64,000 nucleotides of DNA from the NCBI RefSeq assembly GCF_024741795.1, contig NZ_CP102950.1:4464001-4528000 (forward strand), written 5' to 3'. The translations under genes were made by a program, and so were the position numbers. Source of the DNA: Arthrobacter sp. CJ23 (lineage in GTDB: Bacteria; Actinomycetota; Actinomycetes; Actinomycetales; Micrococcaceae). The notes beneath the pieces were generated by a model that saw nothing but the letters and a program-made list of their open reading frames with translations, was not told the DNA's origin and made no database searches. Shown piece by piece: positions 1-64,000 of the stretch (position 1 is its first letter; every line of letters starts with the position of its first letter).

Positions 1-591
1 AACAAGGTCCACGGACCCGTCGCGTTGCTGCACTTCGACGCCCACCTGGATACCTGGGACACGTACTTCGACCAGCCCGTCACCCATGGCACCATCTTCC
101 GCCGCGCCTTCGAAGAAGGCCTGCTTGTGGAGGACAAGTCCATGCACGTCGGCATCCGCGGGCCGGTCTATGACCGCAACGACTTCCTCCGCGACCACGA
201 ATTCGGGTTCCAGATCATCCGCTGCTCGGACCTTGACGTCATCGGTGTCCCGGCAGCAATTGCCCAAGTGAAGGAGCGGCTCGGCGACACGCCCGTCTAC
301 GTCTCCATAGACATCGACGTCCTGGACCCGGCATTCGCACCAGGCACCGGAACCCCGGAGATGGGCGGGCTCCACTCCCGCGAACTCCTGGCCCTGCTCC
401 GCGGACTGAACGGCATCAACATTGTGGGCGCCGACGTCGTGGAAGTGGCTCCGGCCTACGACCACGCAGACATCACCACGGTCGCGGCGGCCACCCTCGT
501 TTTCGACCTGCTCGCGCTCATGGTGAACCGCAGCAAGGCCTCCACCGACTCCGTGCGCGAACTCGCTTCGGCATCCCGGACACTGTCATGA
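1..591 (+). CDS. Agmatinase-family ureohydrolase, C-terminal part
   Basis: Open from the first base in frame 1, so the N-terminus lies outside the window; 196 residues are visible, against roughly 310-350 for the family. It hydrolyses a guanidino compound to an amine plus urea using a binuclear Mn centre in the cytosol. Two of the signature metal motifs are present: LLHFDAHLD near the window start and SIDIDVLDPAFAPGTGTP about 100 residues later. The GGDHS motif expected upstream is not in the window. Its stop overlaps the start of an NCS1 permease (ATGA), and an aldehyde dehydrogenase of the aminobutyraldehyde type follows, so agmatine or guanidinobutyrate are plausible substrates. The substrate cannot be settled from the visible part; guanidinopropionase and guanidine hydrolase belong to the same superfamily. 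Confidence 0.88.
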   Translation, partial: NKVHGPVALLHFDAHLDTWDTYFDQPVTHGTIFRRAFEEGLLVEDKSMHVGIRGPVYDRNDFLRDHEFGFQIIRCSDLDVIGVPAAIAQVKERLGDTPVYVSIDIDVLDPAFAPGTGTPEMGGLHSRELLALLRGLNGINIVGADVVEVAPAYDHADITTVAAATLVFDLLALMVNRSKASTDSVRELASASRTLS

Positions 592-2036
592 ACGCGCCCG
601 TCGCCACGGCCGAGGTACCCCGGCTCGAGGACAAGACCATCCAGCCCATCCCCGCGAACGAACGCCACGGAAAAGCCCGGGACCTCTTCACCATCTGGTT
701 CGGCTCCAACATCATGATCATGACCATCGTGACCGGCGGGCTCGCCACCACGGTGTTCGGCCTCAACTTTGTGCCCGCGATCGTGGGAATCATCATCGGC
801 AACGTGGTGGGCGGCATCTTCATGGCGCTGCATTCCGCCCAGGGCCCGCAACTGGGCGTGGCGCAAATGATCCAGACCCGCGGCCAGTTCGGTTCATTCG
901 GGGCGCTGCTGATCGTGGTGATCGTGGTGATCATGTACGTCGGTTTCTTCGCGGCGAACCTGGTCTTTGGCGGCGAGGCAATGGCAGCCGTCAGCCCGGG
1001 CATCAGTGTTGACGCGGGCATCATCATCATCGGCGTCGTCAGCGTTATTGCCACGATCTTCGGCTACCGGCTCATTCACGCCTACGCACGCATCCTGAGC
1101 ATCGCGGCCGGCCTGGCGCTGCTGCTGGCCTTCGCCTGGATCCTGTTCGTCCAGGGACTGCCGGCCAGCTTCCTGGACCAGGGAAACTTCAACTGGGTTG
1201 GCTTCATGGGCACCATCTCCGTATCCGCCCTGTGGCAGCTCGCCTACGCCCCGTACGTCTCGGATTACTCCCGCTACATGCCCCAGGGCACGGGCTCGGC
1301 CCCGGCCTTCTGGGCGTCCTACTCAGGCTGCGTCCTGGGAACCCTGTTTCCCATGATCCTGGGCGCCCTGGTAGGAACGCTGGCCCTGGCCCTGAGCAGC
1401 GATGGCGGCAACGTTGAAATCGTGGGCAGCCTGGGAGCCCTGCTGGGGCCTTGGACGCTCGCCATTATCGGGATCTTCTGCCTGGGCGTGGCCGCGTCGA
1501 ATGCCATGAATCTTTACTGTGGAGTCCTGTGCAGCCTCACCATCGGCCAGACGTTCAGGCCGAACTGGCTGCCCCACGCCAAGACCCGGAGCATAGCCGC
1601 GGTTGTCATCTTCGCACTCGCCCTGCTGATCGCACTGTTCGCCCGCGACAACTTCATCCTCTTCTACACCAACTTCCTCTCGTTCCTGATGTACGTCCTG
1701 GTCCCCTGGACGGCCATCAACCTGGTGGACTACTACCTTCTCCGGCACGGCGACTACAAGGTTGAAGACTTCTTCAAGCGCGACGGCGGCGTGTACGGAC
1801 GGTTCAATTGGGTCGCCATCGGCTCCTACGTAGCAGGCGCCTTGATCCAGGTCCCCTTCTCCGCCACAGCGATCTACACGGGCCCCGTGGCCGCGGCCAT
1901 GGGCGGCGTGGACGTCTCCTGGATCGTGGGGCTGGTGGTTGTTGCCCCGCTCTACTACTTCGCGGCACGCATCTTCCGGAACAAGCCGGCGGCCGCCCCC
2001 TTTCAAGCCCCTGCACTCGCATCTGACCTCATCTGA
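588..2036 (+). CDS. NCS1 family purine-cytosine permease-like transporter
   Basis: 482 residues with about 12 hydrophobic segments, the normal size for a nucleobase:cation symporter-1 (CodB/PucI-like) inner-membrane carrier. The N-terminus is cytoplasmic and hydrophilic (about 35 residues) before the first helix. The ATG overlaps the stop of the ureohydrolase, so the two are translationally coupled and probably act together. NCS1 members carry nucleobases, hydantoins, thiamine and related compounds. Placement beside an agmatinase-type enzyme and an aldehyde dehydrogenase suggests uptake of a guanidino or amine nitrogen source, but that is inference. The family call is firm and the substrate is unknown. 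Confidence 0.88.
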   Translation: MNAPVATAEVPRLEDKTIQPIPANERHGKARDLFTIWFGSNIMIMTIVTGGLATTVFGLNFVPAIVGIIIGNVVGGIFMALHSAQGPQLGVAQMIQTRGQFGSFGALLIVVIVVIMYVGFFAANLVFGGEAMAAVSPGISVDAGIIIIGVVSVIATIFGYRLIHAYARILSIAAGLALLLAFAWILFVQGLPASFLDQGNFNWVGFMGTISVSALWQLAYAPYVSDYSRYMPQGTGSAPAFWASYSGCVLGTLFPMILGALVGTLALALSSDGGNVEIVGSLGALLGPWTLAIIGIFCLGVAASNAMNLYCGVLCSLTIGQTFRPNWLPHAKTRSIAAVVIFALALLIALFARDNFILFYTNFLSFLMYVLVPWTAINLVDYYLLRHGDYKVEDFFKRDGGVYGRFNWVAIGSYVAGALIQVPFSATAIYTGPVAAAMGGVDVSWIVGLVVVAPLYYFAARIFRNKPAAAPFQAPALASDLI

Positions 2037-2048
2037 AAGCGAAACATC

Positions 2049-3566
2049 ATGACCACCTCCCAGACCGAACAGTTCGCCGTCCGACGTTCCTCCGCCAGCT
2101 CCGCAGGCTTCAGCGGCGTGCCGCCCCTGCCCCTGCCTCCCACCGGGCACTTCATTGGAGGATCCTTCGTGCCGGGTTCCTCCACCGAGCTCATCGACGT
2201 CGTTGACCCCACCACCGAGCAGGTCCTGGCGTCGGTGCGGGCCGGCACCGCAGCCGACGTCGACGTCGCCGTCGCAGCCGCCGTCGAGGCCCAAAAGTCC
2301 TGGGGTGCCACCACGCCCAAGGAGCGCTCCGAGGTCTTGTCCCTGATCGCGAACATCATCGAAGCCAACCGTGAAGCGTTCGAAATCATCGAGTCCGCCA
2401 ACACCGGCAAGCCGCGAACCGTCGCGGAGGACGATGTCTCCAGCACCATCGACACGTTCCGTTTCATGGCTGGCGCGTCGCGCACCCTGACGTCCATGGC
2501 CGGCGGGGACTACGCCACCGGCCACACCTCGGTGATCCTCCGCGAGCCCGTGGGCGTGGTCGGGGTCATCACCCCTTGGAACTACCCGCTGCTCATGGCC
2601 GCCTGGAAGATCGCCCCGATCCTGGCTGCTGGAAACAGCATCGTCCTCAAGCCGTCCGAGCAGACCCCGCTGTCCACGCTGAAGCTGGCAGAACTCGTGG
2701 CCGGACACATCCCGGACGGAATCCTCAACGTCGTCACGGGACAGGGCCGCACCGTAGGACAGCGGCTGTCCGAACACCCTGACATCGCCCTCGTCGCCTT
2801 GACCGGCAGTGTGGTCAGCGGCCAGGCCGTGGCGGAAACCGCAGCAAAGTCGGTCAAGCGCGTCCACTTGGAACTCGGCGGCAAGGCTCCCGTTGTGGTC
2901 TTCCCCGACGCCGACCTCCGCGCGGCCGCCGCCGGCGTACGGAATGCAGGCTTCTGGAATGCCGGCCAGGACTGCGGCGCCGCCTGCCGCGTCCTCGTCC
3001 ACGAATCCGTGGCAGCCGAGTTCACGGAGCACCTGGTGCGTGAGGTCAGCACTCTGGTGGTGGGGTCCCCGGACGCGGGAGACGACGTGGAAATCGGCCC
3101 CATGATTTCGCGCCCGCACTTCGAACGCGTCAAGGAATCGCTGGCTGACGCCAAGGCCGCCGGCCTGACGATGGCGATCGGCGGGTCTGCCCTTGAAGGC
3201 CCCGGCTACTTCATCGAACCCACGGTGATCAGCAACGTGCCCGCGGGAGCCCCTATTGCCACGCACGAGATCTTTGGACCCGTGGTCACGGTGGAGACAT
3301 TCAGTTCCACCGAGGAGGCCGTCACCCGGGCGAACGAGAGCCCCTACGGCCTGTCCGCCTCCGTATGGACGAAAGACTCAAGCCTTTCGCTGAGGATCCC
3401 CAAGCAGCTCGATTTCGGCACGGTCTGGGTCAATTCACACTTGGTCCTGGCCTGCGAGGTACCGTGGGGCGGGTTCAAGGGATCCGGCTACGGCCGCGAC
3501 CTCTCGCTCTACGCGCTGGATGATTACTCCCGCACCAAGCACGTCATGATCAACCACGGCGCGTGA
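2049..3566 (+). CDS. NAD(P)-dependent aldehyde dehydrogenase, aminobutyraldehyde type
   Basis: 505 residues, full length for the ALDH superfamily. The nucleophile Cys309 lies in NAGQDCGAACRV and the general base Glu275 in LELGGKAP; their 34-residue spacing equals that of classical ALDHs. The GQDCxAACR form of the active-site loop is typical of gamma-aminobutyraldehyde and betaine-aldehyde dehydrogenases (PatD-like). The gene starts 12 bases after the permease stop, in one apparent operon with the ureohydrolase. It would oxidise the amino- or guanidino-aldehyde formed from the hydrolase product. A putrescine transaminase or oxidase is not seen here and may lie upstream of the window. Confidence 0.85.
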   Translation: MTTSQTEQFAVRRSSASSAGFSGVPPLPLPPTGHFIGGSFVPGSSTELIDVVDPTTEQVLASVRAGTAADVDVAVAAAVEAQKSWGATTPKERSEVLSLIANIIEANREAFEIIESANTGKPRTVAEDDVSSTIDTFRFMAGASRTLTSMAGGDYATGHTSVILREPVGVVGVITPWNYPLLMAAWKIAPILAAGNSIVLKPSEQTPLSTLKLAELVAGHIPDGILNVVTGQGRTVGQRLSEHPDIALVALTGSVVSGQAVAETAAKSVKRVHLELGGKAPVVVFPDADLRAAAAGVRNAGFWNAGQDCGAACRVLVHESVAAEFTEHLVREVSTLVVGSPDAGDDVEIGPMISRPHFERVKESLADAKAAGLTMAIGGSALEGPGYFIEPTVISNVPAGAPIATHEIFGPVVTVETFSSTEEAVTRANESPYGLSASVWTKDSSLSLRIPKQLDFGTVWVNSHLVLACEVPWGGFKGSGYGRDLSLYALDDYSRTKHVMINHGA

Positions 3567-3594
3567 GCGTTCAGACAAGCAACGGAGCTTAGCA

Positions 3595-4890
3595 ATGACC
3601 ACCACCAACGTTCCCCGGGCCGCGTCCCCGGCCAGGGCGGCAACCCCATCCGCTCCCTTCGGGACGGACGTCACCTGGACCAACTGGGGCGGGAACCAGA
3701 GCGCCACACCCGCCTTCACCGTCCGGCCGCGGACTGAACAGGAAGCGCTCGACGCCGTCCGGTTCGCCATCCGCGAAGGCCTGCCCGTGCGGGCGGTCGG
3801 TTCAGGCCACTCGTCCTCGCCGTTGGTTCAGACAGGCGGCGTCCTGATGGACATGTCCGGCCTCTCGGCGATCACCGGCACGGATGCCGTTGCGCGCCGA
3901 GCCAGGGCCTTGGCCGGCACCACCATCAATGCCTTTGGCGATGCGTTGTGGGAGCAGGGCCTGGCGCTCAGCAACCAGGGAGACATCGACAAGCAGCAAA
4001 TCGCCGGAGCGCTGGCCACCAGCACCCATGGCTCCGGCAGGGACCTGGGCAGCTTCTCTTCCAAGCTGCGCTGGGTGAAGCTGATCAACGGCCACGGCGA
4101 GATTGTCGAAATCGGCGAGGGGCAGCTCCGCGAACTCCGGGCTGCCCAGGTCGCCCTTGGCACGCTGGGGATCTTCCTGGAAGTCGAGCTGGCCGTCGAG
4201 GACAGCTATTACCTGCAGGAACAGATCACGTATCCCACGTGGGCCGAGACTGCGGCTACGTGGCAGGCCGACATTGACTCGAACCGCCACTACTCGTTCC
4301 TCTGGTGCCCGGACGACGATTCCTGCGAGCTCCTGGATTTGCCGGGTTCGCCGGGCCAGAGCATGGCGGACCGCAGCTACACCAAGCGGTACAACGTGGC
4401 GCAGATCCAGGACGAGAGCGAAATCTCCTCTGTTGAAGGTGCCCGGCTGGACCGCTCCTACCGGATCTACCCGGGCGGCTTCACCACGCAGTTCCACGAA
4501 CTGGAGTACTTCGTTCGCAGCGAGGACGGACTGGCCGCCGTCGAGGCCATCCAGGACCTGATCCGCACCAAGCACCCGGACCAGAAATACCCCGTGGAGG
4601 TCCGCTGGGTGAAGGCCGACGACGGCTACATGTCACAGTTCCAAGGACGCGACAGCACCGTGGTCACCCTGACCACCAAGCCCGGAACCGACTACTGGCA
4701 GTTCTTCCGGGACGCCGATGCCGTGCTGCAGGACTTCGAACCGCGGGCACACTGGGGAAAGATCCATTTCATGACCCGGAGCCGCCTGGAGCGCCTCTAC
4801 CCTGGGCTCGACACCTTCATCCAGGTACGCCGCGAGTTCGATCCCCGGGGAATGTTCCTCAACGACCACACGCGCGCCCTCGTGGGCTGA
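3595..4890 (+). CDS. FAD-linked sugar lactone/alditol oxidase family protein
   Basis: 431 residues. The N-terminal FAD-binding (PCMH-type) domain contains VGSGHSSSPL; its His72 matches the histidine that carries covalent 8-alpha FAD in alditol and gulonolactone oxidases. The C-terminal ALO domain ends with the conserved HWGK (in PRAHWGKIHFM) and DPRGMFLND. These enzymes oxidise sugar lactones or polyols with oxygen, giving hydrogen peroxide. It starts 28 bases after the aldehyde dehydrogenase, so co-transcription is likely, but the family does not fit amine catabolism in an obvious way. A strong hairpin follows the gene. Alternatives are an alditol/xylitol oxidase or an L-gulono-1,4-lactone dehydrogenase. 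Confidence 0.83.
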   Translation: MTTTNVPRAASPARAATPSAPFGTDVTWTNWGGNQSATPAFTVRPRTEQEALDAVRFAIREGLPVRAVGSGHSSSPLVQTGGVLMDMSGLSAITGTDAVARRARALAGTTINAFGDALWEQGLALSNQGDIDKQQIAGALATSTHGSGRDLGSFSSKLRWVKLINGHGEIVEIGEGQLRELRAAQVALGTLGIFLEVELAVEDSYYLQEQITYPTWAETAATWQADIDSNRHYSFLWCPDDDSCELLDLPGSPGQSMADRSYTKRYNVAQIQDESEISSVEGARLDRSYRIYPGGFTTQFHELEYFVRSEDGLAAVEAIQDLIRTKHPDQKYPVEVRWVKADDGYMSQFQGRDSTVVTLTTKPGTDYWQFFRDADAVLQDFEPRAHWGKIHFMTRSRLERLYPGLDTFIQVRREFDPRGMFLNDHTRALVG

Positions 4891-4900
4891 GTCGGCAATC

Positions 4901-4936
4901 GCGGCGGCCCTGCGGACCATCCGCAGGGCCCGCCGC
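4901..4936 (+). terminator. Hairpin terminator after the oxidase gene
   Basis: Bases 4901-4915 and 4921-4936 form a 15-bp GC-rich stem (core CCCTGCGG/CCGCAGGG) with a one-base bulge and a 5-base loop, 11 bases after the stop codon. No long T tract follows, which is usual in this GC-rich genus. Confidence 0.6.
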
Positions 4937-5072
4937 TGTGTGGCACAGCCGCCCCGACCGTGAGCCAACCAAGACTTCCCCGAAACCTTCAAGTGGTAGT
5001 TTGATCTCTGCACGCGCCGCGCCCGCCCTCCACCAACGGCGGCGGCAACCCGAAACTACCGGAGGTCTTTCC

Positions 5073-5516
5073 ATGCTCAAGGGATTCAAGGATTTCATTC
5101 TTCGCGGCAACGTCATCGAACTGGCGATCGCCGTCGTGGTCGGCACGGCGTTCACGGCCCTCGTGGCAGCGTTCACCACGAACATCATCAACCCGGTCAT
5201 TGCGGCCGCCGGCGGCGTCAACGCCGAGGGACTGGGCTTCGCGATCTGGCCGGACAACCCCGCAACGTTCGTGAACTTCGGCGCCGTCATCACGGCGTTC
5301 GTGACCTTCCTGATCACCGCCGCCGTGGTCTACTTCATCTTCGTGGCGCCCATGAACAAGATCAACGCCATGGTCAAGGCCCGCCTGGCCACCGAGGAGC
5401 CCGAGGAAGAGCCGCTGCCGGCCGACACCGCACTGCTCGCCGAAATCCGCGACCTGCTGTCCGAGCTCGCAGCAGCCAACCGCGGCTCCGAGCGGGACTC
5501 CGACGCCGTCCGCTAG
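5073..5516 (+). CDS. mscL: Large-conductance mechanosensitive channel MscL
   Basis: 147 residues, typical of actinobacterial MscL. The start at 5073 gives the canonical N-terminal amphipathic helix and TM1 (MLKGFKDFILRGNVIELAIA) and has a good ribosome site (GGAGG, 7 bases upstream). The reading frame is open further upstream to 4938 but nothing there resembles MscL. TM1 covers about residues 15-45, TM2 about 70-95, and an acidic cytoplasmic C-terminal helix bundle follows. The pentameric channel opens under membrane tension and releases osmolytes on hypo-osmotic shock. The gene appears to stand alone between two hairpins. Confidence 0.97.
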   Translation: MLKGFKDFILRGNVIELAIAVVVGTAFTALVAAFTTNIINPVIAAAGGVNAEGLGFAIWPDNPATFVNFGAVITAFVTFLITAAVVYFIFVAPMNKINAMVKARLATEEPEEEPLPADTALLAEIRDLLSELAAANRGSERDSDAVR

Positions 5517-5560
5517 GGGCCCCGGCGCCCTCTCCGGCGCCCCTTCCCAGTTGCTTCGCT

Positions 5561-5595
5561 GAACCCGGCGTTCCCACCCCGAGAACACCGGGTTC
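5561..5595 (+). terminator. Terminator hairpin after mscL
   Basis: GAACCCGG at 5561-5568 pairs with CCGGGTTC at 5588-5595; further pairing (GTTC/GAAC) lies inside. TTGCG follows. It sits 45 bases after the mscL stop and a shorter GGCGCC inverted repeat precedes it. Confidence 0.55.
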
Positions 5596-5645
5596 TTGCG
5601 TCTGGACCGTCACTGAGACGGCCACTAACTGGGCAGGAATGCTGC

Positions 5646-6686
5646 ATGCCGCCGATGGCCGGATTACTATTGGCTCCCATGCAACCGGAATGGAGTCCAC
5701 GGATCGGCTGGGACGATTTGCCCCTGCGTGTGCAGGCGGGAATCGAACAGATCCTCGGAGACCGGGTCACGGCGGCCACAGGCCAGCAGGGAGGATTTTC
5801 GCCAGGCACGGCGGACAGGGTTCGCACCGTTTCGGGAGGCCGGGCGTTCATCAAAGCGGTCAGTCCGCAACTGAACGAGCAGTCACCGGCCATCCATCGA
5901 AAGGAAGCGGCAGTCACAGGGGCGCTGGCAGACACAGTTCCGGCGCCGAGGCTGATCGGCACCTACGACGACGGCGAGTGGGTTGCCTTGGTCCTTAGCG
6001 ACGTGGAAGGCAGGCACCCGCACATCCCTTGGCGCTTATCGGAACTGACGATTGTCCTGGATGCCCTGCTACGGCTGGCCCGAACGCCCGTCCCCGCAGC
6101 CCTCGAGAACCTGCCAACACTCGAGAAGGAGCTAAGTGAGGCATTCAATGCGTGGAGCCGCATCAGAAGCGATCCTCCAGAGGACTGCGATTCCTGGGTC
6201 CTCAGGAATCTTGAGTCATTGGAAGGGCTTGCCCTATCCGGCTTGAAGGACCTCGGTGGCGATTCCCTGGTACACACGGACATCCGGGCCGACAACATCC
6301 TGATTACACCCAACAACACAGCGGTCCTTGTGGACTGGCCTTGGGCATGCGTCGGCTCATCGTGGATTGATGCCCTCTCCGCCCTGATCAACGTGCGCGT
6401 GTTCGATCCAATGTTCGACGTTGAATCCGTGCTGCAGTCCCATGCAGCGTTCGCGACGGTCCGGCCGGACAGCGTTGACCGTGTCCTCGCTGGTCTTGGT
6501 GCGTACTTCACTGATGCCGCCAGACTGGCGCCGCCACCGGGGCTCCCAAGCCTCCGGACCTTTCAACGGCAGCAAAGCGAAGCTGTGGTCCGCTGGCTGC
6601 GCCACAGGCTCTCCAACCGTCCTGCGCACGATCGTGACGCACAGGCAACCGCGCCGAAACACCCACCGGGCACCATGGGGACATGA
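5646..6686 (+). CDS. Aminoglycoside phosphotransferase (APH)-fold kinase
   Basis: 346 residues with the APH/choline-kinase fold. The catalytic loop is HTDIRADN (Asp212, Asn217), followed by the metal-binding Asp in VLVDWPWA, the usual Brenner-type layout. Such proteins phosphorylate small hydroxylated molecules, and many are not resistance enzymes. The ATG at 5646 has AGGA 7 bases upstream; an in-frame ATG at 5679 (MQPEW) is a possible alternative. The stop overlaps the ATG of the next gene, so it is coupled to a membrane ACT-domain protein. Codon use is somewhat less GC-biased than in neighbouring genes. Substrate unknown. Confidence 0.75.
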   Translation: MPPMAGLLLAPMQPEWSPRIGWDDLPLRVQAGIEQILGDRVTAATGQQGGFSPGTADRVRTVSGGRAFIKAVSPQLNEQSPAIHRKEAAVTGALADTVPAPRLIGTYDDGEWVALVLSDVEGRHPHIPWRLSELTIVLDALLRLARTPVPAALENLPTLEKELSEAFNAWSRIRSDPPEDCDSWVLRNLESLEGLALSGLKDLGGDSLVHTDIRADNILITPNNTAVLVDWPWACVGSSWIDALSALINVRVFDPMFDVESVLQSHAAFATVRPDSVDRVLAGLGAYFTDAARLAPPPGLPSLRTFQRQQSEAVVRWLRHRLSNRPAHDRDAQATAPKHPPGTMGT

Positions 6687-7591
6687 AGCCGAAGCAGAAG
6701 ACTCCCGCCACCGCTGAGCTCTCCTGCGAAGTGTGCGGCCAGATGCCCGAACCGCCCAAGGCCCGCTTTACCGCGGCCCAGATCGCCGTGATGCTCCCCA
6801 TCGAACTGCTGGTGCACGCCGCGGTGGTGGAAACCCACCTGCCGTACCTGGCCAAGGTGCTCCTGCTGACCGTCACCGCCACGGTCCTGGTCATCTGGGT
6901 GGCCGAGCCGTCCGCCGCCAGGGTGCTGCGGAGCTGGCTCCACGCCCCCGCGCTGCGGCACCGGCGCAAGCTCCACACCGCGCCGGCCCTGTGGCGGGCC
7001 CGCACCGTGCTGCGCGACCAGCCCGGCTCCCTGAAGAAGATCACCCAGTCCCTCGCACGCCTGGACACGAACATCCTCAGCATCCACGTGCACCCGATGG
7101 ACGGCACGGTCCTGGACGAGTTCGTGCTGTCCGCGCCCGGCCACCTGGGTGAGACGGAGCTGCTGAAAGCGCTCGACGACGGCGGCGGCCGTGAGTCCCA
7201 TGTGTGGCCCACCACCGCGCTCGCCATGGCGGACGGGCAGACCAGGGCGCTGAGCATCGCGGCCCGCATCGCCGGCAACCCGGACGAGCTCCCCCTCGCC
7301 GTCGCCGAACTGCTCTCCGCCAGAGTGGTCCCCAACGCTCCGGAAGGCTCCGCCGAAGAGCCGGCCGCCGGCGTCGGGCCCTCAGGGACACTGCTCAAGA
7401 TCCCCACGGCCTGGCACGGACCGCTCGTGTTCTCCCGCCCGGACGAGCCCTTCACGCCCGCCGAATCCGCCCGCGCCCACCGCCTGGCCGAGCTTGCCGA
7501 GATGCTCGCGCACCGCCCGGGGCCTCGCCAAACTACGGGCGCGCTTGCGCATCCTACGGAGTTCATTGACGGCCCCACCGGCCCGGCGTAG
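6683..7591 (+). CDS. Membrane-anchored ACT-domain protein
   Basis: 302 residues. A short N-terminal CEVCGQMP segment precedes two hydrophobic stretches (about residues 32-52 and 58-80) that should anchor it in the membrane. An ACT-like region follows at about residues 105-190, with LRDQPGSLKKIT as the ligand-loop motif. The C-terminal third is unassigned. ACT domains bind amino acids or related small ligands and usually regulate a partner. The four-base overlap with the upstream kinase gene suggests the pair is made together. I do not recognise a named family, so sensor or regulatory subunit is inference. Confidence 0.6.
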   Translation: MKPKQKTPATAELSCEVCGQMPEPPKARFTAAQIAVMLPIELLVHAAVVETHLPYLAKVLLLTVTATVLVIWVAEPSAARVLRSWLHAPALRHRRKLHTAPALWRARTVLRDQPGSLKKITQSLARLDTNILSIHVHPMDGTVLDEFVLSAPGHLGETELLKALDDGGGRESHVWPTTALAMADGQTRALSIAARIAGNPDELPLAVAELLSARVVPNAPEGSAEEPAAGVGPSGTLLKIPTAWHGPLVFSRPDEPFTPAESARAHRLAELAEMLAHRPGPRQTTGALAHPTEFIDGPTGPA

Positions 7592-7693
7592 CTTCGGACA
7601 TGAGGCCGCGCGGGCAGCGGTGATGCCCCTCCAAGGAGTCGCAGTTAACCCTGGAGCGTGACCCGCCCGCATCGTCGAACAAGGGACCAAGCC

Positions 7694-8128
7694 GTGATCC
7701 GAAGCCAGTCCAGCGTTGTCATCAACCGCCCGGTCGGAGTGGTCTTCGCCTACATGGCAGACTTCGAGCACCTGCCCGAACACGAGCCGTGGGTTGAGAA
7801 GGCGTGGCGGACGTCGGAGGGGCCAGTCGGCGTGGGAAGCACTTGGAGCCACATCCGCATCATGGGCCGTCGACGGTTCGAGGCCCCCATCGAGATTGTC
7901 GAATACGAGCCGGACCGGAGGCTCGCGATCAAGAGCGGCAACGGGCCGGTGGACGTTGTGGCCACGCAGACTTTCGAAGATCAGGGCGCGAGCACCACCG
8001 TCACCGAGGTGCTCGAAATGCGCGTCCGCGGCTTCACCCGGCTTTTCGAACCGATCATCAAGCGGCAATCCCGGGGCCAGGTCCGCGAAGTCCACCAACG
8101 CATCAAGAGGCTGCTCGAAGCGTCGTAG
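7694..8128 (+). CDS. SRPBCC (START-like) family protein
   Basis: 144 residues from the GTG at 7694, which has AAGGGA about 8 bases upstream. A GTG at 7658 would add 12 residues outside the fold. The pattern VVINRPVGVVFAYMADFEHLP is the first strand and helix of polyketide-cyclase/dehydrase-like SRPBCC proteins, and the sequence ends with the long C-terminal helix of the fold. These proteins bind hydrophobic ligands in a helix-grip cavity. No catalytic role can be named. It is a single gene between the ACT protein and the GntR-type regulon. Confidence 0.75.
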   Translation: MIRSQSSVVINRPVGVVFAYMADFEHLPEHEPWVEKAWRTSEGPVGVGSTWSHIRIMGRRRFEAPIEIVEYEPDRRLAIKSGNGPVDVVATQTFEDQGASTTVTEVLEMRVRGFTRLFEPIIKRQSRGQVREVHQRIKRLLEAS

Positions 8129-8185
8129 CAGCCACGCCAACCCGCCCGGTCACAATCCGTTTTTTGGCTTTGTATACCAAACCCC

Positions 8186-8245
8186 TTGACAGTGCCCCGC
8201 GTCACACTTACCTTTGATTTTGGGATCCCAAATCGGGATCCCAAA
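8186..8245 (+). promoter_or_regulatory. Promoter with tandem GntR-type operators upstream of the ACS-family transporter
   Basis: TTGACA at 8186-8191, a 17-base spacer and TACCTT at 8209-8214 make a good sigma-70 promoter. Directly downstream is the palindrome TTTGGGATCCCAAA (8219-8232) and a second, one-sided copy ATCGGGATCCCAAA (8232-8245), centres 13 bases apart. A repressor here would block initiation or clearance. The same palindrome occurs twice at the next promoter (9771-9834), so one regulator, most likely the GntR protein at 12909, should control both. Confidence 0.8.
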
Positions 8246-8410
8246 GGATTCACCGGATGCGTTTCCCCCACCGACTGGCCGGAACCGCAGCACGTGCCGC
8301 CGGGACGAGTCCGGCCGCAGCGGCATCCCGTGCGGTTCGCCTCACAGACATCCACATTGCCCACAGACATCCCCCCATTCCATTCCCCTGACTCCCTTGA
8401 AGGAGAAGCT

Positions 8411-9751
8411 GTGTCTCTCCAAAACACTGAAGTAGTGGCCCAGGAAGGCGAAGAAAAAACCGGCAAGGACGGCGTGCAGCGACGCACCCATGTCCGCTGG
8501 AAACTCTTCCTCCTGCTCCTGGTCCTGGTCGCCGTCAACTACATCGACCGCGGCTCCATCTCCGTGGCCCTGCCCATCATCCAGAAGGAATTCAACCTCG
8601 CACCTGAGCTCGTCGGGCTCCTGCTCTCGGCCTTCTTCTGGACCTACGCCCTCATGCAGATCCCGGTCGGTTGGCTGATCGACAAGTTCGGTCCGCGCAA
8701 GGTCATGACGGCCTCCTGCGTGGGCTGGGGCGCCGCAACGGCCGCCTCGGGTTTTGCCGGCGGCTTCCTGAGCATGTTCATTGCCCGCCTGGGCATCGGC
8801 GTGACCGAGGCCGGCGTGATGCCGGCCGGCGGCAAGCTCAATGCCATCTGGATGCACAAGTCCGAACGCGGCCGTGGCGCCACCATCCTGGACGCCGGGG
8901 CTCCCCTCGGTGCCGGCCTGGGCGGCATCCTCATCGCCGGGCTCATCGCCTCGACGGGCAGCTGGCGCACTGCGTTCATCATCGCCGGCGCCGCCACGGT
9001 CCTCATGGGCCTGGCCGTCTGGTGGTACGTCCGGGACAACCCGCGCCAGCACCGCGGCGTCAACGCGGCCGAGGCCGACTACATCGAGGCTTCCCACGCC
9101 GCTGAGGACGCCGAAGCAGCGGCGGAAGGCGCCAAGGGCAAGCGCGCCCTGCTTCCGTACCTGAAGTTCCGCTCCTTCTGGGCCATGTGCTTCGGCTGGC
9201 TGGGCTTCAACGGCGTGTTCTACGGCCTGCTCACCTGGGGTCCGCTCTACCTCGCCCAGGCCAAGGGCTTCGACCTGAAGACCATCGGCTGGTCCACGTT
9301 CGTGATCTTCGGCGCCGGCTTCGTCGGCGAAATCCTTGGCGGCCACATCGCCGACAAGTGGCGCAACTCCGGCGCCTCGGCCAACTTGGTCATGCGCACG
9401 CTGCTGGGCATCTCCAGCGTCGTGGTGGTGGGCGGCCTGGTCGGTGTCACCATCGTGGCCGACCCCACGACGGCGGTTGTCCTGCTGTCCGTGGTCATGT
9501 TCTTCCTCCGCTGGGTGGGCCTCTTCTGGAGCATCCCCTCCATCCTGGGCGGCCGGACAAATGCCGGCGTCCTGGGCGGCGCCATGAACTTCAGCGGCAA
9601 CATCGCGGGCTTCGTCACCCCGATTGTGGTTGGCCTGATTGTCGGGGCCACAGGCTCCTACACCTGGGCGCTGCTCTACTTTGTTGGGTCCGCGATCATC
9701 ATGGGCGTTTCCGTGCTGACCCTGAACTACAACAAGCGACTCCCGGTCTAG
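8411..9751 (+). CDS. MFS transporter, anion:cation symporter (ACS) type
   Basis: 446 residues from GTG 8411, which follows AGGAGA by 5 bases; the longer open frame to 8186 runs through the promoter and is rejected. There are about 12 transmembrane helices. VNYIDRGSISVALPIIQKEF and LIDKFGPRKV (loop 2-3) are typical of the ACS family that carries organic acid anions such as glucarate, galactonate or phthalate. Expression is probably induced by the substrate through the TTTGGGATCCCAAA sites on either side. It is monocistronic, since a second promoter follows. Shared control with the hydantoinase/amidase operon suggests it imports a substrate or intermediate of that pathway. Confidence 0.85.
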   Translation: MSLQNTEVVAQEGEEKTGKDGVQRRTHVRWKLFLLLLVLVAVNYIDRGSISVALPIIQKEFNLAPELVGLLLSAFFWTYALMQIPVGWLIDKFGPRKVMTASCVGWGAATAASGFAGGFLSMFIARLGIGVTEAGVMPAGGKLNAIWMHKSERGRGATILDAGAPLGAGLGGILIAGLIASTGSWRTAFIIAGAATVLMGLAVWWYVRDNPRQHRGVNAAEADYIEASHAAEDAEAAAEGAKGKRALLPYLKFRSFWAMCFGWLGFNGVFYGLLTWGPLYLAQAKGFDLKTIGWSTFVIFGAGFVGEILGGHIADKWRNSGASANLVMRTLLGISSVVVVGGLVGVTIVADPTTAVVLLSVVMFFLRWVGLFWSIPSILGGRTNAGVLGGAMNFSGNIAGFVTPIVVGLIVGATGSYTWALLYFVGSAIIMGVSVLTLNYNKRLPV

Positions 9752-9770
9752 CCGGTACAGCACGGCCCGG

Positions 9771-9834
9771 TTTGGGATCCCAAATCATTGACGTAAGGGT
9801 GTCAGTGAAATACCGTTGTATTTGGGATCCCAAA
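9771..9834 (+). promoter_or_regulatory. Promoter with two perfect GntR-type palindromes upstream of the hydantoin-type operon
   Basis: Two exact copies of TTTGGGATCCCAAA at 9771-9784 and 9821-9834 (centres 50 bases apart) bracket a promoter with TTGACG at 9788-9793, a 17-base spacer and TACCGT at 9811-9816. The first palindrome touches the -35 box and the second lies just after the -10 box. The core geometry matches the promoter at 8186. The leader to the first start codon is about 165 bases. Confidence 0.8.
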
Positions 9835-9985
9835 CTGGCATACCGAGGGCAACCTCCTCACCGCAAGACCCAACCCGGCTCCCGCCCGGTTGATTGATGT
9901 AGGGCTTCGAGGGCCACCGCCCTCGCCCACCGCCTGTTGAAATCGCTCAACACGTTGAGCCTCGTCGCATCGCCCAGGAGGGCCA

Positions 9986-11356
9986 ATGTCGATCAACTCC
10001 CGAACCCAAAGCACCGTGTCCGGCTCCACGCCGAAAGGCGGCGAGAACTCAATGAAGAGGGTCGTCGCCGCGAGTTTCGTCGGAACCACCCTTGAGTACT
10101 ACGACTTCTTCGCGTACAGCACCGCAGCCTCCATCGTCTTCCCCATCCTGTTCTTCCCCGGCTCGGACCCGGCCACCGGCCTGTTGCTGGCCCTGGCCAC
10201 CTACGCTGTGGGCTACGTGGTCCGGCCGCTGGGCGCCGCGATCTTCGGCCACTTCGGCGACAAGATCGGCCGCAAGAACGTCCTGGTCACCACCCTGCTC
10301 CTGATGGGCCTGGCAAGTGCCGCCGTCGGCCTCCTGCCCACCTACGAGAACATCGGCGTCTGGGCCCCGATCCTGCTGGTCTCCCTGCGTTTCCTGCAGG
10401 GCATCGGCATCGGCGGCGAATGGGGCGGCGCCGCCCTCATGGTCACCGAATCGGACAAGAGCGGCCGCCGGGGCTTCTTCGGCAGCCTCGTGCAGAGCGC
10501 GGCCCCCACGGGCCTGCTCCTGGCCACCGGCATCTTCACGCTCATGACGTCCGTCCTTGCCAAGGACGCCTTCCTGTCCTGGGGCTGGCGCATCCCGTTC
10601 CTGATCAGCTTCCTGCTGGTTGCGATCGGCCTGTACATCCGCATGAAGCTCGCCGAATCCCCCGTCTTCGAAGAAGCCGAGAGGAAGGCCGACGAAAAGA
10701 AGCAGGACGAGGTCAAGGCCCCGATCCTCTACGTCTTCACGCACTACAAGAAGGCCCTGGCCCTGGCCGTCGGAGCCCGCATCGGCAGCGACATCGCGTT
10801 CTACATCTTCGCCCTGTTCGTCCTCGTCTACGGCACCGAACACCTCGGCCTGCCCAAGAGCCTGGCCCTTGCAGCCTCCACCGTTTCCGCCGTCGCACAG
10901 ATGATCGCCATCCCGCTGTTCGGTGCGCTCTGCGACAAGGTGGGCCGCCGCCCGGTGATGATCGGCGGTGCCGTAGCCGGCATCATCTACAGCTTCGTGT
11001 TCATCGCGATGCTCAATTCCAGGGATCCGTTCCTGGTGATGATCGCCCCCGCCATCGGCCTGGTGATCGTGGCCGCAATGTACGCCCCCGTGGCATCGTT
11101 CATCCCCGAGCTGTTCCCTACCAAGGTCCGCTACACCGGCGCGGCCGTCGGCTTCCAGCTCGCGGGCGTCTTCGGCGGCGGTTTCGCCCCGTTGATCGCC
11201 ATCCAGCTGATCACCCTCACCAGCACCGGCTTCTCCGTGGCCGGGTACCTGTCCGCGGCCTTGCTGCTCATGGTCTACTGCGTCTTTGTCGCCAAGGAAA
11301 CATCCAAGATCGCCATGACCGACGCCGGCAACAAGACCGCTGCCACCACCCGATAG
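9986..11356 (+). CDS. MFS transporter, metabolite:H+ symporter (MHS) type
   Basis: 456 residues, start ATG 9986 behind AGGAGGGCC. The GTTLEYYDFFAYSTAA segment in TM1 and GHFGDKIGRKN in loop 2-3 are diagnostic of the MHS branch (ShiA, ProP, KgtP relatives), which import organic acids or compatible solutes with protons. There are about 12 helices with a charged central loop near residues 225-245. It is the first gene of the run amidase, gntR, racemase-like, hydantoinase, decarboxylase-like. Together with the ACS-family carrier it gives the regulon two importers of different families, so two substrates, or a substrate and a product, may be moved. Confidence 0.85.
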   Translation: MSINSRTQSTVSGSTPKGGENSMKRVVAASFVGTTLEYYDFFAYSTAASIVFPILFFPGSDPATGLLLALATYAVGYVVRPLGAAIFGHFGDKIGRKNVLVTTLLLMGLASAAVGLLPTYENIGVWAPILLVSLRFLQGIGIGGEWGGAALMVTESDKSGRRGFFGSLVQSAAPTGLLLATGIFTLMTSVLAKDAFLSWGWRIPFLISFLLVAIGLYIRMKLAESPVFEEAERKADEKKQDEVKAPILYVFTHYKKALALAVGARIGSDIAFYIFALFVLVYGTEHLGLPKSLALAASTVSAVAQMIAIPLFGALCDKVGRRPVMIGGAVAGIIYSFVFIAMLNSRDPFLVMIAPAIGLVIVAAMYAPVASFIPELFPTKVRYTGAAVGFQLAGVFGGGFAPLIAIQLITLTSTGFSVAGYLSAALLLMVYCVFVAKETSKIAMTDAGNKTAATTR

Positions 11357-11368
11357 GGAGCCCCGACA

Positions 11369-12850
11369 ATGAACAACACCGCCCTGCCTTCCGCAGTACC
11401 CGGCATCGAGCAGTTGACCAGCCTGTCCATGACCGAATGGGCTCGCGCCCTGCGGGAGGGCCAGCTGACCGCCGTCGAATGCCTGGAACTGCACCTCGAA
11501 CGGATCGCCCAGGAGAACCCCCGCCTGAACGCGGTGGTCACCCTCAACCCGCGGGCGCGGCAGGAGGCCGAGGCAGCCGACGCCGCCGCGGCCGAGGGCC
11601 GGTTCCTTGGCCCGCTGCACGGGGTCCCGTTCACGGTGAAGGACACGCTCGCCACCAAGGGTTTGCGCTCGACGGCGGGAAGCCCCCTTCTGGGGGACTA
11701 CGTTCCTGAGCAGTCCGCGACGGCGGTCCGCCGCCTGCAGGAGGCAGGTGCGGTGTTGTTGGGCAAGGCAAATTGCTCGGAATTCGCGGTGGAAACGCAC
11801 AGCCGCAACCCGCTCTTCGGTGACACCTGGAATCCCTGGGACACCAGCCTCACCTCCGGCGGGTCCACGGGCGGGGACAGCGCGGCCGTGGCCTCGGGCA
11901 TGAGCGCCTTCGGGCTCGGCACCGACTTTGGCGGTTCCATCCGCTGGCCGGCCCATTGCACAGGCATCGCCAGCCTGCGCCCCACCGCGGGGCTGGTCCC
12001 GGAGACCGGGCTGCTGCCCTATGTTCCGCCGGCGGACGGGAGCATTCCCGCCCCAAACTCGATGTCCGCCCTGCACCGGCTGGGCACCGTGGCGTGGCTG
12101 GCCCGCAGCGTGGAGGACCTCGATGTCTTGCTCGGCATCCTCGCCGGGCCGGACGGCGTCGATCCTTCTACGGTCCCGGTGCCACTGGGCGGTCCCGTGG
12201 AAACCCTGGCCGGCATCACCGCGGCATGGTTCGAAGATGAGGGCACCCACCCCGTCCGGAACGACCTCGTGGCTGCCGTCCGCTCCGCCGCGCAGGCCCT
12301 CGAGGGCCTCGGCGTAGCGGTGACGCATGGCCGGCCGCCGGGCCTCGAGCGGGCAGCAGCTGCCTTCGTGGCCCTGCGCACGGCCGAGGGAATGCCCGAC
12401 GTCGTGGAGCTTGCCACCGGCCGCGAGGATGAACTGGGCGGGCACCTCCATGGCTTGCTGGGAGCCCCCGCCACCGTCGTCGAGTACCGCAAGGCCGCCG
12501 CGGAACGCGACGCCATCCGCGCCCAGGTTCTGGGGTTCATGGAGGAGCACAACATCCTCCTCCTCCCGGTGGCGAGCGTGCCGGCGTCGGACCCCCGGAA
12601 CGAAAGCCTCACCGTCGACGGCAAGGACATTCCCTGGACCGAGCTCGGGTCCTGCTGCCGGGCCATCAGCATCCTTGGGTTCCCGGTGGTGGTGGTACCT
12701 TGCGGCCTGTCCGAGGAGGGACTGCCGGCCGGCATCCAAGTGGTGGGCCGCCCCTACCGCGACCGCGAAGTACTTGCCGTCGCGGCGGCCCTTGAACAGG
12801 CCTTTGGCCGACTCAGCCCGCCGCCATTCGGCTCCCGGCCAGTGGACTGA
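11369..12850 (+). CDS. Amidase signature family hydrolase
   Basis: 493 residues. The Ser-cisSer-Lys triad is complete: Lys91 (FTVKDTL), Ser166 (SGGSTGGDSAA) and nucleophile Ser190 (GTDFGGSIRWP). The spacings of 75 and 24 residues are the same as in fatty acid amide hydrolase (142/217/241). It cleaves a carboxamide in the cytosol. The gene starts 12 bases after the MHS transporter and is followed by gntR. In this cluster it might hydrolyse the N-carbamoyl or half-amide product of the downstream hydantoinase-type enzyme, since no dedicated N-carbamoylase is visible. That assignment is inference. Confidence 0.88.
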   Translation: MNNTALPSAVPGIEQLTSLSMTEWARALREGQLTAVECLELHLERIAQENPRLNAVVTLNPRARQEAEAADAAAAEGRFLGPLHGVPFTVKDTLATKGLRSTAGSPLLGDYVPEQSATAVRRLQEAGAVLLGKANCSEFAVETHSRNPLFGDTWNPWDTSLTSGGSTGGDSAAVASGMSAFGLGTDFGGSIRWPAHCTGIASLRPTAGLVPETGLLPYVPPADGSIPAPNSMSALHRLGTVAWLARSVEDLDVLLGILAGPDGVDPSTVPVPLGGPVETLAGITAAWFEDEGTHPVRNDLVAAVRSAAQALEGLGVAVTHGRPPGLERAAAAFVALRTAEGMPDVVELATGREDELGGHLHGLLGAPATVVEYRKAAAERDAIRAQVLGFMEEHNILLLPVASVPASDPRNESLTVDGKDIPWTELGSCCRAISILGFPVVVVPCGLSEEGLPAGIQVVGRPYRDREVLAVAAALEQAFGRLSPPPFGSRPVD

Positions 12851-12908
12851 GCTGAGATGGATGCCACCGAGGACATAGAGTCACTAAAAAACCACGAATG
12901 GAGCAAAG

Positions 12909-13592
12909 ATGCTGGCCGCACCTGAGACACCCAACACGGACCGCCCCCTCCGGGAAGCCGTGCGCGATACCCTCCGCACCAGGATCTTCGACGGACACTA
13001 TGCGCCCGGTACCCGGCTCGTGGAACGGGACCTTGCCGCGGAATTCAACGTCTCCCGGCTCCCCGTCAGGGAAGCCCTCCGGATGCTCCGCCAGGAAGGC
13101 CTGATCCGCGACCGCGCCTCCCGCGGCATGGAGGTCAGCGGACTGAGCGCCAAGGACGTCGAGGACCTCTTCGACGTCCGCCAGTCCCTCGAGGTCCTCG
13201 CCTGCCGGCTGGCCGCCGCCCGCGCCACGGCCGCGGACCTGGAACAGCTCCAGGGCCTGCTGGACGAGGCCGACCGCTGCCTGGCCAAGGGATCAATCCT
13301 GGAAGCCCACCGCGCCAACAGCGAATTCCACGACGCCATCACCCGCATCGCCAACAACGACTTTCTCCGCTCCGCGCTCGAACCCCTCCAAGGCCGCATG
13401 CACTGGCTCTTCCGCCACGTCAGCGACCTCCCCGAATTGATCCAGGAACACCGCGACCTCTACGCCGCCATCGCCAGCGGCGACCCGGAACGCGCCGCCG
13501 CCCAATCGGCGTCGCACATCGGCAAGTACCGCGAACAGTTCCCCGAAGACTCCCCCACCGCCGAACTCACCCTCCAACGGAAACGAACATGA
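12909..13592 (+). CDS. GntR family regulator, FadR/FCD subgroup
   Basis: 227 residues. The N-terminal winged helix-turn-helix (about residues 12-75) includes GTRLVERDLAAEFNVSRLPV and REALRMLRQEGLI. The C-terminal all-helical FCD domain (about 90-215) binds a carboxylate-type effector, often through a metal. The gene lies inside the operon driven from the 9788 promoter and is the only GntR-type regulator in the window, so it is the natural reader of the four TTTGGGATCCCAAA-type sites and would be autoregulated. Its last bases overlap the next ATG. The ribosome site is weak (GAGCAAAG). Confidence 0.92.
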   Translation: MLAAPETPNTDRPLREAVRDTLRTRIFDGHYAPGTRLVERDLAAEFNVSRLPVREALRMLRQEGLIRDRASRGMEVSGLSAKDVEDLFDVRQSLEVLACRLAAARATAADLEQLQGLLDEADRCLAKGSILEAHRANSEFHDAITRIANNDFLRSALEPLQGRMHWLFRHVSDLPELIQEHRDLYAAIASGDPERAAAQSASHIGKYREQFPEDSPTAELTLQRKRT

Positions 13593-14377
13593 AACTCCTC
13601 GTCATCAACCCCAACATCAGCGACGACGTCACCGCGCTGATCGAGGCCGAAGCCCTGCGCTCGGCCGGACCGGACACCGAACTGACCGTGCGCACCGCAG
13701 CGCACGGCGTGGAATACATCGAGACCCGCTTCGAGTCGCTCATTGCGGCCGGCGCCGTCGCCGAAATCATCGCCGAATATCACGGCCAGGTGGACGGCGT
13801 CGTCGTGGCCGCTTTCGGCGATCCCGGCATGCCGGCCCTCAAGGAGCTGGTGGATGCGCCGGTCATCGGCATCACCGAGGCCGCCCTCTGCGCCGCCGCC
13901 CTGCAGGGCCAGCGCTTTTCCATCATCGCCATCTCGGACCGCATCACCGCCTGGTACCGGGACTGCGTTGAGCACTTCGGCCTCGGCGGCCGGCTCGCCT
14001 CGATCCGGTCCATCAACCAGAGCCTGAACTCGATCGGCTCCGTGCAGGCCGACTTTAAGGAAACCCTCCTGGCACTCAGCCGGCAGGCGGTCGCGGAGGA
14101 CGGCGCCGACGTCGTGATCCTGGCAGGTGCCCCGCTGGCCGGGCTGGCCCGCGAACTTGAGGGACAGATCCCCGTTCCCGTGGTTGACGGCATCTCCGCC
14201 GGCATCCGGATGACCGAAGCCGTGGTGGCCCTGCAGTCCGGCTTCCACCGCCAGGGCGCCTTTGCCCCGCCGCCCGTCAAGCGCCGCCGCGGACTGTCCG
14301 AGAACCTCGACGCCGCCCTGGCCGCCGCGCAGGCCAACGTCACCGCCCCGGCCGCACGGCCCGCCACCCGGAAGTAG
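13589..14377 (+). CDS. Asp/Glu (hydantoin) racemase-like protein lacking both catalytic cysteines
   Basis: 262 residues, aligned along its length with hydantoin/allantoin racemases (MKLLVINPNIS start, FGDPGMPALKEL loop, VPVVDGISAGIRM near the end). In the active family a Cys precedes FGDPG and a second sits in a VLGCAGM-type loop, and the two act as paired acid/base. Here residue 75 is Ala (VVVAAFGDPG) and residue 180 is Gly (VILAGAPLAG). The only cysteines lie elsewhere (ALCAAAL, YRDCVEHFG). It may be a non-racemising relative with other chemistry or a binding protein. It overlaps gntR by four bases and precedes the hydantoinase, so it is part of the pathway. The last 35 residues are basic and low in complexity. 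Confidence 0.8.
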   Translation: MKLLVINPNISDDVTALIEAEALRSAGPDTELTVRTAAHGVEYIETRFESLIAAGAVAEIIAEYHGQVDGVVVAAFGDPGMPALKELVDAPVIGITEAALCAAALQGQRFSIIAISDRITAWYRDCVEHFGLGGRLASIRSINQSLNSIGSVQADFKETLLALSRQAVAEDGADVVILAGAPLAGLARELEGQIPVPVVDGISAGIRMTEAVVALQSGFHRQGAFAPPPVKRRRGLSENLDAALAAAQANVTAPAARPATRK

Positions 14378-14387
14378 GAGGACAACG

Positions 14388-15848
14388 ATGTCCCACACCC
14401 CAGATCTCGTCATCGCCCACGGCACCGTGGTCAATAGCTTCGGCCGGCAGGCCGCGCACGTAGTGGTCGACGGCGGCCGCATCACCCAGCTCATCGACGC
14501 CGCCGAGCCCGTCCCTGCGGCAGCCCGCACGGTGGACGCCAGCGGCCGGCTGGTGATTCCGGGCGGCGTGGACGGCCACTGCCACGTGGCCCAGGTGACC
14601 GGCCGCTTCCGCACCCTGGACGACTACCGCACCACCTCCACGGCAGCGCTGTGGGGCGGCACCACCACCATCATCGATTTCGGCATCCCCCGCGACGCGC
14701 AGGAAACCCCGCTGGACGCCGTCCTGAACAAGAAGCGCCTGGCCGCCGAATCGCGCTGCGACGTGGCACTGCACGGCTCCGTGGTCAGCTGGGACGAGAC
14801 CGTGCCGTGGCAGCTGGAGCAGCTCGCCGCGGAGGGTGTGCGCTCCGTGAAGATGTACACCACCAACCGCGGCTCCACCATGGCCGACGGGGACACCATC
14901 CTCAAGGTCATGCGCGAAATGGTCCGCCTGGACGGCCTCACCTACATCCATGCGGAGCACGACCCCATCATTGCCGACTGCACCGAGCAGCACGCAGCGG
15001 ACGGCCGCATCGGGATCGAACACCTGCACCGCACCCGGCCCGAGCTGGCCGAGGAAATCTCCGTCAAGGAAACCCTCGCCATGGCCGAATACACCGGGGC
15101 CCCCGTGTACTTCGTGCACCAGTCGACGCCCGGCGCCGTGGACCTGGTCACCGAGGCCCGCCGGCGCGGCCAGGAAGCCTACTCCGAGACCTGCCCGCAC
15201 TACCTGACCTTGGACGACACCGTCTACGGCAGCGCCTTCCCCGAGTGGTACGCCTGCTGCCCGCCCATGCGCAGCGCCGAAACCGTGGCCGCCCTCAAGG
15301 ACCGCCTCGCGGCCGGGGCCATCCACACGGTGGCCTCGGACCACTCCTGCTACGACCTCTCGCAGAAGCGCGAGCGCACGGACGACGTCCGCTACATGCC
15401 GCATGGCCTCCCCGGCGTCGAGACCCGCATGCCGGTGACCTTCACCGCACTGGCCTCGGCCGGCGGCTCCGTGGAGGACTTCGTGGAGGTCTTCTCCGCG
15501 GGCCCGGCCCGGATCAACGCACTGCCGCGCAAGGGCGCCATCGTGGAAGGCTTCGACGCCGACCTGGTCGTTTTCGATCCCGCTGCAGAACACGTCGTCG
15601 ACGGCGGTGCGCTGCACATGGGCACTGATTTCTCGCCGTTCGAGGGGAAGACGCTGAACGGCTGGCCCGCCGTCGTCGTCTCCGCCGGGCGCGTGGTGGT
15701 GGACGAGGGCGGGTTCCAGGATCCCGGCCCCGTGGGCCGCTTCGTGGCCCGCAACGGCTTCACCGAACACCGCGATGCCCTGTCTCCGCTGACCCCGGCA
15801 GCGCCCGCCACTGTTGCGCCCGCCGTCGATCCCGCTTTCACCCGCTAG
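14388..15848 (+). CDS. Dihydropyrimidinase/hydantoinase-type cyclic amidohydrolase
   Basis: 486 residues from ATG 14388 with a strong site (TAGGAGGACAACG); the frame is open to 14262 but that part is the end of the previous gene. All metal ligands of the amidohydrolase fold are present: His64 and His66 (GGVDGHCHV), Lys155 (RSVKMYTT, the carboxylated Lys), His188 (YIHAEHD), His244 (YFVHQS) and Asp318 (ASDHSCYD). Their spacing closely follows D-hydantoinase. It opens cyclic ureides or imides such as hydantoins, dihydropyrimidines or allantoin. The true substrate is unknown; the unusual neighbours argue against a plain pyrimidine pathway. Confidence 0.9.
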   Translation: MSHTPDLVIAHGTVVNSFGRQAAHVVVDGGRITQLIDAAEPVPAAARTVDASGRLVIPGGVDGHCHVAQVTGRFRTLDDYRTTSTAALWGGTTTIIDFGIPRDAQETPLDAVLNKKRLAAESRCDVALHGSVVSWDETVPWQLEQLAAEGVRSVKMYTTNRGSTMADGDTILKVMREMVRLDGLTYIHAEHDPIIADCTEQHAADGRIGIEHLHRTRPELAEEISVKETLAMAEYTGAPVYFVHQSTPGAVDLVTEARRRGQEAYSETCPHYLTLDDTVYGSAFPEWYACCPPMRSAETVAALKDRLAAGAIHTVASDHSCYDLSQKRERTDDVRYMPHGLPGVETRMPVTFTALASAGGSVEDFVEVFSAGPARINALPRKGAIVEGFDADLVVFDPAAEHVVDGGALHMGTDFSPFEGKTLNGWPAVVVSAGRVVVDEGGFQDPGPVGRFVARNGFTEHRDALSPLTPAAPATVAPAVDPAFTR

Positions 15849-15856
15849 GAGCCCCC

Positions 15857-16591
15857 ATGCCTTCCGCCAACCGCCCCATCCGCATCGGCATGATCGTGCC
15901 GTCCTCCAACACCTGCCTGGAGCCGCAGAGCTACCGGATCCTGGGTGACCGCCGCGACGTCACGCTGCACTTCACCCGCATCAACGTCACCCGCATCGCA
16001 CTGGATGATTCCTCGGACAAGCAGTTCGACGCCGCCGGGATGCGCGCCGCCGCGGAACTGCTCGCGACCTCGGACGTGGACGTGATCGCCTGGAACGGCA
16101 CCTCCGGCTCGTGGCTTGGCGCCTCCCATGACGAGGAGCTGGTCCGCGAGATCACCGAGGCCACCGGCATCCCCGCCACCACCTCCACGCTGGCCTACCT
16201 GGAGGCCTTTGCTGCCTTCGGAACCGAGCGGATCGGGCTGTTCACGCCCTACACGGGTGATGTCAACGAGGCCGTGATCGAGTCGTATGCGCGCCACGGA
16301 GTGAAGACGATCGACCACCGGCACCTGGACCTGAGCGACAACGAGTCCTTCGCCTCGGTCACGGACGCCGAGATGCTGCCGGGCTCGCTGGAACTCGCGG
16401 CCTCCACCCCGGATGCCCTGGTCTACCTGTGCACCAACCTGTACGGCGCCAACATCACGGCCGAGGTGGAGGAGAAGACCGGCGTGCCGGTGCTCGACTC
16501 CGTGGCCGTGACCCTGTGGCACTGTTTGAAACTTGCCGGCGCCCCCTTGCTCGCACCAAGGTGGGGCCGGTTGCTGGCAGACCGGTCCTAA
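15857..16591 (+). CDS. Arylmalonate decarboxylase/maleate isomerase-like protein
   Basis: 244 residues of the Asp/Glu racemase superfamily. The layout follows arylmalonate decarboxylase: IGMIVPSSN at the N-terminus, NGTSGSWLG in the middle, YLCTNLYGANITAEVEE and a WGRLLADRS end. Maleate isomerases and racemases have a Cys in the middle loop; here it is Gly81, while Cys192 in the C-terminal loop is kept. This one-cysteine arrangement is that of arylmalonate decarboxylase (Gly74/Cys188). Decarboxylation or enolate protonation of a malonate-type acid is therefore a reasonable guess, but substrate and reaction are unproven. It is the last gene of the operon, 8 bases after the hydantoinase, and a long inverted repeat follows. 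Confidence 0.75.
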   Translation: MPSANRPIRIGMIVPSSNTCLEPQSYRILGDRRDVTLHFTRINVTRIALDDSSDKQFDAAGMRAAAELLATSDVDVIAWNGTSGSWLGASHDEELVREITEATGIPATTSTLAYLEAFAAFGTERIGLFTPYTGDVNEAVIESYARHGVKTIDHRHLDLSDNESFASVTDAEMLPGSLELAASTPDALVYLCTNLYGANITAEVEEKTGVPVLDSVAVTLWHCLKLAGAPLLAPRWGRLLADRS

Positions 16592-16636
16592 TCCCGGCCT
16601 GGCAGCGTATTGCTCGGTCTGTACCACCGGGCAAGA

Positions 16637-16705
16637 GCAAAGCGGCGGTCCGTCCCACGTGTTGTCCAGGGCCCTGGATGACGAGCGGCGGGCCCGCCGC
16701 TTTGC
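16637..16705 (+). terminator. Long-looped inverted repeat after the hydantoin-type operon
   Basis: GCAAAGCGGCGG at 16637-16648 is exactly complementary to CCGCCGCTTTGC at 16694-16705, with a 45-base loop that contains smaller GC-rich hairpins. It lies in the 220-base gap after the last operon gene and probably ends the transcript. Confidence 0.5.
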
Positions 16706-16811
16706 GTTCACGGCCGTTTTTTGCGCTCACAGGAGCGCCCGCGCTGGCCGGACGGGAAGCCCGTAGCATTGGACGTACAGAGAGCTGTGCCCAGGGAAGT
16801 GGAGCATCCCG

Positions 16812-17705
16812 GTGAAACACGACAAGAGCATCCAGTGGGAGCGGGTCAGTTCCGAGCAACTGGACCTGAGCGGGACGAGGGTTGCAGTCGTCGGTGGCAC
16901 CGGCGGCCTGGGACGCGCCCTCAGCCGCCTGATGGCCTCGCGCGGGGCCGCAGTGACGGTGGTGGGGCAAACCTTCCGCGACTTCGGTTCCGCCAACATC
17001 GATTTCGTCCAGGCAGACCTGAGCCTGATGGGCGAGGCGGTGCGGGTTGCGGGCTTGCTGCCTGCGGAAAACCTGGACCTGCTGGTCCTGACGACCGGAA
17101 TCTTCGCGGCCCCTCAGCGACAGCAGACCGCGGAGGGCCTTGAACGCGATATGGCCGTGAGCTACCTCAACCGGCTGGTCCTCCTCCGCAACCTCGCCCC
17201 ACGCCTCGGCAAGACCAGGCAGGAGCCCGCCACGAAACCGCGCGTGTTCATCATGGGATTCCCGGGCACGGGTCAGACCGCCAAAATCGACGACCTGAAT
17301 TTCGAGAAATCGTACAGCTCGATGTCGGCGCACATGAGTACCGTGGCGGGCAACGAAGCGCTTGTCAGGGACTCGGCGCAGCGCTACCCGGAGATCAACT
17401 TCTACGGGCTGAATCCGGGGCTGCACAAGACGAACATCCGAAGCAACATGGCCGGCGCGAACCGCTTCAGGTACGGCGCCATGGAATGGGTGATCGGGGT
17501 GCTCACACCCAGCGTGGAGAGCTACGCAGAACACATCGTCCCGCTGCTCGTTTCGCCCGGCATCGAGAGCCATAGTGGCTCCATGTTCGACCAGAAAGCA
17601 CGGGCGATCATGCCTTCATCCGGCATGACGCCCGACCACGCAAAGAGCATCATCGACTCATCGGAGAAGCTGATCGCCCGCGTCACACCCGGCATCCCGC
17701 TCTAG
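16812..17705 (+). CDS. SDR-like NAD(P)-binding protein without the usual YxxxK
   Basis: 297 residues from GTG 16812 (GGAG about 9 bases upstream). The Rossmann motif VAVVGGTGGLGRALSRLMAS and the LLVLTTGIFAAP strand place it in the short-chain dehydrogenase fold. Where the catalytic Tyr-x-x-x-Lys is expected, the sequence reads YSSMSAHMSTVAGNEAL, with no lysine four residues after the Tyr. The activity is therefore doubtful or non-standard. The next gene, a flavin reductase, follows within 60 bases on the same strand, so the two may form a small redox operon. Function unknown. Confidence 0.65.
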   Translation: MKHDKSIQWERVSSEQLDLSGTRVAVVGGTGGLGRALSRLMASRGAAVTVVGQTFRDFGSANIDFVQADLSLMGEAVRVAGLLPAENLDLLVLTTGIFAAPQRQQTAEGLERDMAVSYLNRLVLLRNLAPRLGKTRQEPATKPRVFIMGFPGTGQTAKIDDLNFEKSYSSMSAHMSTVAGNEALVRDSAQRYPEINFYGLNPGLHKTNIRSNMAGANRFRYGAMEWVIGVLTPSVESYAEHIVPLLVSPGIESHSGSMFDQKARAIMPSSGMTPDHAKSIIDSSEKLIARVTPGIPL

Positions 17706-17763
17706 CCCGCCGCCGGAACAATCTCGGCCAGGCCCAGCGGATGCCCGGTACTTGAGGCCCGGT

Positions 17764-18489
17764 ATGCACTTCACCAGCGCTGTAGTCTCCTCGCGGCAAC
17801 TCACGCCCACGACGCACGCGATTCAGGTCGAGAAGCCGAAATCGTTCGTGTTCGAACCCACCCAGTTCACGTTCCTTCAGCTGCTGACGGAGGCCGGCCT
17901 GGACGTCCGTCCGATGTCGCTGGCGACGAGCCCCACGCGGCCCCACCTGGAGTATGCAGTCCGCCTCTCCGACTCAGCCTTCAAACGCGCGTTCGCCGCC
18001 CTGCGCCCCGGGGACGAGGTGGCGGTCTTTGGCCCGATCGGTGACTTCGTGCTGCACGAAACCAGACCCGCTGTCCTCATAGCGGGCGGCATCGGAGTCA
18101 CTCCCCTCAAAGGAATGGCCGAATATGCGGCCGACAGGGCGTTGCCCATTGAGATCCGGCTCGTCTACAGCAGCCGCAGCGAGGACGAAATCGCCTACCG
18201 GGACAGTTTGGCGGCGCTGGAAAAGGAGAACGCCCGCTTCCGTGTGTTCCACACCCTTACGCGCGCCGCCGACCCGAGTTGGGACGGCGCCATTGGCCGC
18301 ATCGGTCCAAGCCTCCTCCGCCAAGCGGCCGGCGATCTGGTGAAGCCGGTCTACTACGTCAGCGGCACCCTCGGAATGGTCGCGGGCACCCTGCGGATCC
18401 TCCGTGGGGAGGGCATTGCCGACAACGATATCGAGGAAGAAGTGTTCCGCGGCTATCCCTGGGGCAGCGCCGTGGACCTGCCCGGATGA
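17764..18489 (+). CDS. Ferredoxin-NADP reductase-type flavin oxidoreductase
   Basis: 241 residues from ATG 17764 (GAGG 6 bases upstream; an in-frame TTG lies at 17752). The FAD-binding barrel contains RPMSLATSP, a form of the RxYS flavin motif, and the nucleotide-binding part contains GGIGVTPLKGMAEY; the C-terminal YYVSGTLGMV resembles the CGP region of this family. No iron-sulphur domain is attached, so electrons must pass to a separate partner. It probably forms an operon with the SDR-like gene. The LacI-controlled promoter of the next locus starts about 40 bases after its stop. Confidence 0.8.
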   Translation: MHFTSAVVSSRQLTPTTHAIQVEKPKSFVFEPTQFTFLQLLTEAGLDVRPMSLATSPTRPHLEYAVRLSDSAFKRAFAALRPGDEVAVFGPIGDFVLHETRPAVLIAGGIGVTPLKGMAEYAADRALPIEIRLVYSSRSEDEIAYRDSLAALEKENARFRVFHTLTRAADPSWDGAIGRIGPSLLRQAAGDLVKPVYYVSGTLGMVAGTLRILRGEGIADNDIEEEVFRGYPWGSAVDLPG

Positions 18490-18527
18490 ACGATGGCGGG
18501 GGCCGAGCAGCTGAACCAGCAAAATTT

Positions 18528-18588
18528 GCTAAAACGCTTGATCATCTCGGGAATTAACGCTAGCTTTCAAGTGATCAAACGCTTTAGC
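18528..18588 (+). promoter_or_regulatory. Promoter with paired LacI-type operators for the sugar locus
   Basis: GCTAAAACGCTTGATCA (18528-18544) and TGATCAAACGCTTTAGC (18572-18588) are near-exact inverted copies, each centred on a CG as in LacI-family operators, with centres 44 bases apart. Between and overlapping them is TTGATC (18538-18543), a 17-base spacer and TAGCTT (18561-18566). One operator covers the -35 box and the other follows the -10 box. The LacI regulator at 23305 is the likely binder. Confidence 0.8.
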
Positions 18589-18607
18589 AGAATGGACATC
18601 AGCGCAG

Positions 18608-20044
18608 ATGAATCGCTCAGTCTTCTTCCAGCCCAACGATGGATGGGTTGGGGACCTCATCCCCTTCGAGAAGGATGGAGAGTTCTGGCTCTTCTACCTC
18701 CACGAAGACCGCTCAGACCCCAAACCCGGCACTTCCTGGAACCTCGTCACCACCAAGGACCTCACGCAGTTTGAGGACCACGGCGTTTCGCTTCAGCACG
18801 GCACTGAAACCGACCTCGACTTCAATGCCTACACGGGCAGTATCGTCATCGACGACGCCGGCGTCCACCACCTCTTCTACACAGGCCAGAACCCCCGCAA
18901 CCTCGGAGCCGACGGCGCCCCTCTCCAGTTGGTCATGCACGCCACAAGCACTGACGACATGCAGAGCTGGACAAAACATCCGGAACTCACCTTCGGCGCT
19001 CCCCACGGCTACGAGTCCGGTGACTGGCGGGATCCCTTCGTGTTCCGGGATGAAAGCAAAGGCCAGTGGAGGATGCTGCTCGCGGCAAGGCATTACACGG
19101 GACCGGACCGGCGCCGCGGTGTCATCGCCCAGTGCATCTCCAATGATCTGATGACCTGGCAGCACACCGAACCGTTCTGGGATCCGCGCCGCTACATCAC
19201 CCATGAATGCCCGGACGTCTTCTCGTGGGGCGACTGGTGGTACATGGTCTATTCGGAGTTTTCCGAATCGTTCACAACCCGCTACAGAATGGCCAAGAGC
19301 CCCGACGGCCCGTGGACCGTGCCGAACCTGGACAGCATTGACGGCCGTGCCTTCTACGCATCCAAGTCCGCGGAGCGTGACGGACGCCGCTTCTTCTTTG
19401 GATGGATCGCCAGCAAGGAAGGCAACACCGACGACGGTCCCTGGCAGTGGGCCGGCACGATGTCCGTCCTGGAAGCACGCCAGAACCCCGACGGAACACT
19501 GGGATTCTCCTTCGCCGACGAACTCGTAGACAGCTTCTGGGATGACGTCCCGGTAACCCTGCCGAACGAGCTGCCCACACGACTGGACGTGCCGGACGGG
19601 TACACCGCCGTCATCTCCGACGAAGAACTGCCCAGCCAGTTCTATGCCAAGGCAGTGCTGGACATCGCCCCCAACACCACCGAATGCGGGCTTCTGCTGC
19701 GCTCCAGCCAGGACGGGGACCACTCCTACGTCCTGCGGCTGGAACCGAAACGCGGCCGGCTCGTCTTCGACCGCTGGCCACGCACCATCACCGGGGACGC
19801 GCAATGGCATGTTTCCGGTGACGTCCCGTTCGACATCGAACTGGAACGCCCCTGCGACCTCACCCCCGGCGAACACACTCTGGAGGTCATCGTCGACGGC
19901 GATCTGTGCGTCGCCGTCGTCGACCGGCAGGTGGCGCTCAGCGCCCGGATCTACGAGCTGTCAGCGGGACGGATCGGCCTTTTCGCCGGCGAAGGATCCG
20001 CCACCGTCACCGAACTTGAGATACGCAAGCGCACCGACAACTGA
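18608..20044 (+). CDS. GH32-type (beta-fructosidase-like) glycoside hydrolase
   Basis: 478 residues: an N-terminal five-bladed propeller to about residue 315 and a C-terminal beta-sandwich. Clan GH-J landmarks are visible. Asp16 lies in GWVGDLIPF in place of the NDPNG nucleophile motif, Asp142 in the RDP motif (DWRDPFVF), and Glu200 in the EC motif (HECPDVF). There is no signal peptide, so it acts in the cytosol on an imported oligosaccharide, probably fructose-containing. It leads the operon with a sugar ABC importer and a LacI regulator. The altered first motif suggests a substrate other than sucrose or levan. The ribosome site at 18608 is weak. Confidence 0.78.
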   Translation: MNRSVFFQPNDGWVGDLIPFEKDGEFWLFYLHEDRSDPKPGTSWNLVTTKDLTQFEDHGVSLQHGTETDLDFNAYTGSIVIDDAGVHHLFYTGQNPRNLGADGAPLQLVMHATSTDDMQSWTKHPELTFGAPHGYESGDWRDPFVFRDESKGQWRMLLAARHYTGPDRRRGVIAQCISNDLMTWQHTEPFWDPRRYITHECPDVFSWGDWWYMVYSEFSESFTTRYRMAKSPDGPWTVPNLDSIDGRAFYASKSAERDGRRFFFGWIASKEGNTDDGPWQWAGTMSVLEARQNPDGTLGFSFADELVDSFWDDVPVTLPNELPTRLDVPDGYTAVISDEELPSQFYAKAVLDIAPNTTECGLLLRSSQDGDHSYVLRLEPKRGRLVFDRWPRTITGDAQWHVSGDVPFDIELERPCDLTPGEHTLEVIVDGDLCVAVVDRQVALSARIYELSAGRIGLFAGEGSATVTELEIRKRTDN

Positions 20045-20100
20045 ATACGCCAACCCCACCCCCATCCCCACCCCCGTACCAATCAAGGGAGATTGTCGCA

Positions 20101-21438
20101 ATGAAAAAACTGTTCCGTGCTGCCGCCATCGCCGCCGCCGCTGCCTTGGCTTTGACAGCCTGTGGCGGCGGAGGAAGTTCCAGCGACCCGTCCAACGTCA
20201 GCCCCACCGGGGAAGTCAAGCCGCGCGAGATTTCGTGGCTGCTTTCACGTCCCGCTGACGGGGCCGTCATCAACATCATGAAGAAGCTCGCTGACGACTA
20301 TGCCAAGGACCACCCGGGCTTCGCGCTGAACCTCATTACCACTCCGGACCGGCCCTCCTACATCCAAAAACTGGAGACCCTGGCCGCGGCAAACAAGCTC
20401 CCCGAACTGTTCGACACGGACGCCACTCCATTTGCCCAGCAGCTCGCAAAACAGGGCAAGATGGTGGACGCCGAGAAGCTCTTGAAGTCCCTGGACATCT
20501 ACGATGACTACCGGCCCAGCGCCCTGGACTACCAGCGATTCGACGACGGCTCCTTGTACATGATCCCGTTCCAGTTCGAGCTGGAATTCATCTGGTACAA
20601 CAAGGCACTGTTGGAAAAGGCGGGCGTCGCGGTGCCGAAGTCCCTGGATGACCTCCCTGCGATGTGCACCGCGCTGCGGAGTGCAGGGATCACCCCGATC
20701 GCCATCGACGGACAGGACCAGTGGCCGCTGGAACGCTACGTCGCGTACCAGCCGTTCCGGGAAGCCGGACCGGAGTTCGTCCAAAAGCTCAAGCAGGGCG
20801 AAGCCAAGTTCACGGATCCTGCCGGACAAAAGACCGTTCAATGGATGGCAGAGCTCGGCAAGGCCAAGTGCTTCCAAGAGGGCTTTTCCGCCCAGGGCTA
20901 CTCGGACGCGCAGAACCAGTTCACCTCCGGCCAGGCGGCAATGTACAACATCGGCACCTGGGAGCTGCCCAGCCTGGCCACCGACAAACTGAACCCCGCG
21001 GTGCGCGAGGACATCGACTTCTTCACCCTCCCAACCACAAAGGGTTCGGTGACGTCAGCCAATGAGTTCGTCTCCCCATCCGGCATCGGCATGGCCGTGA
21101 ACACGAAGACCTACGATCCGCTCGTAAGCGACTTCCTGAAGTTCGCCTTGGAGAAGTACCCCACTGAATACGCAGCCACGGGGGCCCTTTCCCCCACCAC
21201 CAACGTGCAGACCGCGCTCCCCGGCAACGCCACGCCCCTGTACAAGAAGGCCTTGGAAACAGCCAACGGCCTCGGGGCAAAGCAGGCCATGCCGTGGGAC
21301 ACCCAACTGGACCCCACTACCAACGGCAGGCTGCAGCAGGAGCTCGTCCTTCTCGTCCAGGGCAACATCACGCCCGAGCAATTCACCAGCACGATGGACG
21401 CCACCATCAAGCAGAACGCCCCCAAGTTCTTCAAGTAA
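20101..21438 (+). CDS. ABC sugar transporter, extracellular solute-binding lipoprotein
   Basis: 445 residues with a lipoprotein signal peptide (MKKLFRAAAIAA, lipobox LTAC, lipidated Cys about residue 21) and a Gly/Ser-rich linker. The mature part is a family 1 (CUT1) binding protein with two lobes. It captures an oligosaccharide outside the membrane and delivers it to the two permeases downstream. AAGGGAG lies 7 bases before the ATG. A GAAA-tetraloop hairpin sits between this gene and the first permease, as is common where the binding protein is made in excess. Confidence 0.93.
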   Translation: MKKLFRAAAIAAAAALALTACGGGGSSSDPSNVSPTGEVKPREISWLLSRPADGAVINIMKKLADDYAKDHPGFALNLITTPDRPSYIQKLETLAAANKLPELFDTDATPFAQQLAKQGKMVDAEKLLKSLDIYDDYRPSALDYQRFDDGSLYMIPFQFELEFIWYNKALLEKAGVAVPKSLDDLPAMCTALRSAGITPIAIDGQDQWPLERYVAYQPFREAGPEFVQKLKQGEAKFTDPAGQKTVQWMAELGKAKCFQEGFSAQGYSDAQNQFTSGQAAMYNIGTWELPSLATDKLNPAVREDIDFFTLPTTKGSVTSANEFVSPSGIGMAVNTKTYDPLVSDFLKFALEKYPTEYAATGALSPTTNVQTALPGNATPLYKKALETANGLGAKQAMPWDTQLDPTTNGRLQQELVLLVQGNITPEQFTSTMDATIKQNAPKFFK

Positions 21439-21450
21439 ACCGTAGCGGCG

Positions 21451-21468
21451 GGGGGCCGAAAGGCCCCC
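21451..21468 (+). promoter_or_regulatory. Intra-operon stem-loop after the binding-protein gene
   Basis: GGGGGCC (21451-21457), loop GAAA, GGCCCCC (21462-21468): a 7-bp GC stem closed by a GNRA tetraloop, 12 bases after the binding-protein stop. It probably protects the upstream mRNA or attenuates read-through, raising the ratio of binding protein to permease. Confidence 0.55.
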
Positions 21469-21485
21469 GCCCGAAAGGCCCAGCC

Positions 21486-22364
21486 ATGCTTCCCAACAGG
21501 TCAAGGACATCCGTCCTGGTCTTCCTGCTCCCACCTCTGCTGCTCTACTGCGCAGCGGTTCTTTTCCCCATTCTGCAATCCCTGTTCCTGAGCTTCTTCT
21601 CCTGGAACGGCATCAGCGACATGGAGTTCGTCGGACTGGCCAACTACATCCGGATGATCACCGCCGATGACATCTTCTGGCGCTCGTTCTTCAATGCACT
21701 CCTCTACCTGGCCATCTGCCTGGTCCTGCAGCTCGGCGGTGCACTGCTCGTAGCCAGCCTGCTCACGTCTCTGCGCCGGGGGCGGGAGCTCATCAAAACG
21801 CTCTATCTGCTGCCTGCCGTCATCTCCACGGTGGCGATCGCGTTCCTCTTCGTGCGCATCTATTCCATTGATCCAGTCGGCCTGCTCAACCAGTTGCTGC
21901 ACTGGGTGGGCCTGGGCACCTTCGAACGCGCCTGGTTGTCAGACGTGAATACCGTACTGGCCGCCGTTTCCGCACCCGAAGGCTGGCGGTTCACGGGGCT
22001 TTACATGCTCATCATCTACGCGGCGCTGATCGCCGTACCCAAGGAACTGGAAGAAGCCGCGGTTTTGGACGGCGCCTCAAAGTGGACGCTATTCACGAAA
22101 ATCCGGTTCCCTTACATCCGGCCAGTGTGGATCACCACAACCATCATGGCCACCACCTACGGCCTGCGCGGCTTCGACATCCCCTATCTCATGACCAACG
22201 GCGGCCCCGGACAATCCTCCGAACTGCTCACCACCTACATGTACAAGACTGCATTCACCAGTACCGATTTCGGGTACGCCAGCACCATCTCCGTGTTCAT
22301 CGTGATCGAATGTCTCGTCGCCGTCGGCCTCATCCTGTTCATGCTCAAGCGGAAGGCAGACTAA
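21486..22364 (+). CDS. ABC sugar permease, MalF-like
   Basis: 292 residues from ATG 21486; the longer frame overlaps the binding-protein gene and is rejected. Six transmembrane helices, with the EAA loop EEAAVLDGASKWTLFTKIRFP-like segment (residues about 190-210) that docks the ATPase. It forms the inner-membrane channel with the next gene. Its TAA stop overlaps the following ATG (TAATG). Confidence 0.93.
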   Translation: MLPNRSRTSVLVFLLPPLLLYCAAVLFPILQSLFLSFFSWNGISDMEFVGLANYIRMITADDIFWRSFFNALLYLAICLVLQLGGALLVASLLTSLRRGRELIKTLYLLPAVISTVAIAFLFVRIYSIDPVGLLNQLLHWVGLGTFERAWLSDVNTVLAAVSAPEGWRFTGLYMLIIYAALIAVPKELEEAAVLDGASKWTLFTKIRFPYIRPVWITTTIMATTYGLRGFDIPYLMTNGGPGQSSELLTTYMYKTAFTSTDFGYASTISVFIVIECLVAVGLILFMLKRKAD

Positions 22365-23266
22365 TGATCGCCCAAACAGCCCCGGCCGCCCCGCCAACCA
22401 CGCTGCCGCCCACACCCACCATCAAGAGACGCCGGCGCAAGCCCAGCCTGTACCGGACCTTGTCACGCGTGCTGATCATGCTGATCGTGATCGTCCAGGT
22501 CTACCCTCTCGCCTGGCTGTTCCTGACCAGCCTGCGCACCGAGCACGACTTCGCGACCGGTGACCCTTTCGCGCTGCCAAGCTCCCTGACCTGGGAGAAC
22601 TACGCCCGGGCGTTCGAAACAGGCGACCTCGGCCGGAACATCCTTAACAGCTTCATCGTCACGATGGGTGCCAACGTCCTCATTGTCCTGCTGGGAATGA
22701 TGGCCGCCTACGCCATCCAGGTCCTTGGTTTCCGCCTCAGCAGGTTTGTCCGTGGGCTGTTCCTGATCGGGATCATCGTTCCCGTCCAGATCGCTTTGGT
22801 CCCGCTGTTCATCGACTACTCCACAGTGAACCTGCTGGACACCTACCAATCGATGATCATCCCCTTGGCCGGCTTCGCGCTGCCCATGTCCATCTACCTG
22901 TTCTCATCATTCTTCGAATACATCCCCCGGGAAACCTACGAAGCGGCCTCCATTGACGGCGCCGGCCCGTACAGGATCTTTGGCTTGATCACCCTGCCGT
23001 TGTCACTGAACACCGTCGTGACCGTTGTTTTGGTCAACAGCATCTTCATCTGGAACGACTTCGTCTTCGCCAACACGTTCGTTCTCTCTGAAGAACTGAA
23101 AACCATTCCTTTGGGTCTGCAGAACTACATCGGTGCCATGGGCAAAGTCGACTGGACTGCCACCTTCGCCGCGGTGTGCGTGACCATCACGCCTCTGCTC
23201 CTGGTCTTCCTGGTCCTGAACAAGGCCATGATCCAAGGCTTGGAAAGCGGGGCGACGAAGGGATGA
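22364..23266 (+). CDS. ABC sugar permease, MalG-like
   Basis: 300 residues from ATG 22364, coupled to the first permease. A 30-residue Pro/Thr- and Arg-rich cytoplasmic N-terminus precedes six transmembrane helices. The EAA loop is YEAASIDGAGPYRIFGLI. No ATPase gene is present in this locus, so an unlinked shared ATPase (MsiK-like, as in other actinobacteria) must energise the importer. Confidence 0.93.
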   Translation: MIAQTAPAAPPTTLPPTPTIKRRRRKPSLYRTLSRVLIMLIVIVQVYPLAWLFLTSLRTEHDFATGDPFALPSSLTWENYARAFETGDLGRNILNSFIVTMGANVLIVLLGMMAAYAIQVLGFRLSRFVRGLFLIGIIVPVQIALVPLFIDYSTVNLLDTYQSMIIPLAGFALPMSIYLFSSFFEYIPRETYEAASIDGAGPYRIFGLITLPLSLNTVVTVVLVNSIFIWNDFVFANTFVLSEELKTIPLGLQNYIGAMGKVDWTATFAAVCVTITPLLLVFLVLNKAMIQGLESGATKG

Positions 23267-23304
23267 CGGCCATGGCAGACGGATATACTCCTGATGGAGG
23301 ACAG

Positions 23305-24384
23305 ATGATTTCGCAGGAGAATAATTCAGGCACCGCGGCCACCCCCGACGTTCCTGTCAGAACAGGCCCCGCCCATCCGGTTACCCTCCGCGAAGTTGCT
23401 GAAGCAGCCGGTGTCTCCACTGCCACGGTCTCGCTCGTGATCAACAAGAAGAAAAACGCCCGCATCGCAGATGCGACCCGTCAACGCGTCAAAGACGCGA
23501 TCCGGCAGCTCGGCTACCGCCCCAACGCGATGGCCAAGACCCTGGTCAGCGGCACCTCACGGTTCATCGGGTTGGTCGCAGACGGCGTCGCCACCACCCC
23601 CTTCGCAGGCCAGATCATCCACGGAGCGCAGGACGAAGCCTGGAAACACGGGTACGCCCTGCTGATCGCCAACACCGAGGGCAACCGCGACCTGGAAAAG
23701 GACGCGATCGCCATGATGCTGGAATACAAGGTTCGCGGCATCCTGTACTCGACGTGGTTCCACCGGCCCACCGACATCCCGGAAACACTGCGCGAGGCCG
23801 ACTTCGTCCTCGTCAACTGCTTTTCTCCCGAGCCCGGAGCGGCCCGCGCTGTGGTACCCGACGAAGCCCAGGGTGGGCGGTCCGCGACGGAAATCCTGCT
23901 CCGCGGCGGCCACCGGCGCATTGCCTTCATCAATGCCACGATCCCCGCCCCAGCCAAGGACGGACGGCTCCAAGGGTACAAAGAAGCACTGGAGGCTGCC
24001 GGAATTTCGTTCGACCCCCACCTGGTCATGGAAGCCTACCCGGACCAGGAAGGCGGATACGGCGCCACCGAAGAACTGCTCAAACGAAACGTCACCGCCG
24101 TGTACTGCTACAACGACCGCATGGCCATGGGACTCTATGACGGACTGCGGGAACACGGACTGTCCATCCCGGGTGACATCGCCGTGGTCGGATTCGACAA
24201 CCAGGAAGTCATCGCAGCCCACCTTCGGCCACCGCTGTCCACCGTGTCACTCCCCCACTACGAGCTGGGAGCCGCAGGAGTGCGCATGCTGCTGGGCTTG
24301 GACGAAGCACCCGACGACTCCGCAGTGAAGATCGCGTGCCCCACCATTGAACGCGCATCCGTAGCTGTGCACTCGCCCGCATAG
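23305..24384 (+). CDS. LacI family transcriptional regulator
   Basis: 359 residues from ATG 23305, which has GGAGG 5 bases upstream. An in-frame ATG at 23263 overlapping the permease stop would add 14 residues. The helix-turn-helix is VTLREVAEAAGVSTATVSLV, followed by the hinge (YRPNAMAKTLVSG) and a periplasmic-binding-type sensor domain ending in STVSLPHYELG. It closes the sugar operon and should bind the paired operators at 18528-18588, repressing until the imported sugar or its product binds. Confidence 0.93.
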   Translation: MISQENNSGTAATPDVPVRTGPAHPVTLREVAEAAGVSTATVSLVINKKKNARIADATRQRVKDAIRQLGYRPNAMAKTLVSGTSRFIGLVADGVATTPFAGQIIHGAQDEAWKHGYALLIANTEGNRDLEKDAIAMMLEYKVRGILYSTWFHRPTDIPETLREADFVLVNCFSPEPGAARAVVPDEAQGGRSATEILLRGGHRRIAFINATIPAPAKDGRLQGYKEALEAAGISFDPHLVMEAYPDQEGGYGATEELLKRNVTAVYCYNDRMAMGLYDGLREHGLSIPGDIAVVGFDNQEVIAAHLRPPLSTVSLPHYELGAAGVRMLLGLDEAPDDSAVKIACPTIERASVAVHSPA

Positions 24385-24455
24385 CTTGCGAGCATCCGGC
24401 TAGACCGCAATCCGACGGCAGGGAGCAGCGCCGGTCCAGCTCGGCCGAGCTTCGC

Positions 24456-25154
24456 TCAGGCGTGCTCCGCCTCGTAGCGGACCTTGAGCGCACCACGCTT
24501 GATCTTCAGTTCCAGCACCCTTACTTGGGCGAGGTCCGCGAGAGTTGCGACGTGTGTTCCGCCGCATGGCTCATTGTTGACCCCTTCGATCTCCACCATC
24601 CGATGCCCGGCGGCGTCCGTCGTCGCGTTGACGGCTCCTCCGCGGGCCAGCACGGCGTCCAACGCCTCCTGCAGCTCCGCCCGGACTGCCTCGCGGAGCT
24701 CCGGGGTGGCAAGCTCCGCCTCGAATCCCTCGGGAGAGAAATCCAGCCTCGCCTGACCCGGATAGTGGCTGTGGCCTGTGCTCTGCCAACCGCGGGCCTC
24801 GCCCAGATGCCCCAGGACGTGACCGGCAGTGTGCAGCGCGGCGTGACGCTTGCGCAGTTCCGCGTCAATGGCGCAGACGACGGCGGTCCCGGCTTCCAGA
24901 TTGTCCGGTGCACCGGACAATACGACGAGACCTTCCTCGCTGCGGGACGGGATCACAGGAGTACCGTTGAGCGTGCCCTCGTCCGAGGGCTGGCCGCCGC
25001 CCTTCGGGTGGAAAATGTTGGGACTCACGGCCGCCCAGGCGCCGTTCTCGTCCTCGCCGGCAGCCACCACCGTGGCCTCAGCTTCGAAGAGGTAGGTGCC
25101 GCCGTAGTAGGCCTGTTCTTGCTGGATCCGCGGTGTTTCAGTGCTGGCAGTCAT
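24456..25154 (-). CDS. alaX: Alanyl-tRNA editing protein AlaX
   Basis: 232 residues. It is a free-standing version of the AlaRS editing domain, which deacylates Ser-tRNA(Ala) mischarged by alanyl-tRNA synthetase. The Zn site motifs HxxxH (RHAALHTAGHVL) and CxxxH (EPCGGTHV) are both present, as is the glycine-rich HPKGGGQPSDEG motif. A single gene convergent with lacI; start ATG at 25154. The C-terminal region is short, as in the smaller AlaX types. Confidence 0.93.
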   Translation of the reverse strand: MTASTETPRIQQEQAYYGGTYLFEAEATVVAAGEDENGAWAAVSPNIFHPKGGGQPSDEGTLNGTPVIPSRSEEGLVVLSGAPDNLEAGTAVVCAIDAELRKRHAALHTAGHVLGHLGEARGWQSTGHSHYPGQARLDFSPEGFEAELATPELREAVRAELQEALDAVLARGGAVNATTDAAGHRMVEIEGVNNEPCGGTHVATLADLAQVRVLELKIKRGALKVRYEAEHA

Positions 25155-25299
25155 CCATCCAGCATAGGCCGGAGGCCCAGCCAGAGTGACCGTGACGTTC
25201 CTTCCCAGTTGCTCCAGCGTGGTGGAATGCTGGCCAATCCCCGCAACTCGTGGGAGTATGGGCCGGACTGTCGCAGGACACTGAAAATTTGGGGGAAAA

Positions 25300-25941
25300 T
25301 TGTCCGAGAATGCTGCTGTGCCCAGAGAATCACGGCCCGGGAATGACGAAGCCAGCGGGTCCGCACGGCCCGAGCCCGAATATGGAGTCAGGCTTCCTGC
25401 CGGCCCCGAACATCCCCTGGGCGCTGCGGCAGGGACGCCCGCGTGGCACCCCGAGGCCTACCCGCAGCAGGCACCTCTTGCGCAGCCGCACCGTCCCGCC
25501 GAGGACGTGGGACGCGGAACCTTGCTGGCCCTCGCCGTCGTCCCGCTCGGCATCATCGTGTGGATGATCCTCTGGAAGTTCGGCTGGATCACCTCGCTGG
25601 TTACCTTCGGCGCTGCTGCCCTGGCGGCCCGTTTCTACGTCCTTGGCACCGGCGGCGTCCTGAGCCGCAAGGGTGTCTGGATCATCGCAGGAGTCACGGC
25701 GGCCACCGCAATTCTGTCGTTCGTCGGCGGGGTCTGGCTGGACGCGGTCGAATTCTTGGGAGGGTCGCCGCTGGCCAGGGTGTTCGACCCGGAACCGTGG
25801 GCACTCATGGGCGACAACCTCATGTACAACCCCGATTTCGTCAGCGGGTACATGGGCGACTTCCTGATGGCGTTGCTGTTCGGTGCCCTGGGGTGCTTCT
25901 TCACCCTGCGCCGCCTGTTCGCGTCCACCAAGAACGTCTAG
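25300..25941 (+). CDS. Membrane protein of unknown function
   Basis: 213 residues from TTG 25300, preceded by GGGGGAAAA. The first 70 residues are Pro-, Glu- and Ala-rich and disordered. About four hydrophobic segments follow (near 75-95, 97-112, 125-145 and 185-205), with a loop between the last two containing EPWALMGDNLMYNPDF. The pattern resembles unnamed actinobacterial membrane proteins, and I do not recognise a family. It is convergent with pntB, whose stop lies 25 bases on. Confidence 0.6.
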   Translation: MSENAAVPRESRPGNDEASGSARPEPEYGVRLPAGPEHPLGAAAGTPAWHPEAYPQQAPLAQPHRPAEDVGRGTLLALAVVPLGIIVWMILWKFGWITSLVTFGAAALAARFYVLGTGGVLSRKGVWIIAGVTAATAILSFVGGVWLDAVEFLGGSPLARVFDPEPWALMGDNLMYNPDFVSGYMGDFLMALLFGALGCFFTLRRLFASTKNV

Positions 25942-25966
25942 GACGCGCACAAGCCTCGCCCGCGCC

Positions 25967-27340
25967 CTACAGCGCTTTGACTGCGCCCAGCACCTTGGTC
26001 AGCGACTCCTTGGCGTCGCCGAACAGCAGGGTGGTCTGCGGTTCGTACAGCAGCTCGTTCTCGATCCCGGCGAAGCCTGGCCGCATGGAGCGCTTCAGGA
26101 ACACCACCTGACGGGCGTCGGCCACCTCGAGGATGGGCATGCCGTAGATCGGTGAGCCGGCGCTGGTCTTGGCGGCGGGATTGACGACGTCGTTGGCGCC
26201 CACCACGAGTGCGACGTCGGCGGTCCTGAATTCGGAGTTGATCTCGCCCATCTCCTTGAGCGACTCGTAGGGTACGTTGGCCTCGGCGAGGAGCACGTTC
26301 ATGTGCCCCGGCATGCGGCCGGCCACGGGGTGGATGGCGAAGTCCACGTCGATCCCGCGCGCCTCGAGCGCCAGGGCGAGTTCGGCCGCGGTGTGCTGCC
26401 CCTGCGCCACGGCCAGGCCGTAGCCGGGCACGATGATGACGCGTTGCGCGTAGCCCAGGAGCACCGCGACGTCCTCCGCGCTGGAGGAGCGCACGGGGCG
26501 ATCGCTCGCCGTGGTCGATCCCGCCGTCGAGCCTCCCCGGAAGGCGCCGAACAGGATGCCGGTGACCTTGCGGCCCATGGCCGCGGCCATGGCGCGGGTG
26601 AGGATGGTACCGGAGGCGCCCACCAGCGTTCCGGCCACCACCAGCAGCACGTTGCCCAGCACCAGGCCGGACGCGGCCACGGCCAGGCCGGTGAAGGCGT
26701 TCAGCAGCGAAATGACGATGGGCACGTCCGCGCCGCCCACCGGCAGCACCAGCAGCACGCCGGCCATCAGCCCCAGCGCCAAGAGCAGCAGGGCGAGCGG
26801 GAAGGAACCGCTGAACACGATCGCGACGGCGGCGCCCACCGCGACCAGCAGCACGGCCCCCATGAGCACGGGCAGGCCCGGGAAGAGCACGGGGCGGGTG
26901 GTCATGAGCTCCTGCAGCTTGGCGAACGTGATAGCCGAACCGGCGAAGGACACGGCCCCCACCAGCAGCGTGAACACGATGGCCACACGCACCCAGGCGT
27001 CGCCGGTGTGGCCGAGCTCGAGCAGGGCCACGAGCGCCGCGGCGCCGCCGCCCACCCCGTTGAACAGCGCCACGAGCTGCGGCATCTGCGTCATCTGCAC
27101 CCGCCGGGCCACCGGTGCGGCCACCGCGCTTCCCACCGCGATGGCGCCCAGGATCCAGGGAATGTTGTCCATCTTCACCGAGACGAAGACCGTGGCGACG
27201 GCGAGCAGCGCACCGAAGGCGCCCAGCAGGTTGCCGCGCCGGGCGGTGCGCGGCGAGCTCAGGCCCCTGAGGGCGAGGATGAAGCACACGGCCGCGGCCA
27301 GGTAGAGCAGCGCGGTCCAGACCGGGGCGAGGAGGGTCAT
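25967..27340 (-). CDS. pntB: NAD(P) transhydrogenase beta subunit PntB
   Basis: 457 residues from ATG 27340; the frame is open further upstream but that part overlaps pntA2. About nine membrane helices (domain II) are followed by the NADP(H)-binding domain III, with VPGYGLAVAQGQH, GRMPGHMNVLLAEANVPY and ALVVGANDVVNP. The complex uses the proton motive force to drive hydride transfer from NADH to NADP+. Its start overlaps the stop of pntA2 by four bases. Confidence 0.96.
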   Translation of the reverse strand: MTLLAPVWTALLYLAAAVCFILALRGLSSPRTARRGNLLGAFGALLAVATVFVSVKMDNIPWILGAIAVGSAVAAPVARRVQMTQMPQLVALFNGVGGGAAALVALLELGHTGDAWVRVAIVFTLLVGAVSFAGSAITFAKLQELMTTRPVLFPGLPVLMGAVLLVAVGAAVAIVFSGSFPLALLLLALGLMAGVLLVLPVGGADVPIVISLLNAFTGLAVAASGLVLGNVLLVVAGTLVGASGTILTRAMAAAMGRKVTGILFGAFRGGSTAGSTTASDRPVRSSSAEDVAVLLGYAQRVIIVPGYGLAVAQGQHTAAELALALEARGIDVDFAIHPVAGRMPGHMNVLLAEANVPYESLKEMGEINSEFRTADVALVVGANDVVNPAAKTSAGSPIYGMPILEVADARQVVFLKRSMRPGFAGIENELLYEPQTTLLFGDAKESLTKVLGAVKAL

Positions 27341-27624
27341 TTGGTGCGCCCCTTGCCGCCGAACATCTCCAGCATGCGGTCGGTCACCACGAAGCCGCCC
27401 ACCAGGTTGGCGGTGGCGAGGACCACGGCGAGCAGCGCCACCGCGAGCACCCATGGGTCCGAGGCCTGGCCGGCCACGATGATGGCGCCCACCAGGATGA
27501 TGCCGTGGATGGCGTTGGCCCCGGACATGAGGGGCGTGTGCAGGGTGCTGGAGACCTTGGAAACCACCTCGAAGCCCACGAAGACCGCCAGCACGGTGAT
27601 CGTCAGCAGGCTGATGCCGTCCAT
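27337..27624 (-). CDS. pntAB: NAD(P) transhydrogenase alpha-2 (membrane) subunit
   Basis: 95 residues from ATG 27624, giving the three to four helices that form the C-terminal membrane part of PntA in enterobacteria. In this organism, as in many actinobacteria, PntA is split into two genes. It overlaps pntA1 and pntB by four bases each, so all three are translated together. Confidence 0.92.
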   Translation of the reverse strand: MDGISLLTITVLAVFVGFEVVSKVSSTLHTPLMSGANAIHGIILVGAIIVAGQASDPWVLAVALLAVVLATANLVGGFVVTDRMLEMFGGKGRTK

Positions 27625-28820
27625 CAGTTCACTCCTTCGTTCTCGGACTCCGCAGGAACGTCGTCCGCGTCCGCAGCGTCGAGGGCCGCGAGCGCCTCCG
27701 CCGTCGGGCCGTGCCGGATCTCGCCGTCGTGCGTGAGGCACGCGCCGGCCACCACCTCGTCCCCGAAATCGGGGGCCACGGTCCCGTCCCGGACCATGAG
27801 CGCGAGGAGGTTGGCCACGTTCTTGGCGTAGAGCCGCGAGGCGTCCGATGGCATGGCCGACGCCGGATCCTTCAGCCCCACCAGCGTGACCTGGCCCTGA
27901 CCGTCGGCCGTGGGCACCAGGACGTCCTCGCCGGGGACGGAGCCCTCCACGTTGCCGCCGGATTCCGCGGCAAGGTCGATCACCACCGAGCCGGGGCGCA
28001 TGCCCTGCACCATGTCTCGGCTCACCAGCAGCGGGGCCCGCCTGCCGGGCACGGCCGCCGTCGTGATCAGCACGTCCGCCAGCGCCACATGCGGGGCAAG
28101 AAGCTCCCGCTGCAGGGCGCCGCGGTCGGCGCTGAGCTCGCGGGCGTAGCCGCCTGAGGCCTCCGCCGTCTCAAGGTCCAGCTTGATGAACGTGCCGCCC
28201 ATCGAGGCGACCTCGTCGGCCGAGGCGGGCCGGATGTCGTTGGCGGAGACGCGGGCGCCGAGCCGTTTGGCGGTGCCGATGGCCTGCAGCCCGGCCACGC
28301 CGGCGCCGAGCACCAGCACGCGGGCGGGCGGCACGGTCCCTGCGGCGGTCATGTAGAGCGGGAAGAAGCGCGGCAGCCGGATCGCGGCCTCCAGCACGCA
28401 GCGGTACCCGGCCACGAGGGCCTGCGAGGAGAGGGCGTCCATGGACTGGGCGCGGGAGATGCGCGGGACCAGCTCCAGGGCGAAGGAGGTCACGCCGGCG
28501 GCGGCGAGCGCGCGGACGGTGGGCAGCGCCGACGACGGCGAGGCCAGGCCCACGGTGACGGCACCCTTCCGGAGGGCTGCCGCCGTCGCGGGTTCCAGCG
28601 GGCGGACGTGGGCGTAGACGTCCAGGCTGCCGGGAACCAGGGAAGGCTCGACGGCGGCGCCCGCGTTCCGGTAGTCGTCGTCGCTGTGCCCGGCGGCGAG
28701 CCCGGCCCCGCTTTCGACCACCACGTCCAGGCCCAGCCCGGTCAGCTGCTTCACCGTCTCGGGCGTTGCCGCCACCCGCCGTTCGCCGTCGATCCGCTCC
28801 CTCGCTACGCCCAGCAACAC
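27624..28820 (-). CDS. pntAA: NAD(P) transhydrogenase alpha-1 (NAD-binding) subunit
   Basis: 398 residues from GTG 28820 (GGGAGGGGAG upstream). It is the soluble domain I: an alanine-dehydrogenase-like fold with the NAD site GAGVAGLQAIGTAKRLGA and the conserved AAESGGNVEGS loop that contacts domain III. First gene of the three-gene operon, divergent from the FMN reductase gene at 29004. Confidence 0.95.
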   Translation of the reverse strand: MLLGVARERIDGERRVAATPETVKQLTGLGLDVVVESGAGLAAGHSDDDYRNAGAAVEPSLVPGSLDVYAHVRPLEPATAAALRKGAVTVGLASPSSALPTVRALAAAGVTSFALELVPRISRAQSMDALSSQALVAGYRCVLEAAIRLPRFFPLYMTAAGTVPPARVLVLGAGVAGLQAIGTAKRLGARVSANDIRPASADEVASMGGTFIKLDLETAEASGGYARELSADRGALQRELLAPHVALADVLITTAAVPGRRAPLLVSRDMVQGMRPGSVVIDLAAESGGNVEGSVPGEDVLVPTADGQGQVTLVGLKDPASAMPSDASRLYAKNVANLLALMVRDGTVAPDFGDEVVAGACLTHDGEIRHGPTAEALAALDAADADDVPAESENEGVN

Positions 28821-29003
28821 CGGATGCTCCCCTCCCGGACAGAGTCATTGTTGGCTAGAGTCTATGGCCCGCGGCTCCGGCACGGCAGTAGGGTGGCCGT
28901 TCCCAATGACGGGAGGCTGAACTATGCTCGCCATGAGCTGGGAGCCCCCAGTTCCCGCCGTCGATGGGCCGGCTCTGCCGCGCCGTCGGGAAGGAATGCA
29001 GCC

Positions 29004-29615
29004 ATGGCCACCTTCAAAATCGGTTACCTCGTGGGGAGCCTGTCCAGCAGCTCCATCAACCGGGTCCTGTCCAAAGCGCTGATCAGTGTGGCGCCGGAGG
29101 AACTCGAATTCACCGAAATCCCCATCAAGGACCTCCCGCTCTACAGCCAGGATTACGACGCCGACTACCCGCCCGCCGGCCGGGCCCTCAAGGACGCGAT
29201 CGCGGCCTCGGACGGCATCCTGTTCATCTCGCCCGAATTCAACCGCTCCATCCCCGGCGCGCTGAAGAACGCCATCGACTGGGGTTCCCGGCCCTGGGGC
29301 ACCAACTCCTTTGCCCGCAAGCCCACGGGCATCATCGGCACCTCGCCGGGCAGCATCGGCACCGCCGTCATGCAGTCCTCCATGCGCAGCGTGCTGAGCT
29401 TCCTCGACGCGCCGCAGCTGAACGCCCCGGAGGCCTACATCAAGTTCAATCCGGCGAGCTTCGCGGCGGACGGGACGGTCACGGACGAGGGCACGGCAGC
29501 GCTGCTGCGCCACTACATGGAGGAATACAGCGCCTTCGTGCAGCGTGTCCTGGCCGCCAACGCCCCGGGCCACATCGGCGACGAGCACCCGGACGAGGCC
29601 AAGCTGACGCGGTAG
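29004..29615 (+). CDS. NADPH-dependent FMN reductase
   Basis: 203 residues from ATG 29004 (AAGGA upstream). It has the flavodoxin-like fold with a phosphate-binding loop VGSLSSSSINR and the flavin-site motif PEFNRSIPGALKNAIDW typical of the FMN_red family (azoreductase, chromate reductase and quinone reductase relatives). It reduces flavins, quinones or xenobiotics with NAD(P)H. Single gene; the last 15 residues are charged. Confidence 0.88.
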   Translation: MATFKIGYLVGSLSSSSINRVLSKALISVAPEELEFTEIPIKDLPLYSQDYDADYPPAGRALKDAIAASDGILFISPEFNRSIPGALKNAIDWGSRPWGTNSFARKPTGIIGTSPGSIGTAVMQSSMRSVLSFLDAPQLNAPEAYIKFNPASFAADGTVTDEGTAALLRHYMEEYSAFVQRVLAANAPGHIGDEHPDEAKLTR

Positions 29616-29695
29616 CGCCCGTGGCGCCGCCTGCCGGGAAACGCTCGACGGCGGGCGGCACCGACATATTGCGTAACGCGGGAAATAGGCGTCTG

Positions 29696-29705
29696 CAACA
29701 TGTTG
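29696..29705 (+). promoter_or_regulatory. Palindrome ahead of the F420/NADP-type reductase gene
   Basis: CAACATGTTG is a perfect 10-bp palindrome 12 bases before the ATG at 29717, in a position where a repressor of the HxlR, MarR or TetR type could act. No regulator gene is adjacent, so this is tentative. Confidence 0.3.
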
Positions 29706-29716
29706 TTGTCGCCAGC

Positions 29717-30358
29717 ATGACAACAATCGGAATCATCGGTGCAGGACACATTGGCAGCCAGGTCGCACGCAAGGCCGTGGAAAATGGCTACGACGTCGTG
29801 ATCAGCAATTCACGGGGTCCCGAAACCTTGGCGGACCTGGTTACGGAACTGGGCCCCCGCGCCCGGGCCGCAACGGCAGCCGAGGCAGCAGCGGCAGGCG
29901 ATTTCGCCGTCGTGACCGTTCCCCTCAAGAACTATCAGGACATCCCGGTGGCACCGCTGGAGGGCAAGATCGTCATCGACACCAATAACTACTACTGGGA
30001 GCGAGACGGCCACATCACGGCCCTGGACAACGGCGAAGCGACGACATCCGGGCTGCTCCAGAAGCATCTCCCCACTTCCAAGGTGGCCAAGGGCTTCAAT
30101 CACCTCTACGCCAAGGACATCACCACCGACGGCACCCCCGCAGGTACGCCAAACCGGCGAGCACTGGCCACCGCCAGCGACTTCCCCGAAGCCGCTGAAC
30201 TCGTCACCAGGCTCTACGACGAGTTCGGCTTCGACACCGTCAACATCGGCCCGCTCGAGGACAGTTGGCGGTCTGAGCGCGACCGCCCTGCCTACGTGAT
30301 CCGGCAGAACGCCGTCGAACTCCGCGACAACCTCGCCAAGGCGACGCGCACCATCTAA
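29717..30358 (+). CDS. NADP-binding oxidoreductase, F420-dependent NADP reductase type
   Basis: 213 residues from ATG 29717. The N-terminal Rossmann motif GIIGAGHIGSQVARKAV is followed by SNSRGP, whose Ser and Arg are suited to the 2'-phosphate of NADP. The rest follows the NADP oxidoreductase coenzyme F420-dependent family, including a DTNNYYW segment after the second strand. It may act on a small substrate or on F420; the short family members are poorly characterised. Single gene with a terminator hairpin after it. Confidence 0.75.
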   Translation: MTTIGIIGAGHIGSQVARKAVENGYDVVISNSRGPETLADLVTELGPRARAATAAEAAAAGDFAVVTVPLKNYQDIPVAPLEGKIVIDTNNYYWERDGHITALDNGEATTSGLLQKHLPTSKVAKGFNHLYAKDITTDGTPAGTPNRRALATASDFPEAAELVTRLYDEFGFDTVNIGPLEDSWRSERDRPAYVIRQNAVELRDNLAKATRTI

Positions 30359-30373
30359 CTCAACACGAACGAC

Positions 30374-30402
30374 GGCGGGCAGGCGGCTTGCGCTTGCCCG
30401 CC
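30374..30402 (+). terminator. Intrinsic terminator
   Basis: GGCGGGCA (30374-30381) pairs with TGCCCGCC (30395-30402) and is followed by GCTTTT, 16 bases after the reductase stop. Confidence 0.7.
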
Positions 30403-30513
30403 GCTTTTCGTCTTGGCGGTGATCCCGGAGCGGAAGATCCTTCGATCTTGCGGACAGAAACGGCGCTTTGGACACGCTCTTAAGGGCCGTATCATTACAC
30501 AAACTCCTGTCGG

Positions 30514-30876
30514 ATGGCGCACCATGTCCCTATGGGAACCGTCGCCGATTATCTGCAGGACGTCAGCGCAGCCAACCGCGGGACGCTGGAACGCATTGTC
30601 GAGATCGCGCGCGAGTTAGCGCCCGACGCCGAAGAGGGCACCAGCTACGGGATGCCTGCTTTGCTCGTGGAAGGCAAAGGCTTCGTGAGCGTGCTCGAAA
30701 CCAAGAACCACCTGGCCCTGTACCCGTTCAGCGGGCAGATCCTGCCGGGGATGGCCGAGGAGCTTGGGGCTTACTCATGGTCGCCGGGGACGTTGCGGTT
30801 CTCTGCGGACAATCCACTGCCGGATTCATTGGTGCGCCGGATCCTGGAGACGCGGCTGGCGGCCATCCGGAAGTAG
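30514..30876 (+). CDS. DUF1801 (YdhG-like, iron chaperone type) protein
   Basis: 120 residues (an internal ATG at 30532 would give 114). The order VADYLQDVSAANRGTLERI, then EEGTSYGMPALLVEG and LYPFSGQILPGM is that of the small DUF1801/YdhG proteins, some of which are frataxin-like iron chaperones in Bacillus. A cytosolic role is expected and function here is not known. An IS481 remnant begins 22 bases downstream. Confidence 0.8.
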   Translation: MAHHVPMGTVADYLQDVSAANRGTLERIVEIARELAPDAEEGTSYGMPALLVEGKGFVSVLETKNHLALYPFSGQILPGMAEELGAYSWSPGTLRFSADNPLPDSLVRRILETRLAAIRK

Positions 30877-30898
30877 GAAAAGGCCCCGCAGCGCCTAA

Positions 30899-31123
30899 CA
30901 AAGGTTCGTCTACCCGCAGCCGAACGCGTGCCGGCAGCCGCCGGCCGAGACGATGACCGTGCTGCAAGCCCAGGTCCGCGCCTTCGACCGCTACTACAAC
31001 ACCGAACGTGAACACCAAGCACTGCCCGGGCGCCGGACCCCGCAGGAAGCCTGGGACGCGACACCGAAAACACCGGCCCCGCCACGTCCTGAGACATGAA
31101 GTGTCCACGAGGTCCTGAGACAT
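30899..31123 (+). mobile_element. IS481-family remnant: transposase C-terminus plus right end
   Basis: Frame 2 from 30899 to the stop at 31097-31099 encodes the end of an integrase-type transposase, including AFDRYYNTEREHQALPGRR and TPQEAWDATP, the usual C-terminal YN..R.HQALG.RTP..AW signature of IS481. A stop codon (30896-30898) precedes it in frame, and the DDE core and left end are absent. GTCCTGAGACAT occurs twice (31086-31097 and 31112-31123), marking the right terminal region. The fragment is too short to be active. Confidence 0.8.
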
Positions 31124-31134
31124 CACAACGGCTC

Positions 31135-31164
31135 AAAACGACGCCTACTGCGACCTAGTTGGGT
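31135..31164 (-). repeat. Degenerate half copy of a hairpin repeat
   Basis: This stretch matches the right arm of the hairpin at 38346-38411 (shared blocks include CCCAACT and GGTCGCA on the minus strand). The other arm is missing: the IS481 remnant occupies its place. It overlaps the last codons of pcaC. Confidence 0.55.
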
Positions 31165-31607
31165 GGGGTGACTGCGTCGATGTCGGCGAAGACCTTCTGG
31201 GCCGTCTTGAAGGCGGTGTTGGCGGAGGGCACGCCGCAGTAGATGGCGCTCTGCAGCAGGATTTCCTTGATCTCGTCCCGGCTCAGGCCGTTGGTGAGTG
31301 CCGAACGGATGTGCATGGCGAGCTCTTCCCAGTGCCCATGCGCGATCATCGCCGTGATCGTAACGGCCGAGCGCATGCGCCGGTCCAGGCCGGGCCGGGT
31401 CCAGATGCCGCCCCAGGCGATCCGGGTGATCATGTCCTGGAAGTCGCCGGTGAAGTCGTCCTTCCCGGCGTTGGCGCGGTCCACGTGCGCGTCGCCGAGC
31501 ACCCCGCGGCGGACCACCATGCCGGCGTCGTAGATCTCCTGCGCGGTGGCGCCGGGCTGGACGGCGCCCTGCGATGGGTCGCTGCTCTGTGGGGGACTCA
31601 TGGTCAT
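31155..31607 (-). CDS. pcaC: 4-carboxymuconolactone decarboxylase
   Basis: 150 residues, AhpD-like CMD family. It decarboxylates gamma-carboxymuconolactone to 3-oxoadipate enol-lactone in the protocatechuate branch of the beta-ketoadipate pathway. The core segment HWEELAMHIRSALTNGLSRD and EILLQSAIYCGVPSANTAF are conserved. It overlaps pcaD by four bases and is the last gene of the catabolic operon. Separate pcaC and pcaD genes are found here instead of the fused pcaL seen in some actinobacteria. Confidence 0.95.
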   Translation of the reverse strand: MTMSPPQSSDPSQGAVQPGATAQEIYDAGMVVRRGVLGDAHVDRANAGKDDFTGDFQDMITRIAWGGIWTRPGLDRRMRSAVTITAMIAHGHWEELAMHIRSALTNGLSRDEIKEILLQSAIYCGVPSANTAFKTAQKVFADIDAVTPPN

Positions 31608-32422
31608 CGTCCGTTCTCCTTCATGAAGGTCCGCATCAAATCAGCCACAGCGGCCGGCGCCTCTGCGGGCGCGAGGTGCGCGACGCCGTCGAGCGCCACC
31701 GCCACGGCACTGCCGCCGCCGGCCTTGATGCCGGCGGCAACCTCTTCAGCGAACGACGGTGGGGCAACGGAATCCTCGACGCCGGCGATCGCCTGCGTGG
31801 GGACGGTGATGCTGCCGAGCTGGGCGCGGACGTCGAAGGCGGCGAGGGCTTCGCAGCAGAAGGCGTAGCTGAAGCGATCGGCGTCGCGCAGGGCGTGGAG
31901 GAGCCTGCTGCTGACCTCGGGCCGGCGGTCCATGAACCCGGGGGCGAACCAGCGCTGCGCGGAGCCCTGGATCATCACCGGGGTTCCCTGCGCGCGCACG
32001 GTTTCGGCGCGCTCCAGCCAGCCCTCGGGCGTGCCGAGCTTGGCGCCGCTGCACTGCACGGACAGGCTGCGGAGGCGGTCGCCGTGCTTGATGCCCAGCT
32101 GCAGGCCGGTGGCGCCGCCCAGCGAGACACCGGCGTAGTGGAAGTTCGCGCCGGGGCTCACGGAGTCGACAAGATCGACGACGGCGTCAGCCAGTTCCGC
32201 GACATCGAAGCCTTCCGTGGCGGCCGGCGAGATGCCGTGGCCGGGCAGGTCCCAAGCGATGACGTCGTATTCGTCGCCCAGAAGGGCAGCCGCCTCGGTC
32301 CAGAGCACGGTGGAGGTGCCGAGCGAGGGGCCCACCACCAGGAGCGGCTTGGCTCCCAGTTCGCGCTGCGGGGAGAGCAGCACGGCCTTGACAGTTGGCC
32401 TGGCCGTTGGTGTTTCAGGCAC
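31604..32422 (-). CDS. pcaD: 3-oxoadipate enol-lactonase
   Basis: 272 residues from GTG 32422 (AAGGGAG upstream); an ATG at 32449 is an alternative and the frame is open to 32503 inside pcaB. Alpha/beta hydrolase with nucleophile Ser in AGVSLGGATG and an oxyanion region VVGPSLGTS; WDLPGHG is typical. It hydrolyses the enol-lactone to 3-oxoadipate. The start overlaps the pcaB stop by eight bases. Confidence 0.92.
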   Translation of the reverse strand: MPETPTARPTVKAVLLSPQRELGAKPLLVVGPSLGTSTVLWTEAAALLGDEYDVIAWDLPGHGISPAATEGFDVAELADAVVDLVDSVSPGANFHYAGVSLGGATGLQLGIKHGDRLRSLSVQCSGAKLGTPEGWLERAETVRAQGTPVMIQGSAQRWFAPGFMDRRPEVSSRLLHALRDADRFSYAFCCEALAAFDVRAQLGSITVPTQAIAGVEDSVAPPSFAEEVAAGIKAGGGSAVAVALDGVAHLAPAEAPAAVADLMRTFMKENGR

Positions 32423-33851
32423 GGGTGGCTCCCTTCGATGAGGTTCCATTGATTTCGGCAGACGCCGCGAAGCCGGGGTAGGCGGCGAGGATCCGGCGGG
32501 CAATCTCGGCCCCTTCGCCGAGGTAGCTTGCGGGATCCAGGAGTGCGTGCAGTTCGGCGTCAGAGAGCTTGTCAGCAGGGACGGTTTCGCGCAGCAGCTT
32601 GGTGTAGATACGGGACTGCTCGGCAGCCGGCGCCTTCAGCGTTTCGTCGACGACGCCCTGCAGCTTCTGCTTTCCGTCCTCGCCAAGGAGAGGCGCGACG
32701 GCGGCCGCCACACCTTCGCTGAGCAGCAGCGGGCCCGAGATTTCCAGGTTGCGGCGCATGGCCTCGGGGAAGACGCGGAGGCCTTCCGTGAGCTCCCTCA
32801 GCTGTGAAGCGGCGCCCAAAGCAAGGGCCAACAGCTGGCGGAGGGCCGGCCATTCGCTGTGCCAGGCACCGTCGGGGCGCTCGTCGTTGAAGGTGGCCGC
32901 GGCAAGGTGCAGCTGCGATGCCAGGCCGGGTGCTTGCAATGCCGCGCTGCGGATGAGCACGGACAGCACGGGATTCTGCTTCTGCGGCATGGCCGAGGAC
33001 ACACCACGTCCGGTGGCCAACGGTTCGCCGAGTTCGCCCACCTCGGGCCGGCTCAGGAACAGCAGGTCCGCGGCGATCTTGCCGAAGGAATCGATGAGGG
33101 CCGCAAGCCCGTCACCCAGAGCCGTGACCGCGAGGCGGTTCGTGTGCCAGGGCGCTGCGGGCGAGGCGAGTCCGAGCGTTGACGCCAAAGCATCGGCAAG
33201 GCTGAACGGCGTTGCCTCCGAACCCAATGTCAGCTTGGTGCCCGATGCCAGCGTTCCACCGGCACCACCGAACTGCACCGGCAATTCAAGCGATTCCAGC
33301 CTCGCGGCCGCCGCAGCAACCCCATGGAACCACTGCGCGGCCTTGAGCCCGAACGTGTACGGAAGCGCATGCTGCGTCAGGCTCCTGCCCACACACAGCG
33401 TGTCCGCATGCTGTTCCGCCAAGGTGGCGAGCGCCGTCGTCGTGCCCTTTACGTCAACCAGCAACGCTGAAATCGTGCGGCTGGCGAGCACCATGAGGGC
33501 CGAGTCGAGGACGTCCTGGCTGGTCAGGGAGGTGTGGACGGACTTGCCCGCGATTCCTTCAGGGTCCAGATCTTTGACCCTTGCCCGGAGGTCACCCAGC
33601 AGGGGAATCACCGGGTTGCCGCCGCCCTGGGCCCGTTCCGCGATCGAGGCGACGTCATAGGAGCCGGCATCGGCGGCTTCGGCCACCACAGCGGCGGAAC
33701 CGGCAGGGACGAGCCCTGCCTCCTCGAGGACAGCCGCCCAGGCGGCCTCGACGTCGAGGATTGCCGCGATCACGGCACGGTCGCCCGTCAGCGCCGCCAC
33801 AGCGGGCGACGCCGAGACGGGGCTGAGGAGGCCGAAGTCGCCGTCGCTCAT
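32415..33851 (-). CDS. pcaB: 3-carboxy-cis,cis-muconate cycloisomerase
   Basis: 478 residues of the fumarase/aspartase superfamily. The signature SSAMPQKQNP (GSSxMPxKxNP) carries the catalytic serine loop, and TSLTSQDVLDSA the second conserved region. It lactonises 3-carboxymuconate to 4-carboxymuconolactone. Its ATG overlaps the pcaG stop by four bases. About 30 residues longer than bacterial PcaB of about 450, mainly at the C-terminus. Confidence 0.95.
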   Translation of the reverse strand: MSDGDFGLLSPVSASPAVAALTGDRAVIAAILDVEAAWAAVLEEAGLVPAGSAAVVAEAADAGSYDVASIAERAQGGGNPVIPLLGDLRARVKDLDPEGIAGKSVHTSLTSQDVLDSALMVLASRTISALLVDVKGTTTALATLAEQHADTLCVGRSLTQHALPYTFGLKAAQWFHGVAAAAARLESLELPVQFGGAGGTLASGTKLTLGSEATPFSLADALASTLGLASPAAPWHTNRLAVTALGDGLAALIDSFGKIAADLLFLSRPEVGELGEPLATGRGVSSAMPQKQNPVLSVLIRSAALQAPGLASQLHLAAATFNDERPDGAWHSEWPALRQLLALALGAASQLRELTEGLRVFPEAMRRNLEISGPLLLSEGVAAAVAPLLGEDGKQKLQGVVDETLKAPAAEQSRIYTKLLRETVPADKLSDAELHALLDPASYLGEGAEIARRILAAYPGFAASAEINGTSSKGATRA

Positions 33852-34486
33852 GCCGGGTTTTCCGTTGCCAGATCGCCAGTTGCCAGGTCCAGCGAACCGT
33901 CCTGCTGGAAGTCCAGGAACACGGTCTCGTCGCCGCCCTGCAGGCGGATGTCCCAGCTGAGGCCTCCGTCGGGGTCGCGGCGGGCGATGAGTGTCCGGCG
34001 GCGTTCCGGGTCCAGGGAGGACAGCAGCGGGTCGTTGGCGAGGGCTTCCTCGTTTTCCGGCAGGTAGATCCGGGTGAAGAGGCGGTTCATGAGGCCGCGG
34101 GCGAACACGGCCACGGAGATGAACGCGGCCCCGCCGGGCTTGGTGGGGCCGGGGTTGACCGTGGTGAAGGTGTACACCCCGGTGTTGCCCACCGCGGCGC
34201 GGCCCCAGCCGGTGAAGGTGTAGCCGTCGCGGACCAGGGAACCGGTGCGCCGGACGATGTTGCCCCCGGCGTCGGGCTGCCAGATCTCCAGGATGGCGTC
34301 CGGGATGGCGTGGCCGGCGCCGTCGTACACGGTGCCCTGCAGGCGGATGCTGCCGGGGCTGCCCGGGGCCAGGAGCTCGTTGTCCTTGCTGAAGGGCAGG
34401 GCGTAGCCGTAGAACGGTCCGACGGTCTGGCCCGGTGTGGGTGTCAACGGTGTGGGTGTCAAAGGTGTGGGTGTCAGGGTGCTCAT
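33848..34486 (-). CDS. pcaG: Protocatechuate 3,4-dioxygenase alpha subunit
   Basis: 212 residues. The intradiol dioxygenase fold begins at about residue 18 (PGQTVGPFYGYALPF). The alpha chain pairs with PcaH and carries no iron. The first 18 residues are three copies of LTPTP, encoded by a 15-bp tandem repeat (34434-34478), an unusual N-terminus for this subunit. Four bases separate it from pcaH upstream. Confidence 0.95.
   Translation of the reverse strand: MSTLTPTPLTPTPLTPTPGQTVGPFYGYALPFSKDNELLAPGSPGSIRLQGTVYDGAGHAIPDAILEIWQPDAGGNIVRRTGSLVRDGYTFTGWGRAAVGNTGVYTFTTVNPGPTKPGGAAFISVAVFARGLMNRLFTRIYLPENEEALANDPLLSSLDPERRRTLIARRDPDGGLSWDIRLQGGDETVFLDFQQDGSLDLATGDLATENPA
34434..34478 (+). repeat. 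15-bp tandem repeat, three units, at the pcaG start
   Basis: Units GGTGTGGGTGTCAAC, GGTGTGGGTGTCAAA and GGTGTGGGTGTCAGG follow each other exactly at 34434, 34449 and 34464 (plus strand). They encode the LTPTP repeats at the PcaG N-terminus and keep the frame, so slippage would only change the length of the tail. Confidence 0.9.
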
Positions 34487-34490
34487 GTGC

Positions 34491-35366
34491 CTACTCCTCG
34501 TCCCCGGCGTCGCCGAAGGCTTCGTTTTCCGTCCAGGTCCGCCGGGACCCGCTCAGGATGATGTCCCACGTGTAGCCGAGGGCCCATTCGGGGCCGGTCA
34601 GCTCGTGGTCGTACCGGGCCACGAGCCGGTCCCGGGCGTCCTGGTCCACGATCGACTGGTAGATCGGGTCCAGCGGGAAGAGCTGGTCGCCCGGGAAGTA
34701 CATCTGGGTGACGATGCGCTGCGTGAACTCCGTGCCGAACATCGAGAAGTGGATGTGCGCCGGGCGCCAGGCGTTCAGGTGGTTCTTCCACGGGTACGCG
34801 CCGGGCTTGATCGTGGTGAAGCGGTAGGAGCCGTCCGGGCCGGTGATGCAGCGGCCCACGCCGGTGAAGTTCGGATCCAGCGGGGCCGGGTGCTGGTCGC
34901 GCTTGTGGATGTAGCGGCCCGCGGCGTTGGCCTGCCAGATCTCCACGAGCTGCCCGGCCACCGGGCGGCCGTCCCCGTCGAGCACCTTGCCTGCGACGAT
35001 GATGCGTTCACCGACCGGTTCGCCGTTGTGCTGGATGGTCAGGTCCGCTTCCAGCGCGTGCACGTCCTGGTGCCCGAACGCGGGCGAGTACAGCTCGATG
35101 GTCTCCGGGTCCGCGTGGTGCAGGCTCTTGGTGGGGTGGCGCAGGATGCTGCTGCGGTAGGGCGCATAGTCCAGGCGCGGCTGGGTCTCCGGCGCTGCGA
35201 CGCCGGCCAGCGCCCGGGCGTAGGCCGCGCTGAGGGCACCGATCTCGGCACTGAGATCCGCCTGCGTGTGCGCGGCGGCATCCGACGATGCATGCCCGGC
35301 ATGTGGCTCAGCAGCGGGCACGAGCTCATCGGATTCGAGCTGTTGGACGGTCTGGTCTTGCGGCAC
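34491..35366 (-). CDS. pcaH: Protocatechuate 3,4-dioxygenase beta subunit
   Basis: 291 residues. It holds the non-haem Fe(III) site: Tyr in GRYIHKRD, Tyr in KPGAYPWKNH and the two His of RPAHIHFSMFG. With PcaG it cleaves protocatechuate between the hydroxyls to 3-carboxymuconate. An extension of about 45 residues, rich in Ala, His and Asp, precedes the conserved core and makes it longer than the usual 230-240. It lies 39 bases after qsuB. Confidence 0.95.
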   Translation of the reverse strand: MPQDQTVQQLESDELVPAAEPHAGHASSDAAAHTQADLSAEIGALSAAYARALAGVAAPETQPRLDYAPYRSSILRHPTKSLHHADPETIELYSPAFGHQDVHALEADLTIQHNGEPVGERIIVAGKVLDGDGRPVAGQLVEIWQANAAGRYIHKRDQHPAPLDPNFTGVGRCITGPDGSYRFTTIKPGAYPWKNHLNAWRPAHIHFSMFGTEFTQRIVTQMYFPGDQLFPLDPIYQSIVDQDARDRLVARYDHELTGPEWALGYTWDIILSGSRRTWTENEAFGDAGDEE

Positions 35367-35405
35367 AGCCGGCTCCCTTCGTTGGATGGGTCCTTATGGT
35401 CTGAA

Positions 35406-37277
35406 TCAGTGGCGGTGGAGCGAGTCGTATTGGACGGCGTGGCGAACCGGGGCATTCGGTGCTCCATAGCCGTGGTAGTTGCCGCGGCGTTCCACCATTT
35501 CGAAGAACACGCTGCCAACCGTGGCGGTGTAGAAGTGGAGGAATTCGCCCTTGGCGTCCCGGTCGTACAGGAGGTTGAGCTCCTTGAGAGTGGCCAGGAA
35601 GCCGGGTTCGAGGTCGAACCGGGCGTCCAGGTCCTCGTAGTAGTTGGCCGGAATCTCCAGGAACTCGAGGCCGCGATCGCGTGCGGACCGGGCCGTGGCC
35701 ACGAGGTCGTCCACGGCGAAGGCGATGTGTTCCTGGTAGGTCTTGCGTGCACTCTGCGCCTGCTGCGCGGGGGCCAGGTTGAGGACCAGCCTGACCGCGC
35801 CGTTGCTGGTTTCCATGACCTGCGAGCGCACCAGGCCGCTGGGGCTGGGGACCTCGGCGAACGGCTGCGGCTCCAGGGCCAAAGCGCTGGTGTAGAAGAG
35901 GACAGCTTCGTCGAAGTGCTGCCACGGCTGGGCCAGGTTCACGTGGTCAATCACAGCGTTCCGCGAGGCACCGGAGTGTTCCAGCCCCTCGCCGAACTCG
36001 TGCGTCCAGGCAGCAGTGCCGTCCGGGCTGCCCTGGCACAGGAAGATCTCGGTGGAGTCCGGGGCGGAGATGCCCTGGAAGACTTCCTCATCGGCCTGGA
36101 CCTTGCGGGCAACCACCGGCGCCTTGAGCTGCTGGGCGCGAGCGGAGGCAATCACTGGCGAATCGACGTCGAACCCCAAAGCGGCGATAGCCGGTTCCGC
36201 GTGCGACGCGGCCTGCTCGTTGATGATCACGCGGGCCTGGCCCATGGTCCACAGCTGGACGTCCTTGGTGCGGTGGCGGCCCTCGAACTCGAAGCCGAGC
36301 TGGCCCAGGAGCGTCTCGAGCTGTGCGGTGTCGTCGGCCTTGACCTCGGCGAAGTTGAAGCCGGCCGGCTCGTTCACCTTGGGCAGCGTGGCCAGTTCCA
36401 TGGGATAACGACGGCGGGAGGCGCTGCCGTTGATCGCTGCGGCGTCCTCGGAGGTGCTCGCCAGCCATTTGGCGCTCTGCTCCTCCAGCCAGATCAGGGA
36501 GCGCATGGCGTCGACCGCAGTCCGCTCGACGTCGGACTGGCGGAAGACGTCGTTGAAGACCTCGAGGGAAACCGGGCCCGTGTAGCCGGCGCGGACCACG
36601 TGGCCCATGAACTTGGCGAGCTCGAACTGGCCTTCGCCCGGGAACACGCGGTAGTGGCGGCTCCAGGAGAGCACGTCCATGGAGAGCTTGGGGGCGTCGG
36701 CAACCTGGACGAAGAAGATCTTCTCAGCGTTGATCTGCTCGATCGGTGCCGTGTCCCAGTCGCGGGACAGGATGTGGAAGGAATCCAGGCAGGTGCCGAG
36801 GTTGGGGTGGTCCACCATTTCCACCAGCCGGTGCGCGTGCTCGTAGTCGCTGACGTACTTTCCCCAGGCCAGGGCTTCGTAGGCAACCTTGACGCCATGG
36901 GCCCCGGCCAGCTCGGCGAGTTCCGTCAGCTGGGAGGCGCGCAGTTCGTCGTCGTCGATCGTTGCAGTGGCGACGTTTGAGCAGACCAGGATGGTATCCA
37001 TGCCAAGGCGGGACATGAGCTTGAACTTGGCCTCGGCCCGCTTGAGGTTGGCCTTCAGCAGGTCCGGGGTGACGCCGTCGAAATCGCGGAACGGCTGGTA
37101 GAGATCCAGGCCCAAGCCCAGATCCGCGGCCATTTTCCGCACTTCCTCGGGGCTCAGAGGCGAGGTGACCAGATCCTGTTCGAAGATCTCGATGCCGTCG
37201 AAGCCCGCGATGGCGCAGGCCTGCATCTTCTCTTTCAGTGTGCCGGAGAGGCAGACCGTGGCGATTCCGGTGCGCAT
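35406..37277 (-). CDS. qsuB: 3-dehydroshikimate dehydratase, two-domain QsuB type
   Basis: 623 residues. The N-terminal sugar-isomerase-like TIM barrel (about 1-275) starts with GIATVCLSGTLKEKM and has the metal-site segments YEALAW, LDSFHIL and SLEVFNDV; it dehydrates 3-dehydroshikimate to protocatechuate. The C-terminal half (about 290-620) is a 4-hydroxyphenylpyruvate dioxygenase-like domain (IDHVNLAQPWQHF) as in Corynebacterium QsuB. It shares one base with the qsuD stop. This step joins the quinate/shikimate route to the pca genes in the same operon. Confidence 0.92.
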   Translation of the reverse strand: MRTGIATVCLSGTLKEKMQACAIAGFDGIEIFEQDLVTSPLSPEEVRKMAADLGLGLDLYQPFRDFDGVTPDLLKANLKRAEAKFKLMSRLGMDTILVCSNVATATIDDDELRASQLTELAELAGAHGVKVAYEALAWGKYVSDYEHAHRLVEMVDHPNLGTCLDSFHILSRDWDTAPIEQINAEKIFFVQVADAPKLSMDVLSWSRHYRVFPGEGQFELAKFMGHVVRAGYTGPVSLEVFNDVFRQSDVERTAVDAMRSLIWLEEQSAKWLASTSEDAAAINGSASRRRYPMELATLPKVNEPAGFNFAEVKADDTAQLETLLGQLGFEFEGRHRTKDVQLWTMGQARVIINEQAASHAEPAIAALGFDVDSPVIASARAQQLKAPVVARKVQADEEVFQGISAPDSTEIFLCQGSPDGTAAWTHEFGEGLEHSGASRNAVIDHVNLAQPWQHFDEAVLFYTSALALEPQPFAEVPSPSGLVRSQVMETSNGAVRLVLNLAPAQQAQSARKTYQEHIAFAVDDLVATARSARDRGLEFLEIPANYYEDLDARFDLEPGFLATLKELNLLYDRDAKGEFLHFYTATVGSVFFEMVERRGNYHGYGAPNAPVRHAVQYDSLHRH

Positions 37278-38194
37278 CAGCGGCCTGCCTTGGCGAAAGC
37301 CGGTGCTTCCGTAGCGGCCAGCGCATCCTCGATGGCGATCAGCTCGAGGAAGTGGGCCCGCATGCGGTCCCGGTCGGCGTCGTGCCCTGTGAAGAGCCGG
37401 AAAGCGTCGGCCGCCTGACCGACTGCCATGCGGCCGCCGTCGAGAACGTCGCAGCCCTTGGCGCGCGCCTCGCGCACCAGCTGGGTCTCGATGGGGCGGT
37501 AGACGATGTCCGCAACCCAGTGCCGCGGTTCCAGCAGCTCGGTGTCCAACGGCAGTCCCGGGTGGGCGGCCATGCCGATCGGGGTGCAGTGCACCAGGCC
37601 GTCGGCCAGGGGCATCAGCTCAGGCAGTTCGGCCGGAGTGTGCGGCGTGACCGTGGCGGCCGGGAAGAGTCCGCTGAGTTCGGCGGCACGCTCTGCGGCC
37701 CTCGCCGAATCCATGTCCACCAGGTCCAGCGTGCTGACGCCGGCGGTCAGCAGGGCGTAGGCGACGGCGGACCCCGCACCGCCCGCACCGAGCTGGACGA
37801 CGCGGTTGAGCTTGGCATCTGGAAGTCCGGAGGCCAGTGCCGCGCCGAAGCCGGAGAAGTCCGTGTTGTGGCCGATGAAACGGCCGTCCTGAATGAGGAC
37901 CGTATTGACGGCACCCAGGCGACGGGCGTCGTCGGAGATTTCGTCAAGGTGCTCAAGCACGAGTTGCTTGCACGGGTGCGTGATGTTCAGGCCGTTGAAG
38001 CCCATGCGCTGGGCTGCGATGAGGAGATCCCCGACGGCGGCGGCCGGCAATGCCAGCTCCAGCAGGTCGATGGGGCGGTACAGCAAGCGAAGGCCCTGCA
38101 CATCTGCTTCGCGTTCGTGCATGGGCGGCGTGAGCGACGGCATGACGCCTTCGCCAATCAGGCCCGCCAGTACGGACTCGGCTCGGTTGCTCAT
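37277..38194 (-). CDS. qsuD: Quinate/shikimate dehydrogenase
   Basis: 305 residues, AroE family, start ATG 38194 behind AAAGGAGC. The substrate loop MPSLTPPMHE has Ser-x-Thr where biosynthetic AroE has Ser-x-Ser, as in catabolic quinate/shikimate dehydrogenases. The nucleotide loop GAGGAGSAVAYALL is followed by VDMD; the acidic residues favour NAD+ over NADP+. It oxidises quinate and shikimate to 3-dehydroquinate and 3-dehydroshikimate. First gene of the catabolic operon. Confidence 0.92.
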   Translation of the reverse strand: MSNRAESVLAGLIGEGVMPSLTPPMHEREADVQGLRLLYRPIDLLELALPAAAVGDLLIAAQRMGFNGLNITHPCKQLVLEHLDEISDDARRLGAVNTVLIQDGRFIGHNTDFSGFGAALASGLPDAKLNRVVQLGAGGAGSAVAYALLTAGVSTLDLVDMDSARAAERAAELSGLFPAATVTPHTPAELPELMPLADGLVHCTPIGMAAHPGLPLDTELLEPRHWVADIVYRPIETQLVREARAKGCDVLDGGRMAVGQAADAFRLFTGHDADRDRMRAHFLELIAIEDALAATEAPAFAKAGR

Positions 38195-38268
38195 CCTAAA
38201 GCTCCTTTGACTTCAGCACCGCGGCCGTTGGCGCCTTGGGGGCCACCGGCCGGCCGGGTGCTTGACTC

Positions 38269-38318
38269 AGATTACTACACATGTTCACATTCCGCACGCA
38301 TGTTCTTATCACGAACAT
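38269..38318 (-). promoter_or_regulatory. PcaU/PobR-type operator and -10 region of the qsu-pca operon
   Basis: On the minus strand an inverted pair ATGTTC-N7-GAACAT (38318 to 38300) is followed after 13 bases by a direct repeat GAACAT (38286-38281), then a -10-like TAATCT (38274-38269). No good -35 box is visible. A palindrome plus one direct repeat upstream of a weak promoter is the arrangement bound by IclR-type activators such as PcaU and PobR, so the operon is probably activated by the adjacent IclR protein. Confidence 0.6.
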
Positions 38319-38345
38319 TTGCTTTGCGGACTAACGGCTGGCAGA

Positions 38346-38411
38346 CCCAACTGACTGGCAGTAGTGGTTGTTCTGAGCGCCCAAAACAACCACTATTGCG
38401 ACCCAGTTGGG
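38346..38411 (-). repeat. Double-stem hairpin repeat, likely the iclR terminator
   Basis: CCCAACTG (38346-38353) pairs with CAGTTGGG (38404-38411), and inside it TAGTGGTTGTT (38362-38372) pairs with AACAACCACTA (38385-38395). It begins immediately after the iclR stop on the minus strand. A truncated relative lies at 31135-31164 directly at the pcaC stop, so this is a dispersed element that serves as a 3'-end hairpin. Confidence 0.7.
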
Positions 38412-38412
38412 C

Positions 38413-39183
38413 CTAACGCTGGGGCAGGCGCGCCGCTAGTTCAGCCGCGGCCTCCTGGAGCAGGGGAACGTGGGCCAGGAGCGCCTCCATGCCGAGCCGG
38501 AACACCGGCACGGCCGTGGCGAGCGAGGCGAAGGCGTGACCCTGCGAGTTGAGGACAGGCACGGCCACGGCGCGCATGCCCAGCTCGTTTTCCTCATCCA
38601 TGACCGCATAGCCCTGCCGCCGGACCTGTTCGATCTCGAGGCGGAAGGCGTCGCGATCGGTGATGGAGAACTCGGTGAGCGGCTCAAGCGCGAGCTCCTC
38701 GACGAGCCGGTGCCGCTCGGCGTCGTCGGCGAAGGCGATCAGCGCCTTGCCCACCGAGGTGGTGTGGAGTGCGCCGAGGTGGCCGGGATCGCTGGTGACA
38801 CGGAAAGTCTGCGGACCGTCCACCTTGTTGACGGTCAGGTGATGGTCGCCGTCGCGCACGGACAGGATGGTGGCCTCGCCTGTGCGGGCGGTGACGCGCT
38901 GCAGGACCGGCAGCGCGGTGGCTGCGAAACCGTGGTGGTTGGACACCCTCTGGCCCAGCTGGAAGACGCGCAGGCCCAGATGGTAGCGGCGGCCGTCCGG
39001 CTCGTAGTCGACAAAGCCGTCGCGGGTCAGTGAGCCCAGCAGGCGGTAGGTGGTGCTGAACGGCAGCTCGGCATTCCTGGCCAGCTCCGAGGCGCTGGCG
39101 CCCTTCGGCTCATTACCCAGCAGCACCAGCAGCCCGAGGGCCTTGCCCACCATGTCGGTTTTTGTGTCCTCTTTCACATTCAT
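38413..39183 (-). CDS. IclR family regulator of the quinate/protocatechuate genes
   Basis: 256 residues. The winged helix (about 8-70) includes GASASELARNAELPFSTTYR; the effector domain (about 75-250) follows the IclR GAF-like pattern with GHLGALHTTSVGKALIAF. It lies between the qsu-pca operon and the divergent transporter gene, both of which it probably controls. Of known relatives, PcaR, PcaU, PobR and QsuR belong to IclR or LysR groups; the operator at 38281-38318 fits an IclR activator. An inner ATG at 39153 is possible. Confidence 0.88.
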   Translation of the reverse strand: MNVKEDTKTDMVGKALGLLVLLGNEPKGASASELARNAELPFSTTYRLLGSLTRDGFVDYEPDGRRYHLGLRVFQLGQRVSNHHGFAATALPVLQRVTARTGEATILSVRDGDHHLTVNKVDGPQTFRVTSDPGHLGALHTTSVGKALIAFADDAERHRLVEELALEPLTEFSITDRDAFRLEIEQVRRQGYAVMDEENELGMRAVAVPVLNSQGHAFASLATAVPVFRLGMEALLAHVPLLQEAAAELAARLPQR

Positions 39184-39192
39184 AAGCTAAAT

Positions 39193-39300
39193 GCTCTCAC
39201 ATGGTGAGAGCTATTTCTAGATGGTGAATAAAGTTCTTGACAAGTGACCATGCTCACAGCCATGATTTCTGTATTACGCAAGTAGCTCTCACCATGTGGC
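39193..39300 (+). promoter_or_regulatory. Operator pair and promoter between iclR and the shikimate/quinate transporter
   Basis: GCTCTCACATGGTGAGAGC (39193-39211) is a perfect 7-5-7 inverted repeat 10 bases before the iclR start. GCTCTCACCATGTGGCT (39285-39301) matches its reverse complement except near one end. Between them are TTGACA (39237-39242), an 18-base spacer and CATGAT (39261-39266) for the plus-strand transporter. This motif differs from the GAACAT repeats ahead of qsuD. Confidence 0.65.
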
Positions 39301-39389
39301 TACTGAATGGATCGGCCGGCGGTACCCACAAACCGGCACCGCAGCACCCTGGATTTATCCGCGACACCGTCGTCACACGAAGGAACCCC

Positions 39390-40709
39390 ATGAGCCACAC
39401 CCAGCCGTCCACGGTCCCGGGCACCGCAGCCCCGGCCGGGACGCCCAAGAAGGCCGCGCTTGCCAGCTTCCTCGGCAGCGCCGTCGAGTACTACGACTTC
39501 TTCATCTTCGGTTCGGCCGCCGCGCTGATCTTCCCGCACGTTTTCTTCCCCAGCGCGGACGCCAACGCGGCCATCATGTCCTTCGCCACCTTCGGCTTCG
39601 CCTACGTGGCCCGGCCGGTCGGCGCAGTCATCCTGGGACACTTCGGCGACCGCATTGGCCGGCAGAAGGTGCTCATGTTCACGCTCGTGCTCATGGGTGC
39701 CGCCACGTTCGTGATCGGCTGCCTCCCCGACTTCAAGACCATCGGCTGGTGGGCTCCGGTTCTGCTGGTCCTCGCCCGGCTCTGCCAGGGCCTCTCGGCC
39801 GCAGGTGAGCAGGCCGGCGCCTCCTCCATGACGCTTGAACACGCGCCGGACAACCGCCGGTCCTTCTTCACCTCCTGGACGCTCACCGGAACCCAGGGTG
39901 GCCAGATCCTCGCTGCCCTGGTCTTCATCCCCGTCGTCGCGCTCCCTGACGAGATCAAGTACGGCATCGGCTGGCGCATCCCGTTCTGGCTGAGCGCCGT
40001 CGTTGTGCTGGTTGCATACTTCATCCGCCGCACCCTGCACGAGCCGCCGGCCTTCGCCGAAGCCAAGAAGAACCACCAGATCTCCAAGCTGCCCGTGGCC
40101 GATCTGCTCAAACTGCACTGGCGCGACGTCCTCCGCGTGGTCTGCTGTGCGTTCATCGCTGCAGTGAGCACCGTGTTCGGAACCCTGGCCATCAAGTACG
40201 CCCAGGACGTAGCCCATGTGAGCAGCACCATCACTCTCTGGCTGGTGGTTGTGGCGAACCTCGTGGCTCTGGGCACGCAGCCGCTGTTCGGCATGCTGGC
40301 GGACAAGATCGGCCGCAAGCCCGTGTTCATCTATGGCGCCCTGGCCAGTGCGGTCCTCACGCCGGTGTTCCTGCTGACCCTCGAATCCGGCATCGTCCCG
40401 CTGATGTTCCTGGTGTCCGCGGTGTACTTTGCCTTCGGCTACGCCGCCGCCAACGCCGTGTGGCCGTCCTTCTACGGCGAAATGTTCAGCACGCGAGTCC
40501 GCTTCTCCGGCCTGGCCATCGGCACGCAGCTTGGCTTCCTCATGGCCGGTTTCGCCCCCGCGATCGTCACGGCCATCGGCGGCACCAAGGCCGGCGGCTG
40601 GATCCAGATCTCGATCTTCACCGCAGTCATCTGTGTCATCGCAGCGGTATCGGCCTCCACGGCCCGCGAATCCAGCAAGATCCCGACAGCGGAGCTCGGC
40701 CTGAAATAG
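39390..40709 (+). CDS. MHS-type MFS transporter, probable shikimate/quinate importer
   Basis: 439 residues from ATG 39390 (AAGGAA upstream; the open frame back to 39237 runs through the promoter). TM1 SFLGSAVEYYDFFIFGSAAA and loop GHFGDRIGRQK place it with ShiA-like MHS symporters. About 12 helices. It is divergent from iclR and the qsu-pca operon, so shikimate, quinate or protocatechuate is the probable cargo. Confidence 0.87.
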   Translation: MSHTQPSTVPGTAAPAGTPKKAALASFLGSAVEYYDFFIFGSAAALIFPHVFFPSADANAAIMSFATFGFAYVARPVGAVILGHFGDRIGRQKVLMFTLVLMGAATFVIGCLPDFKTIGWWAPVLLVLARLCQGLSAAGEQAGASSMTLEHAPDNRRSFFTSWTLTGTQGGQILAALVFIPVVALPDEIKYGIGWRIPFWLSAVVVLVAYFIRRTLHEPPAFAEAKKNHQISKLPVADLLKLHWRDVLRVVCCAFIAAVSTVFGTLAIKYAQDVAHVSSTITLWLVVVANLVALGTQPLFGMLADKIGRKPVFIYGALASAVLTPVFLLTLESGIVPLMFLVSAVYFAFGYAAANAVWPSFYGEMFSTRVRFSGLAIGTQLGFLMAGFAPAIVTAIGGTKAGGWIQISIFTAVICVIAAVSASTARESSKIPTAELGLK

Positions 40710-40773
40710 GCAGTCGCCTCCCGGTCAAGCCACCCTGCGCGACACCGGCGCCGCACCCACGCCGGACCCGCGC

Positions 40774-40826
40774 GAGCGGACACTTGAGGCCCCGAAATCC
40801 GTGGATTTGGGGCCTCAAGTGCTCGT
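40774..40826 (+). repeat. Hairpin repeat, copy 1 (left flank of the Nudix-like gene)
   Basis: The arms 40782-40800 and 40803-40820 form an 18-bp stem with a single bulged G (40794); ACTTGAGGCCCC pairs with GGGGCCTCAAGT. GAGCG/CGTTC outside extend it imperfectly. Copy 2 at 42076-42138 has the same sequence in the opposite orientation, judged by the side of the bulge. Confidence 0.85.
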
Positions 40827-40880
40827 TCGGAGCATGCGGAATTCATCTTTCCGGCCAAGGGGGCCACATATACTGGCCCA

Positions 40881-42062
40881 ATGTCTGACTGGGTATCCGA
40901 GGTTTGGTCCTTTACATTCACCACCTTCGTCAGCGCGGCCGCTGGAGTGGGGGCCGAGAAATTCTTCAATATCTCCGGCCGCGTAATTCAACCCCTGTGG
41001 TACAACACGTTCGGAAGAATCCACCGACGCCGGCGGCGGGCACAGGACGCGAAACTCATCGGCGGGGCAGAGACGTTTGCCGTCGGTGCCGCCCGGCATC
41101 AGATTTATGTCCGGCAGTTTGCGCCCCGGGGATTCTCCCCCGATCACCTCACTGCCCGCCGAGTTCCCGATCAGCCGGCACACGTCTTGATTGAAGATCT
41201 GCGCCAAGCCCTTCGCCCCGGCCAAGCGGCCGAGCTGCAAGAAGGCATCGATGCCAGGCGGTTGGAGCTGGATGCAGCCCCGGAAGCTTGGAACGCGGAG
41301 AAACTGGCCCTGCGACGGATCAGCGTTTCGCGTATCGGCACGGATGAAGAGCCCACCATCGACCTTGGCTATGCCGTCACAGACTACGCAACCTTCCAGG
41401 TCATAGCCAACGCGTGGGAGAAGCAGAGCAAGAACCTGGCCGCCGAGGGACAGGACCTCACTGCGGAAGATCTGCGGGACATACTGCCAGGCCTTTCGAA
41501 CTCCTTTGGCATCAACCTCACGATTGAAACTGCTGACGACGATCTCCTGCTGACCCAACGCAGCGCCAAGGCCAGCAGCGCAAAGAATCTGCGGCACATC
41601 TCCGTGAACGAGGGCATGGCCCCGGCGGACATCGACCCAAGGACGGATCTGCCTGACCCATATCTGACAGCGCTAAGGGGCATCGAGGAGGAGTTGGGAA
41701 TCGACCTCAACGACGAACCGGAAATCCGGAAGAGAATCACGTTCCACAGCCTCGTGTGTGATGTCACCCGCTATGAGTGGGCCCTGTTGGGACATGTGAA
41801 TCTCACCCAGACGAAATGGACCAATGCCACGATCCAGGGTGCAAGAAAGCTGGGGGCTGCCCCGGACGACTGGGAGACCAATGAATTGACGTTCATTCCC
41901 TTCAACAGAAAGTCGCTCGAAGACGCACTGGGCGATGATTCCAATTGGGTGGGGCATGGCTACATGAACCTCCTGCTTTCGGCAATGTTCAGGCTTCGAA
42001 AGGACAGAAGCGCCTTCCTTGAAAAGGCACGCACGGTCCTGATGAGCGACAAACGGGCATAG
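40881..42062 (+). CDS. Unknown protein with Nudix-like core and hydrophobic N-terminus
   Basis: 393 residues, no family recognised. An N-terminal hydrophobic/aromatic stretch (about 8-28, FTFTTFVSAAAGVGAEKFF) is followed by a basic patch (RIHRRRRRA). From about residue 220 a Nudix-like order is seen: LLLTQRSAKASS, ISVNEGM, then TALRGIEEELGIDLN resembling the REUXEEXGU box (with Gly for the first Glu), and an RYEWALLGHVNLT strand. The Nudix box is split by an insertion of about 15 residues. The gene has lower codon bias than its neighbours, stands alone and is flanked by inverted hairpin repeats. A membrane-linked nucleotide hydrolase or sensor is a guess. Confidence 0.7.
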   Translation: MSDWVSEVWSFTFTTFVSAAAGVGAEKFFNISGRVIQPLWYNTFGRIHRRRRRAQDAKLIGGAETFAVGAARHQIYVRQFAPRGFSPDHLTARRVPDQPAHVLIEDLRQALRPGQAAELQEGIDARRLELDAAPEAWNAEKLALRRISVSRIGTDEEPTIDLGYAVTDYATFQVIANAWEKQSKNLAAEGQDLTAEDLRDILPGLSNSFGINLTIETADDDLLLTQRSAKASSAKNLRHISVNEGMAPADIDPRTDLPDPYLTALRGIEEELGIDLNDEPEIRKRITFHSLVCDVTRYEWALLGHVNLTQTKWTNATIQGARKLGAAPDDWETNELTFIPFNRKSLEDALGDDSNWVGHGYMNLLLSAMFRLRKDRSAFLEKARTVLMSDKRA

Positions 42063-42075
42063 AAGCACTTCCCCC

Positions 42076-42138
42076 GCGCGAGCGGACACTTGAGGCCCCA
42101 AATCCACGGATTCTGGGGCCTCAAGTGTCCGCTCGCGC
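42076..42138 (+). repeat. Hairpin repeat, copy 2 (right flank of the Nudix-like gene)
   Basis: Bases 42076-42100 and 42114-42138 are perfect 25-bp complements; AATCC/GGATT extends the stem inside, with a bulged C at 42113 and almost no loop. Ten or so bases after the gene's stop, so it also works as a bidirectional terminator. Inverted relative to copy 1. Confidence 0.88.
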
Positions 42139-42278
42139 TTCCATGTTCGAACCCGCGCCCACGCCCGACGCGCAGAACTAACCGGACGCTAACCGCAGCG
42201 AAATACCGTGGCAACATTGCCGCGCCACACTGGAATGGCCGGCAAGTGCAGGCACCAGCTCCCGCTCAGGAGGTCACG

Positions 42279-42515
42279 ATGCTAAAGGAAGTTCAAAGCC
42301 ACCCAACACGTATCCGCGCCATTGCCCAGCTCCACAGGGGCGACGAAATCGAGGCCCGCCTCTCCGTGGGACCCGCCTACGATGACGTGGTCATCCGCAA
42401 GGGCAAGGTCCAGGAAACGGCACCCGGAATCGGCGTCGTCTGGATCATGGACCATGCCTCGGGCATGCGGAAAGCCATCAATACCGACGAATGCAGCGTG
42501 TGGCGGGTCGCCTGA
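42279..42515 (+). CDS. Small conserved-looking protein, unknown function
   Basis: 78 residues from ATG 42279 with a strong ribosome site (CAGGAGGTCACG). The sequence has an SH3-like alternation of short strands (EIEARLSVGPAYDDVVIRKG, then GVVWIMDHASGMRKAINTDE). No signal, membrane segment or known motif. Convergent with the ThiS-like gene. Confidence 0.6.
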   Translation: MLKEVQSHPTRIRAIAQLHRGDEIEARLSVGPAYDDVVIRKGKVQETAPGIGVVWIMDHASGMRKAINTDECSVWRVA

Positions 42516-42541
42516 AGCCCGGCTTGACCCCATGCGCCCAC

Positions 42542-42829
42542 TCAGCCGCCGGCCACGGACTGGATGATCAACACCTCCTGGCCGGCAACAACCTCCGTAT
42601 CCAGACCCTTCAGACGCCGGACCTCATCGCCGTTCACGTAAATATTCACGTAGCGGCGGAGCGCACCGGTTTCATCCCGCAAGCGCCGGGCCAGCACCGG
42701 GTAATCCCCGGTCACCGAGTCCAGCAACCGTCCAACGGTCACAGCCCCGTCGGCGGACGCAGTCAGACAGGACTGTCCGCCGACGAGTGGCTGCAGGACA
42801 CCAGGCAGCAGGACCGTGAAGTCAGCCAC
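42542..42829 (-). CDS. MoaD/ThiS-like ubiquitin-fold protein
   Basis: 95 residues from GTG 42829. A beta-grasp pattern ends in the diagnostic Gly-Gly (VLIIQSVAGG) that is adenylated and thiocarboxylated in sulphur carriers. The loop YVNIYVNGDEVRRLKGLDT is typical of MoaD. No MoeB, ThiF, MoaE or ThiG gene lies nearby. It follows the BNR-repeat gene by 8 bases and is likely co-translated with it. Confidence 0.8.
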   Translation of the reverse strand: MADFTVLLPGVLQPLVGGQSCLTASADGAVTVGRLLDSVTGDYPVLARRLRDETGALRRYVNIYVNGDEVRRLKGLDTEVVAGQEVLIIQSVAGG

Positions 42830-42837
42830 GACGGGCC

Positions 42838-43962
42838 CTATCCGGGCGCCGGGGCGCTGACGGCAAAATCGCCGACGACGACGGCGGCCCGGACGCACAG
42901 CACGTCCGGCAGGTGTGAGACCACCTCGGTAAACGTCTCGCCCTCGTCGGCACTGGCATAGACAAAACCGCTGCGCGTGCCGAAGTAGACGCCCGTCGGT
43001 TCAGCTGAATCCACTGCTGCCGCATCGCGAAGCACCGCGTTGTATTCGTGTTGCGGCAGGCCGGAGTCCAGGCGCCGCCAGGTTTCCCCCGCGTCGTCGG
43101 TACGGTGGACGGCAAGCTTGCCGTCGGGCGGGATCCTATGGCTTTCAGCCTTCATGGGGATCACCCAGGCGGTTCCGCTTCGACGGGGATGCGCCAAGAC
43201 TGTGAAACCGAAGTCTGCGGGCAGGCCCTCCGCGATCGATTCCCAGTTCCCGCCGTCGTCGTCCGTGCGGTACACGCCGCCGTGGTTCTGCGCGTAGAGG
43301 CGGCCCTCGACGCCGGCATCCGCGGCGATCTTGTGCACGCACTGCCCGAATTCTGGGTACTGGTCTGGAAGGAACTCCGCCTGGATGCCTTTGTTGCGCG
43401 GCTCCCAGGAGCCTCCTGCATCCGTCGAGCGGTAGACGCCGCCGGTGCTCATCGCGACCAGCACACGGTCCCTGTTTGGGTCAAGCACGAACGAATGCGC
43501 CGCGGGGCCGCCGAAGCCGGATCCCCATTCAGTCCGGTGTGGGTGGTCCCAGAGGCCGCGGTTCAGTTCGAAGTGCTCGCCGCCGTCGGTGGATTTCCAC
43601 ACCGAGATCGGCTCGCAGCCCGCCCACACCACCCCCGGACGGGACTCCGCGTCGGGGTGGATCTGCCAGACGCGCTCAAGCGCCGCCTCCGTGTCCTCGG
43701 GGAACTTGATTGCGCCGTGCTCCGGTTCGGTCCAGGTAGCGCCCAGGTCGTCGGAGTGGGCGACGGTGGGGCCCCAGATTTCGGAGCGCACGCCTACGAG
43801 GATTCTGGTTCGGCCGTCCCGCGTGTCGATCCCGATGCTGGGGACTTCGCTCATCAGGAAGTGCGGGCCGGAGAGGGACCATTCCTGGCGGTCCGTGCTG
43901 GTTGCCAGCCACAGTCCTTTTTTGGTCCCGATCGCTAAGACATAACTCTCTGCGGTAGCCAT
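42838..43962 (-). CDS. BNR/sialidase-type beta-propeller protein
   Basis: 374 residues from ATG 43962. Several Asp-box repeats (SxDxGxxW) are visible: HSDDLGATW, KSTDGGEHF, RSTDAGGSW, RTDDDGGNW, RTDDAGETW and ASADEGETF, giving a six-bladed or larger propeller. There is no signal peptide, so it is cytosolic, unlike secreted sialidases. Its pairing with a MoaD/ThiS-like gene suggests a role tied to the small sulphur carrier, but no activity is known to me. Confidence 0.82.
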   Translation of the reverse strand: MATAESYVLAIGTKKGLWLATSTDRQEWSLSGPHFLMSEVPSIGIDTRDGRTRILVGVRSEIWGPTVAHSDDLGATWTEPEHGAIKFPEDTEAALERVWQIHPDAESRPGVVWAGCEPISVWKSTDGGEHFELNRGLWDHPHRTEWGSGFGGPAAHSFVLDPNRDRVLVAMSTGGVYRSTDAGGSWEPRNKGIQAEFLPDQYPEFGQCVHKIAADAGVEGRLYAQNHGGVYRTDDDGGNWESIAEGLPADFGFTVLAHPRRSGTAWVIPMKAESHRIPPDGKLAVHRTDDAGETWRRLDSGLPQHEYNAVLRDAAAVDSAEPTGVYFGTRSGFVYASADEGETFTEVVSHLPDVLCVRAAVVVGDFAVSAPAPG

Positions 43963-44043
43963 GAACCCCATGCAACCACGCACGCGCGGGAGCCGCAACG
44001 GGTATTTGGGCAAGGCCCGAGACAGTTTCCGTGCAGGGAAGCC

Positions 44044-44244
44044 TCAGTCCACAAACTCCGACTGCGTCTCGATGAAGTCCCAGTCGGCCTCGGTGAGGAC
44101 GCCGCTGACGTCGTCGGGATGCGGACCGCCGGCTTCAGCGATGTGCTGGATCACCTGCAGCGGCAGTTCCTCTGCCCTCAGGTTGTCCCGCAGCCATTCC
44201 TTGCTCTCGATGTTGATATCCAGCCACCACATGAAGATTTCCAT
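44044..44244 (-). CDS. Small acidic protein, unknown function
   Basis: 66 residues from ATG 44244, which has GAGAGGTGG about 6 bases upstream. The product starts MEIFMWWLDINIESKEWL and is strongly acidic with a predicted helical middle (ELPLQVIQHIAEAG). It lies 81 bases upstream of the BNR gene on the same strand and may be in that operon. No family recognised. Confidence 0.55.
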   Translation of the reverse strand: MEIFMWWLDINIESKEWLRDNLRAEELPLQVIQHIAEAGGPHPDDVSGVLTEADWDFIETQSEFVD

Positions 44245-44403
44245 GCCGGACCACCTCTCCCTCGGCTTAACGGTAGGCCCGGCCGCGGAGCACCACAAGA
44301 GCAGGCGCCGGAGCCCGCAAACCCTTGTCGCGGACCCCGCGGAGGGCCACCCTTGAGGTAGGGACCATGCGGGTTCATGGTCCGGGCGTGGAGGGGGCCT
44401 GGC

Positions 44404-47400
44404 GTGGACGCTGACATTGAGCTGGAGATCGATTCCGGTTCAGAACACGGCGAATACACGGTGCGCGTCGTGGAGGCTCCGGCGGGCGGACATGCATCCG
44501 GGACCTTCACCCTCGACGTCGCCGGCATCCTTGAGCGGCGGGCCGAACTGGAGGCGACGGTGCTGGCGTCGTCCGTGGCGGCACGGCGCACCACGCCGGT
44601 CATGGAACTCCCCGTCCGGGGTGTGGGGCAGGAACTCTTCCAGGCCCTGTTTACGCGGGAGGTCTATGGAACGTACCGGGCCAGCCTGGGGGCCGCCCAG
44701 CATGCGGGGCAGCAGCTGCGCGTGGTGCTGCGGCTCGCGGCCCCGGAGCTCGCGGCCCTGCCGTGGGAGATGCTGTTCGACCCCGAGACGGAGTCGTACC
44801 TCTGCCAGACCGAACCCCTCCTGCGCCACATTCCGGCGCCCGACTACCACCTGAACCCGCTCGACATCACGCCGCCGCTGCGGATCCTGGGCATTGTGGC
44901 CAGCCCGCGCGATCTCCCCTCCCTGAACGTCGACGCCGAAAAGGACCACCTGACGCAGGCCCTGGCCGGGCCGGTTTCCGAAGGCCGCATCGAGCTGGTC
45001 TGGGCGGCCGGCGGAACCTGGGACGCGGTGCAGGCCGCGCTGCTGGCCGGGCCATGGCACGTGGTGCACTTCATCGGCCACGGCGACTACGACGCCCGCG
45101 CGGACGAAGGCAGGATCGCCCTGGAGGGGCCGGACGGCCGCGCCGCGATGGTGCGGGCGGTCCGCCTCATGGCGCTGCTGAGCATCGCCGCACCCCGCCC
45201 CCGCCTGGTGGTCCTGAACTCGTGTTCCTCGGGAGAAACGGGCCAGGCCGACCTTTTCTCCGGCACGGCGGCCTCTTTGGTGCGCAGCGGGATCAGCGCC
45301 GTGGCGGCCATGCAGTTCGCCATCAGCGACTCCGCGGCCATCGCCTTCGCGCATGGGTTCTACGCGGCGATCGCCAACGGCCGGGCCGTGGACGAGGCGG
45401 CCCGGGTCGGCCGGATCTCCGTCATGGCCAGCCCGGACGGCACCCTGGAATGGGTCACGCCCGCCCTGTATGTGCGGGGCGGATCCACCCAGTTGTTCAC
45501 GCTCGCGGCCCCTGCCAAGCCTCCGACGGCGGCCAACGCCGCCGCGGTCCCCGCGCCTTTCGCCGCACCCGTTCCGCCCGCCGCCGCGCCGGGGCTTTTC
45601 GCGGCGCCGGTGCCGGTACCGGGGACCCTCTCGGACGCAGACGCCCTGCGGCTGAAGGAGCGGGCGCACAAGGCGCAGTTGCGTGCCCTGTATGTGCAGG
45701 CGACGGCGGAGCTCCGCACCAGGAACTTCGGGCCGGCGGCGGAACTGTTCGACGACGTCCTGGCGCTGGAACCCGGCTACCGGGACGCCCAGGCCCTGCG
45801 TGACTCGGCACTGCGCCAGCTTGAGCTGGCCGAGCAGTACGGGCATGCCCGCGAGGCCGAGGCCGCCCAGGACTGGGGCGGCGCGGCGGAAATCTACGCC
45901 CTGCTGGAGGGCGAAGCCGGTTACCCCGATGCCGGCGAGCGCAGGAAGGACTGCGAGCGCCGGCAGCGCGTGGCAGAACTGCAGAGCGAACTCCGGTACC
46001 ACGCACAGCGGGGCAGCTGGCAGGCGGTGCTGGATGTCGCCGTCGAGCTTGAGGCCCTGGACCCGGCCGAGGCGGACCCGGACGGGCTCACGACGGCGGC
46101 CCGCACCGAATTGCGAGGCACCCCGGCAGCGCCCGCGGCGGAGGAACCCGCGCCGGCAGCGCCCGCGGCGGAGGAACCCGCGCCGGCAGCGCCCGCGGTG
46201 GAGGAGCCGCCGGCTGCCGTGGCGGTGCCAGAAGCGCCGCTCGCCAAGCCGGTGCCCCAGCGTCCGGCCGCCCTTCCCGAAGCTGCAGCCCCGCGGGCCC
46301 CGGCCACCCCGGTTCCCGTCCCGCCGAGCCCGGCGCCGCCGTCGGCCCCTGTCCGGCGCCCGGTTCCCGCCCCATGGGAGTCGTGGCTGGGACTAGCCGG
46401 CGGGCTCCTGCTCGCGGTGGCCGGCATCGTGGGCGCTGGCGCAGTCACCGAGTACTACTGGTACGTCTACAAGATGGATTCCGGCGCTACTTCGCTGGCG
46501 CTGGCCCTGGGCTTGCTGATTCCGGCAGCGCTGCTGGCAATGGCGGCGGCCGGAGTACCCACGCGTGCAGTCGCGGGCCGGCTGCTGCTGGCGGCGGCGG
46601 CACTGTCCTCGACGGTCCTTGGCTGGGCTGGGCTTGAAAGGATGTCCGTGCCGACGGCCGCCTTCCTGACCGTTCTCCAAGGCACCGCCGCCCTGGCGCT
46701 GGGGATCCTGTGCGTCCGGGAGCCATGGCCTCGGAGGGTAGCCGGATGGATCCTGGGCTTGTCCCTGACGGCAGTGGCCCTCGCTTGGATCCGCGAGGAA
46801 CCGCTCTTCTTCCAACTCAGCTATTTTGTCCCGCTGACCCTGGCCGGGCTGGTGGTGGCATGGGTGTCCCGGCCGTGGCAAGCGCCGGATCCCGGCGGCG
46901 GGGAGCATCCGCTGCCCCAGGCGCACTCCGGGGCGGGCCTCGCCCCCGCTTCGACGCTTGCCAGTCCCCGGCCAGTGAATCCGCGGTTGCTGCTCAGCGG
47001 AGGCTTGGTGCTTGCTGCCTCCGGCACGTGGGCAGCGTGGGGGCAGGGTGTGATCCTTGTGGACGAAGGTTGGTGGTGGGAGGGCGGCCGCGAGATCCTC
47101 CGTCTCTTGCTGGGGCTGGCAGTTCCGCTCGGCTACATCCTGGTCCTTGCCGGGCTGCCCGGCCGGCCGGTCCGCGGCAAAGTCCTGCTGGGCGTGGCGA
47201 TCGCGGCGGTGGCGCTGCATGGCGGCTCCGTGGATGTGGAAGTCGATCCCGACTACGTCCCGTTGCGCGTGGCTCTGAGCCTTGTGGCCAGTGCCTGCGC
47301 CGTGGCCGCGCTGATGATTGCCCGCCGCAGCCAGCCCGAACTTCAGCCTGCGCAGTGGCTCCTGGCCGCTCCCCTGGTGCTGCAGCCGATCATCTGGATC

Positions 47401-47511
47401 CCCAGCAGCGGAGCCTTCGTGGTTGTCCATCTGGTCCTCGTGGCCGCCGCTGGCACCGCCCTTGCCGTCCTTGCACGGCGGGCCGCAGCCCGCCCCGCCG
47501 GTCCCCGATAG
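44404..47511 (+). CDS. CHAT-domain caspase-like protease with TPR-like and multi-span membrane regions
   Basis: 1035 residues from GTG 44404, which has GGAGGGGG 6 bases upstream; the ATG at 44377 lacks a site. The N-terminal CHAT domain (about 60-370) has the catalytic dyad His226 (VVHFIGHGDYD) and Cys274 (VVLNSCSSGET) of the caspase/separase-like clan. A Pro/Ala linker and a helical TPR-like region (about 415-560) follow, then a Pro/Ala/Glu linker with a 30-bp DNA repeat, and about ten membrane helices (670-1030). The next gene encodes a Trypco1-type protein, a known companion of effector proteases in conflict systems. The protease would face the cytosol and cleave a target when triggered. 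Confidence 0.85.
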   Translation: MDADIELEIDSGSEHGEYTVRVVEAPAGGHASGTFTLDVAGILERRAELEATVLASSVAARRTTPVMELPVRGVGQELFQALFTREVYGTYRASLGAAQHAGQQLRVVLRLAAPELAALPWEMLFDPETESYLCQTEPLLRHIPAPDYHLNPLDITPPLRILGIVASPRDLPSLNVDAEKDHLTQALAGPVSEGRIELVWAAGGTWDAVQAALLAGPWHVVHFIGHGDYDARADEGRIALEGPDGRAAMVRAVRLMALLSIAAPRPRLVVLNSCSSGETGQADLFSGTAASLVRSGISAVAAMQFAISDSAAIAFAHGFYAAIANGRAVDEAARVGRISVMASPDGTLEWVTPALYVRGGSTQLFTLAAPAKPPTAANAAAVPAPFAAPVPPAAAPGLFAAPVPVPGTLSDADALRLKERAHKAQLRALYVQATAELRTRNFGPAAELFDDVLALEPGYRDAQALRDSALRQLELAEQYGHAREAEAAQDWGGAAEIYALLEGEAGYPDAGERRKDCERRQRVAELQSELRYHAQRGSWQAVLDVAVELEALDPAEADPDGLTTAARTELRGTPAAPAAEEPAPAAPAAEEPAPAAPAVEEPPAAVAVPEAPLAKPVPQRPAALPEAAAPRAPATPVPVPPSPAPPSAPVRRPVPAPWESWLGLAGGLLLAVAGIVGAGAVTEYYWYVYKMDSGATSLALALGLLIPAALLAMAAAGVPTRAVAGRLLLAAAALSSTVLGWAGLERMSVPTAAFLTVLQGTAALALGILCVREPWPRRVAGWILGLSLTAVALAWIREEPLFFQLSYFVPLTLAGLVVAWVSRPWQAPDPGGGEHPLPQAHSGAGLAPASTLASPRPVNPRLLLSGGLVLAASGTWAAWGQGVILVDEGWWWEGGREILRLLLGLAVPLGYILVLAGLPGRPVRGKVLLGVAIAAVALHGGSVDVEVDPDYVPLRVALSLVASACAVAALMIARRSQPELQPAQWLLAAPLVLQPIIWIPSSGAFVVVHLVLVAAAGTALAVLARRAAARPAGPR
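46124..46206 (+). repeat. 30-bp tandem repeat in the linker of the CHAT gene
   Basis: About two and two-thirds copies of a 30-bp unit encode the linker repeat PAAPAAEEPA. Boundaries approximate. It separates the TPR-like part from the membrane part. Confidence 0.7.
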
Positions 47512-47518
47512 GAACCCC

Positions 47519-47896
47519 ATGACCCAGCTGCTCGAGTTTCCCACCGACGACGGCGGCACGGTCACCGTTGAAGTGTCGACGGCGGCCGGCGGGGTGGTGG
47601 TCCGCGGCGGCGACCATTCAGGCATGTTCGCCCGTGCCCAGCAGACGTTCGAGAGGGCGCTGGGGCACATCCGGCCGGCCGTCCAGGGGGTCATCGACGA
47701 ACTCCTGAGCCTGGAGCACCGCCCGGACGAGGTGACCGTGACGTTCGGCATCGACCTGCACGCCGAGGCGGGCGCCTTCATCGCGGCGGCCAGCACGACG
47801 TCGAACTTCAACGTTACGCTGACGTGGCGCCGGGCGCCTGGAACACCCCGGCCCGGAACAGCCCAGCCCAAAGCGGACGGTTTTGACTCCGAATGA
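47519..47896 (+). CDS. Trypco1-domain protein, partner of the CHAT protease
   Basis: 125 residues from ATG 47519, 7 bases after the CHAT stop (AGGAA upstream). The pattern GMFARAQQTFERALGHIRPA, then VTVTFGIDLHAEAGAFIAAA and NVTLTW matches the trypsin-co-occurring domain 1 (CU044_2847-type proteins), known from operons with proteases, CHAT proteins and NTPases. It is probably a regulatory or adaptor subunit. The last 20 residues are a disordered tail. Confidence 0.8.
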   Translation: MTQLLEFPTDDGGTVTVEVSTAAGGVVVRGGDHSGMFARAQQTFERALGHIRPAVQGVIDELLSLEHRPDEVTVTFGIDLHAEAGAFIAAASTTSNFNVTLTWRRAPGTPRPGTAQPKADGFDSE

Positions 47897-47977
47897 GCCC
47901 CCGCGCTTTGCGCACTGCTTGCCGTACGGGCAGGGCGACGGCCTGTTCAAGGACCGCGGGCCGGGCCACAATGAAGT

Positions 47978-48472
47978 ATGTCTCCGGAGAGTTTCAGCGG
48001 CCCGGTTCCGTTGGTGGTGGGCGTCCTGCCCGGCCAGCACAGCGAGGTACTGAAGACCGCGCGCATGCTTGCTGAGGGGCTGGGAACGCCCATGGTCTGC
48101 GCCTATGTGGACGAGGCCAGCTATCTGGTGGAATGGGATCCGTCCAGGGAAACCCACCGCATGTCCCTCCATCCAGAGAAGGTCGACGCCGATCTTGAGG
48201 CGGTCCGCGACGATCTGGCCGCGTTCATCAAGACCGCCTTGGAAGGGAGCCCTGCGGAGTGGACCGTGCGACTCCTTGCCGGTGATCCTGCCCGCGCGAT
48301 CGGCCGGCTGGCCGCGGATGTGCATGCCTCCATGATCATCGTCGGCACGCCGGAACCGGGGCTGGGGCACCGGATCTCCGAGGCTCTGAACGGCTCGGTG
48401 GCGTCCTGGCTGAGCCACCACCAGCACACGCCGGTGCTGATCGTGCCGCCCGCCAAACACCGCAGGGGCTGA
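47978..48472 (+). CDS. Universal stress protein (UspA family)
   Basis: 164 residues, single Usp domain. The ATP-binding pattern GxxG-x9-GS is present in IVGTPEPGLGHRISEALNGSVAS. The protein starts PLVVGVLPGQHS instead of the usual VVVGVDGS, and the acidic residue expected there is missing, so ATP binding may differ. A single gene 81 bases after the Trypco1 gene, with its own ribosome site region. Confidence 0.85.
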   Translation: MSPESFSGPVPLVVGVLPGQHSEVLKTARMLAEGLGTPMVCAYVDEASYLVEWDPSRETHRMSLHPEKVDADLEAVRDDLAAFIKTALEGSPAEWTVRLLAGDPARAIGRLAADVHASMIIVGTPEPGLGHRISEALNGSVASWLSHHQHTPVLIVPPAKHRRG

Positions 48473-48621
48473 GCCGGACGAAGCCTTCACACCGGCACCG
48501 CAATGCGAGTCTTGTGCCCACCGGCGGGCAATCCGGGCCTAGCACAAGCCCCTAAAAAGTAAAGTCAAAGTACTTATTCGAGGTGCTGGCCAAGGCCCTG
48601 ATCGGCCCGTAGAGTATTTAA

Positions 48622-48700
48622 AGCAGGCAAGCAAAGCACCTGCTCAAAGGCCGCTCCGGAGTGCATATCCCCCAATAATGCACTCCGGAGCTCTTTGTTT
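48622..48700 (+). ncRNA. Candidate small RNA
   Basis: In the gap after the usp gene a promoter-like TGGCCA (48587-48592), 17-base spacer, TAGAGT (48610-48615) is followed by an AGCAGG/CCTGCT hairpin and the strong terminator at 48653-48691. This would give a transcript of about 75-80 bases with two hairpins and no start codon. No Rfam family is recognised; two stems recall but do not match the actinobacterial 6C RNA. Confidence 0.3.
48653..48691 (+). terminator. Bidirectional terminator between usp and the DtxR-type gene
   Basis: GCTCCGGAGTGCAT (48653-48666) pairs perfectly with its complement at 48678-48691 around an 11-base loop with five C residues, followed by TCTTTGTTT. Confidence 0.75.
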
Positions 48701-48738
48701 AAACGGAAGCTTCGGGGCTGTGGAAACGGGCGCTCGAC

Positions 48739-49413
48739 CTACCCGGCCACAACCCAAATGGCCGCCGCCGCGACGGGGCCGAGGTCGGCGTCGTGGTCGC
48801 TGCCCTGCCGCCGGATGGTGGTGACATCCGTGTACGGCCGCCGCTCGCGGACCGTCAGCCGGACATCCGGGGCCAAGCCCAATTCCGTGAAGTAGCGGAG
48901 CATCTCGGGGTCGTCGTCGGAGATGCGGGTGATGACCACCTCCGATTCCGGGCCGGCATCGGAGAGCAGGATGCCCTCCGGGGGGTGCGGCTGGCCGTCC
49001 GCCGTGGGGATGGGGTCGCCGTGCGGATCGCGCGTGGGGTGGCCGAGGTGATTGTCGATCCTGGCAATCAGGGAATCCGAGACGGCGTGCTCCAGAATTT
49101 CCGCCTCGTCGTGCACTTCGTCCCAGCCGTAGCCAAGGACCTGCACCAGGAAGGTCTCCAGGAGGCGGTGCCTGCGGACCATCGCCACGGCATTTTCGCG
49201 GCCCTCGGCCGTCAGTTCGATGCTGCCGTAGGGTGCGTGCGTGACCAGGCCCTGCTTGGCCAGCTTCTTGATGCCGTCCGATGCCGTGGAGGGCCGGACG
49301 CCCAGCCGTTCCGCCATGACACTGACCGTGATCGGCGTGGAGGTCCACTCTGTGGCACTCCAGATCAGCTTGAGGTAGTCCTGGGCAGCGTGGCTCAAAT
49401 CCGAAACGGGCAT
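48739..49413 (-). CDS. DtxR/MntR family metal-dependent regulator
   Basis: 224 residues from ATG 49413; a TTG at 49428 would add five. The winged helix (about 1-65) has VMAERLGVRPSTASDGIKKL, the dimer/metal domain (65-140) has RRHRLLETFLVQVLG and DEAEILEHAVSD, and an SH3-like C-terminus follows. It represses when bound to Fe(II) or Mn(II). Two DtxR-like boxes lie in the divergent promoter it shares with a multicopper oxidase and ZIP transporter. Residue identity does not settle iron against manganese. Confidence 0.9.
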   Translation of the reverse strand: MPVSDLSHAAQDYLKLIWSATEWTSTPITVSVMAERLGVRPSTASDGIKKLAKQGLVTHAPYGSIELTAEGRENAVAMVRRHRLLETFLVQVLGYGWDEVHDEAEILEHAVSDSLIARIDNHLGHPTRDPHGDPIPTADGQPHPPEGILLSDAGPESEVVITRISDDDPEMLRYFTELGLAPDVRLTVRERRPYTDVTTIRRQGSDHDADLGPVAAAAIWVVAG

Positions 49414-49441
49414 ATCCGATGATATCAACGGAAAGCTGACT

Positions 49442-49479
49442 GTTAGACTTGCCTAACAAATATGTTAGGCCTATTGAAC
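49442..49479 (+). promoter_or_regulatory. Two DtxR-type boxes in the divergent promoter
   Basis: GTTAGACTTGCCTAAC (49442-49457) has inverted GTTAG/CTAAC ends, and GTTAGGCCTATTGAAC (49464-49479) has a TAGGCCTA core. Both resemble half or full DtxR/MntR operators (TTAGG...CCTAA). They lie between the regulator start and the oxidase start. Confidence 0.65.
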
Positions 49480-49500
49480 AGTGTTGTTTCAGGAGGAGCC

Positions 49501-50610
49501 GTGGCCAAACTTCCGGTACAGGACGGGCCCGCACTGCCCAGCAGGCGCTCGATGATTTCGGGCGCCGCGGCAATGGCCGCCCTCCCCGCCTTCACGGCAC
49601 TCCATGACCACAGCGGCGGCACCCCGCCGCCGTCGGGCACGCCGGCGTCGGGCACGCCGGCGTCGGGGATCTTGACGTCGGGCACCCGCGCCACCAGCCC
49701 CACGGCCCTGGGCAACCATGCCGGCCACGCGGGCTTCGCCGGTGGCGCAGTGCCGCCGGACCGCGCCGGCATCGACCCCACCGCGATCCTGCGGGACTTC
49801 GACCGCGGCAAGACCAGCACCCTGCCGGACGGCCGCACCCTGCGCGAATGGGACATCGTCGCCGTCGACAAGGACTTCGAGATCGCGCCCGGGGTCACGT
49901 TCCCGGGCTGGTGCTACAACGGCAGGATCCCCGGCCCCACGCTCTGGGCCCGTGAGGGCGACGCGTTGAGGATCAATTTCACCAACGCCGGCGCCCACCC
50001 GCACACCATGCATTTCCACGGCATCCACCGCGCCGAAATGGACGGCACGCCGGGGATCGGCGCCGGCTCGATCGCGCCGGGCCAGAGCTTCAGCTACGAG
50101 TTCGACGCCACCCCGTTCGGCACGCACCTGTACCACTGCCACCAGTCGCCGCTGGCGCCGCACATCGCCAAGGGCCTGTACGGCGGCTTCATCATCGAGC
50201 CGCGCGCGGGGCGCCCCACGGCCGATGACGAGATGGTCATGGTCATGAACGGCTACAACACCGACGGCGGGGACGACAACGAGTTCTACTCCGTCAACGG
50301 CCTGCCGTTCCACTTCATGGACCACCCCGTGCAGGTGAAGCAGAACGCGCTGGTGCGGATCCACCTCATCAATGTCCTGGAGTACGATCCCATCAATTCC
50401 TTCCACGTGCATGGCAATTTCTTCCACTACTACCCCACCGGGACCATGCTCACGCCCAGCGAATACACGGACACCGTCTCCCAGGTGCAGGGCCAGCGCG
50501 GCATCGTGGAGATCCGTTTCCCTTACCCGGGCAAGTACATGTTCCACGCCCACAAGACCGAGTTCGCCGAGCTCGGCTGGATGGGCTTCTTCGAGGTGGA
50601 GCCGGCATGA
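49501..50610 (+). CDS. Two-domain multicopper oxidase, Tat-exported
   Basis: 369 residues from GTG 49501 (AGGAGGAGCC immediately upstream; an ATG at 49462 falls inside an operator). A Tat signal (RRSMISGAAAMAALPAF) and a Gly/Thr/Pro linker precede two cupredoxin domains. Four HxH motifs supply the trinuclear cluster: His171/173, His212/214, His302/304, His349/351. The type 1 copper ligand Cys213 (HCH) lies in domain 1, the so-called type C layout. It oxidises a phenol or metal ion outside the membrane. Its stop overlaps the ZIP gene, so metal oxidation coupled to uptake is likely. Confidence 0.85.
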   Translation: MAKLPVQDGPALPSRRSMISGAAAMAALPAFTALHDHSGGTPPPSGTPASGTPASGILTSGTRATSPTALGNHAGHAGFAGGAVPPDRAGIDPTAILRDFDRGKTSTLPDGRTLREWDIVAVDKDFEIAPGVTFPGWCYNGRIPGPTLWAREGDALRINFTNAGAHPHTMHFHGIHRAEMDGTPGIGAGSIAPGQSFSYEFDATPFGTHLYHCHQSPLAPHIAKGLYGGFIIEPRAGRPTADDEMVMVMNGYNTDGGDDNEFYSVNGLPFHFMDHPVQVKQNALVRIHLINVLEYDPINSFHVHGNFFHYYPTGTMLTPSEYTDTVSQVQGQRGIVEIRFPYPGKYMFHAHKTEFAELGWMGFFEVEPA

Positions 50611-51980
50611 GCCCCGACGACATGAACACCGAGGAAACCACGACGGCGGCCGCCTCCGGCCGTCGTCCGGCACCGCGGCAGCCGCTGGGGCAGCAGGGGC
50701 CTGGACAGCAGGGGTCTGGGCAGCAGCGGCCAAGGCAGCGCTGGTTTGGGCAGCGCTGGCTGCTCGGGCTGGGACCGCTCGCGCTGATCGCCATCCTCCT
50801 GGGGCTCTTCACGCTCTTGAACGGACCCGGACTGGCCAAGCTCGGCGCGGAAATCCCGCCCAAGGAAGTGGCCGTCGTCGAGAACGTCCGCCTCACCCCC
50901 GGCCAGATCGAACTCACGGTCCGCAACGAAGGACCGGACCCGGTCTCGATCGCCCAGGTCAACGTCTCGGACTACTACGCAGCATTCACCCAGACGCGGG
51001 AGACCATGGCCCCGCTCGAATCGAGCACCATCACGGTCATCTACCACTGGGTGGACGGCGACCCCTACGAGATCGCCCTGGTGACGTCCAACGGCGGCAA
51101 GATCCTGGCCACCATCGACGCCGCAGTGGCCAGCCCGGAGCGCGGCAACTCGTTCTTCGGCCTTATGGCTTTGCTCGGCGTCTACGTTGGCGTCATCCCG
51201 GTGGCACTGGGCATGCTGTGGATGCCGTTCATCCGCCGCTCCTCCGCCGCGTGGGTGCAGTTGCTGCTCGGCGTCACCGTGGGCCTGCTGGTCTTCCTGG
51301 CGTTCGACGCCACGCTCGAAGGCATGGAAATCGTGGCGGACAACAGCTCGTTCGGCGGACCGCTGCTGGTGCTCCTGGGGGCCTTCGTGGCCTACCTGGT
51401 GCTTGAGGGAACCGACGCGTGGATGCGCAGGCGGCAGGACGCCGGCATCGCTGGGGCCAGCGCCGGCGCTTTAGGCACCCCCGGACAGCCTGCTGCGCTG
51501 CCGCCGCGGCGGCTCGCACTGCTGATCGCCATCGGCATCGGGCTGCACAACCTGGGCGAGGGCCTGGCCATTGGCTCAGCCTATGCCGTAGGGTCCCTGG
51601 CGCTCGGGGCCACGCTGATCGTCGGCTTCGCCATCCACAACACCACCGAAGGGCTGGCCATCGTCACGCCGCTGGCCAAGCAGCCGCCCACCCTGGGCCG
51701 CCTGGCGGTGCTGGGCCTGATCGCCGGCGCCCCCGCCATTGCCGGGGCATTGATAGGTGCCACGGTTTACCAGCCGAGCATTTCGGCCTTCCTGCTGGGT
51801 GTGGGCGCCGGGGCCGTGGCCCAGGTGGCCGTCAAGATCCTGCCGCTGCTCCGGGACAAGGAAGGCAGCGACACTGACGGCGGCGGGAAGGCCGGGCGCA
51901 CCCTGACGCCGGTGACCAGCGCCGGCATCATCCTCGGCATGCTGGTGATGTTCGCGACCGGACTGCTGGTCCAGGCATAG
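50607..51980 (+). CDS. ZIP family metal transporter with extracytoplasmic domain
   Basis: 457 residues. A Gln/Gly-rich cytoplasmic tail (about 1-45), one membrane helix, an extracytoplasmic beta-rich domain (about 75-175) and then seven to eight ZIP helices. The metal-path motifs are IGLHNLGEGLAIG and FAIHNTTEGLAIV (HNxxEG twice). The ATG overlaps the multicopper oxidase stop. A ZIP importer fused to a cupredoxin-like folded domain next to an oxidase under a DtxR-like regulator suggests Fe or Mn uptake; the metal is inferred. Confidence 0.85.
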   Translation: MSPDDMNTEETTTAAASGRRPAPRQPLGQQGPGQQGSGQQRPRQRWFGQRWLLGLGPLALIAILLGLFTLLNGPGLAKLGAEIPPKEVAVVENVRLTPGQIELTVRNEGPDPVSIAQVNVSDYYAAFTQTRETMAPLESSTITVIYHWVDGDPYEIALVTSNGGKILATIDAAVASPERGNSFFGLMALLGVYVGVIPVALGMLWMPFIRRSSAAWVQLLLGVTVGLLVFLAFDATLEGMEIVADNSSFGGPLLVLLGAFVAYLVLEGTDAWMRRRQDAGIAGASAGALGTPGQPAALPPRRLALLIAIGIGLHNLGEGLAIGSAYAVGSLALGATLIVGFAIHNTTEGLAIVTPLAKQPPTLGRLAVLGLIAGAPAIAGALIGATVYQPSISAFLLGVGAGAVAQVAVKILPLLRDKEGSDTDGGGKAGRTLTPVTSAGIILGMLVMFATGLLVQA

Positions 51981-52002
51981 CCGGGAGTCCTAGGCTGGAC
52001 CC

Positions 52003-52827
52003 ATGGCCAGGGTTCGCGTTAACGGGGTCGATCTCTACTACGAGGAACGCGGTGACGGCGTGCCGATCCTCGGCATCCACGGAACCCCGAGTTCGGCCGT
52101 GATGTGGGAGGACGCAGCCGGGGAACTCGCCGAGCACGGGCGGTGCATCACCTATGACCGCAGGGGCTTCCACCGCAGTGCGCCACCCGTTTCCTTCGAT
52201 CGCATCGACCTGCTTGAGCACGTGGACGACGCCGCCGCGCTCCTTGCATCGCTGCATGCCGGCCCGGCGGTGGTCATCGGCCGCAGCACCGGCGGCGTAA
52301 TCGCCCTCGGTTTCGCACTCCACTTCCCGGACAAGGTAAAGGCCCTTGTCCTGCTGGAGCCTGCCCTGTTTGCGATCGATCCGGAAGCCTCCATCTGGGC
52401 CAGCGAGCTGCGCCGGAGGGTCCTCATCACGTCGGAAGAAGACCCTTCCTCGGCCGCCGAAACCGTGGTGCGCGATGCTCTCGGCGACGAGACCTGGGAG
52501 TCCTTTCCGGACGAACTGAAGGCCATGTTCTCCGGGACAAGCCCTGCGGTTCTGGCGGAGATGCGGGGGCACGGCCTGGACCTCAGCGAGGATCCGCTCG
52601 ATCTCGGTGAAGACGAACTTGCCGGTATACGCCGGCCCACGTTGATCATTTCTGCCGAGGATTCCCCTGCGGCCTGCCGGCTGGTGAACGCCCGGCTGGC
52701 AGGTGCCCTGCCCTACACCGAAACCGTACTTGTCCCGGGCGGCCATCTCATCAATCCCGCCCACCCTGCAGTCCTGGCGTTCATCGACCGGATCACGGCG
52801 CGTCCGTCGTCGTGGGGAGAGTCATGA
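52003..52827 (+). CDS. Alpha/beta hydrolase
   Basis: 274 residues. The oxyanion segment LGIHGTPSS, nucleophile elbow GRSTGG and catalytic His region PGGHLINPAHP are present; the acid is probably Asp in IISAEDSP. A cytosolic esterase, haloperoxidase-like or lactonase enzyme; substrate unknown. It follows the ZIP gene by 22 bases, and the csoR promoter begins right after its stop. Confidence 0.85.
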   Translation: MARVRVNGVDLYYEERGDGVPILGIHGTPSSAVMWEDAAGELAEHGRCITYDRRGFHRSAPPVSFDRIDLLEHVDDAAALLASLHAGPAVVIGRSTGGVIALGFALHFPDKVKALVLLEPALFAIDPEASIWASELRRRVLITSEEDPSSAAETVVRDALGDETWESFPDELKAMFSGTSPAVLAEMRGHGLDLSEDPLDLGEDELAGIRRPTLIISAEDSPAACRLVNARLAGALPYTETVLVPGGHLINPAHPAVLAFIDRITARPSSWGES

Positions 52828-52830
52828 AAA

Positions 52831-52875
52831 ATACCCCCAGGGGGTACTTGCCTTGATACCCCCATGGGGTATACC
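52831..52875 (+). promoter_or_regulatory. csoR promoter with two CsoR operators
   Basis: ATACCCCCAGGGGGTAC (52831-52847) and ATACCCCCATGGGGTAT (52856-52872) are classical CsoR palindromes, centres 25 bases apart. TTGCCT (52848-52853), 16-base spacer and TATACC (52870-52875) form the promoter between and under them. The expected start site is about 3 bases before the csoR ATG, so csoR may be leaderless. Confidence 0.88.
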
Positions 52876-52884
52876 TTTGGGTGC

Positions 52885-53241
52885 ATGAGCACGGTAGATC
52901 TGAGCATCACAGCCCCAGTCGTCGGCGTCGGGCATGAAGTCCACGCCCAGCACGGCTACTCCGCCAACAAGGACGCCTACCTGCGCCGGCTGAAACGCAT
53001 CGAAGGCCAGGTCCGCGGCATTGCGCGGATGGTGGAGGAGGACAAGTACTGCATCGACATCCTCACGCAGGTCGCGGCCGTCACCAAGGCCCTGCATGCC
53101 GTCAGCCTCGGGCTCGTCGAGGAGCACATCGGCCACTGCGTGGTCGGCGCCGCCTCCGAGCCGGATCCCGGTGCTCGCGCCGAACAGATCGACGCCAAGG
53201 TCAAGGAGGCCACCGATGCCATCGGGCGCTTGCTGCGGTAA
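52885..53241 (+). CDS. csoR: Copper-sensing repressor CsoR
   Basis: 118 residues from ATG 52885. The Cu(I) ligands Cys56, His81 and Cys85 (DKYCIDIL, EEHIGHC) have the same 25- and 4-residue spacing as in Mycobacterium CsoR. Cu(I) binding releases the protein from the two operators just upstream and derepresses csoR-copZ-copA. Confidence 0.95.
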   Translation: MSTVDLSITAPVVGVGHEVHAQHGYSANKDAYLRRLKRIEGQVRGIARMVEEDKYCIDILTQVAAVTKALHAVSLGLVEEHIGHCVVGAASEPDPGARAEQIDAKVKEATDAIGRLLR

Positions 53242-53290
53242 TTCCGCCACGTCACACCACACCATCCAACTCACCACCAAGGAGCACGCC

Positions 53291-53524
53291 ATGAGCCAGA
53301 CCATCCAGACCAACGTCAACGTTTCGGGCATGACCTGCGGCCACTGCATCTCCAGCGTGAGCGAAGAACTTGAATCCCTCGCCGGAGTGGAAGAGGTCGC
53401 CGTGGACCTGAACCCCGGCGGCATCTCCACAGTGACCATCACGTCCACCCAGCAGCTCTCGCGATCGGAAATCGGCGAGGCCGTTGCCGAAGCCGGCTAC
53501 CTCGTGGTGGCCAACGAAGCCTAG
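53291..53524 (+). CDS. copZ: Copper chaperone CopZ
   Basis: 77 residues with one heavy-metal-associated domain; GMTCGHC binds Cu(I) through its two cysteines. AAGGAG lies 9 bases before the ATG. It delivers copper to CopA encoded 9 bases downstream and possibly to CsoR. Confidence 0.95.
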   Translation: MSQTIQTNVNVSGMTCGHCISSVSEELESLAGVEEVAVDLNPGGISTVTITSTQQLSRSEIGEAVAEAGYLVVANEA

Positions 53525-53533
53525 GAGTTCCCC

Positions 53534-55963
53534 TTGGACAAGCAGGACATCCTCCAACAGCCCGGAACCCGGGTCATCGAGCTCGACATCGAGGGCATGA
53601 CCTGTGCCTCCTGTGTCAGCCGCGTGGAGCGAAAACTCGGCAAACTTGACGGCGTGGAGGCCCTGGTCAACCTCCCCCTGGAATCAGCCCACGTCACGGT
53701 CCCGGCAGCCATCACCGACCAACAAATCGTGGACACGGTCAACGCCACAGGCTACAAAGCCACAGTCCGAGAATCCCCCAGCCACACCCACCACGTCCAC
53801 ACCCACGAGCAGCACGACGGCGGCCACTCCCACGGCGGAACGGAACACGACCACAGCGGCGGCGCGACACATATGCGGCAGCATGCGTCTAAGCGAGGCA
53901 CGAGCGAGCATGCAGAGCATGTGGGTCGTGAGGCCGCGGCAGGTGACCACCAGGCGCACACAGACCACATGTCCCACGGTCCCGCGGCGTCCAAGCTGCG
54001 CCCGCGGCTTATCGCCGCGGCCATCCTCACGGTGCCGGTGTTCGCGATTTCGATGATCCCCGCCGTGCAGTTTGCACACTGGGGCTGGGTGGCGGCGGCG
54101 CTGGCATTGCCGGTGGTGACGTGGGCGGCCTGGCCCTTCCACCGTGCCGCGGCCATCAACGCCCGCCACTTCGCGTCCACCATGGACACGCTGGTCTCCA
54201 TCGGCGTGCTGGCCGCATACCTGTATTCGGCGTGGCAGCTGTTCGCCAACCCGATGATGACGGAACACCCCGGCATGGAGTCCATGGACGGGATGGGCGG
54301 AGGGCTGTACTTCGAGGTGGCCGCCGTGGTCACCACGTTCCTGCTCCTGGGCCGTTACCTCGAGGCCAACGCGAAGGCCAAGGCCGGCGATGCCCTCAAG
54401 GCCCTGCTGAGCCTGGGCGCCAAGGATGCCACAATCCTGGTCGACGGCGTGGAGCACAAGATTCCGGCGGACCAGCTCGAGGTGGGCGACGTCTTCGTTG
54501 TCCGTCCGGGTGAGAAGTTCGCCACGGACGGCGTGGTCACCCACGGCGCGTCCGCCGTCGACACCTCGCTGGTGACCGGCGAATCGGTGCCGGTGGAAGT
54601 CGGACCGGACAGCCCCGTCACCGGCGCCACGATCAACACCTCCGGTAGGCTGCTGGTCCGCGCCACACGCGTCGGCGCGGACACCACGCTCGCGCAGATG
54701 GGCCGGCTGGTCAGCCAGGCGCAGACCGGCAAGGCACCCATTGCACGGCTCGCGGACCGGATCAGCGCGGTCTTCGTGCCCGTGGTGCTGGTGATTGCTG
54801 TCCTCACGTTTGTGCTGTGGCTCGTTTTCACCGGCGAGGTGAACGCCGCATTCACCGCCGCCGTTGCAGTGCTGGTCATCGCCTGCCCCTGCGCCCTGGG
54901 ACTCGCAACGCCCGTCGGCCTGCTGACCGGCACGGGCCGCGGCGCCCAGCTGGGCATCCTCATCAAGGGCCCGCAGGTCCTCGAGGACACCCGCACCGTT
55001 GACACCATCCTGCTGGACAAGACCGGCACGGTGACCAGCGGCAAGCTCGCCGTGGACCACACCCTGGCCCTGAACGGGCACTCCGGCACCACTGTCCTCA
55101 CCCTGGCGGGCGCGGTGGAGGCCGCCTCCGAGCACCCCATCGCCCACGCGATCGCCGCCGCGGCGAAGGCAGGACTGCCCGACGGCGCCGCCCTCCCCGC
55201 GGTGGAAGGCTTCACCTCCGCCCCCGGCGGCGGGGTCCGCGGCACCGTGGTGCTGGAGGGCACCGCCAGCACGGTCGTCGTCGGGCGGTCCGGCTGGCTC
55301 GACCAGAACGGCATCGCCCCCGACGCCGCCCAGCAGGGCACTCTCTCGGCCCAGGAAAACGGCGGGGCCACCGCCATCTGGGTGGCCGTGGACGGCCAGG
55401 CTGCCGGTATCGTCAGCCTGCGCGATACCATCAAGCCCGGCTCCGCGGCCGCGATCGCGCGGCTCAAGGAACTCGGCATCCGCCCCATGCTGCTGACCGG
55501 GGACAACGCCGCCGTGGCCGCCCAGGTGGCTGCCGCCGTCGGGATCGCGCCGGAAGACGTGCTGGCCGGGGTCCTGCCGGAAGGCAAAGTGGAGGCCGTG
55601 CGGAAACTGCAGCAGCAGGGCGCCACGGTGGCCATGGCCGGCGACGGCGTCAACGACGCCGCTGCCTTGGCGCAGTCGGATCTGGGCATCGCCATGGGAT
55701 CGGGCACGGACGTGGCCATCGAGGCCGCGGACCTGACCGTCATGGGCAGCGACCTCGGGCAGCTGGTGCAGGCCATCGAGTTGTCGCAGAAGACGCTGCG
55801 GACCATCAAGGTCAACCTGTTCTGGGCGTTCTTCTACAACGCGGTGGGCATCCCGGTGGCGGCCCTGGGCCTGCTCAACCCCATGATCGCCGGCGCAGCG
55901 ATGGCGGCGAGCTCGGTCCTGGTGGTGGCGAACTCCCTGCGGCTGCGCTCCTTCGGCAAGTAG
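53534..55963 (+). CDS. copA: Copper-exporting P1B-type ATPase CopA
   Basis: 809 residues from TTG 53534 (AGGAG upstream). One N-terminal metal-binding domain (GMTCASC, Cys24/Cys27) is followed by a His-rich stretch (about residues 77-155) and eight membrane helices. The CPC site is Cys451/Cys453, phosphorylated Asp495 lies in DKTGT, the SEHP motif and GDGVNDAAAL hinge are present. It exports Cu(I) with ATP. Last gene of the csoR operon. Confidence 0.96.
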   Translation: MDKQDILQQPGTRVIELDIEGMTCASCVSRVERKLGKLDGVEALVNLPLESAHVTVPAAITDQQIVDTVNATGYKATVRESPSHTHHVHTHEQHDGGHSHGGTEHDHSGGATHMRQHASKRGTSEHAEHVGREAAAGDHQAHTDHMSHGPAASKLRPRLIAAAILTVPVFAISMIPAVQFAHWGWVAAALALPVVTWAAWPFHRAAAINARHFASTMDTLVSIGVLAAYLYSAWQLFANPMMTEHPGMESMDGMGGGLYFEVAAVVTTFLLLGRYLEANAKAKAGDALKALLSLGAKDATILVDGVEHKIPADQLEVGDVFVVRPGEKFATDGVVTHGASAVDTSLVTGESVPVEVGPDSPVTGATINTSGRLLVRATRVGADTTLAQMGRLVSQAQTGKAPIARLADRISAVFVPVVLVIAVLTFVLWLVFTGEVNAAFTAAVAVLVIACPCALGLATPVGLLTGTGRGAQLGILIKGPQVLEDTRTVDTILLDKTGTVTSGKLAVDHTLALNGHSGTTVLTLAGAVEAASEHPIAHAIAAAAKAGLPDGAALPAVEGFTSAPGGGVRGTVVLEGTASTVVVGRSGWLDQNGIAPDAAQQGTLSAQENGGATAIWVAVDGQAAGIVSLRDTIKPGSAAAIARLKELGIRPMLLTGDNAAVAAQVAAAVGIAPEDVLAGVLPEGKVEAVRKLQQQGATVAMAGDGVNDAAALAQSDLGIAMGSGTDVAIEAADLTVMGSDLGQLVQAIELSQKTLRTIKVNLFWAFFYNAVGIPVAALGLLNPMIAGAAMAASSVLVVANSLRLRSFGK

Positions 55964-55978
55964 CCGCCGAGCGGCAAG

Positions 55979-56251
55979 TCAGGCAGTACCGAAGCGGACG
56001 GCCGCCCTGGCCCTGGCCTTGGCGGCCTCCTCTTCGCGGTTCCGCGCCGGTGCATGCGTCACCAGTGCATCCAGAAGGTGCTGGGTGATGTGCGCGATCT
56101 CGTGCACGGCCTCCGCGAAGGCCTCCTCGTTGGCCTTGGACGGCTTGGCGGTTCCGCTGATCTTGCGCACATATTGCAGCGCGGCGGCCTCCACCTCGGC
56201 ACTCGTGGCGTGCGGTTCGAAGTTATGCAGGGTCCGGATATTGCGGCACAT
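55979..56251 (-). CDS. DUF2277 protein
   Basis: 90 residues starting MCRNIRTLHNFEPHATSAEV, the highly conserved start of DUF2277 proteins, with a helical HEIAHITQHLLDAL region. Small, cytosolic and of unknown function. Single gene, divergent from the WXG100 gene. Confidence 0.88.
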   Translation of the reverse strand: MCRNIRTLHNFEPHATSAEVEAAALQYVRKISGTAKPSKANEEAFAEAVHEIAHITQHLLDALVTHAPARNREEEAAKARARAAVRFGTA

Positions 56252-56408
56252 ACAACCATGCTAGCCATGGGCAGTGCTGCATGGGGAGGCGTCCCCATCG
56301 ACCCGCCCTGGGAAATCCGATAGTTTCATGTCAATGGATCTTCCGGACAAACCGGAGGCCTCTGGGGATGCCGAACGGTTCGGATCCGACCACTTGAAGG
56401 AGAATGAC

Positions 56409-56675
56409 ATGGCTATTTGGGGTGCAGACGTTGAGCAGCTTCGCGGTTTGGGCGGCAAGCTGCAGGCAGGTGCCGAAGTAATCCTGGAGCAGCGCTCCCA
56501 GCTGAACGCCGCTCTCAACGCGACCGACTGGAAGGGTCCCGACTCCGACAAGTTCCGCGACGAGTGGACCAGCCAGCACGCCGGCAACCTGCAGAAGGTC
56601 GCTGACGCACTGCGCGAGGCAAGCAACAACGTGAAGCGCAACGCCGAGCAGCAGACGCAGGCTTCCCAGAGCTAA
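56409..56675 (+). CDS. WXG100 (ESAT-6-like) family protein
   Basis: 88 residues from ATG 56409 (AAGGAG 8 bases upstream). Two helices are separated by the WxG turn (TDWKGPDSDKF), and the length is that of the family. Such proteins are substrates of type VII secretion, usually as pairs next to EssC/EccC genes; here no partner or ESX component lies nearby. A perfect 17-bp hairpin terminates it. Confidence 0.9.
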   Translation: MAIWGADVEQLRGLGGKLQAGAEVILEQRSQLNAALNATDWKGPDSDKFRDEWTSQHAGNLQKVADALREASNNVKRNAEQQTQASQS

Positions 56676-56687
56676 GACCAAGCTCAA

Positions 56688-56725
56688 CGGCAGGGCCCGG
56701 ACGCACCAGCGTCCGGGCCCTGCCG
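56688..56725 (+). terminator. Terminator between the WXG100 and EamA genes
   Basis: A perfect 17-bp GC-rich stem (56688-56704 with 56709-56725) and a four-base loop ACCA, in the convergent gap. Confidence 0.8.
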
Positions 56726-56750
56726 CCTTAAGTCCGGCTGGCGAGCATTC

Positions 56751-57788
56751 CTAGGCCTTGGTGGCCGGCACCTTCGGCAGGGGTTCGACGTCGTTCGCGT
56801 GGTCCAGTTCGGCAGCAAGAACGACGGCGCCGGGCTGGGACTCGTTACGGCGGGCACCGCGGAGTTCGTCCACGCGGACCAGCACCACGCCGGCAACAAT
56901 GAGTCCGCCGCCCATCAGCTGGATGGGTCCGGGCAGTTCGCCCAGGAGCAGCCACGCCCACACCACGGCGAAGAGCACCTCTGTCAACGAGACGAAGGAG
57001 GCCACCTTGGAGCCGAGGCTGCGGGCGGCCATGATCCCGGTGACGTAGGACAGTACGGTGGCCAGCACCACCAGCCCGGCCAGGGAAAGCCACCACGGGG
57101 TGGTCCAGGGACCCAGGCTGGTGTCGGCGGTGTTGAAAGTCATGGGCAGCAGTCCGGTGAGACCGGCGATCCAGATGACCACGGCTCCCACCAGGAGCCC
57201 GCCGGCGGCCATGACCAGCGGCGGGAGGGTGTCGTTTTCCTTGGCCGTGATGAAGAAGTAGATCACCAGGCACACCGCTGCGGCCATGCCCCACAGCACG
57301 CCGACGAAGTCCACCTTGACGGCACCGGTGAGGTCGAGGACCAGCACAAGACCGCCCAGGGAAAGCAGGGAACCGGCCGCAGTGAGCGCCCTGGGCCTGC
57401 GCCGGCTGGCTATCCAGAGCCAGAGCACGATCATCACGGGGGCCAGGTACTCCAGGAGCAGCGCCACCCCCACGGACAGCCGGGATACGGCATTGAAGTA
57501 GAAGAGCTGGCAGCCGGCCACGCCGATCACGCCGAAGAGCGTGATGGTCAGCCAGTTGTCCTTGAGCTGGTGCCAGCGTCCGCGGAGAACCACGACGGCG
57601 GGGATCGCCAGGATCAGCGCCGCGCCGCTGAGGCGCAGGGCCACCGCAGCACCGGGGGTCCATCCGGTTTCCAGCAGGGATTTGGCAAACGAGCCGGACA
57701 AGCCGAAGACGGCGGAGGAGAACAAGGCAACGCCGAGGCCCGAGGCCATGAATCCTGCCGAATCAGCCGGGGTTTTTGCAGCTGACAC
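56751..57788 (-). CDS. EamA (DMT) family transporter
   Basis: 345 residues from GTG 57788 (AGGAGG upstream). Two EamA repeats of five membrane helices each, ten in total, as in the drug/metabolite exporters RhaT and YdcZ relatives; the C-terminal tail is charged. Exported metabolite unknown. Divergent from the CGNR regulator with a 71-base gap. Confidence 0.9.
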   Translation of the reverse strand: MSAAKTPADSAGFMASGLGVALFSSAVFGLSGSFAKSLLETGWTPGAAVALRLSGAALILAIPAVVVLRGRWHQLKDNWLTITLFGVIGVAGCQLFYFNAVSRLSVGVALLLEYLAPVMIVLWLWIASRRRPRALTAAGSLLSLGGLVLVLDLTGAVKVDFVGVLWGMAAAVCLVIYFFITAKENDTLPPLVMAAGGLLVGAVVIWIAGLTGLLPMTFNTADTSLGPWTTPWWLSLAGLVVLATVLSYVTGIMAARSLGSKVASFVSLTEVLFAVVWAWLLLGELPGPIQLMGGGLIVAGVVLVRVDELRGARRNESQPGAVVLAAELDHANDVEPLPKVPATKA

Positions 57789-57859
57789 AGCAGCCTCCTG
57801 TCAGGAGTAAAGTTAGGTGTTGGTCATGACAATACTCTCGAATCATGTAAGGAGTCAAA

Positions 57860-58408
57860 GTGCTGTTTGCGCCTGACACCGAGGTGGCCCTCCGCAGCGT
57901 GGTCAATCTGATCAACACGGCCGCGAACGGGGAGGATTCCCTCCGGACGCCGGCCGATCTGAATGCCTTCCTGGACGCCGAGGAATTCACCGGCACACGG
58001 GCCGGAAACGAGGCGGAGTTGCGCAGCGTCAAGCGCCTGCGGAGCCTGCTGGCCTCGTTGTGGTCGGCCGAGGAAAGCACTGCGGCCAAGACCGTGAACC
58101 AGCTGCTCGCCGAGGCCAAGGCCCTCCCGCAGCTGGTCAAGCACGATCACTGGGACTGGCACCTGCATGCCACCACGCCCGAGGCGCCGCTGGCCGACCG
58201 CATGGGCGCCGAGGCTGCGATGGCGATCATCGACGTCATCCGCAGCAAGGAAATGGACCGGATGCGGGTGTGCGCGGCGGACGACTGCGACGCCGTCGTG
58301 CTGGACCTCAGCCGCAACCGCTCAAGGCGCTACTGCGACACGGGAAACTGCGCCAACCGGGCGCACGTCGCGGCCTACCGGGCACGCAAGGCGGCCGGCG
58401 CGGAGTAA
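57860..58408 (+). CDS. CGNR zinc finger (ABATE) regulator-like protein
   Basis: 182 residues from GTG 57860 (AAGGAG upstream). The N-terminal ABATE-type helical region (about 1-125) is followed by a C-terminal zinc finger with VCAADDC and CDTGNCANRAHVAAYRARK, the CGNR motif being GNCANR here. Such proteins are taken as transcription factors. It lies divergently to the EamA gene and may control it. Confidence 0.88.
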   Translation: MLFAPDTEVALRSVVNLINTAANGEDSLRTPADLNAFLDAEEFTGTRAGNEAELRSVKRLRSLLASLWSAEESTAAKTVNQLLAEAKALPQLVKHDHWDWHLHATTPEAPLADRMGAEAAMAIIDVIRSKEMDRMRVCAADDCDAVVLDLSRNRSRRYCDTGNCANRAHVAAYRARKAAGAE

Positions 58409-58459
58409 GCCGCCCACCGGCGTCGTCGCCTCAGCCAAAGGCGGGGAGGGGCCGGAAAC

Positions 58460-58837
58460 TTAGCGGTCGCCGTCGGGAGTGTCAGTCTCGCCGTCGACGG
58501 CGGACGGGGTGGAAGGCGCGGCGGGGCCGGCAACCGAACCGTGGCCGCGGCTCGGCTTCCTGGAGCTCAGGTTGACGCCCGAGCCCTGGCCGAGGTGCTC
58601 CGCGTTTTCCTTGTGGCTCATCGACAGCATTGCAGCGACCACGAGGCTCACGATGAAGGCGATGCCTGCGCCCGTGAAAGCAAGGTCGAAGCGGGGGGCA
58701 CGCGCGCTGCCGCCGGAGGCGAAGATCAGCACCGCGAAGAAGATCAGGACGCCCCAGAATGCGGAGAACATGAGTGGTCCCTTGACCGAGGTCCGCATCT
58801 TGCGCGGGGCTCCTGGTTCCTGGTTTGCCACGGTCAT
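58460..58837 (-). CDS. Small membrane protein, unknown function
   Basis: 125 residues from ATG 58837. Two hydrophobic segments (about residues 20-42 and 52-75) are followed by a disordered hydrophilic tail of about 45 residues. No known motif. Single gene between convergent CGNR and the next membrane protein. Confidence 0.6.
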   Translation of the reverse strand: MTVANQEPGAPRKMRTSVKGPLMFSAFWGVLIFFAVLIFASGGSARAPRFDLAFTGAGIAFIVSLVVAAMLSMSHKENAEHLGQGSGVNLSSRKPSRGHGSVAGPAAPSTPSAVDGETDTPDGDR

Positions 58838-58912
58838 TCCTCCAATGATGGCGGGCCTGTTCGGCTCCCCGCCGGTCCTCAAAAGTTCTACAAGGAGTAG
58901 AACGTACTGATA

Positions 58913-59467
58913 CTAGTTTACGGCCTCGGGCGCGGGGGTACGCCCATCGTGCCGCAGCGTGAGGCCGGACAGCATCCACAGCACCCCGGAGATGATCGCG
59001 CCACCCCCGGCCACGCCCAGCAGGGCATGGGCGCCGAGGCTGATGAAGAACGGCAGGGCCACTGCCGTGCCGACGCCGATCACGCCGGAAACCAGCCAGT
59101 CGCGGGCCAGGACATGCTGGCCGCGGCGGCGCAGTCCCTGGACCAACTCCGCAATGCCGAGCACCAGGAGCCCCAGCAGCGCCGAAACCGCGACGCCGGC
59201 ATCCGACTGCGTGGCCAGCGCGCCAATGCCGGCGATCGCCGCGACGGCGGGCACCGCCGTCGGCAGGCTCTTGGACAGGAACACAGCGGCCGCGGTGGCC
59301 AGCAGATAGAGGCCCACGGCCCAGGCCAGCACGTGAACCGAGGGCTGCCCCCAGAACACCGTCACCGCGCCGAATACGAGCGCGATGCCCGCGCGCAGCA
59401 GCACGGACTTCCAGAGCTCGGCGGCTGCAGGCACGGATGAAGGCGCGGATGAGGCGGGGAGAGTCAC
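58913..59467 (-). CDS. Membrane protein, DUF308-like
   Basis: 184 residues from GTG 59467. Six or so short hydrophobic helices in pairs, as in HdeD/DUF308 membrane proteins. The last 20 residues are hydrophilic. No function can be assigned. Confidence 0.6.
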   Translation of the reverse strand: MTLPASSAPSSVPAAAELWKSVLLRAGIALVFGAVTVFWGQPSVHVLAWAVGLYLLATAAAVFLSKSLPTAVPAVAAIAGIGALATQSDAGVAVSALLGLLVLGIAELVQGLRRRGQHVLARDWLVSGVIGVGTAVALPFFISLGAHALLGVAGGGAIISGVLWMLSGLTLRHDGRTPAPEAVN

Positions 59468-59533
59468 GGCTCCAGTTTAGTGCGTGCCGGCACTCCCACC
59501 CTTCGCAAGCTCAGGCCGGGCCCTGATCCTCCC

Positions 59534-60874
59534 TTAGGAACCGAGGACCATCCACTTGTCCGTCCGGGCCCGCAGGCCCAGCGTGACTCCGCGGGCCAGC
59601 ATGTACCCCAGCGCAAAGACCGCCCACAACCACACGAGCCCCGCGGCGCCGTCGGGCCGCATGAGGTGGACCGCCAGCAGCAGCGGCGCATAGACCGCCA
59701 GGTTCAGGACGCCGGCAATCGCCAGATAGCGGGCGTCGCCCGCGCCGATGAGGACCCCGTCCAGCACGAAGACGAAACCGGCCAGGGGCTGCCCGGCCGC
59801 GAGCACCCACAGGGCCGCGGTGAGGGCGGAATGGACGCCGGCATCGGAGGTGAACAGCAGCCCGGCCCACGGCGCGGCGACTGCGAGCAGCGTCCCGGTG
59901 ACTACGCCGAAGCCCAGGCCCCAGCGGATCATGGTGCGGGTCAGCTCGCGTGCCCGCCGCGGGTTCGCGGCGCCGAGTTCCTTGCCGATGAGCGCCTGCG
60001 CGGCGATCGCCAGCGCGTCCAGAGCGAAGGCCAGGAAGGAGAAGATGGTCATGGCGAGCTGGTGGGCGGCCAGGTTCACGGCCCCCTGCGCGGTGACCAC
60101 CAGGACCGTGGCGAGGATGGCCAGCCGCAGGCTGAGCGTGCGGAGCATGAGCCACGAACCCACCTTGGTCATGGCGCGGATGCCGTGCCAGTCGGGCCGC
60201 AGCGAGACGCCGTGGCGCCGCGCGTTCCGGCCCACCATCACCAGATAGACGGCGGCCATGGCCCACTGGGCGATGCTGGTGCCGATGGCGGATCCGGCAA
60301 CGGACAGGCCAAGCCCGTAGACCAGGAACCAGTTGAGGCCGATGTTCAGCGCGAAGCCGGCCGTGGCCACCAAGAGCGGGGTGCGCGTGTCCTGGAGCCC
60401 GCGCAGCACGCCGGTTCCCGCGAAGATCAGCAGCATCGCGGCGAGGCCGGGCATGGACCAGCGCAGGTAGTCGACCGCGAAGTCGCGGACCTCGCCGCTG
60501 GCGCCCATGGCGTCGACGAGGGGTTCGGCAGCAAGGAACCCGGCCACGGCGAGCGCCGCACCGAGCAGCAAAGCCAGCCAGACGCCGTCGCGCCCTGCCG
60601 CGAGGGCCTTAGGGAGCCTGCCGTCCCCGATGGCCCGAGCTACGGCGGGGGTTGTTGAATATGCCAGGAACACCATGAGTCCCACGGCTGTATGCAGCAC
60701 GGTGGATGCAAGCCCCACACCGGCCAATTGCGCCACGCCAAGGTGCCCCACTATGGCGGAATCGGCCAGGAGGAAGAGCGGTTCGGCGATGAGCGCACCG
60801 AAGGCGGGCACGGCGAGGCGCAGGATTTCACGGGCAGAGGAGGGCGCGGTGGAACTGGTCACTTTTTGGGGCAC
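59534..60874 (-). CDS. MATE family efflux transporter (DinF-like)
   Basis: 446 residues from GTG 60874 (GTG 60862 is an alternative). Two homologous bundles of six helices; AVPAFGALIAEPLFLLADSA is the start of helix 1, as in DinF-type MATE proteins that export drugs or organic cations with H+ or Na+. Divergent from the monooxygenase gene by 34 bases. Confidence 0.92.
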   Translation of the reverse strand: MPQKVTSSTAPSSAREILRLAVPAFGALIAEPLFLLADSAIVGHLGVAQLAGVGLASTVLHTAVGLMVFLAYSTTPAVARAIGDGRLPKALAAGRDGVWLALLLGAALAVAGFLAAEPLVDAMGASGEVRDFAVDYLRWSMPGLAAMLLIFAGTGVLRGLQDTRTPLLVATAGFALNIGLNWFLVYGLGLSVAGSAIGTSIAQWAMAAVYLVMVGRNARRHGVSLRPDWHGIRAMTKVGSWLMLRTLSLRLAILATVLVVTAQGAVNLAAHQLAMTIFSFLAFALDALAIAAQALIGKELGAANPRRARELTRTMIRWGLGFGVVTGTLLAVAAPWAGLLFTSDAGVHSALTAALWVLAAGQPLAGFVFVLDGVLIGAGDARYLAIAGVLNLAVYAPLLLAVHLMRPDGAAGLVWLWAVFALGYMLARGVTLGLRARTDKWMVLGS

Positions 60875-60908
60875 TTTCCCAGCCTAGCCCGGCGGCCGCC
60901 GGTAGATT

Positions 60909-61337
60909 GTGGCTGTGTCCACCGAGCATCCCATTACCGTTTCCGTCGCCCGCACCGTCCTGCCCGGCTACACCCGCCAGGCCAGCGCCTGGGCGGCCGC
61001 CGGCCAGGAACTCGCGCGCGAATGGCCCGGCTACCTGGGGTCCGGGTGGGTGCGGACGGCGGCCAATTCCGACGAATGGAACATGCTTTACCGTTTCGCG
61101 GATGCGGAGACCCTGCAGGCGTGGGAGGAGTCCGAGGAGCGCCGTTGGTGGATCGAGAGCTCGGCAGGGCTGCTGGAAGTCACACGGGTGGAGCGCCGCA
61201 CCGGGATCGAGGGCTGGTTCTCGCAGCCGGGCGACGTGAATCTGGTGGTCCCGGAAACCATGGTGCCGCCGCGCTGGAAGCAGGCCGTGAGCATCTTCAG
61301 GCCAAGCCGCGCCGTAGCCGGGCGTCACATTAGTTGA
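60909..61337 (+). CDS. Antibiotic biosynthesis monooxygenase (ABM)-like protein
   Basis: 142 residues from GTG 60909 (GTG 60915 is an alternative). Ferredoxin-like fold with VARTVLPGYTRQASAWAAAG and a WNMLYRF strand, C-terminal extension with conserved PPRWKQA. Many such proteins degrade haem or modify quinones, but residues needed for those roles cannot be judged here. The stop codon lies at the -35 box of the DoxX promoter. Confidence 0.78.
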   Translation: MAVSTEHPITVSVARTVLPGYTRQASAWAAAGQELAREWPGYLGSGWVRTAANSDEWNMLYRFADAETLQAWEESEERRWWIESSAGLLEVTRVERRTGIEGWFSQPGDVNLVVPETMVPPRWKQAVSIFRPSRAVAGRHIS

Positions 61338-61378
61338 CACTTCAAGTTTCATCGAACAGGATGGACTTGAAGCTTCAA
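61334..61378 (+). promoter_or_regulatory. doxX promoter with downstream palindrome
   Basis: TTGACA (61334-61339), 17-base spacer, CAGGAT (61357-61362), then a perfect 12-bp palindrome TTGAAGCTTCAA (61367-61378). ACTTCAAGT (61339-61347) is a further related element. MarR- or HxlR-type repression is plausible; no regulator gene is adjacent. Confidence 0.5.
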
Positions 61379-61438
61379 CCAAGCGGCCGCGCCGCGGGCT
61401 TCATGACAGCCAACCGCTATCCGAAACGGTGCAATCCC

Positions 61439-61873
61439 ATGAACCAGTCCACCCTGACCAACACAGCCCTTACCGTCCTGCGCGTCATCGTCGGCTTCAT
61501 CTTCGCCGCGCACGGCTGGCAGAAATTCAACGAATTCACCATCGCGGGCACCCAGGCAGCCTTCACCCAGATGGGCGTGCCCGCCGCTTCGCTTGTTGCG
61601 CCCGTAGTGGCAACCATCGAGCTGGTGGGCGGCATCGCCCTGATCGTCGGCGTCCTGGCCCGCGTCTTCGCGGCCCTGCTGGCGCTCGACATGCTCGGCG
61701 CCCTGTTCCTGGTCCACGCCCCGGCGGGCATCTTCGCCGACAAGGGCGGCTACGAGTTCGTCCTGGCCCTTGCCGCAGCAGCACTGGCCGTGGCCCTGAC
61801 CGGCGCCGGGCGGATCTCCGTGGATGCCGTCGTCTTCGGCCGGAACGGCTCCAAGCTGAGCGTCCTCGCCTAG
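61439..61873 (+). CDS. DoxX family membrane protein
   Basis: 144 residues from ATG 61439 with four membrane helices; RVIVGFIFAAHGWQKF is the conserved first helix and IELVGGIALIVG the second. DoxX proteins associate with thiosulphate:quinone reductase or act in redox and detoxification complexes. The open frame back to 61334 runs through the promoter. Confidence 0.88.
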   Translation: MNQSTLTNTALTVLRVIVGFIFAAHGWQKFNEFTIAGTQAAFTQMGVPAASLVAPVVATIELVGGIALIVGVLARVFAALLALDMLGALFLVHAPAGIFADKGGYEFVLALAAAALAVALTGAGRISVDAVVFGRNGSKLSVLA

Positions 61874-61895
61874 GCAGCCCCGGACCCGGTGACCC

Positions 61896-61937
61896 CGAAC
61901 GCCCTCTCACTTCCGCCAGGAAGTGAGAGGGCGTTCG
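61896..61937 (+). terminator. Perfect 19-bp hairpin between doxX and aztD
   Basis: 61896-61914 and 61919-61937 are exact complements with loop GCCA, in a convergent gap. The arm contains GCCCTCTCACTTCC. It is a bidirectional terminator; GTGAGGGCG recurs 15 bases later as a partial copy. Confidence 0.85.
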
Positions 61938-61968
61938 TTTGATCGGGTCCAATGTGAGGGCGCTCGGC

Positions 61969-63282
61969 CTAGCCCTCCACGCCGCTCAGCTCGTTCGGGA
62001 CCACGTCCAGCTGGGCTGACTTGGTGACCTTTCCGGTCTTCAGGTCCACGGCGTGGATGGTGCGCTGCGCCGGTTCGGTGACGAACGCCGTCGTGCCCTG
62101 GACGAACAGCGTGGGGCGCGGATCCTGCCAGGTCTCCGACTCTTCCCAGGCCGCCACCACAGGGATGGTGGAGGTGACCGCACCGCTGAGCGGGTCGATC
62201 ACGCGCAGGGCGCCGTCGGTGCCCAGGACCAGCGCTTCGCCTGCCGGGCCGCGGCCGAGCGAGCGGAACGAGTAGCTGGCGCCGAGGTCCACGAGCTGCA
62301 GCGTGCCGGTCTCCGTGTTGACGAGGGAAATGCGCTTGGGGCGTTCCAGTGTGGCGGCCTTGTCCACCTTGTAGTCGCCCAGGATCACCGGGGACTTCTC
62401 GGAGCCGGCCTGGTTTCCCATGCGTCCGTAGGCGTCGGGGCTGGCGACCTTGGTGATCTTGCCGTCCTTGTAGATCAGCATGCCGTTCTCGCAGCCCACC
62501 ACCACGGCTTCGTGCGCGGCTACGGCCTCGCCGTGGACGCCGGGGCAGTCCTCGTTCCGGACGATTTCCTTGCGGTCCTGGCTGCTTCCGCCTTCCGGGG
62601 CGGCGTCCAGGACGGCGATGCCCGATCGGCCCTTGTCGTTGCCCAGCGTTACCAGCAGCTTCCCGCCGGGCAGTCCGACGGCAACGCCGTGGTGGGCGTC
62701 GGGCGTGGTGTAGACCTCGGTTGCGGGCAGCCCGGTCTTGACGGCATCCGCCAGGCCCGCGGGGTCGAAGGACTCCACCTTGCCGGTGCCGTCGTTGAAG
62801 AGGACGGTCCTGCCGGCGTGCCGCACCACGTGCCCGGCCTTGCTTGCCGCGAAGGCGCGGTCCAAGAGGCGGGGCTCGCCGGCGTAGTGGTGGCCGTGGT
62901 CGCCGTGGGCCTCGGTCCAGACGCCGGCGTCGAACACGCGGAAGGCATCGCCGGTGGAGACCAGGAGGTGCCGGCCGTCGCCAGCCGGGTTGAGGCGGTT
63001 GAAGCCCTCCAGTTCGGCGCCGCCCACGGGCTTGAGCGTCTTGGCGTCCAGGACCGTGATGCCGGCGTCGTGGGTGAGGACGAGGCGCGGCGTGCGCGCC
63101 TGGGCCTCCTTGGCACCCTCGGGCGGCGCCGGCTCAGACGAAGCGCCCCTGGCGGAGCCGGGGGCCGCCGCCGGGGCGGCGCCGCCGCAGCCGGTAAGCA
63201 GCAGGGCGGAGACGGCGACGACGGCGGGCAGCGCCAACGCGCGGTACGTGCGGACTGATGAAGGGATGGGGTGAGTGATCAT
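61969..63282 (-). CDS. aztD: Zinc metallochaperone AztD-like lipoprotein
   Basis: 437 residues from ATG 63282; the longer frame to 63306 starts inside a regulatory box. A lipoprotein signal ends in LLLTGCGG. The mature part has a seven-bladed propeller pattern with a His-rich loop (EAHGDHGHHYAGE) and PDAHHG, suiting zinc binding. AztD hands zinc to the binding protein AztC of a Zn ABC importer, but aztABC is not in the window. A Fur/Zur-type box overlaps the start region. Confidence 0.75.
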   Translation of the reverse strand: MITHPIPSSVRTYRALALPAVVAVSALLLTGCGGAAPAAAPGSARGASSEPAPPEGAKEAQARTPRLVLTHDAGITVLDAKTLKPVGGAELEGFNRLNPAGDGRHLLVSTGDAFRVFDAGVWTEAHGDHGHHYAGEPRLLDRAFAASKAGHVVRHAGRTVLFNDGTGKVESFDPAGLADAVKTGLPATEVYTTPDAHHGVAVGLPGGKLLVTLGNDKGRSGIAVLDAAPEGGSSQDRKEIVRNEDCPGVHGEAVAAHEAVVVGCENGMLIYKDGKITKVASPDAYGRMGNQAGSEKSPVILGDYKVDKAATLERPKRISLVNTETGTLQLVDLGASYSFRSLGRGPAGEALVLGTDGALRVIDPLSGAVTSTIPVVAAWEESETWQDPRPTLFVQGTTAFVTEPAQRTIHAVDLKTGKVTKSAQLDVVPNELSGVEG

Positions 63283-63290
63283 TCGGTTAA

Positions 63291-63310
63291 CAGTAATGAT
63301 TCTCATTTAT
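63291..63310 (-). promoter_or_regulatory. Fur/Zur-type box upstream of aztD
   Basis: AATGA-TTC-TCATT (63295-63307) is a perfect inverted repeat with the look of a Zur or Fur box, on the minus strand TGAGAATCATTACTG. It lies 8 bases before the aztD ATG, where Zn-loaded Zur would repress. Confidence 0.65.
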
Positions 63311-63404
63311 ATGAACAAACTCGACGCAGGAATCCGGCCGGAAGCCCGCCTACGGCCGGACGTCACAGTAGGGAGGACAACGGCCGCGCTCGTAAAGTGG
63401 CAGC

Positions 63405-64000
63405 ATGAGTGAGCCCGCCTCCAACTCCGTCACCCTCCGTTTTCTAGCGGCCCCCACCGACGTCGGCCACAGCGGCTCCGTGGACGCAGGCACCGTCCTG
63501 GAGTGGGTGGACAAGGCGGCTTACGCCGCCGCCGTCGGCTGGTCCAAGTCCTATTGCGTCACCGCCTATGTCGGCAACATCCACTTTGCCGATCCCGTGA
63601 ACAGCGGCGACATGGTGGAGGTCACGTCCACCATCGTCTACACGGGCCGCTCGTCCATGCACATCCGCACCGTGGTCAGCTCCCGGGACCCCAAGGGCGG
63701 GCCGGAGACGATGCACAGCCAGTGCATGGTGATCTTCGTGGCGGTGGGACCCGACGGCAAGCCGGTCCCGGTCCCGCAGTTCGAGCCTTCAACGCCGGAG
63801 GAGATCGAGCAGCGGGACCATGCGCTGGCGCGCGTCGCCGTCCGCGAGCAGATCGTCAATGCCATGAATGCCCAGGAATATACCGACGCCGGTACCGCCG
63901 AACGCGTCGTCCTCCGGTTCATGGCGTCCCCCACTGACGTGAACTGGGGCGGCAAGGTCCACGGTGGCATTGTCATGAAGTGGATCGACGAAGCGGCCTA
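63405..64000 (+). CDS. Acyl-CoA thioesterase with two hotdog domains, partial
   Basis: ATG 63405 (GGGAGG about 30 bases upstream, no closer site); the frame stays open to the window end, 198 codons visible. Two hotdog repeats: VTLRFLAAPTDVGHSGSVDA at residues 9-28 and VLRFMASPTDVNWGGKVHGG at about 171-190. The second keeps the HGG motif with the helix IVMKWIDEAA; the first has SGS instead. Acyl-CoA hydrolase family (YciA-like, double domain). C-terminus not in the window. Confidence 0.85.
   Translation, partial: MSEPASNSVTLRFLAAPTDVGHSGSVDAGTVLEWVDKAAYAAAVGWSKSYCVTAYVGNIHFADPVNSGDMVEVTSTIVYTGRSSMHIRTVVSSRDPKGGPETMHSQCMVIFVAVGPDGKPVPVPQFEPSTPEEIEQRDHALARVAVREQIVNAMNAQEYTDAGTAERVVLRFMASPTDVNWGGKVHGGIVMKWIDEAA

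Follow-up and report, generated by a model that had tools for sequence, protein, structure and literature searches.

What does Trypco1, a small protein hitherto defined by its links to trypsin and to NTP-dependent systems, do beside a caspase-like protease? In the accessible portion of Kaur et al. 2020 (PMC7159879), Trypco1 is defined beside trypsin in VMAP/MoxR-vWA ternary systems. In the 64,000-nucleotide stretch of the genome of the soil bacterium Arthrobacter sp. CJ23 analyzed here (hereafter the window), a Trypco1 gene follows a gene encoding a CHAT protease with a large membrane tail. A preliminary description read the two as a membrane-anchored protease paired with Trypco1, and this reading is supported by Pfam matches, gene adjacency, and co-occurrence, the pair being conserved in actinobacteria.

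Architecture of the CHAT protein and its partner

The CHAT gene extends over positions 44404..47511 (+ strand, as for all parts of the pair given below) and encodes 1035 aa, as originally proposed, from a GTG start to a stop at 47511, a call based on the ORF, Pfam, and the starts of homologues. Six bases before the GTG at 44404 lies a Shine-Dalgarno-like sequence, GGAGGGGG (44390-44397). While an upstream ATG at 44377 is a possible alternative start, the GTG is preferred because the N termini of homologues match residues coded from 44404. The first 369 residues (44404..45510) make up a CHAT/separase-like protease domain, which matches the Pfam CHAT family (PF12770) over aa 75-344 with 92.3 bits against a cut-off of 24 and, as modeled, adopts a caspase/separase fold. 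The caspase-like dyad described earlier is intact: His226 (codon CAC, 45079..45081) is conserved in 83/84 and Cys274 (codon TGT, 45223..45225) in 84/84 CHAT domains, a set composed of the window and 83 domains longer than 150 aa from named loci, in which only L075 lacks the His. The domain is a predicted protease. Membership in HetF is not indicated by the NCBIfam model NF045509, which scores 49.8 bits against a cut-off of 1200. Elsewhere in the same genome (L179; G000:C1:2020813-2021265), a second CHAT-type match of 104.5 bits covers part of the profile; one plus-strand frame at that locus gave no Pfam match.

Behind the protease domain, aa 411-572 (45634..46119) form a helical region in the AlphaFold2 model, with block-mean pLDDT values of 95-98 over aa 441-570. 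This bears out the TPR-like region proposed earlier, for which Pfam gives only a sub-threshold Fis1_TPR_C match, and the region belongs to the constant core that is kept under varied tails. It is followed by a Pro/Ala-rich linker (about aa 575-655; 46126..46368) that is predicted to be disordered, pLDDT being mostly <50. The membrane tail had been assigned ten helices, and a hydropathy scan of it yields ten peaks. However, the tail consists of two tandem copies of a unit of ~180 aa, 28% identical, whose alignment scores 135 versus 51 ± 9 for shuffled sequences (maximum 94 of 500), and the AlphaFold2 model places six helices in each copy (aa 657-821, 46372..46866; aa 860-1029, 46981..47490), although confidence drops in the second (block means of 48-89). 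The distribution of Lys and Arg, counted in loops plus 4 flanking residues, is 18 inside versus 3 outside, which fits 12 helices with both ends inside. The earlier count is corrected accordingly to 2 x 6: the tail is, as modeled, a 12-helix structure made of a duplicated six-helix unit.

The Trypco1 gene (NCBIfam CU044_2847; 47519..47896), which encodes 125 aa, begins 7 bases after the CHAT stop. Its product matches Trypco1 in Pfam over the full profile (PF19493, 96.6 bits versus a cut-off of 24.6) as well as NF041216 (73.1 bits), so that partner and spacing are as first described and domain searches recover both members of the pair. The structural model of Trypco1 is poor (pLDDT 56), with a loop predicted to be disordered at aa 20-33. 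A fold search with this poor model as query stayed above E 0.001 throughout, 0.16 being the best value, and solved structures searched by sequence and by profile gave nothing convincing.

Conservation of the pair and its setting

In a genus sample of 61 genomes, seven contain a CHAT protein of the window family (E 1e-20 or better); these seven also contain the Trypco1 that goes with it (69-100% identity), and the two genes are adjacent in all of them. The other 54 genomes lack both; among these, 21 have another kind of Trypco1 with about 28-37% identity, and G015 has a trypsin-linked one. Co-occurrence in the same seven genomes would have a probability of about 2e-9 if independent, although related genomes are not independent. 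We also collected 78 loci from named genomes, a set that overlaps with the genus sample in genomes and leans towards the window core because it was found by similarity to that core. Trypco1 lies beside CHAT in 43 of the 78, with a frequency that depends on CHAT identity: 18/18 at ≥70%, 22/36 at 48-70%, 1/5 at 40-48%, and 2/19 below 40% (L089 is binned at 48-70% by its main CHAT gene, 54%, rather than by a short second match, and the Trypco1 of L075, one of the 22, is a fragment scoring 25.7 bits). The conserved adjacency anticipated in the preliminary description is thus present in both sets. CHAT comes first in 33 paired loci and Trypco1 in 6, while 3 are divergent and 1 is convergent; since order and strand vary, adjacency outlives rearrangement. 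Judging by their titles, paired loci are found, among others, in Arthrobacter, Paenarthrobacter, Streptomyces, Nocardia, Agromyces, Microbacterium, Cryobacterium, Actinoplanes, Nakamurella, and one Acidobacteria MAG. Several CHAT genes surround a single Trypco1 in Agromyces L084 and L096, the former (Agromyces ramosus, L084:6060-14043) having four. Over 44 pairs, CHAT and Trypco1 distances correlate with r 0.85, versus a maximum of 0.39 in 2000 permutations, although shared ancestry alone could suffice.

The remaining 35 loci have no Trypco1 neighbor. Some are short contigs, L092 being one of 3.3 kb, and in L070, L071, L078, L092, L101, and L120 the organism name is also that of a paired locus. 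All of these except L120 are among the 14/36 loci in the 48-70% bin that have no nearby Trypco1, which suggests that CHAT may act alone or with Trypco1 in trans.

The constant part of the CHAT proteins is their first ~570 residues, after which homologues differ. Among the 120 matches listed, Pfam detects WD40 in at least 34 proteins, along with Kelch, NHL, LpqN-like, and PP2C domains (the last being the name that we presume for its accession), while 70 have polytopic membrane tails by hydropathy. Since 69 of these 70 cluster on the core tree, with few others mixed in, tails change between clades rather than being strain-variable. The Arthrobacter group has a tail of one kind, hence not hypervariable. 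At paired loci, the tail is of the WD40 type in L072, a single helix followed by an NHL or lactonase-type propeller in L066 and L081, and a single helix with no Pfam match in L082, L083, L084, and L089, while L077 has a polytopic tail with no sequence relationship to that of the window; the tails of both L077 and L079 score at shuffle level against the latter. The same kinds of tail are found at unpaired CHAT loci (L076, L079, L106). Two candidates were discarded: P0069 (792 aa) as a tail swap, its Pro/Arg-rich tail looking frame-shifted, and L067 as a tail-less protein, since a separate ORF follows whose weak propeller-type matches fit a WD40 tail, indicating a broken gene.

Trypco1 itself is more widely partnered. 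A class sample contains 27 Trypco1 genes in 16/148 genomes, 20 of them adjoining trypsin-like domains, 2 (the window and G080) adjoining CHAT, and 5 with neither as a neighbor, as called with our own profiles. In another sample, a trypsin-EAD2-VMAP protein adjoins Trypco1 (L039). Outside the 27-gene sample, a genus Trypco1 precedes a 1310-aa protein (L048:9185-13441) that combines a trypsin-like domain, detected with our own profile, and a Pfam WD40 tail, so that the kind of tail present in CHAT-WD40 proteins is here attached to a different protease. In genus members, L040, L042-L047, and L049 encode a divergent Trypco1 (about 30% identical) with no CHAT or trypsin detected beside it; infB and rbfA are present at 6/8 of these loci, L042 and L043 having neither within the fetched stretch. 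In a Trypco1 tree, 44/46 CHAT-linked rows form one group that also takes in a single long-branch trypsin row (93/77), while L041 and L077 are placed, on long branches, with trypsin rows.

In the window, the pair is flanked by a BNR-repeat gene on one side and a gene for a universal stress protein (USP) on the other. The BNR/sortilin-type repeat gene (42841-43962) is found in 61/61 genus genomes, and such a gene lies upstream, within the fetched 8 kb, at 13/18 Arthrobacter-group loci. The USP gene (47978..48472, + strand; PF00582), a doubtful member of the locus, follows the pair at 15/18 Arthrobacter-group loci and in 6/7 genus carriers (the window and 5/6 relatives), two sets that overlap, and finds no match in the other 60 named loci. 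At five of the 30 fetched BNR loci (L184, L191, L193, L195, L208; four from carriers), the BNR and USP genes are 0.4-0.9 kb apart with no pair in between. One copy of the pair is on a 1.35-Mb Arthrobacter record in a plasmid collection, and a phage collection yielded one core match, at 35% identity, in an unannotated record. Within 44000-48700, no promoter-like site was found, and a single terminator-like site compares with a shuffle mean of 1.8. No third recurring neighbor emerged: outside the Arthrobacter group, the largest other cluster (cluster 1), counted without CHAT, Trypco1, and their reverse-strand shadows, comprises 4 loci, and each Pfam family matches at most 2 of 127 neighbor ORFs, but neighbors may have been missed because gene calls were heuristic and often reverse-strand frames. 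PADLOC matches the CHAT protein only via its CHAT domain and does not match Trypco1. Among the 127 neighbor ORFs, which come from 20 other loci, 13 PADLOC families match one ORF each, a count made without a control set, and a rescan of 10 of these ORFs did not place the matches.

Possible roles of the pair

Together, these results support a protease module that is complete in itself, its small partner being constant and its input exchangeable, and the pair is probably a sensor-triggered protease switch. We hold with moderate confidence that it is a stand-alone two-gene signaling-protease module, composed of a CHAT-TPR core, an exchangeable C-terminal part, and a constant Trypco1 partner, a view whose computed basis is the domains, dyad, fold, 12-helix tail, adjacency, co-occurrence, tail variety, and absence of VMAP-C and EACC1. 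The constant cytosolic core would be positioned or activated by the C-terminal part coupled to it, which in the window protein is a duplicated six-helix membrane unit and elsewhere a propeller inside or outside the cell. With the tails serving as putative sensors, the protease would remain inactive until the tail or the TPR region answers a signal, and its output would be the cleavage of one or few proteins. Trypco1 would bind the protease core, not the tail, as an adaptor or regulator. Related Trypco1 copies go with membrane (Arthrobacter group), WD40 (L072), and NHL (L066) tails, which points to the core as their partner, and the location of Trypco1 beside trypsin (20/27; L048) suggests that the small partner stays while the protease changes. 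Constant under changing tails and common to trypsin systems, Trypco1 appears to serve the protease. The results are compatible with Trypco1 as a putative adaptor, regulator, or substrate. The 14/36 unpaired loci of the 48-70% bin and the uniform tail of the Arthrobacter group count against the module as proposed.

Other roles were considered. Were Trypco1 the substrate, an active CHAT would cut its flexible loop near Arg29-Gly30 and release a signal, which we regard as rather unlikely. Arg-Gly is present in the loop of 46/46 CHAT-linked Trypco1, versus 5/21 trypsin-linked, 1/5 other, and 0/8 orphan genus copies (identical rows and rows <75 aa dropped). The disordered loop also varies in length, in Agromyces L089, L090, and L096 containing a long insert with the motif Arg-Gly-Ile-Pro twice, and Gingipain R, which has the same fold, cuts after Arg according to its entry title. 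However, Arg alone is common in the loops of all groups, and with 44/46 CHAT-linked copies in one tree group the Arg-Gly may be inherited. Moreover, a preference for Arg is not required of CHAT enzymes: the Csx30 site cleaved by Csx29 lies between residues 427 and 429, with no Arg named in the accessible portion of PMC10028731. The alignment seemed to show 0% Arg at position 29 of trypsin-linked Trypco1, but this was rejected as an artifact because many of the unaligned loops do have Arg. It is likewise doubtful that the pair is an anti-phage or abortive-infection module, in which an infection signal would activate CHAT and the cell would be killed or stalled. Although its patchy occurrence (7/61 genus genomes), the empty sites, the copy in the plasmid collection, and the parallels with the EACC1-caspase and VMAP systems, which the accessible portion of PMC7159879 proposes to be conflict systems, are in keeping with such a role, a Pfam scan finds no defense family among the window neighbors, the PADLOC families occur once each around other loci, and the Arthrobacter-group site downstream of BNR is stable.

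The USP gene that follows the pair in the Arthrobacter group would be expected of a housekeeping protease in a stress or envelope response, perhaps acting with that protein. We deem this unlikely since the gene is unmatched at the other named loci and also adjoins BNR at empty sites. Finally, the tail might be the effector, CHAT cleaving the linker to free the membrane protein as a pore. The long disordered linker between core and tail and the repeated origin of unrelated polytopic tails (L077, L079) are compatible with this scenario, but the propeller, Kelch, and LpqN-like tails of other homologues look like recognition parts, and we judge it very improbable.

The signaling-protease module may have a broader meaning, which we advance tentatively: actinobacteria could possess a caspase-type receptor family with a CHAT-TPR core, interchangeable sensors (membrane, intracellular-propeller, or extracellular-propeller), Trypco1 as the readout, an adaptor shared with trypsin systems, and no NTPase switch. 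That Trypco1 is fixed beside CHAT while a sensor-like part changes suggests that it is a general protease partner. The pair is a minimal two-gene system for a direct test of the role of Trypco1 and offers bacterial counterparts to receptor-coupled caspases.

Comparison with known systems

The link to NTP-dependent conflict systems made in the preliminary description is unsupported by searches for VMAP-C and EACC1, which were found in 0/7 genus carriers each, while the same searches detected them in 3/3 and 2/3 control genomes, respectively. The neighbors of the window Trypco1 are CHAT and the USP, not trypsin, and the window CHAT scores 15.6 bits against the EACC1-type caspase domain model NF047832, whose cut-off is 140. 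In its accessible portion, Kaur et al. 2020 (PMC7159879) ties Trypco1 to trypsin, and an alpha/beta-hydrolase or EACC1 is given as the partner of caspase-superfamily peptidases; the term CHAT is absent from that portion, where "caspase" may cover it. The association itself is not wholly new since PMC10907252, as far as its text is accessible, describes Trypco1 as an adapter and reports caspase-like peptidases in its vicinity at retroelement loci. There, Trypco and caspase-like peptidases come with retroelements and conflict-system parts, whereas in the window the two genes stand by themselves and the protease has a CHAT-TPR core of its own. The open-access literature searched yielded no such bare CHAT-TPR/Trypco1 pair combined with varied tails.

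Among solved structures, the TPR-CHAT protein Csx29 of Craspase (8d9g and others; accessible portion of PMC10028731) has CHAT behind the TPR, in contrast to the window protein, where it is in front; residues 397-716 of the Csx29 chain align to residues 1-360 of the window protein, whose family additionally has a membrane or propeller tail. SAVED-CHAT (8tl0) differs in that the window protein has no SAVED domain in Pfam. For the transmembrane protein DdvA (8rot), an anti-sigma factor per its entry title, the matching part is at 706-991 and not N-terminal.

As described in the accessible portion of PMC7159879, the VMAP/MoxR-vWA ternary systems resemble the window in that Trypco1 adjoins a peptidase gene, but in the window CHAT replaces trypsin, VMAP-C is absent from the carriers, and the locus has two genes. 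According to the same source, the EACC1-caspase system, like the window pair, consists of two genes in actinobacteria, one for a constant component of small size and one for a protein of the caspase superfamily, whose C-terminal domains take many alternative forms, as in the CHAT family, and are often linked to the membrane. The two differ in their partner, which is EACC1 there and Trypco1 here.
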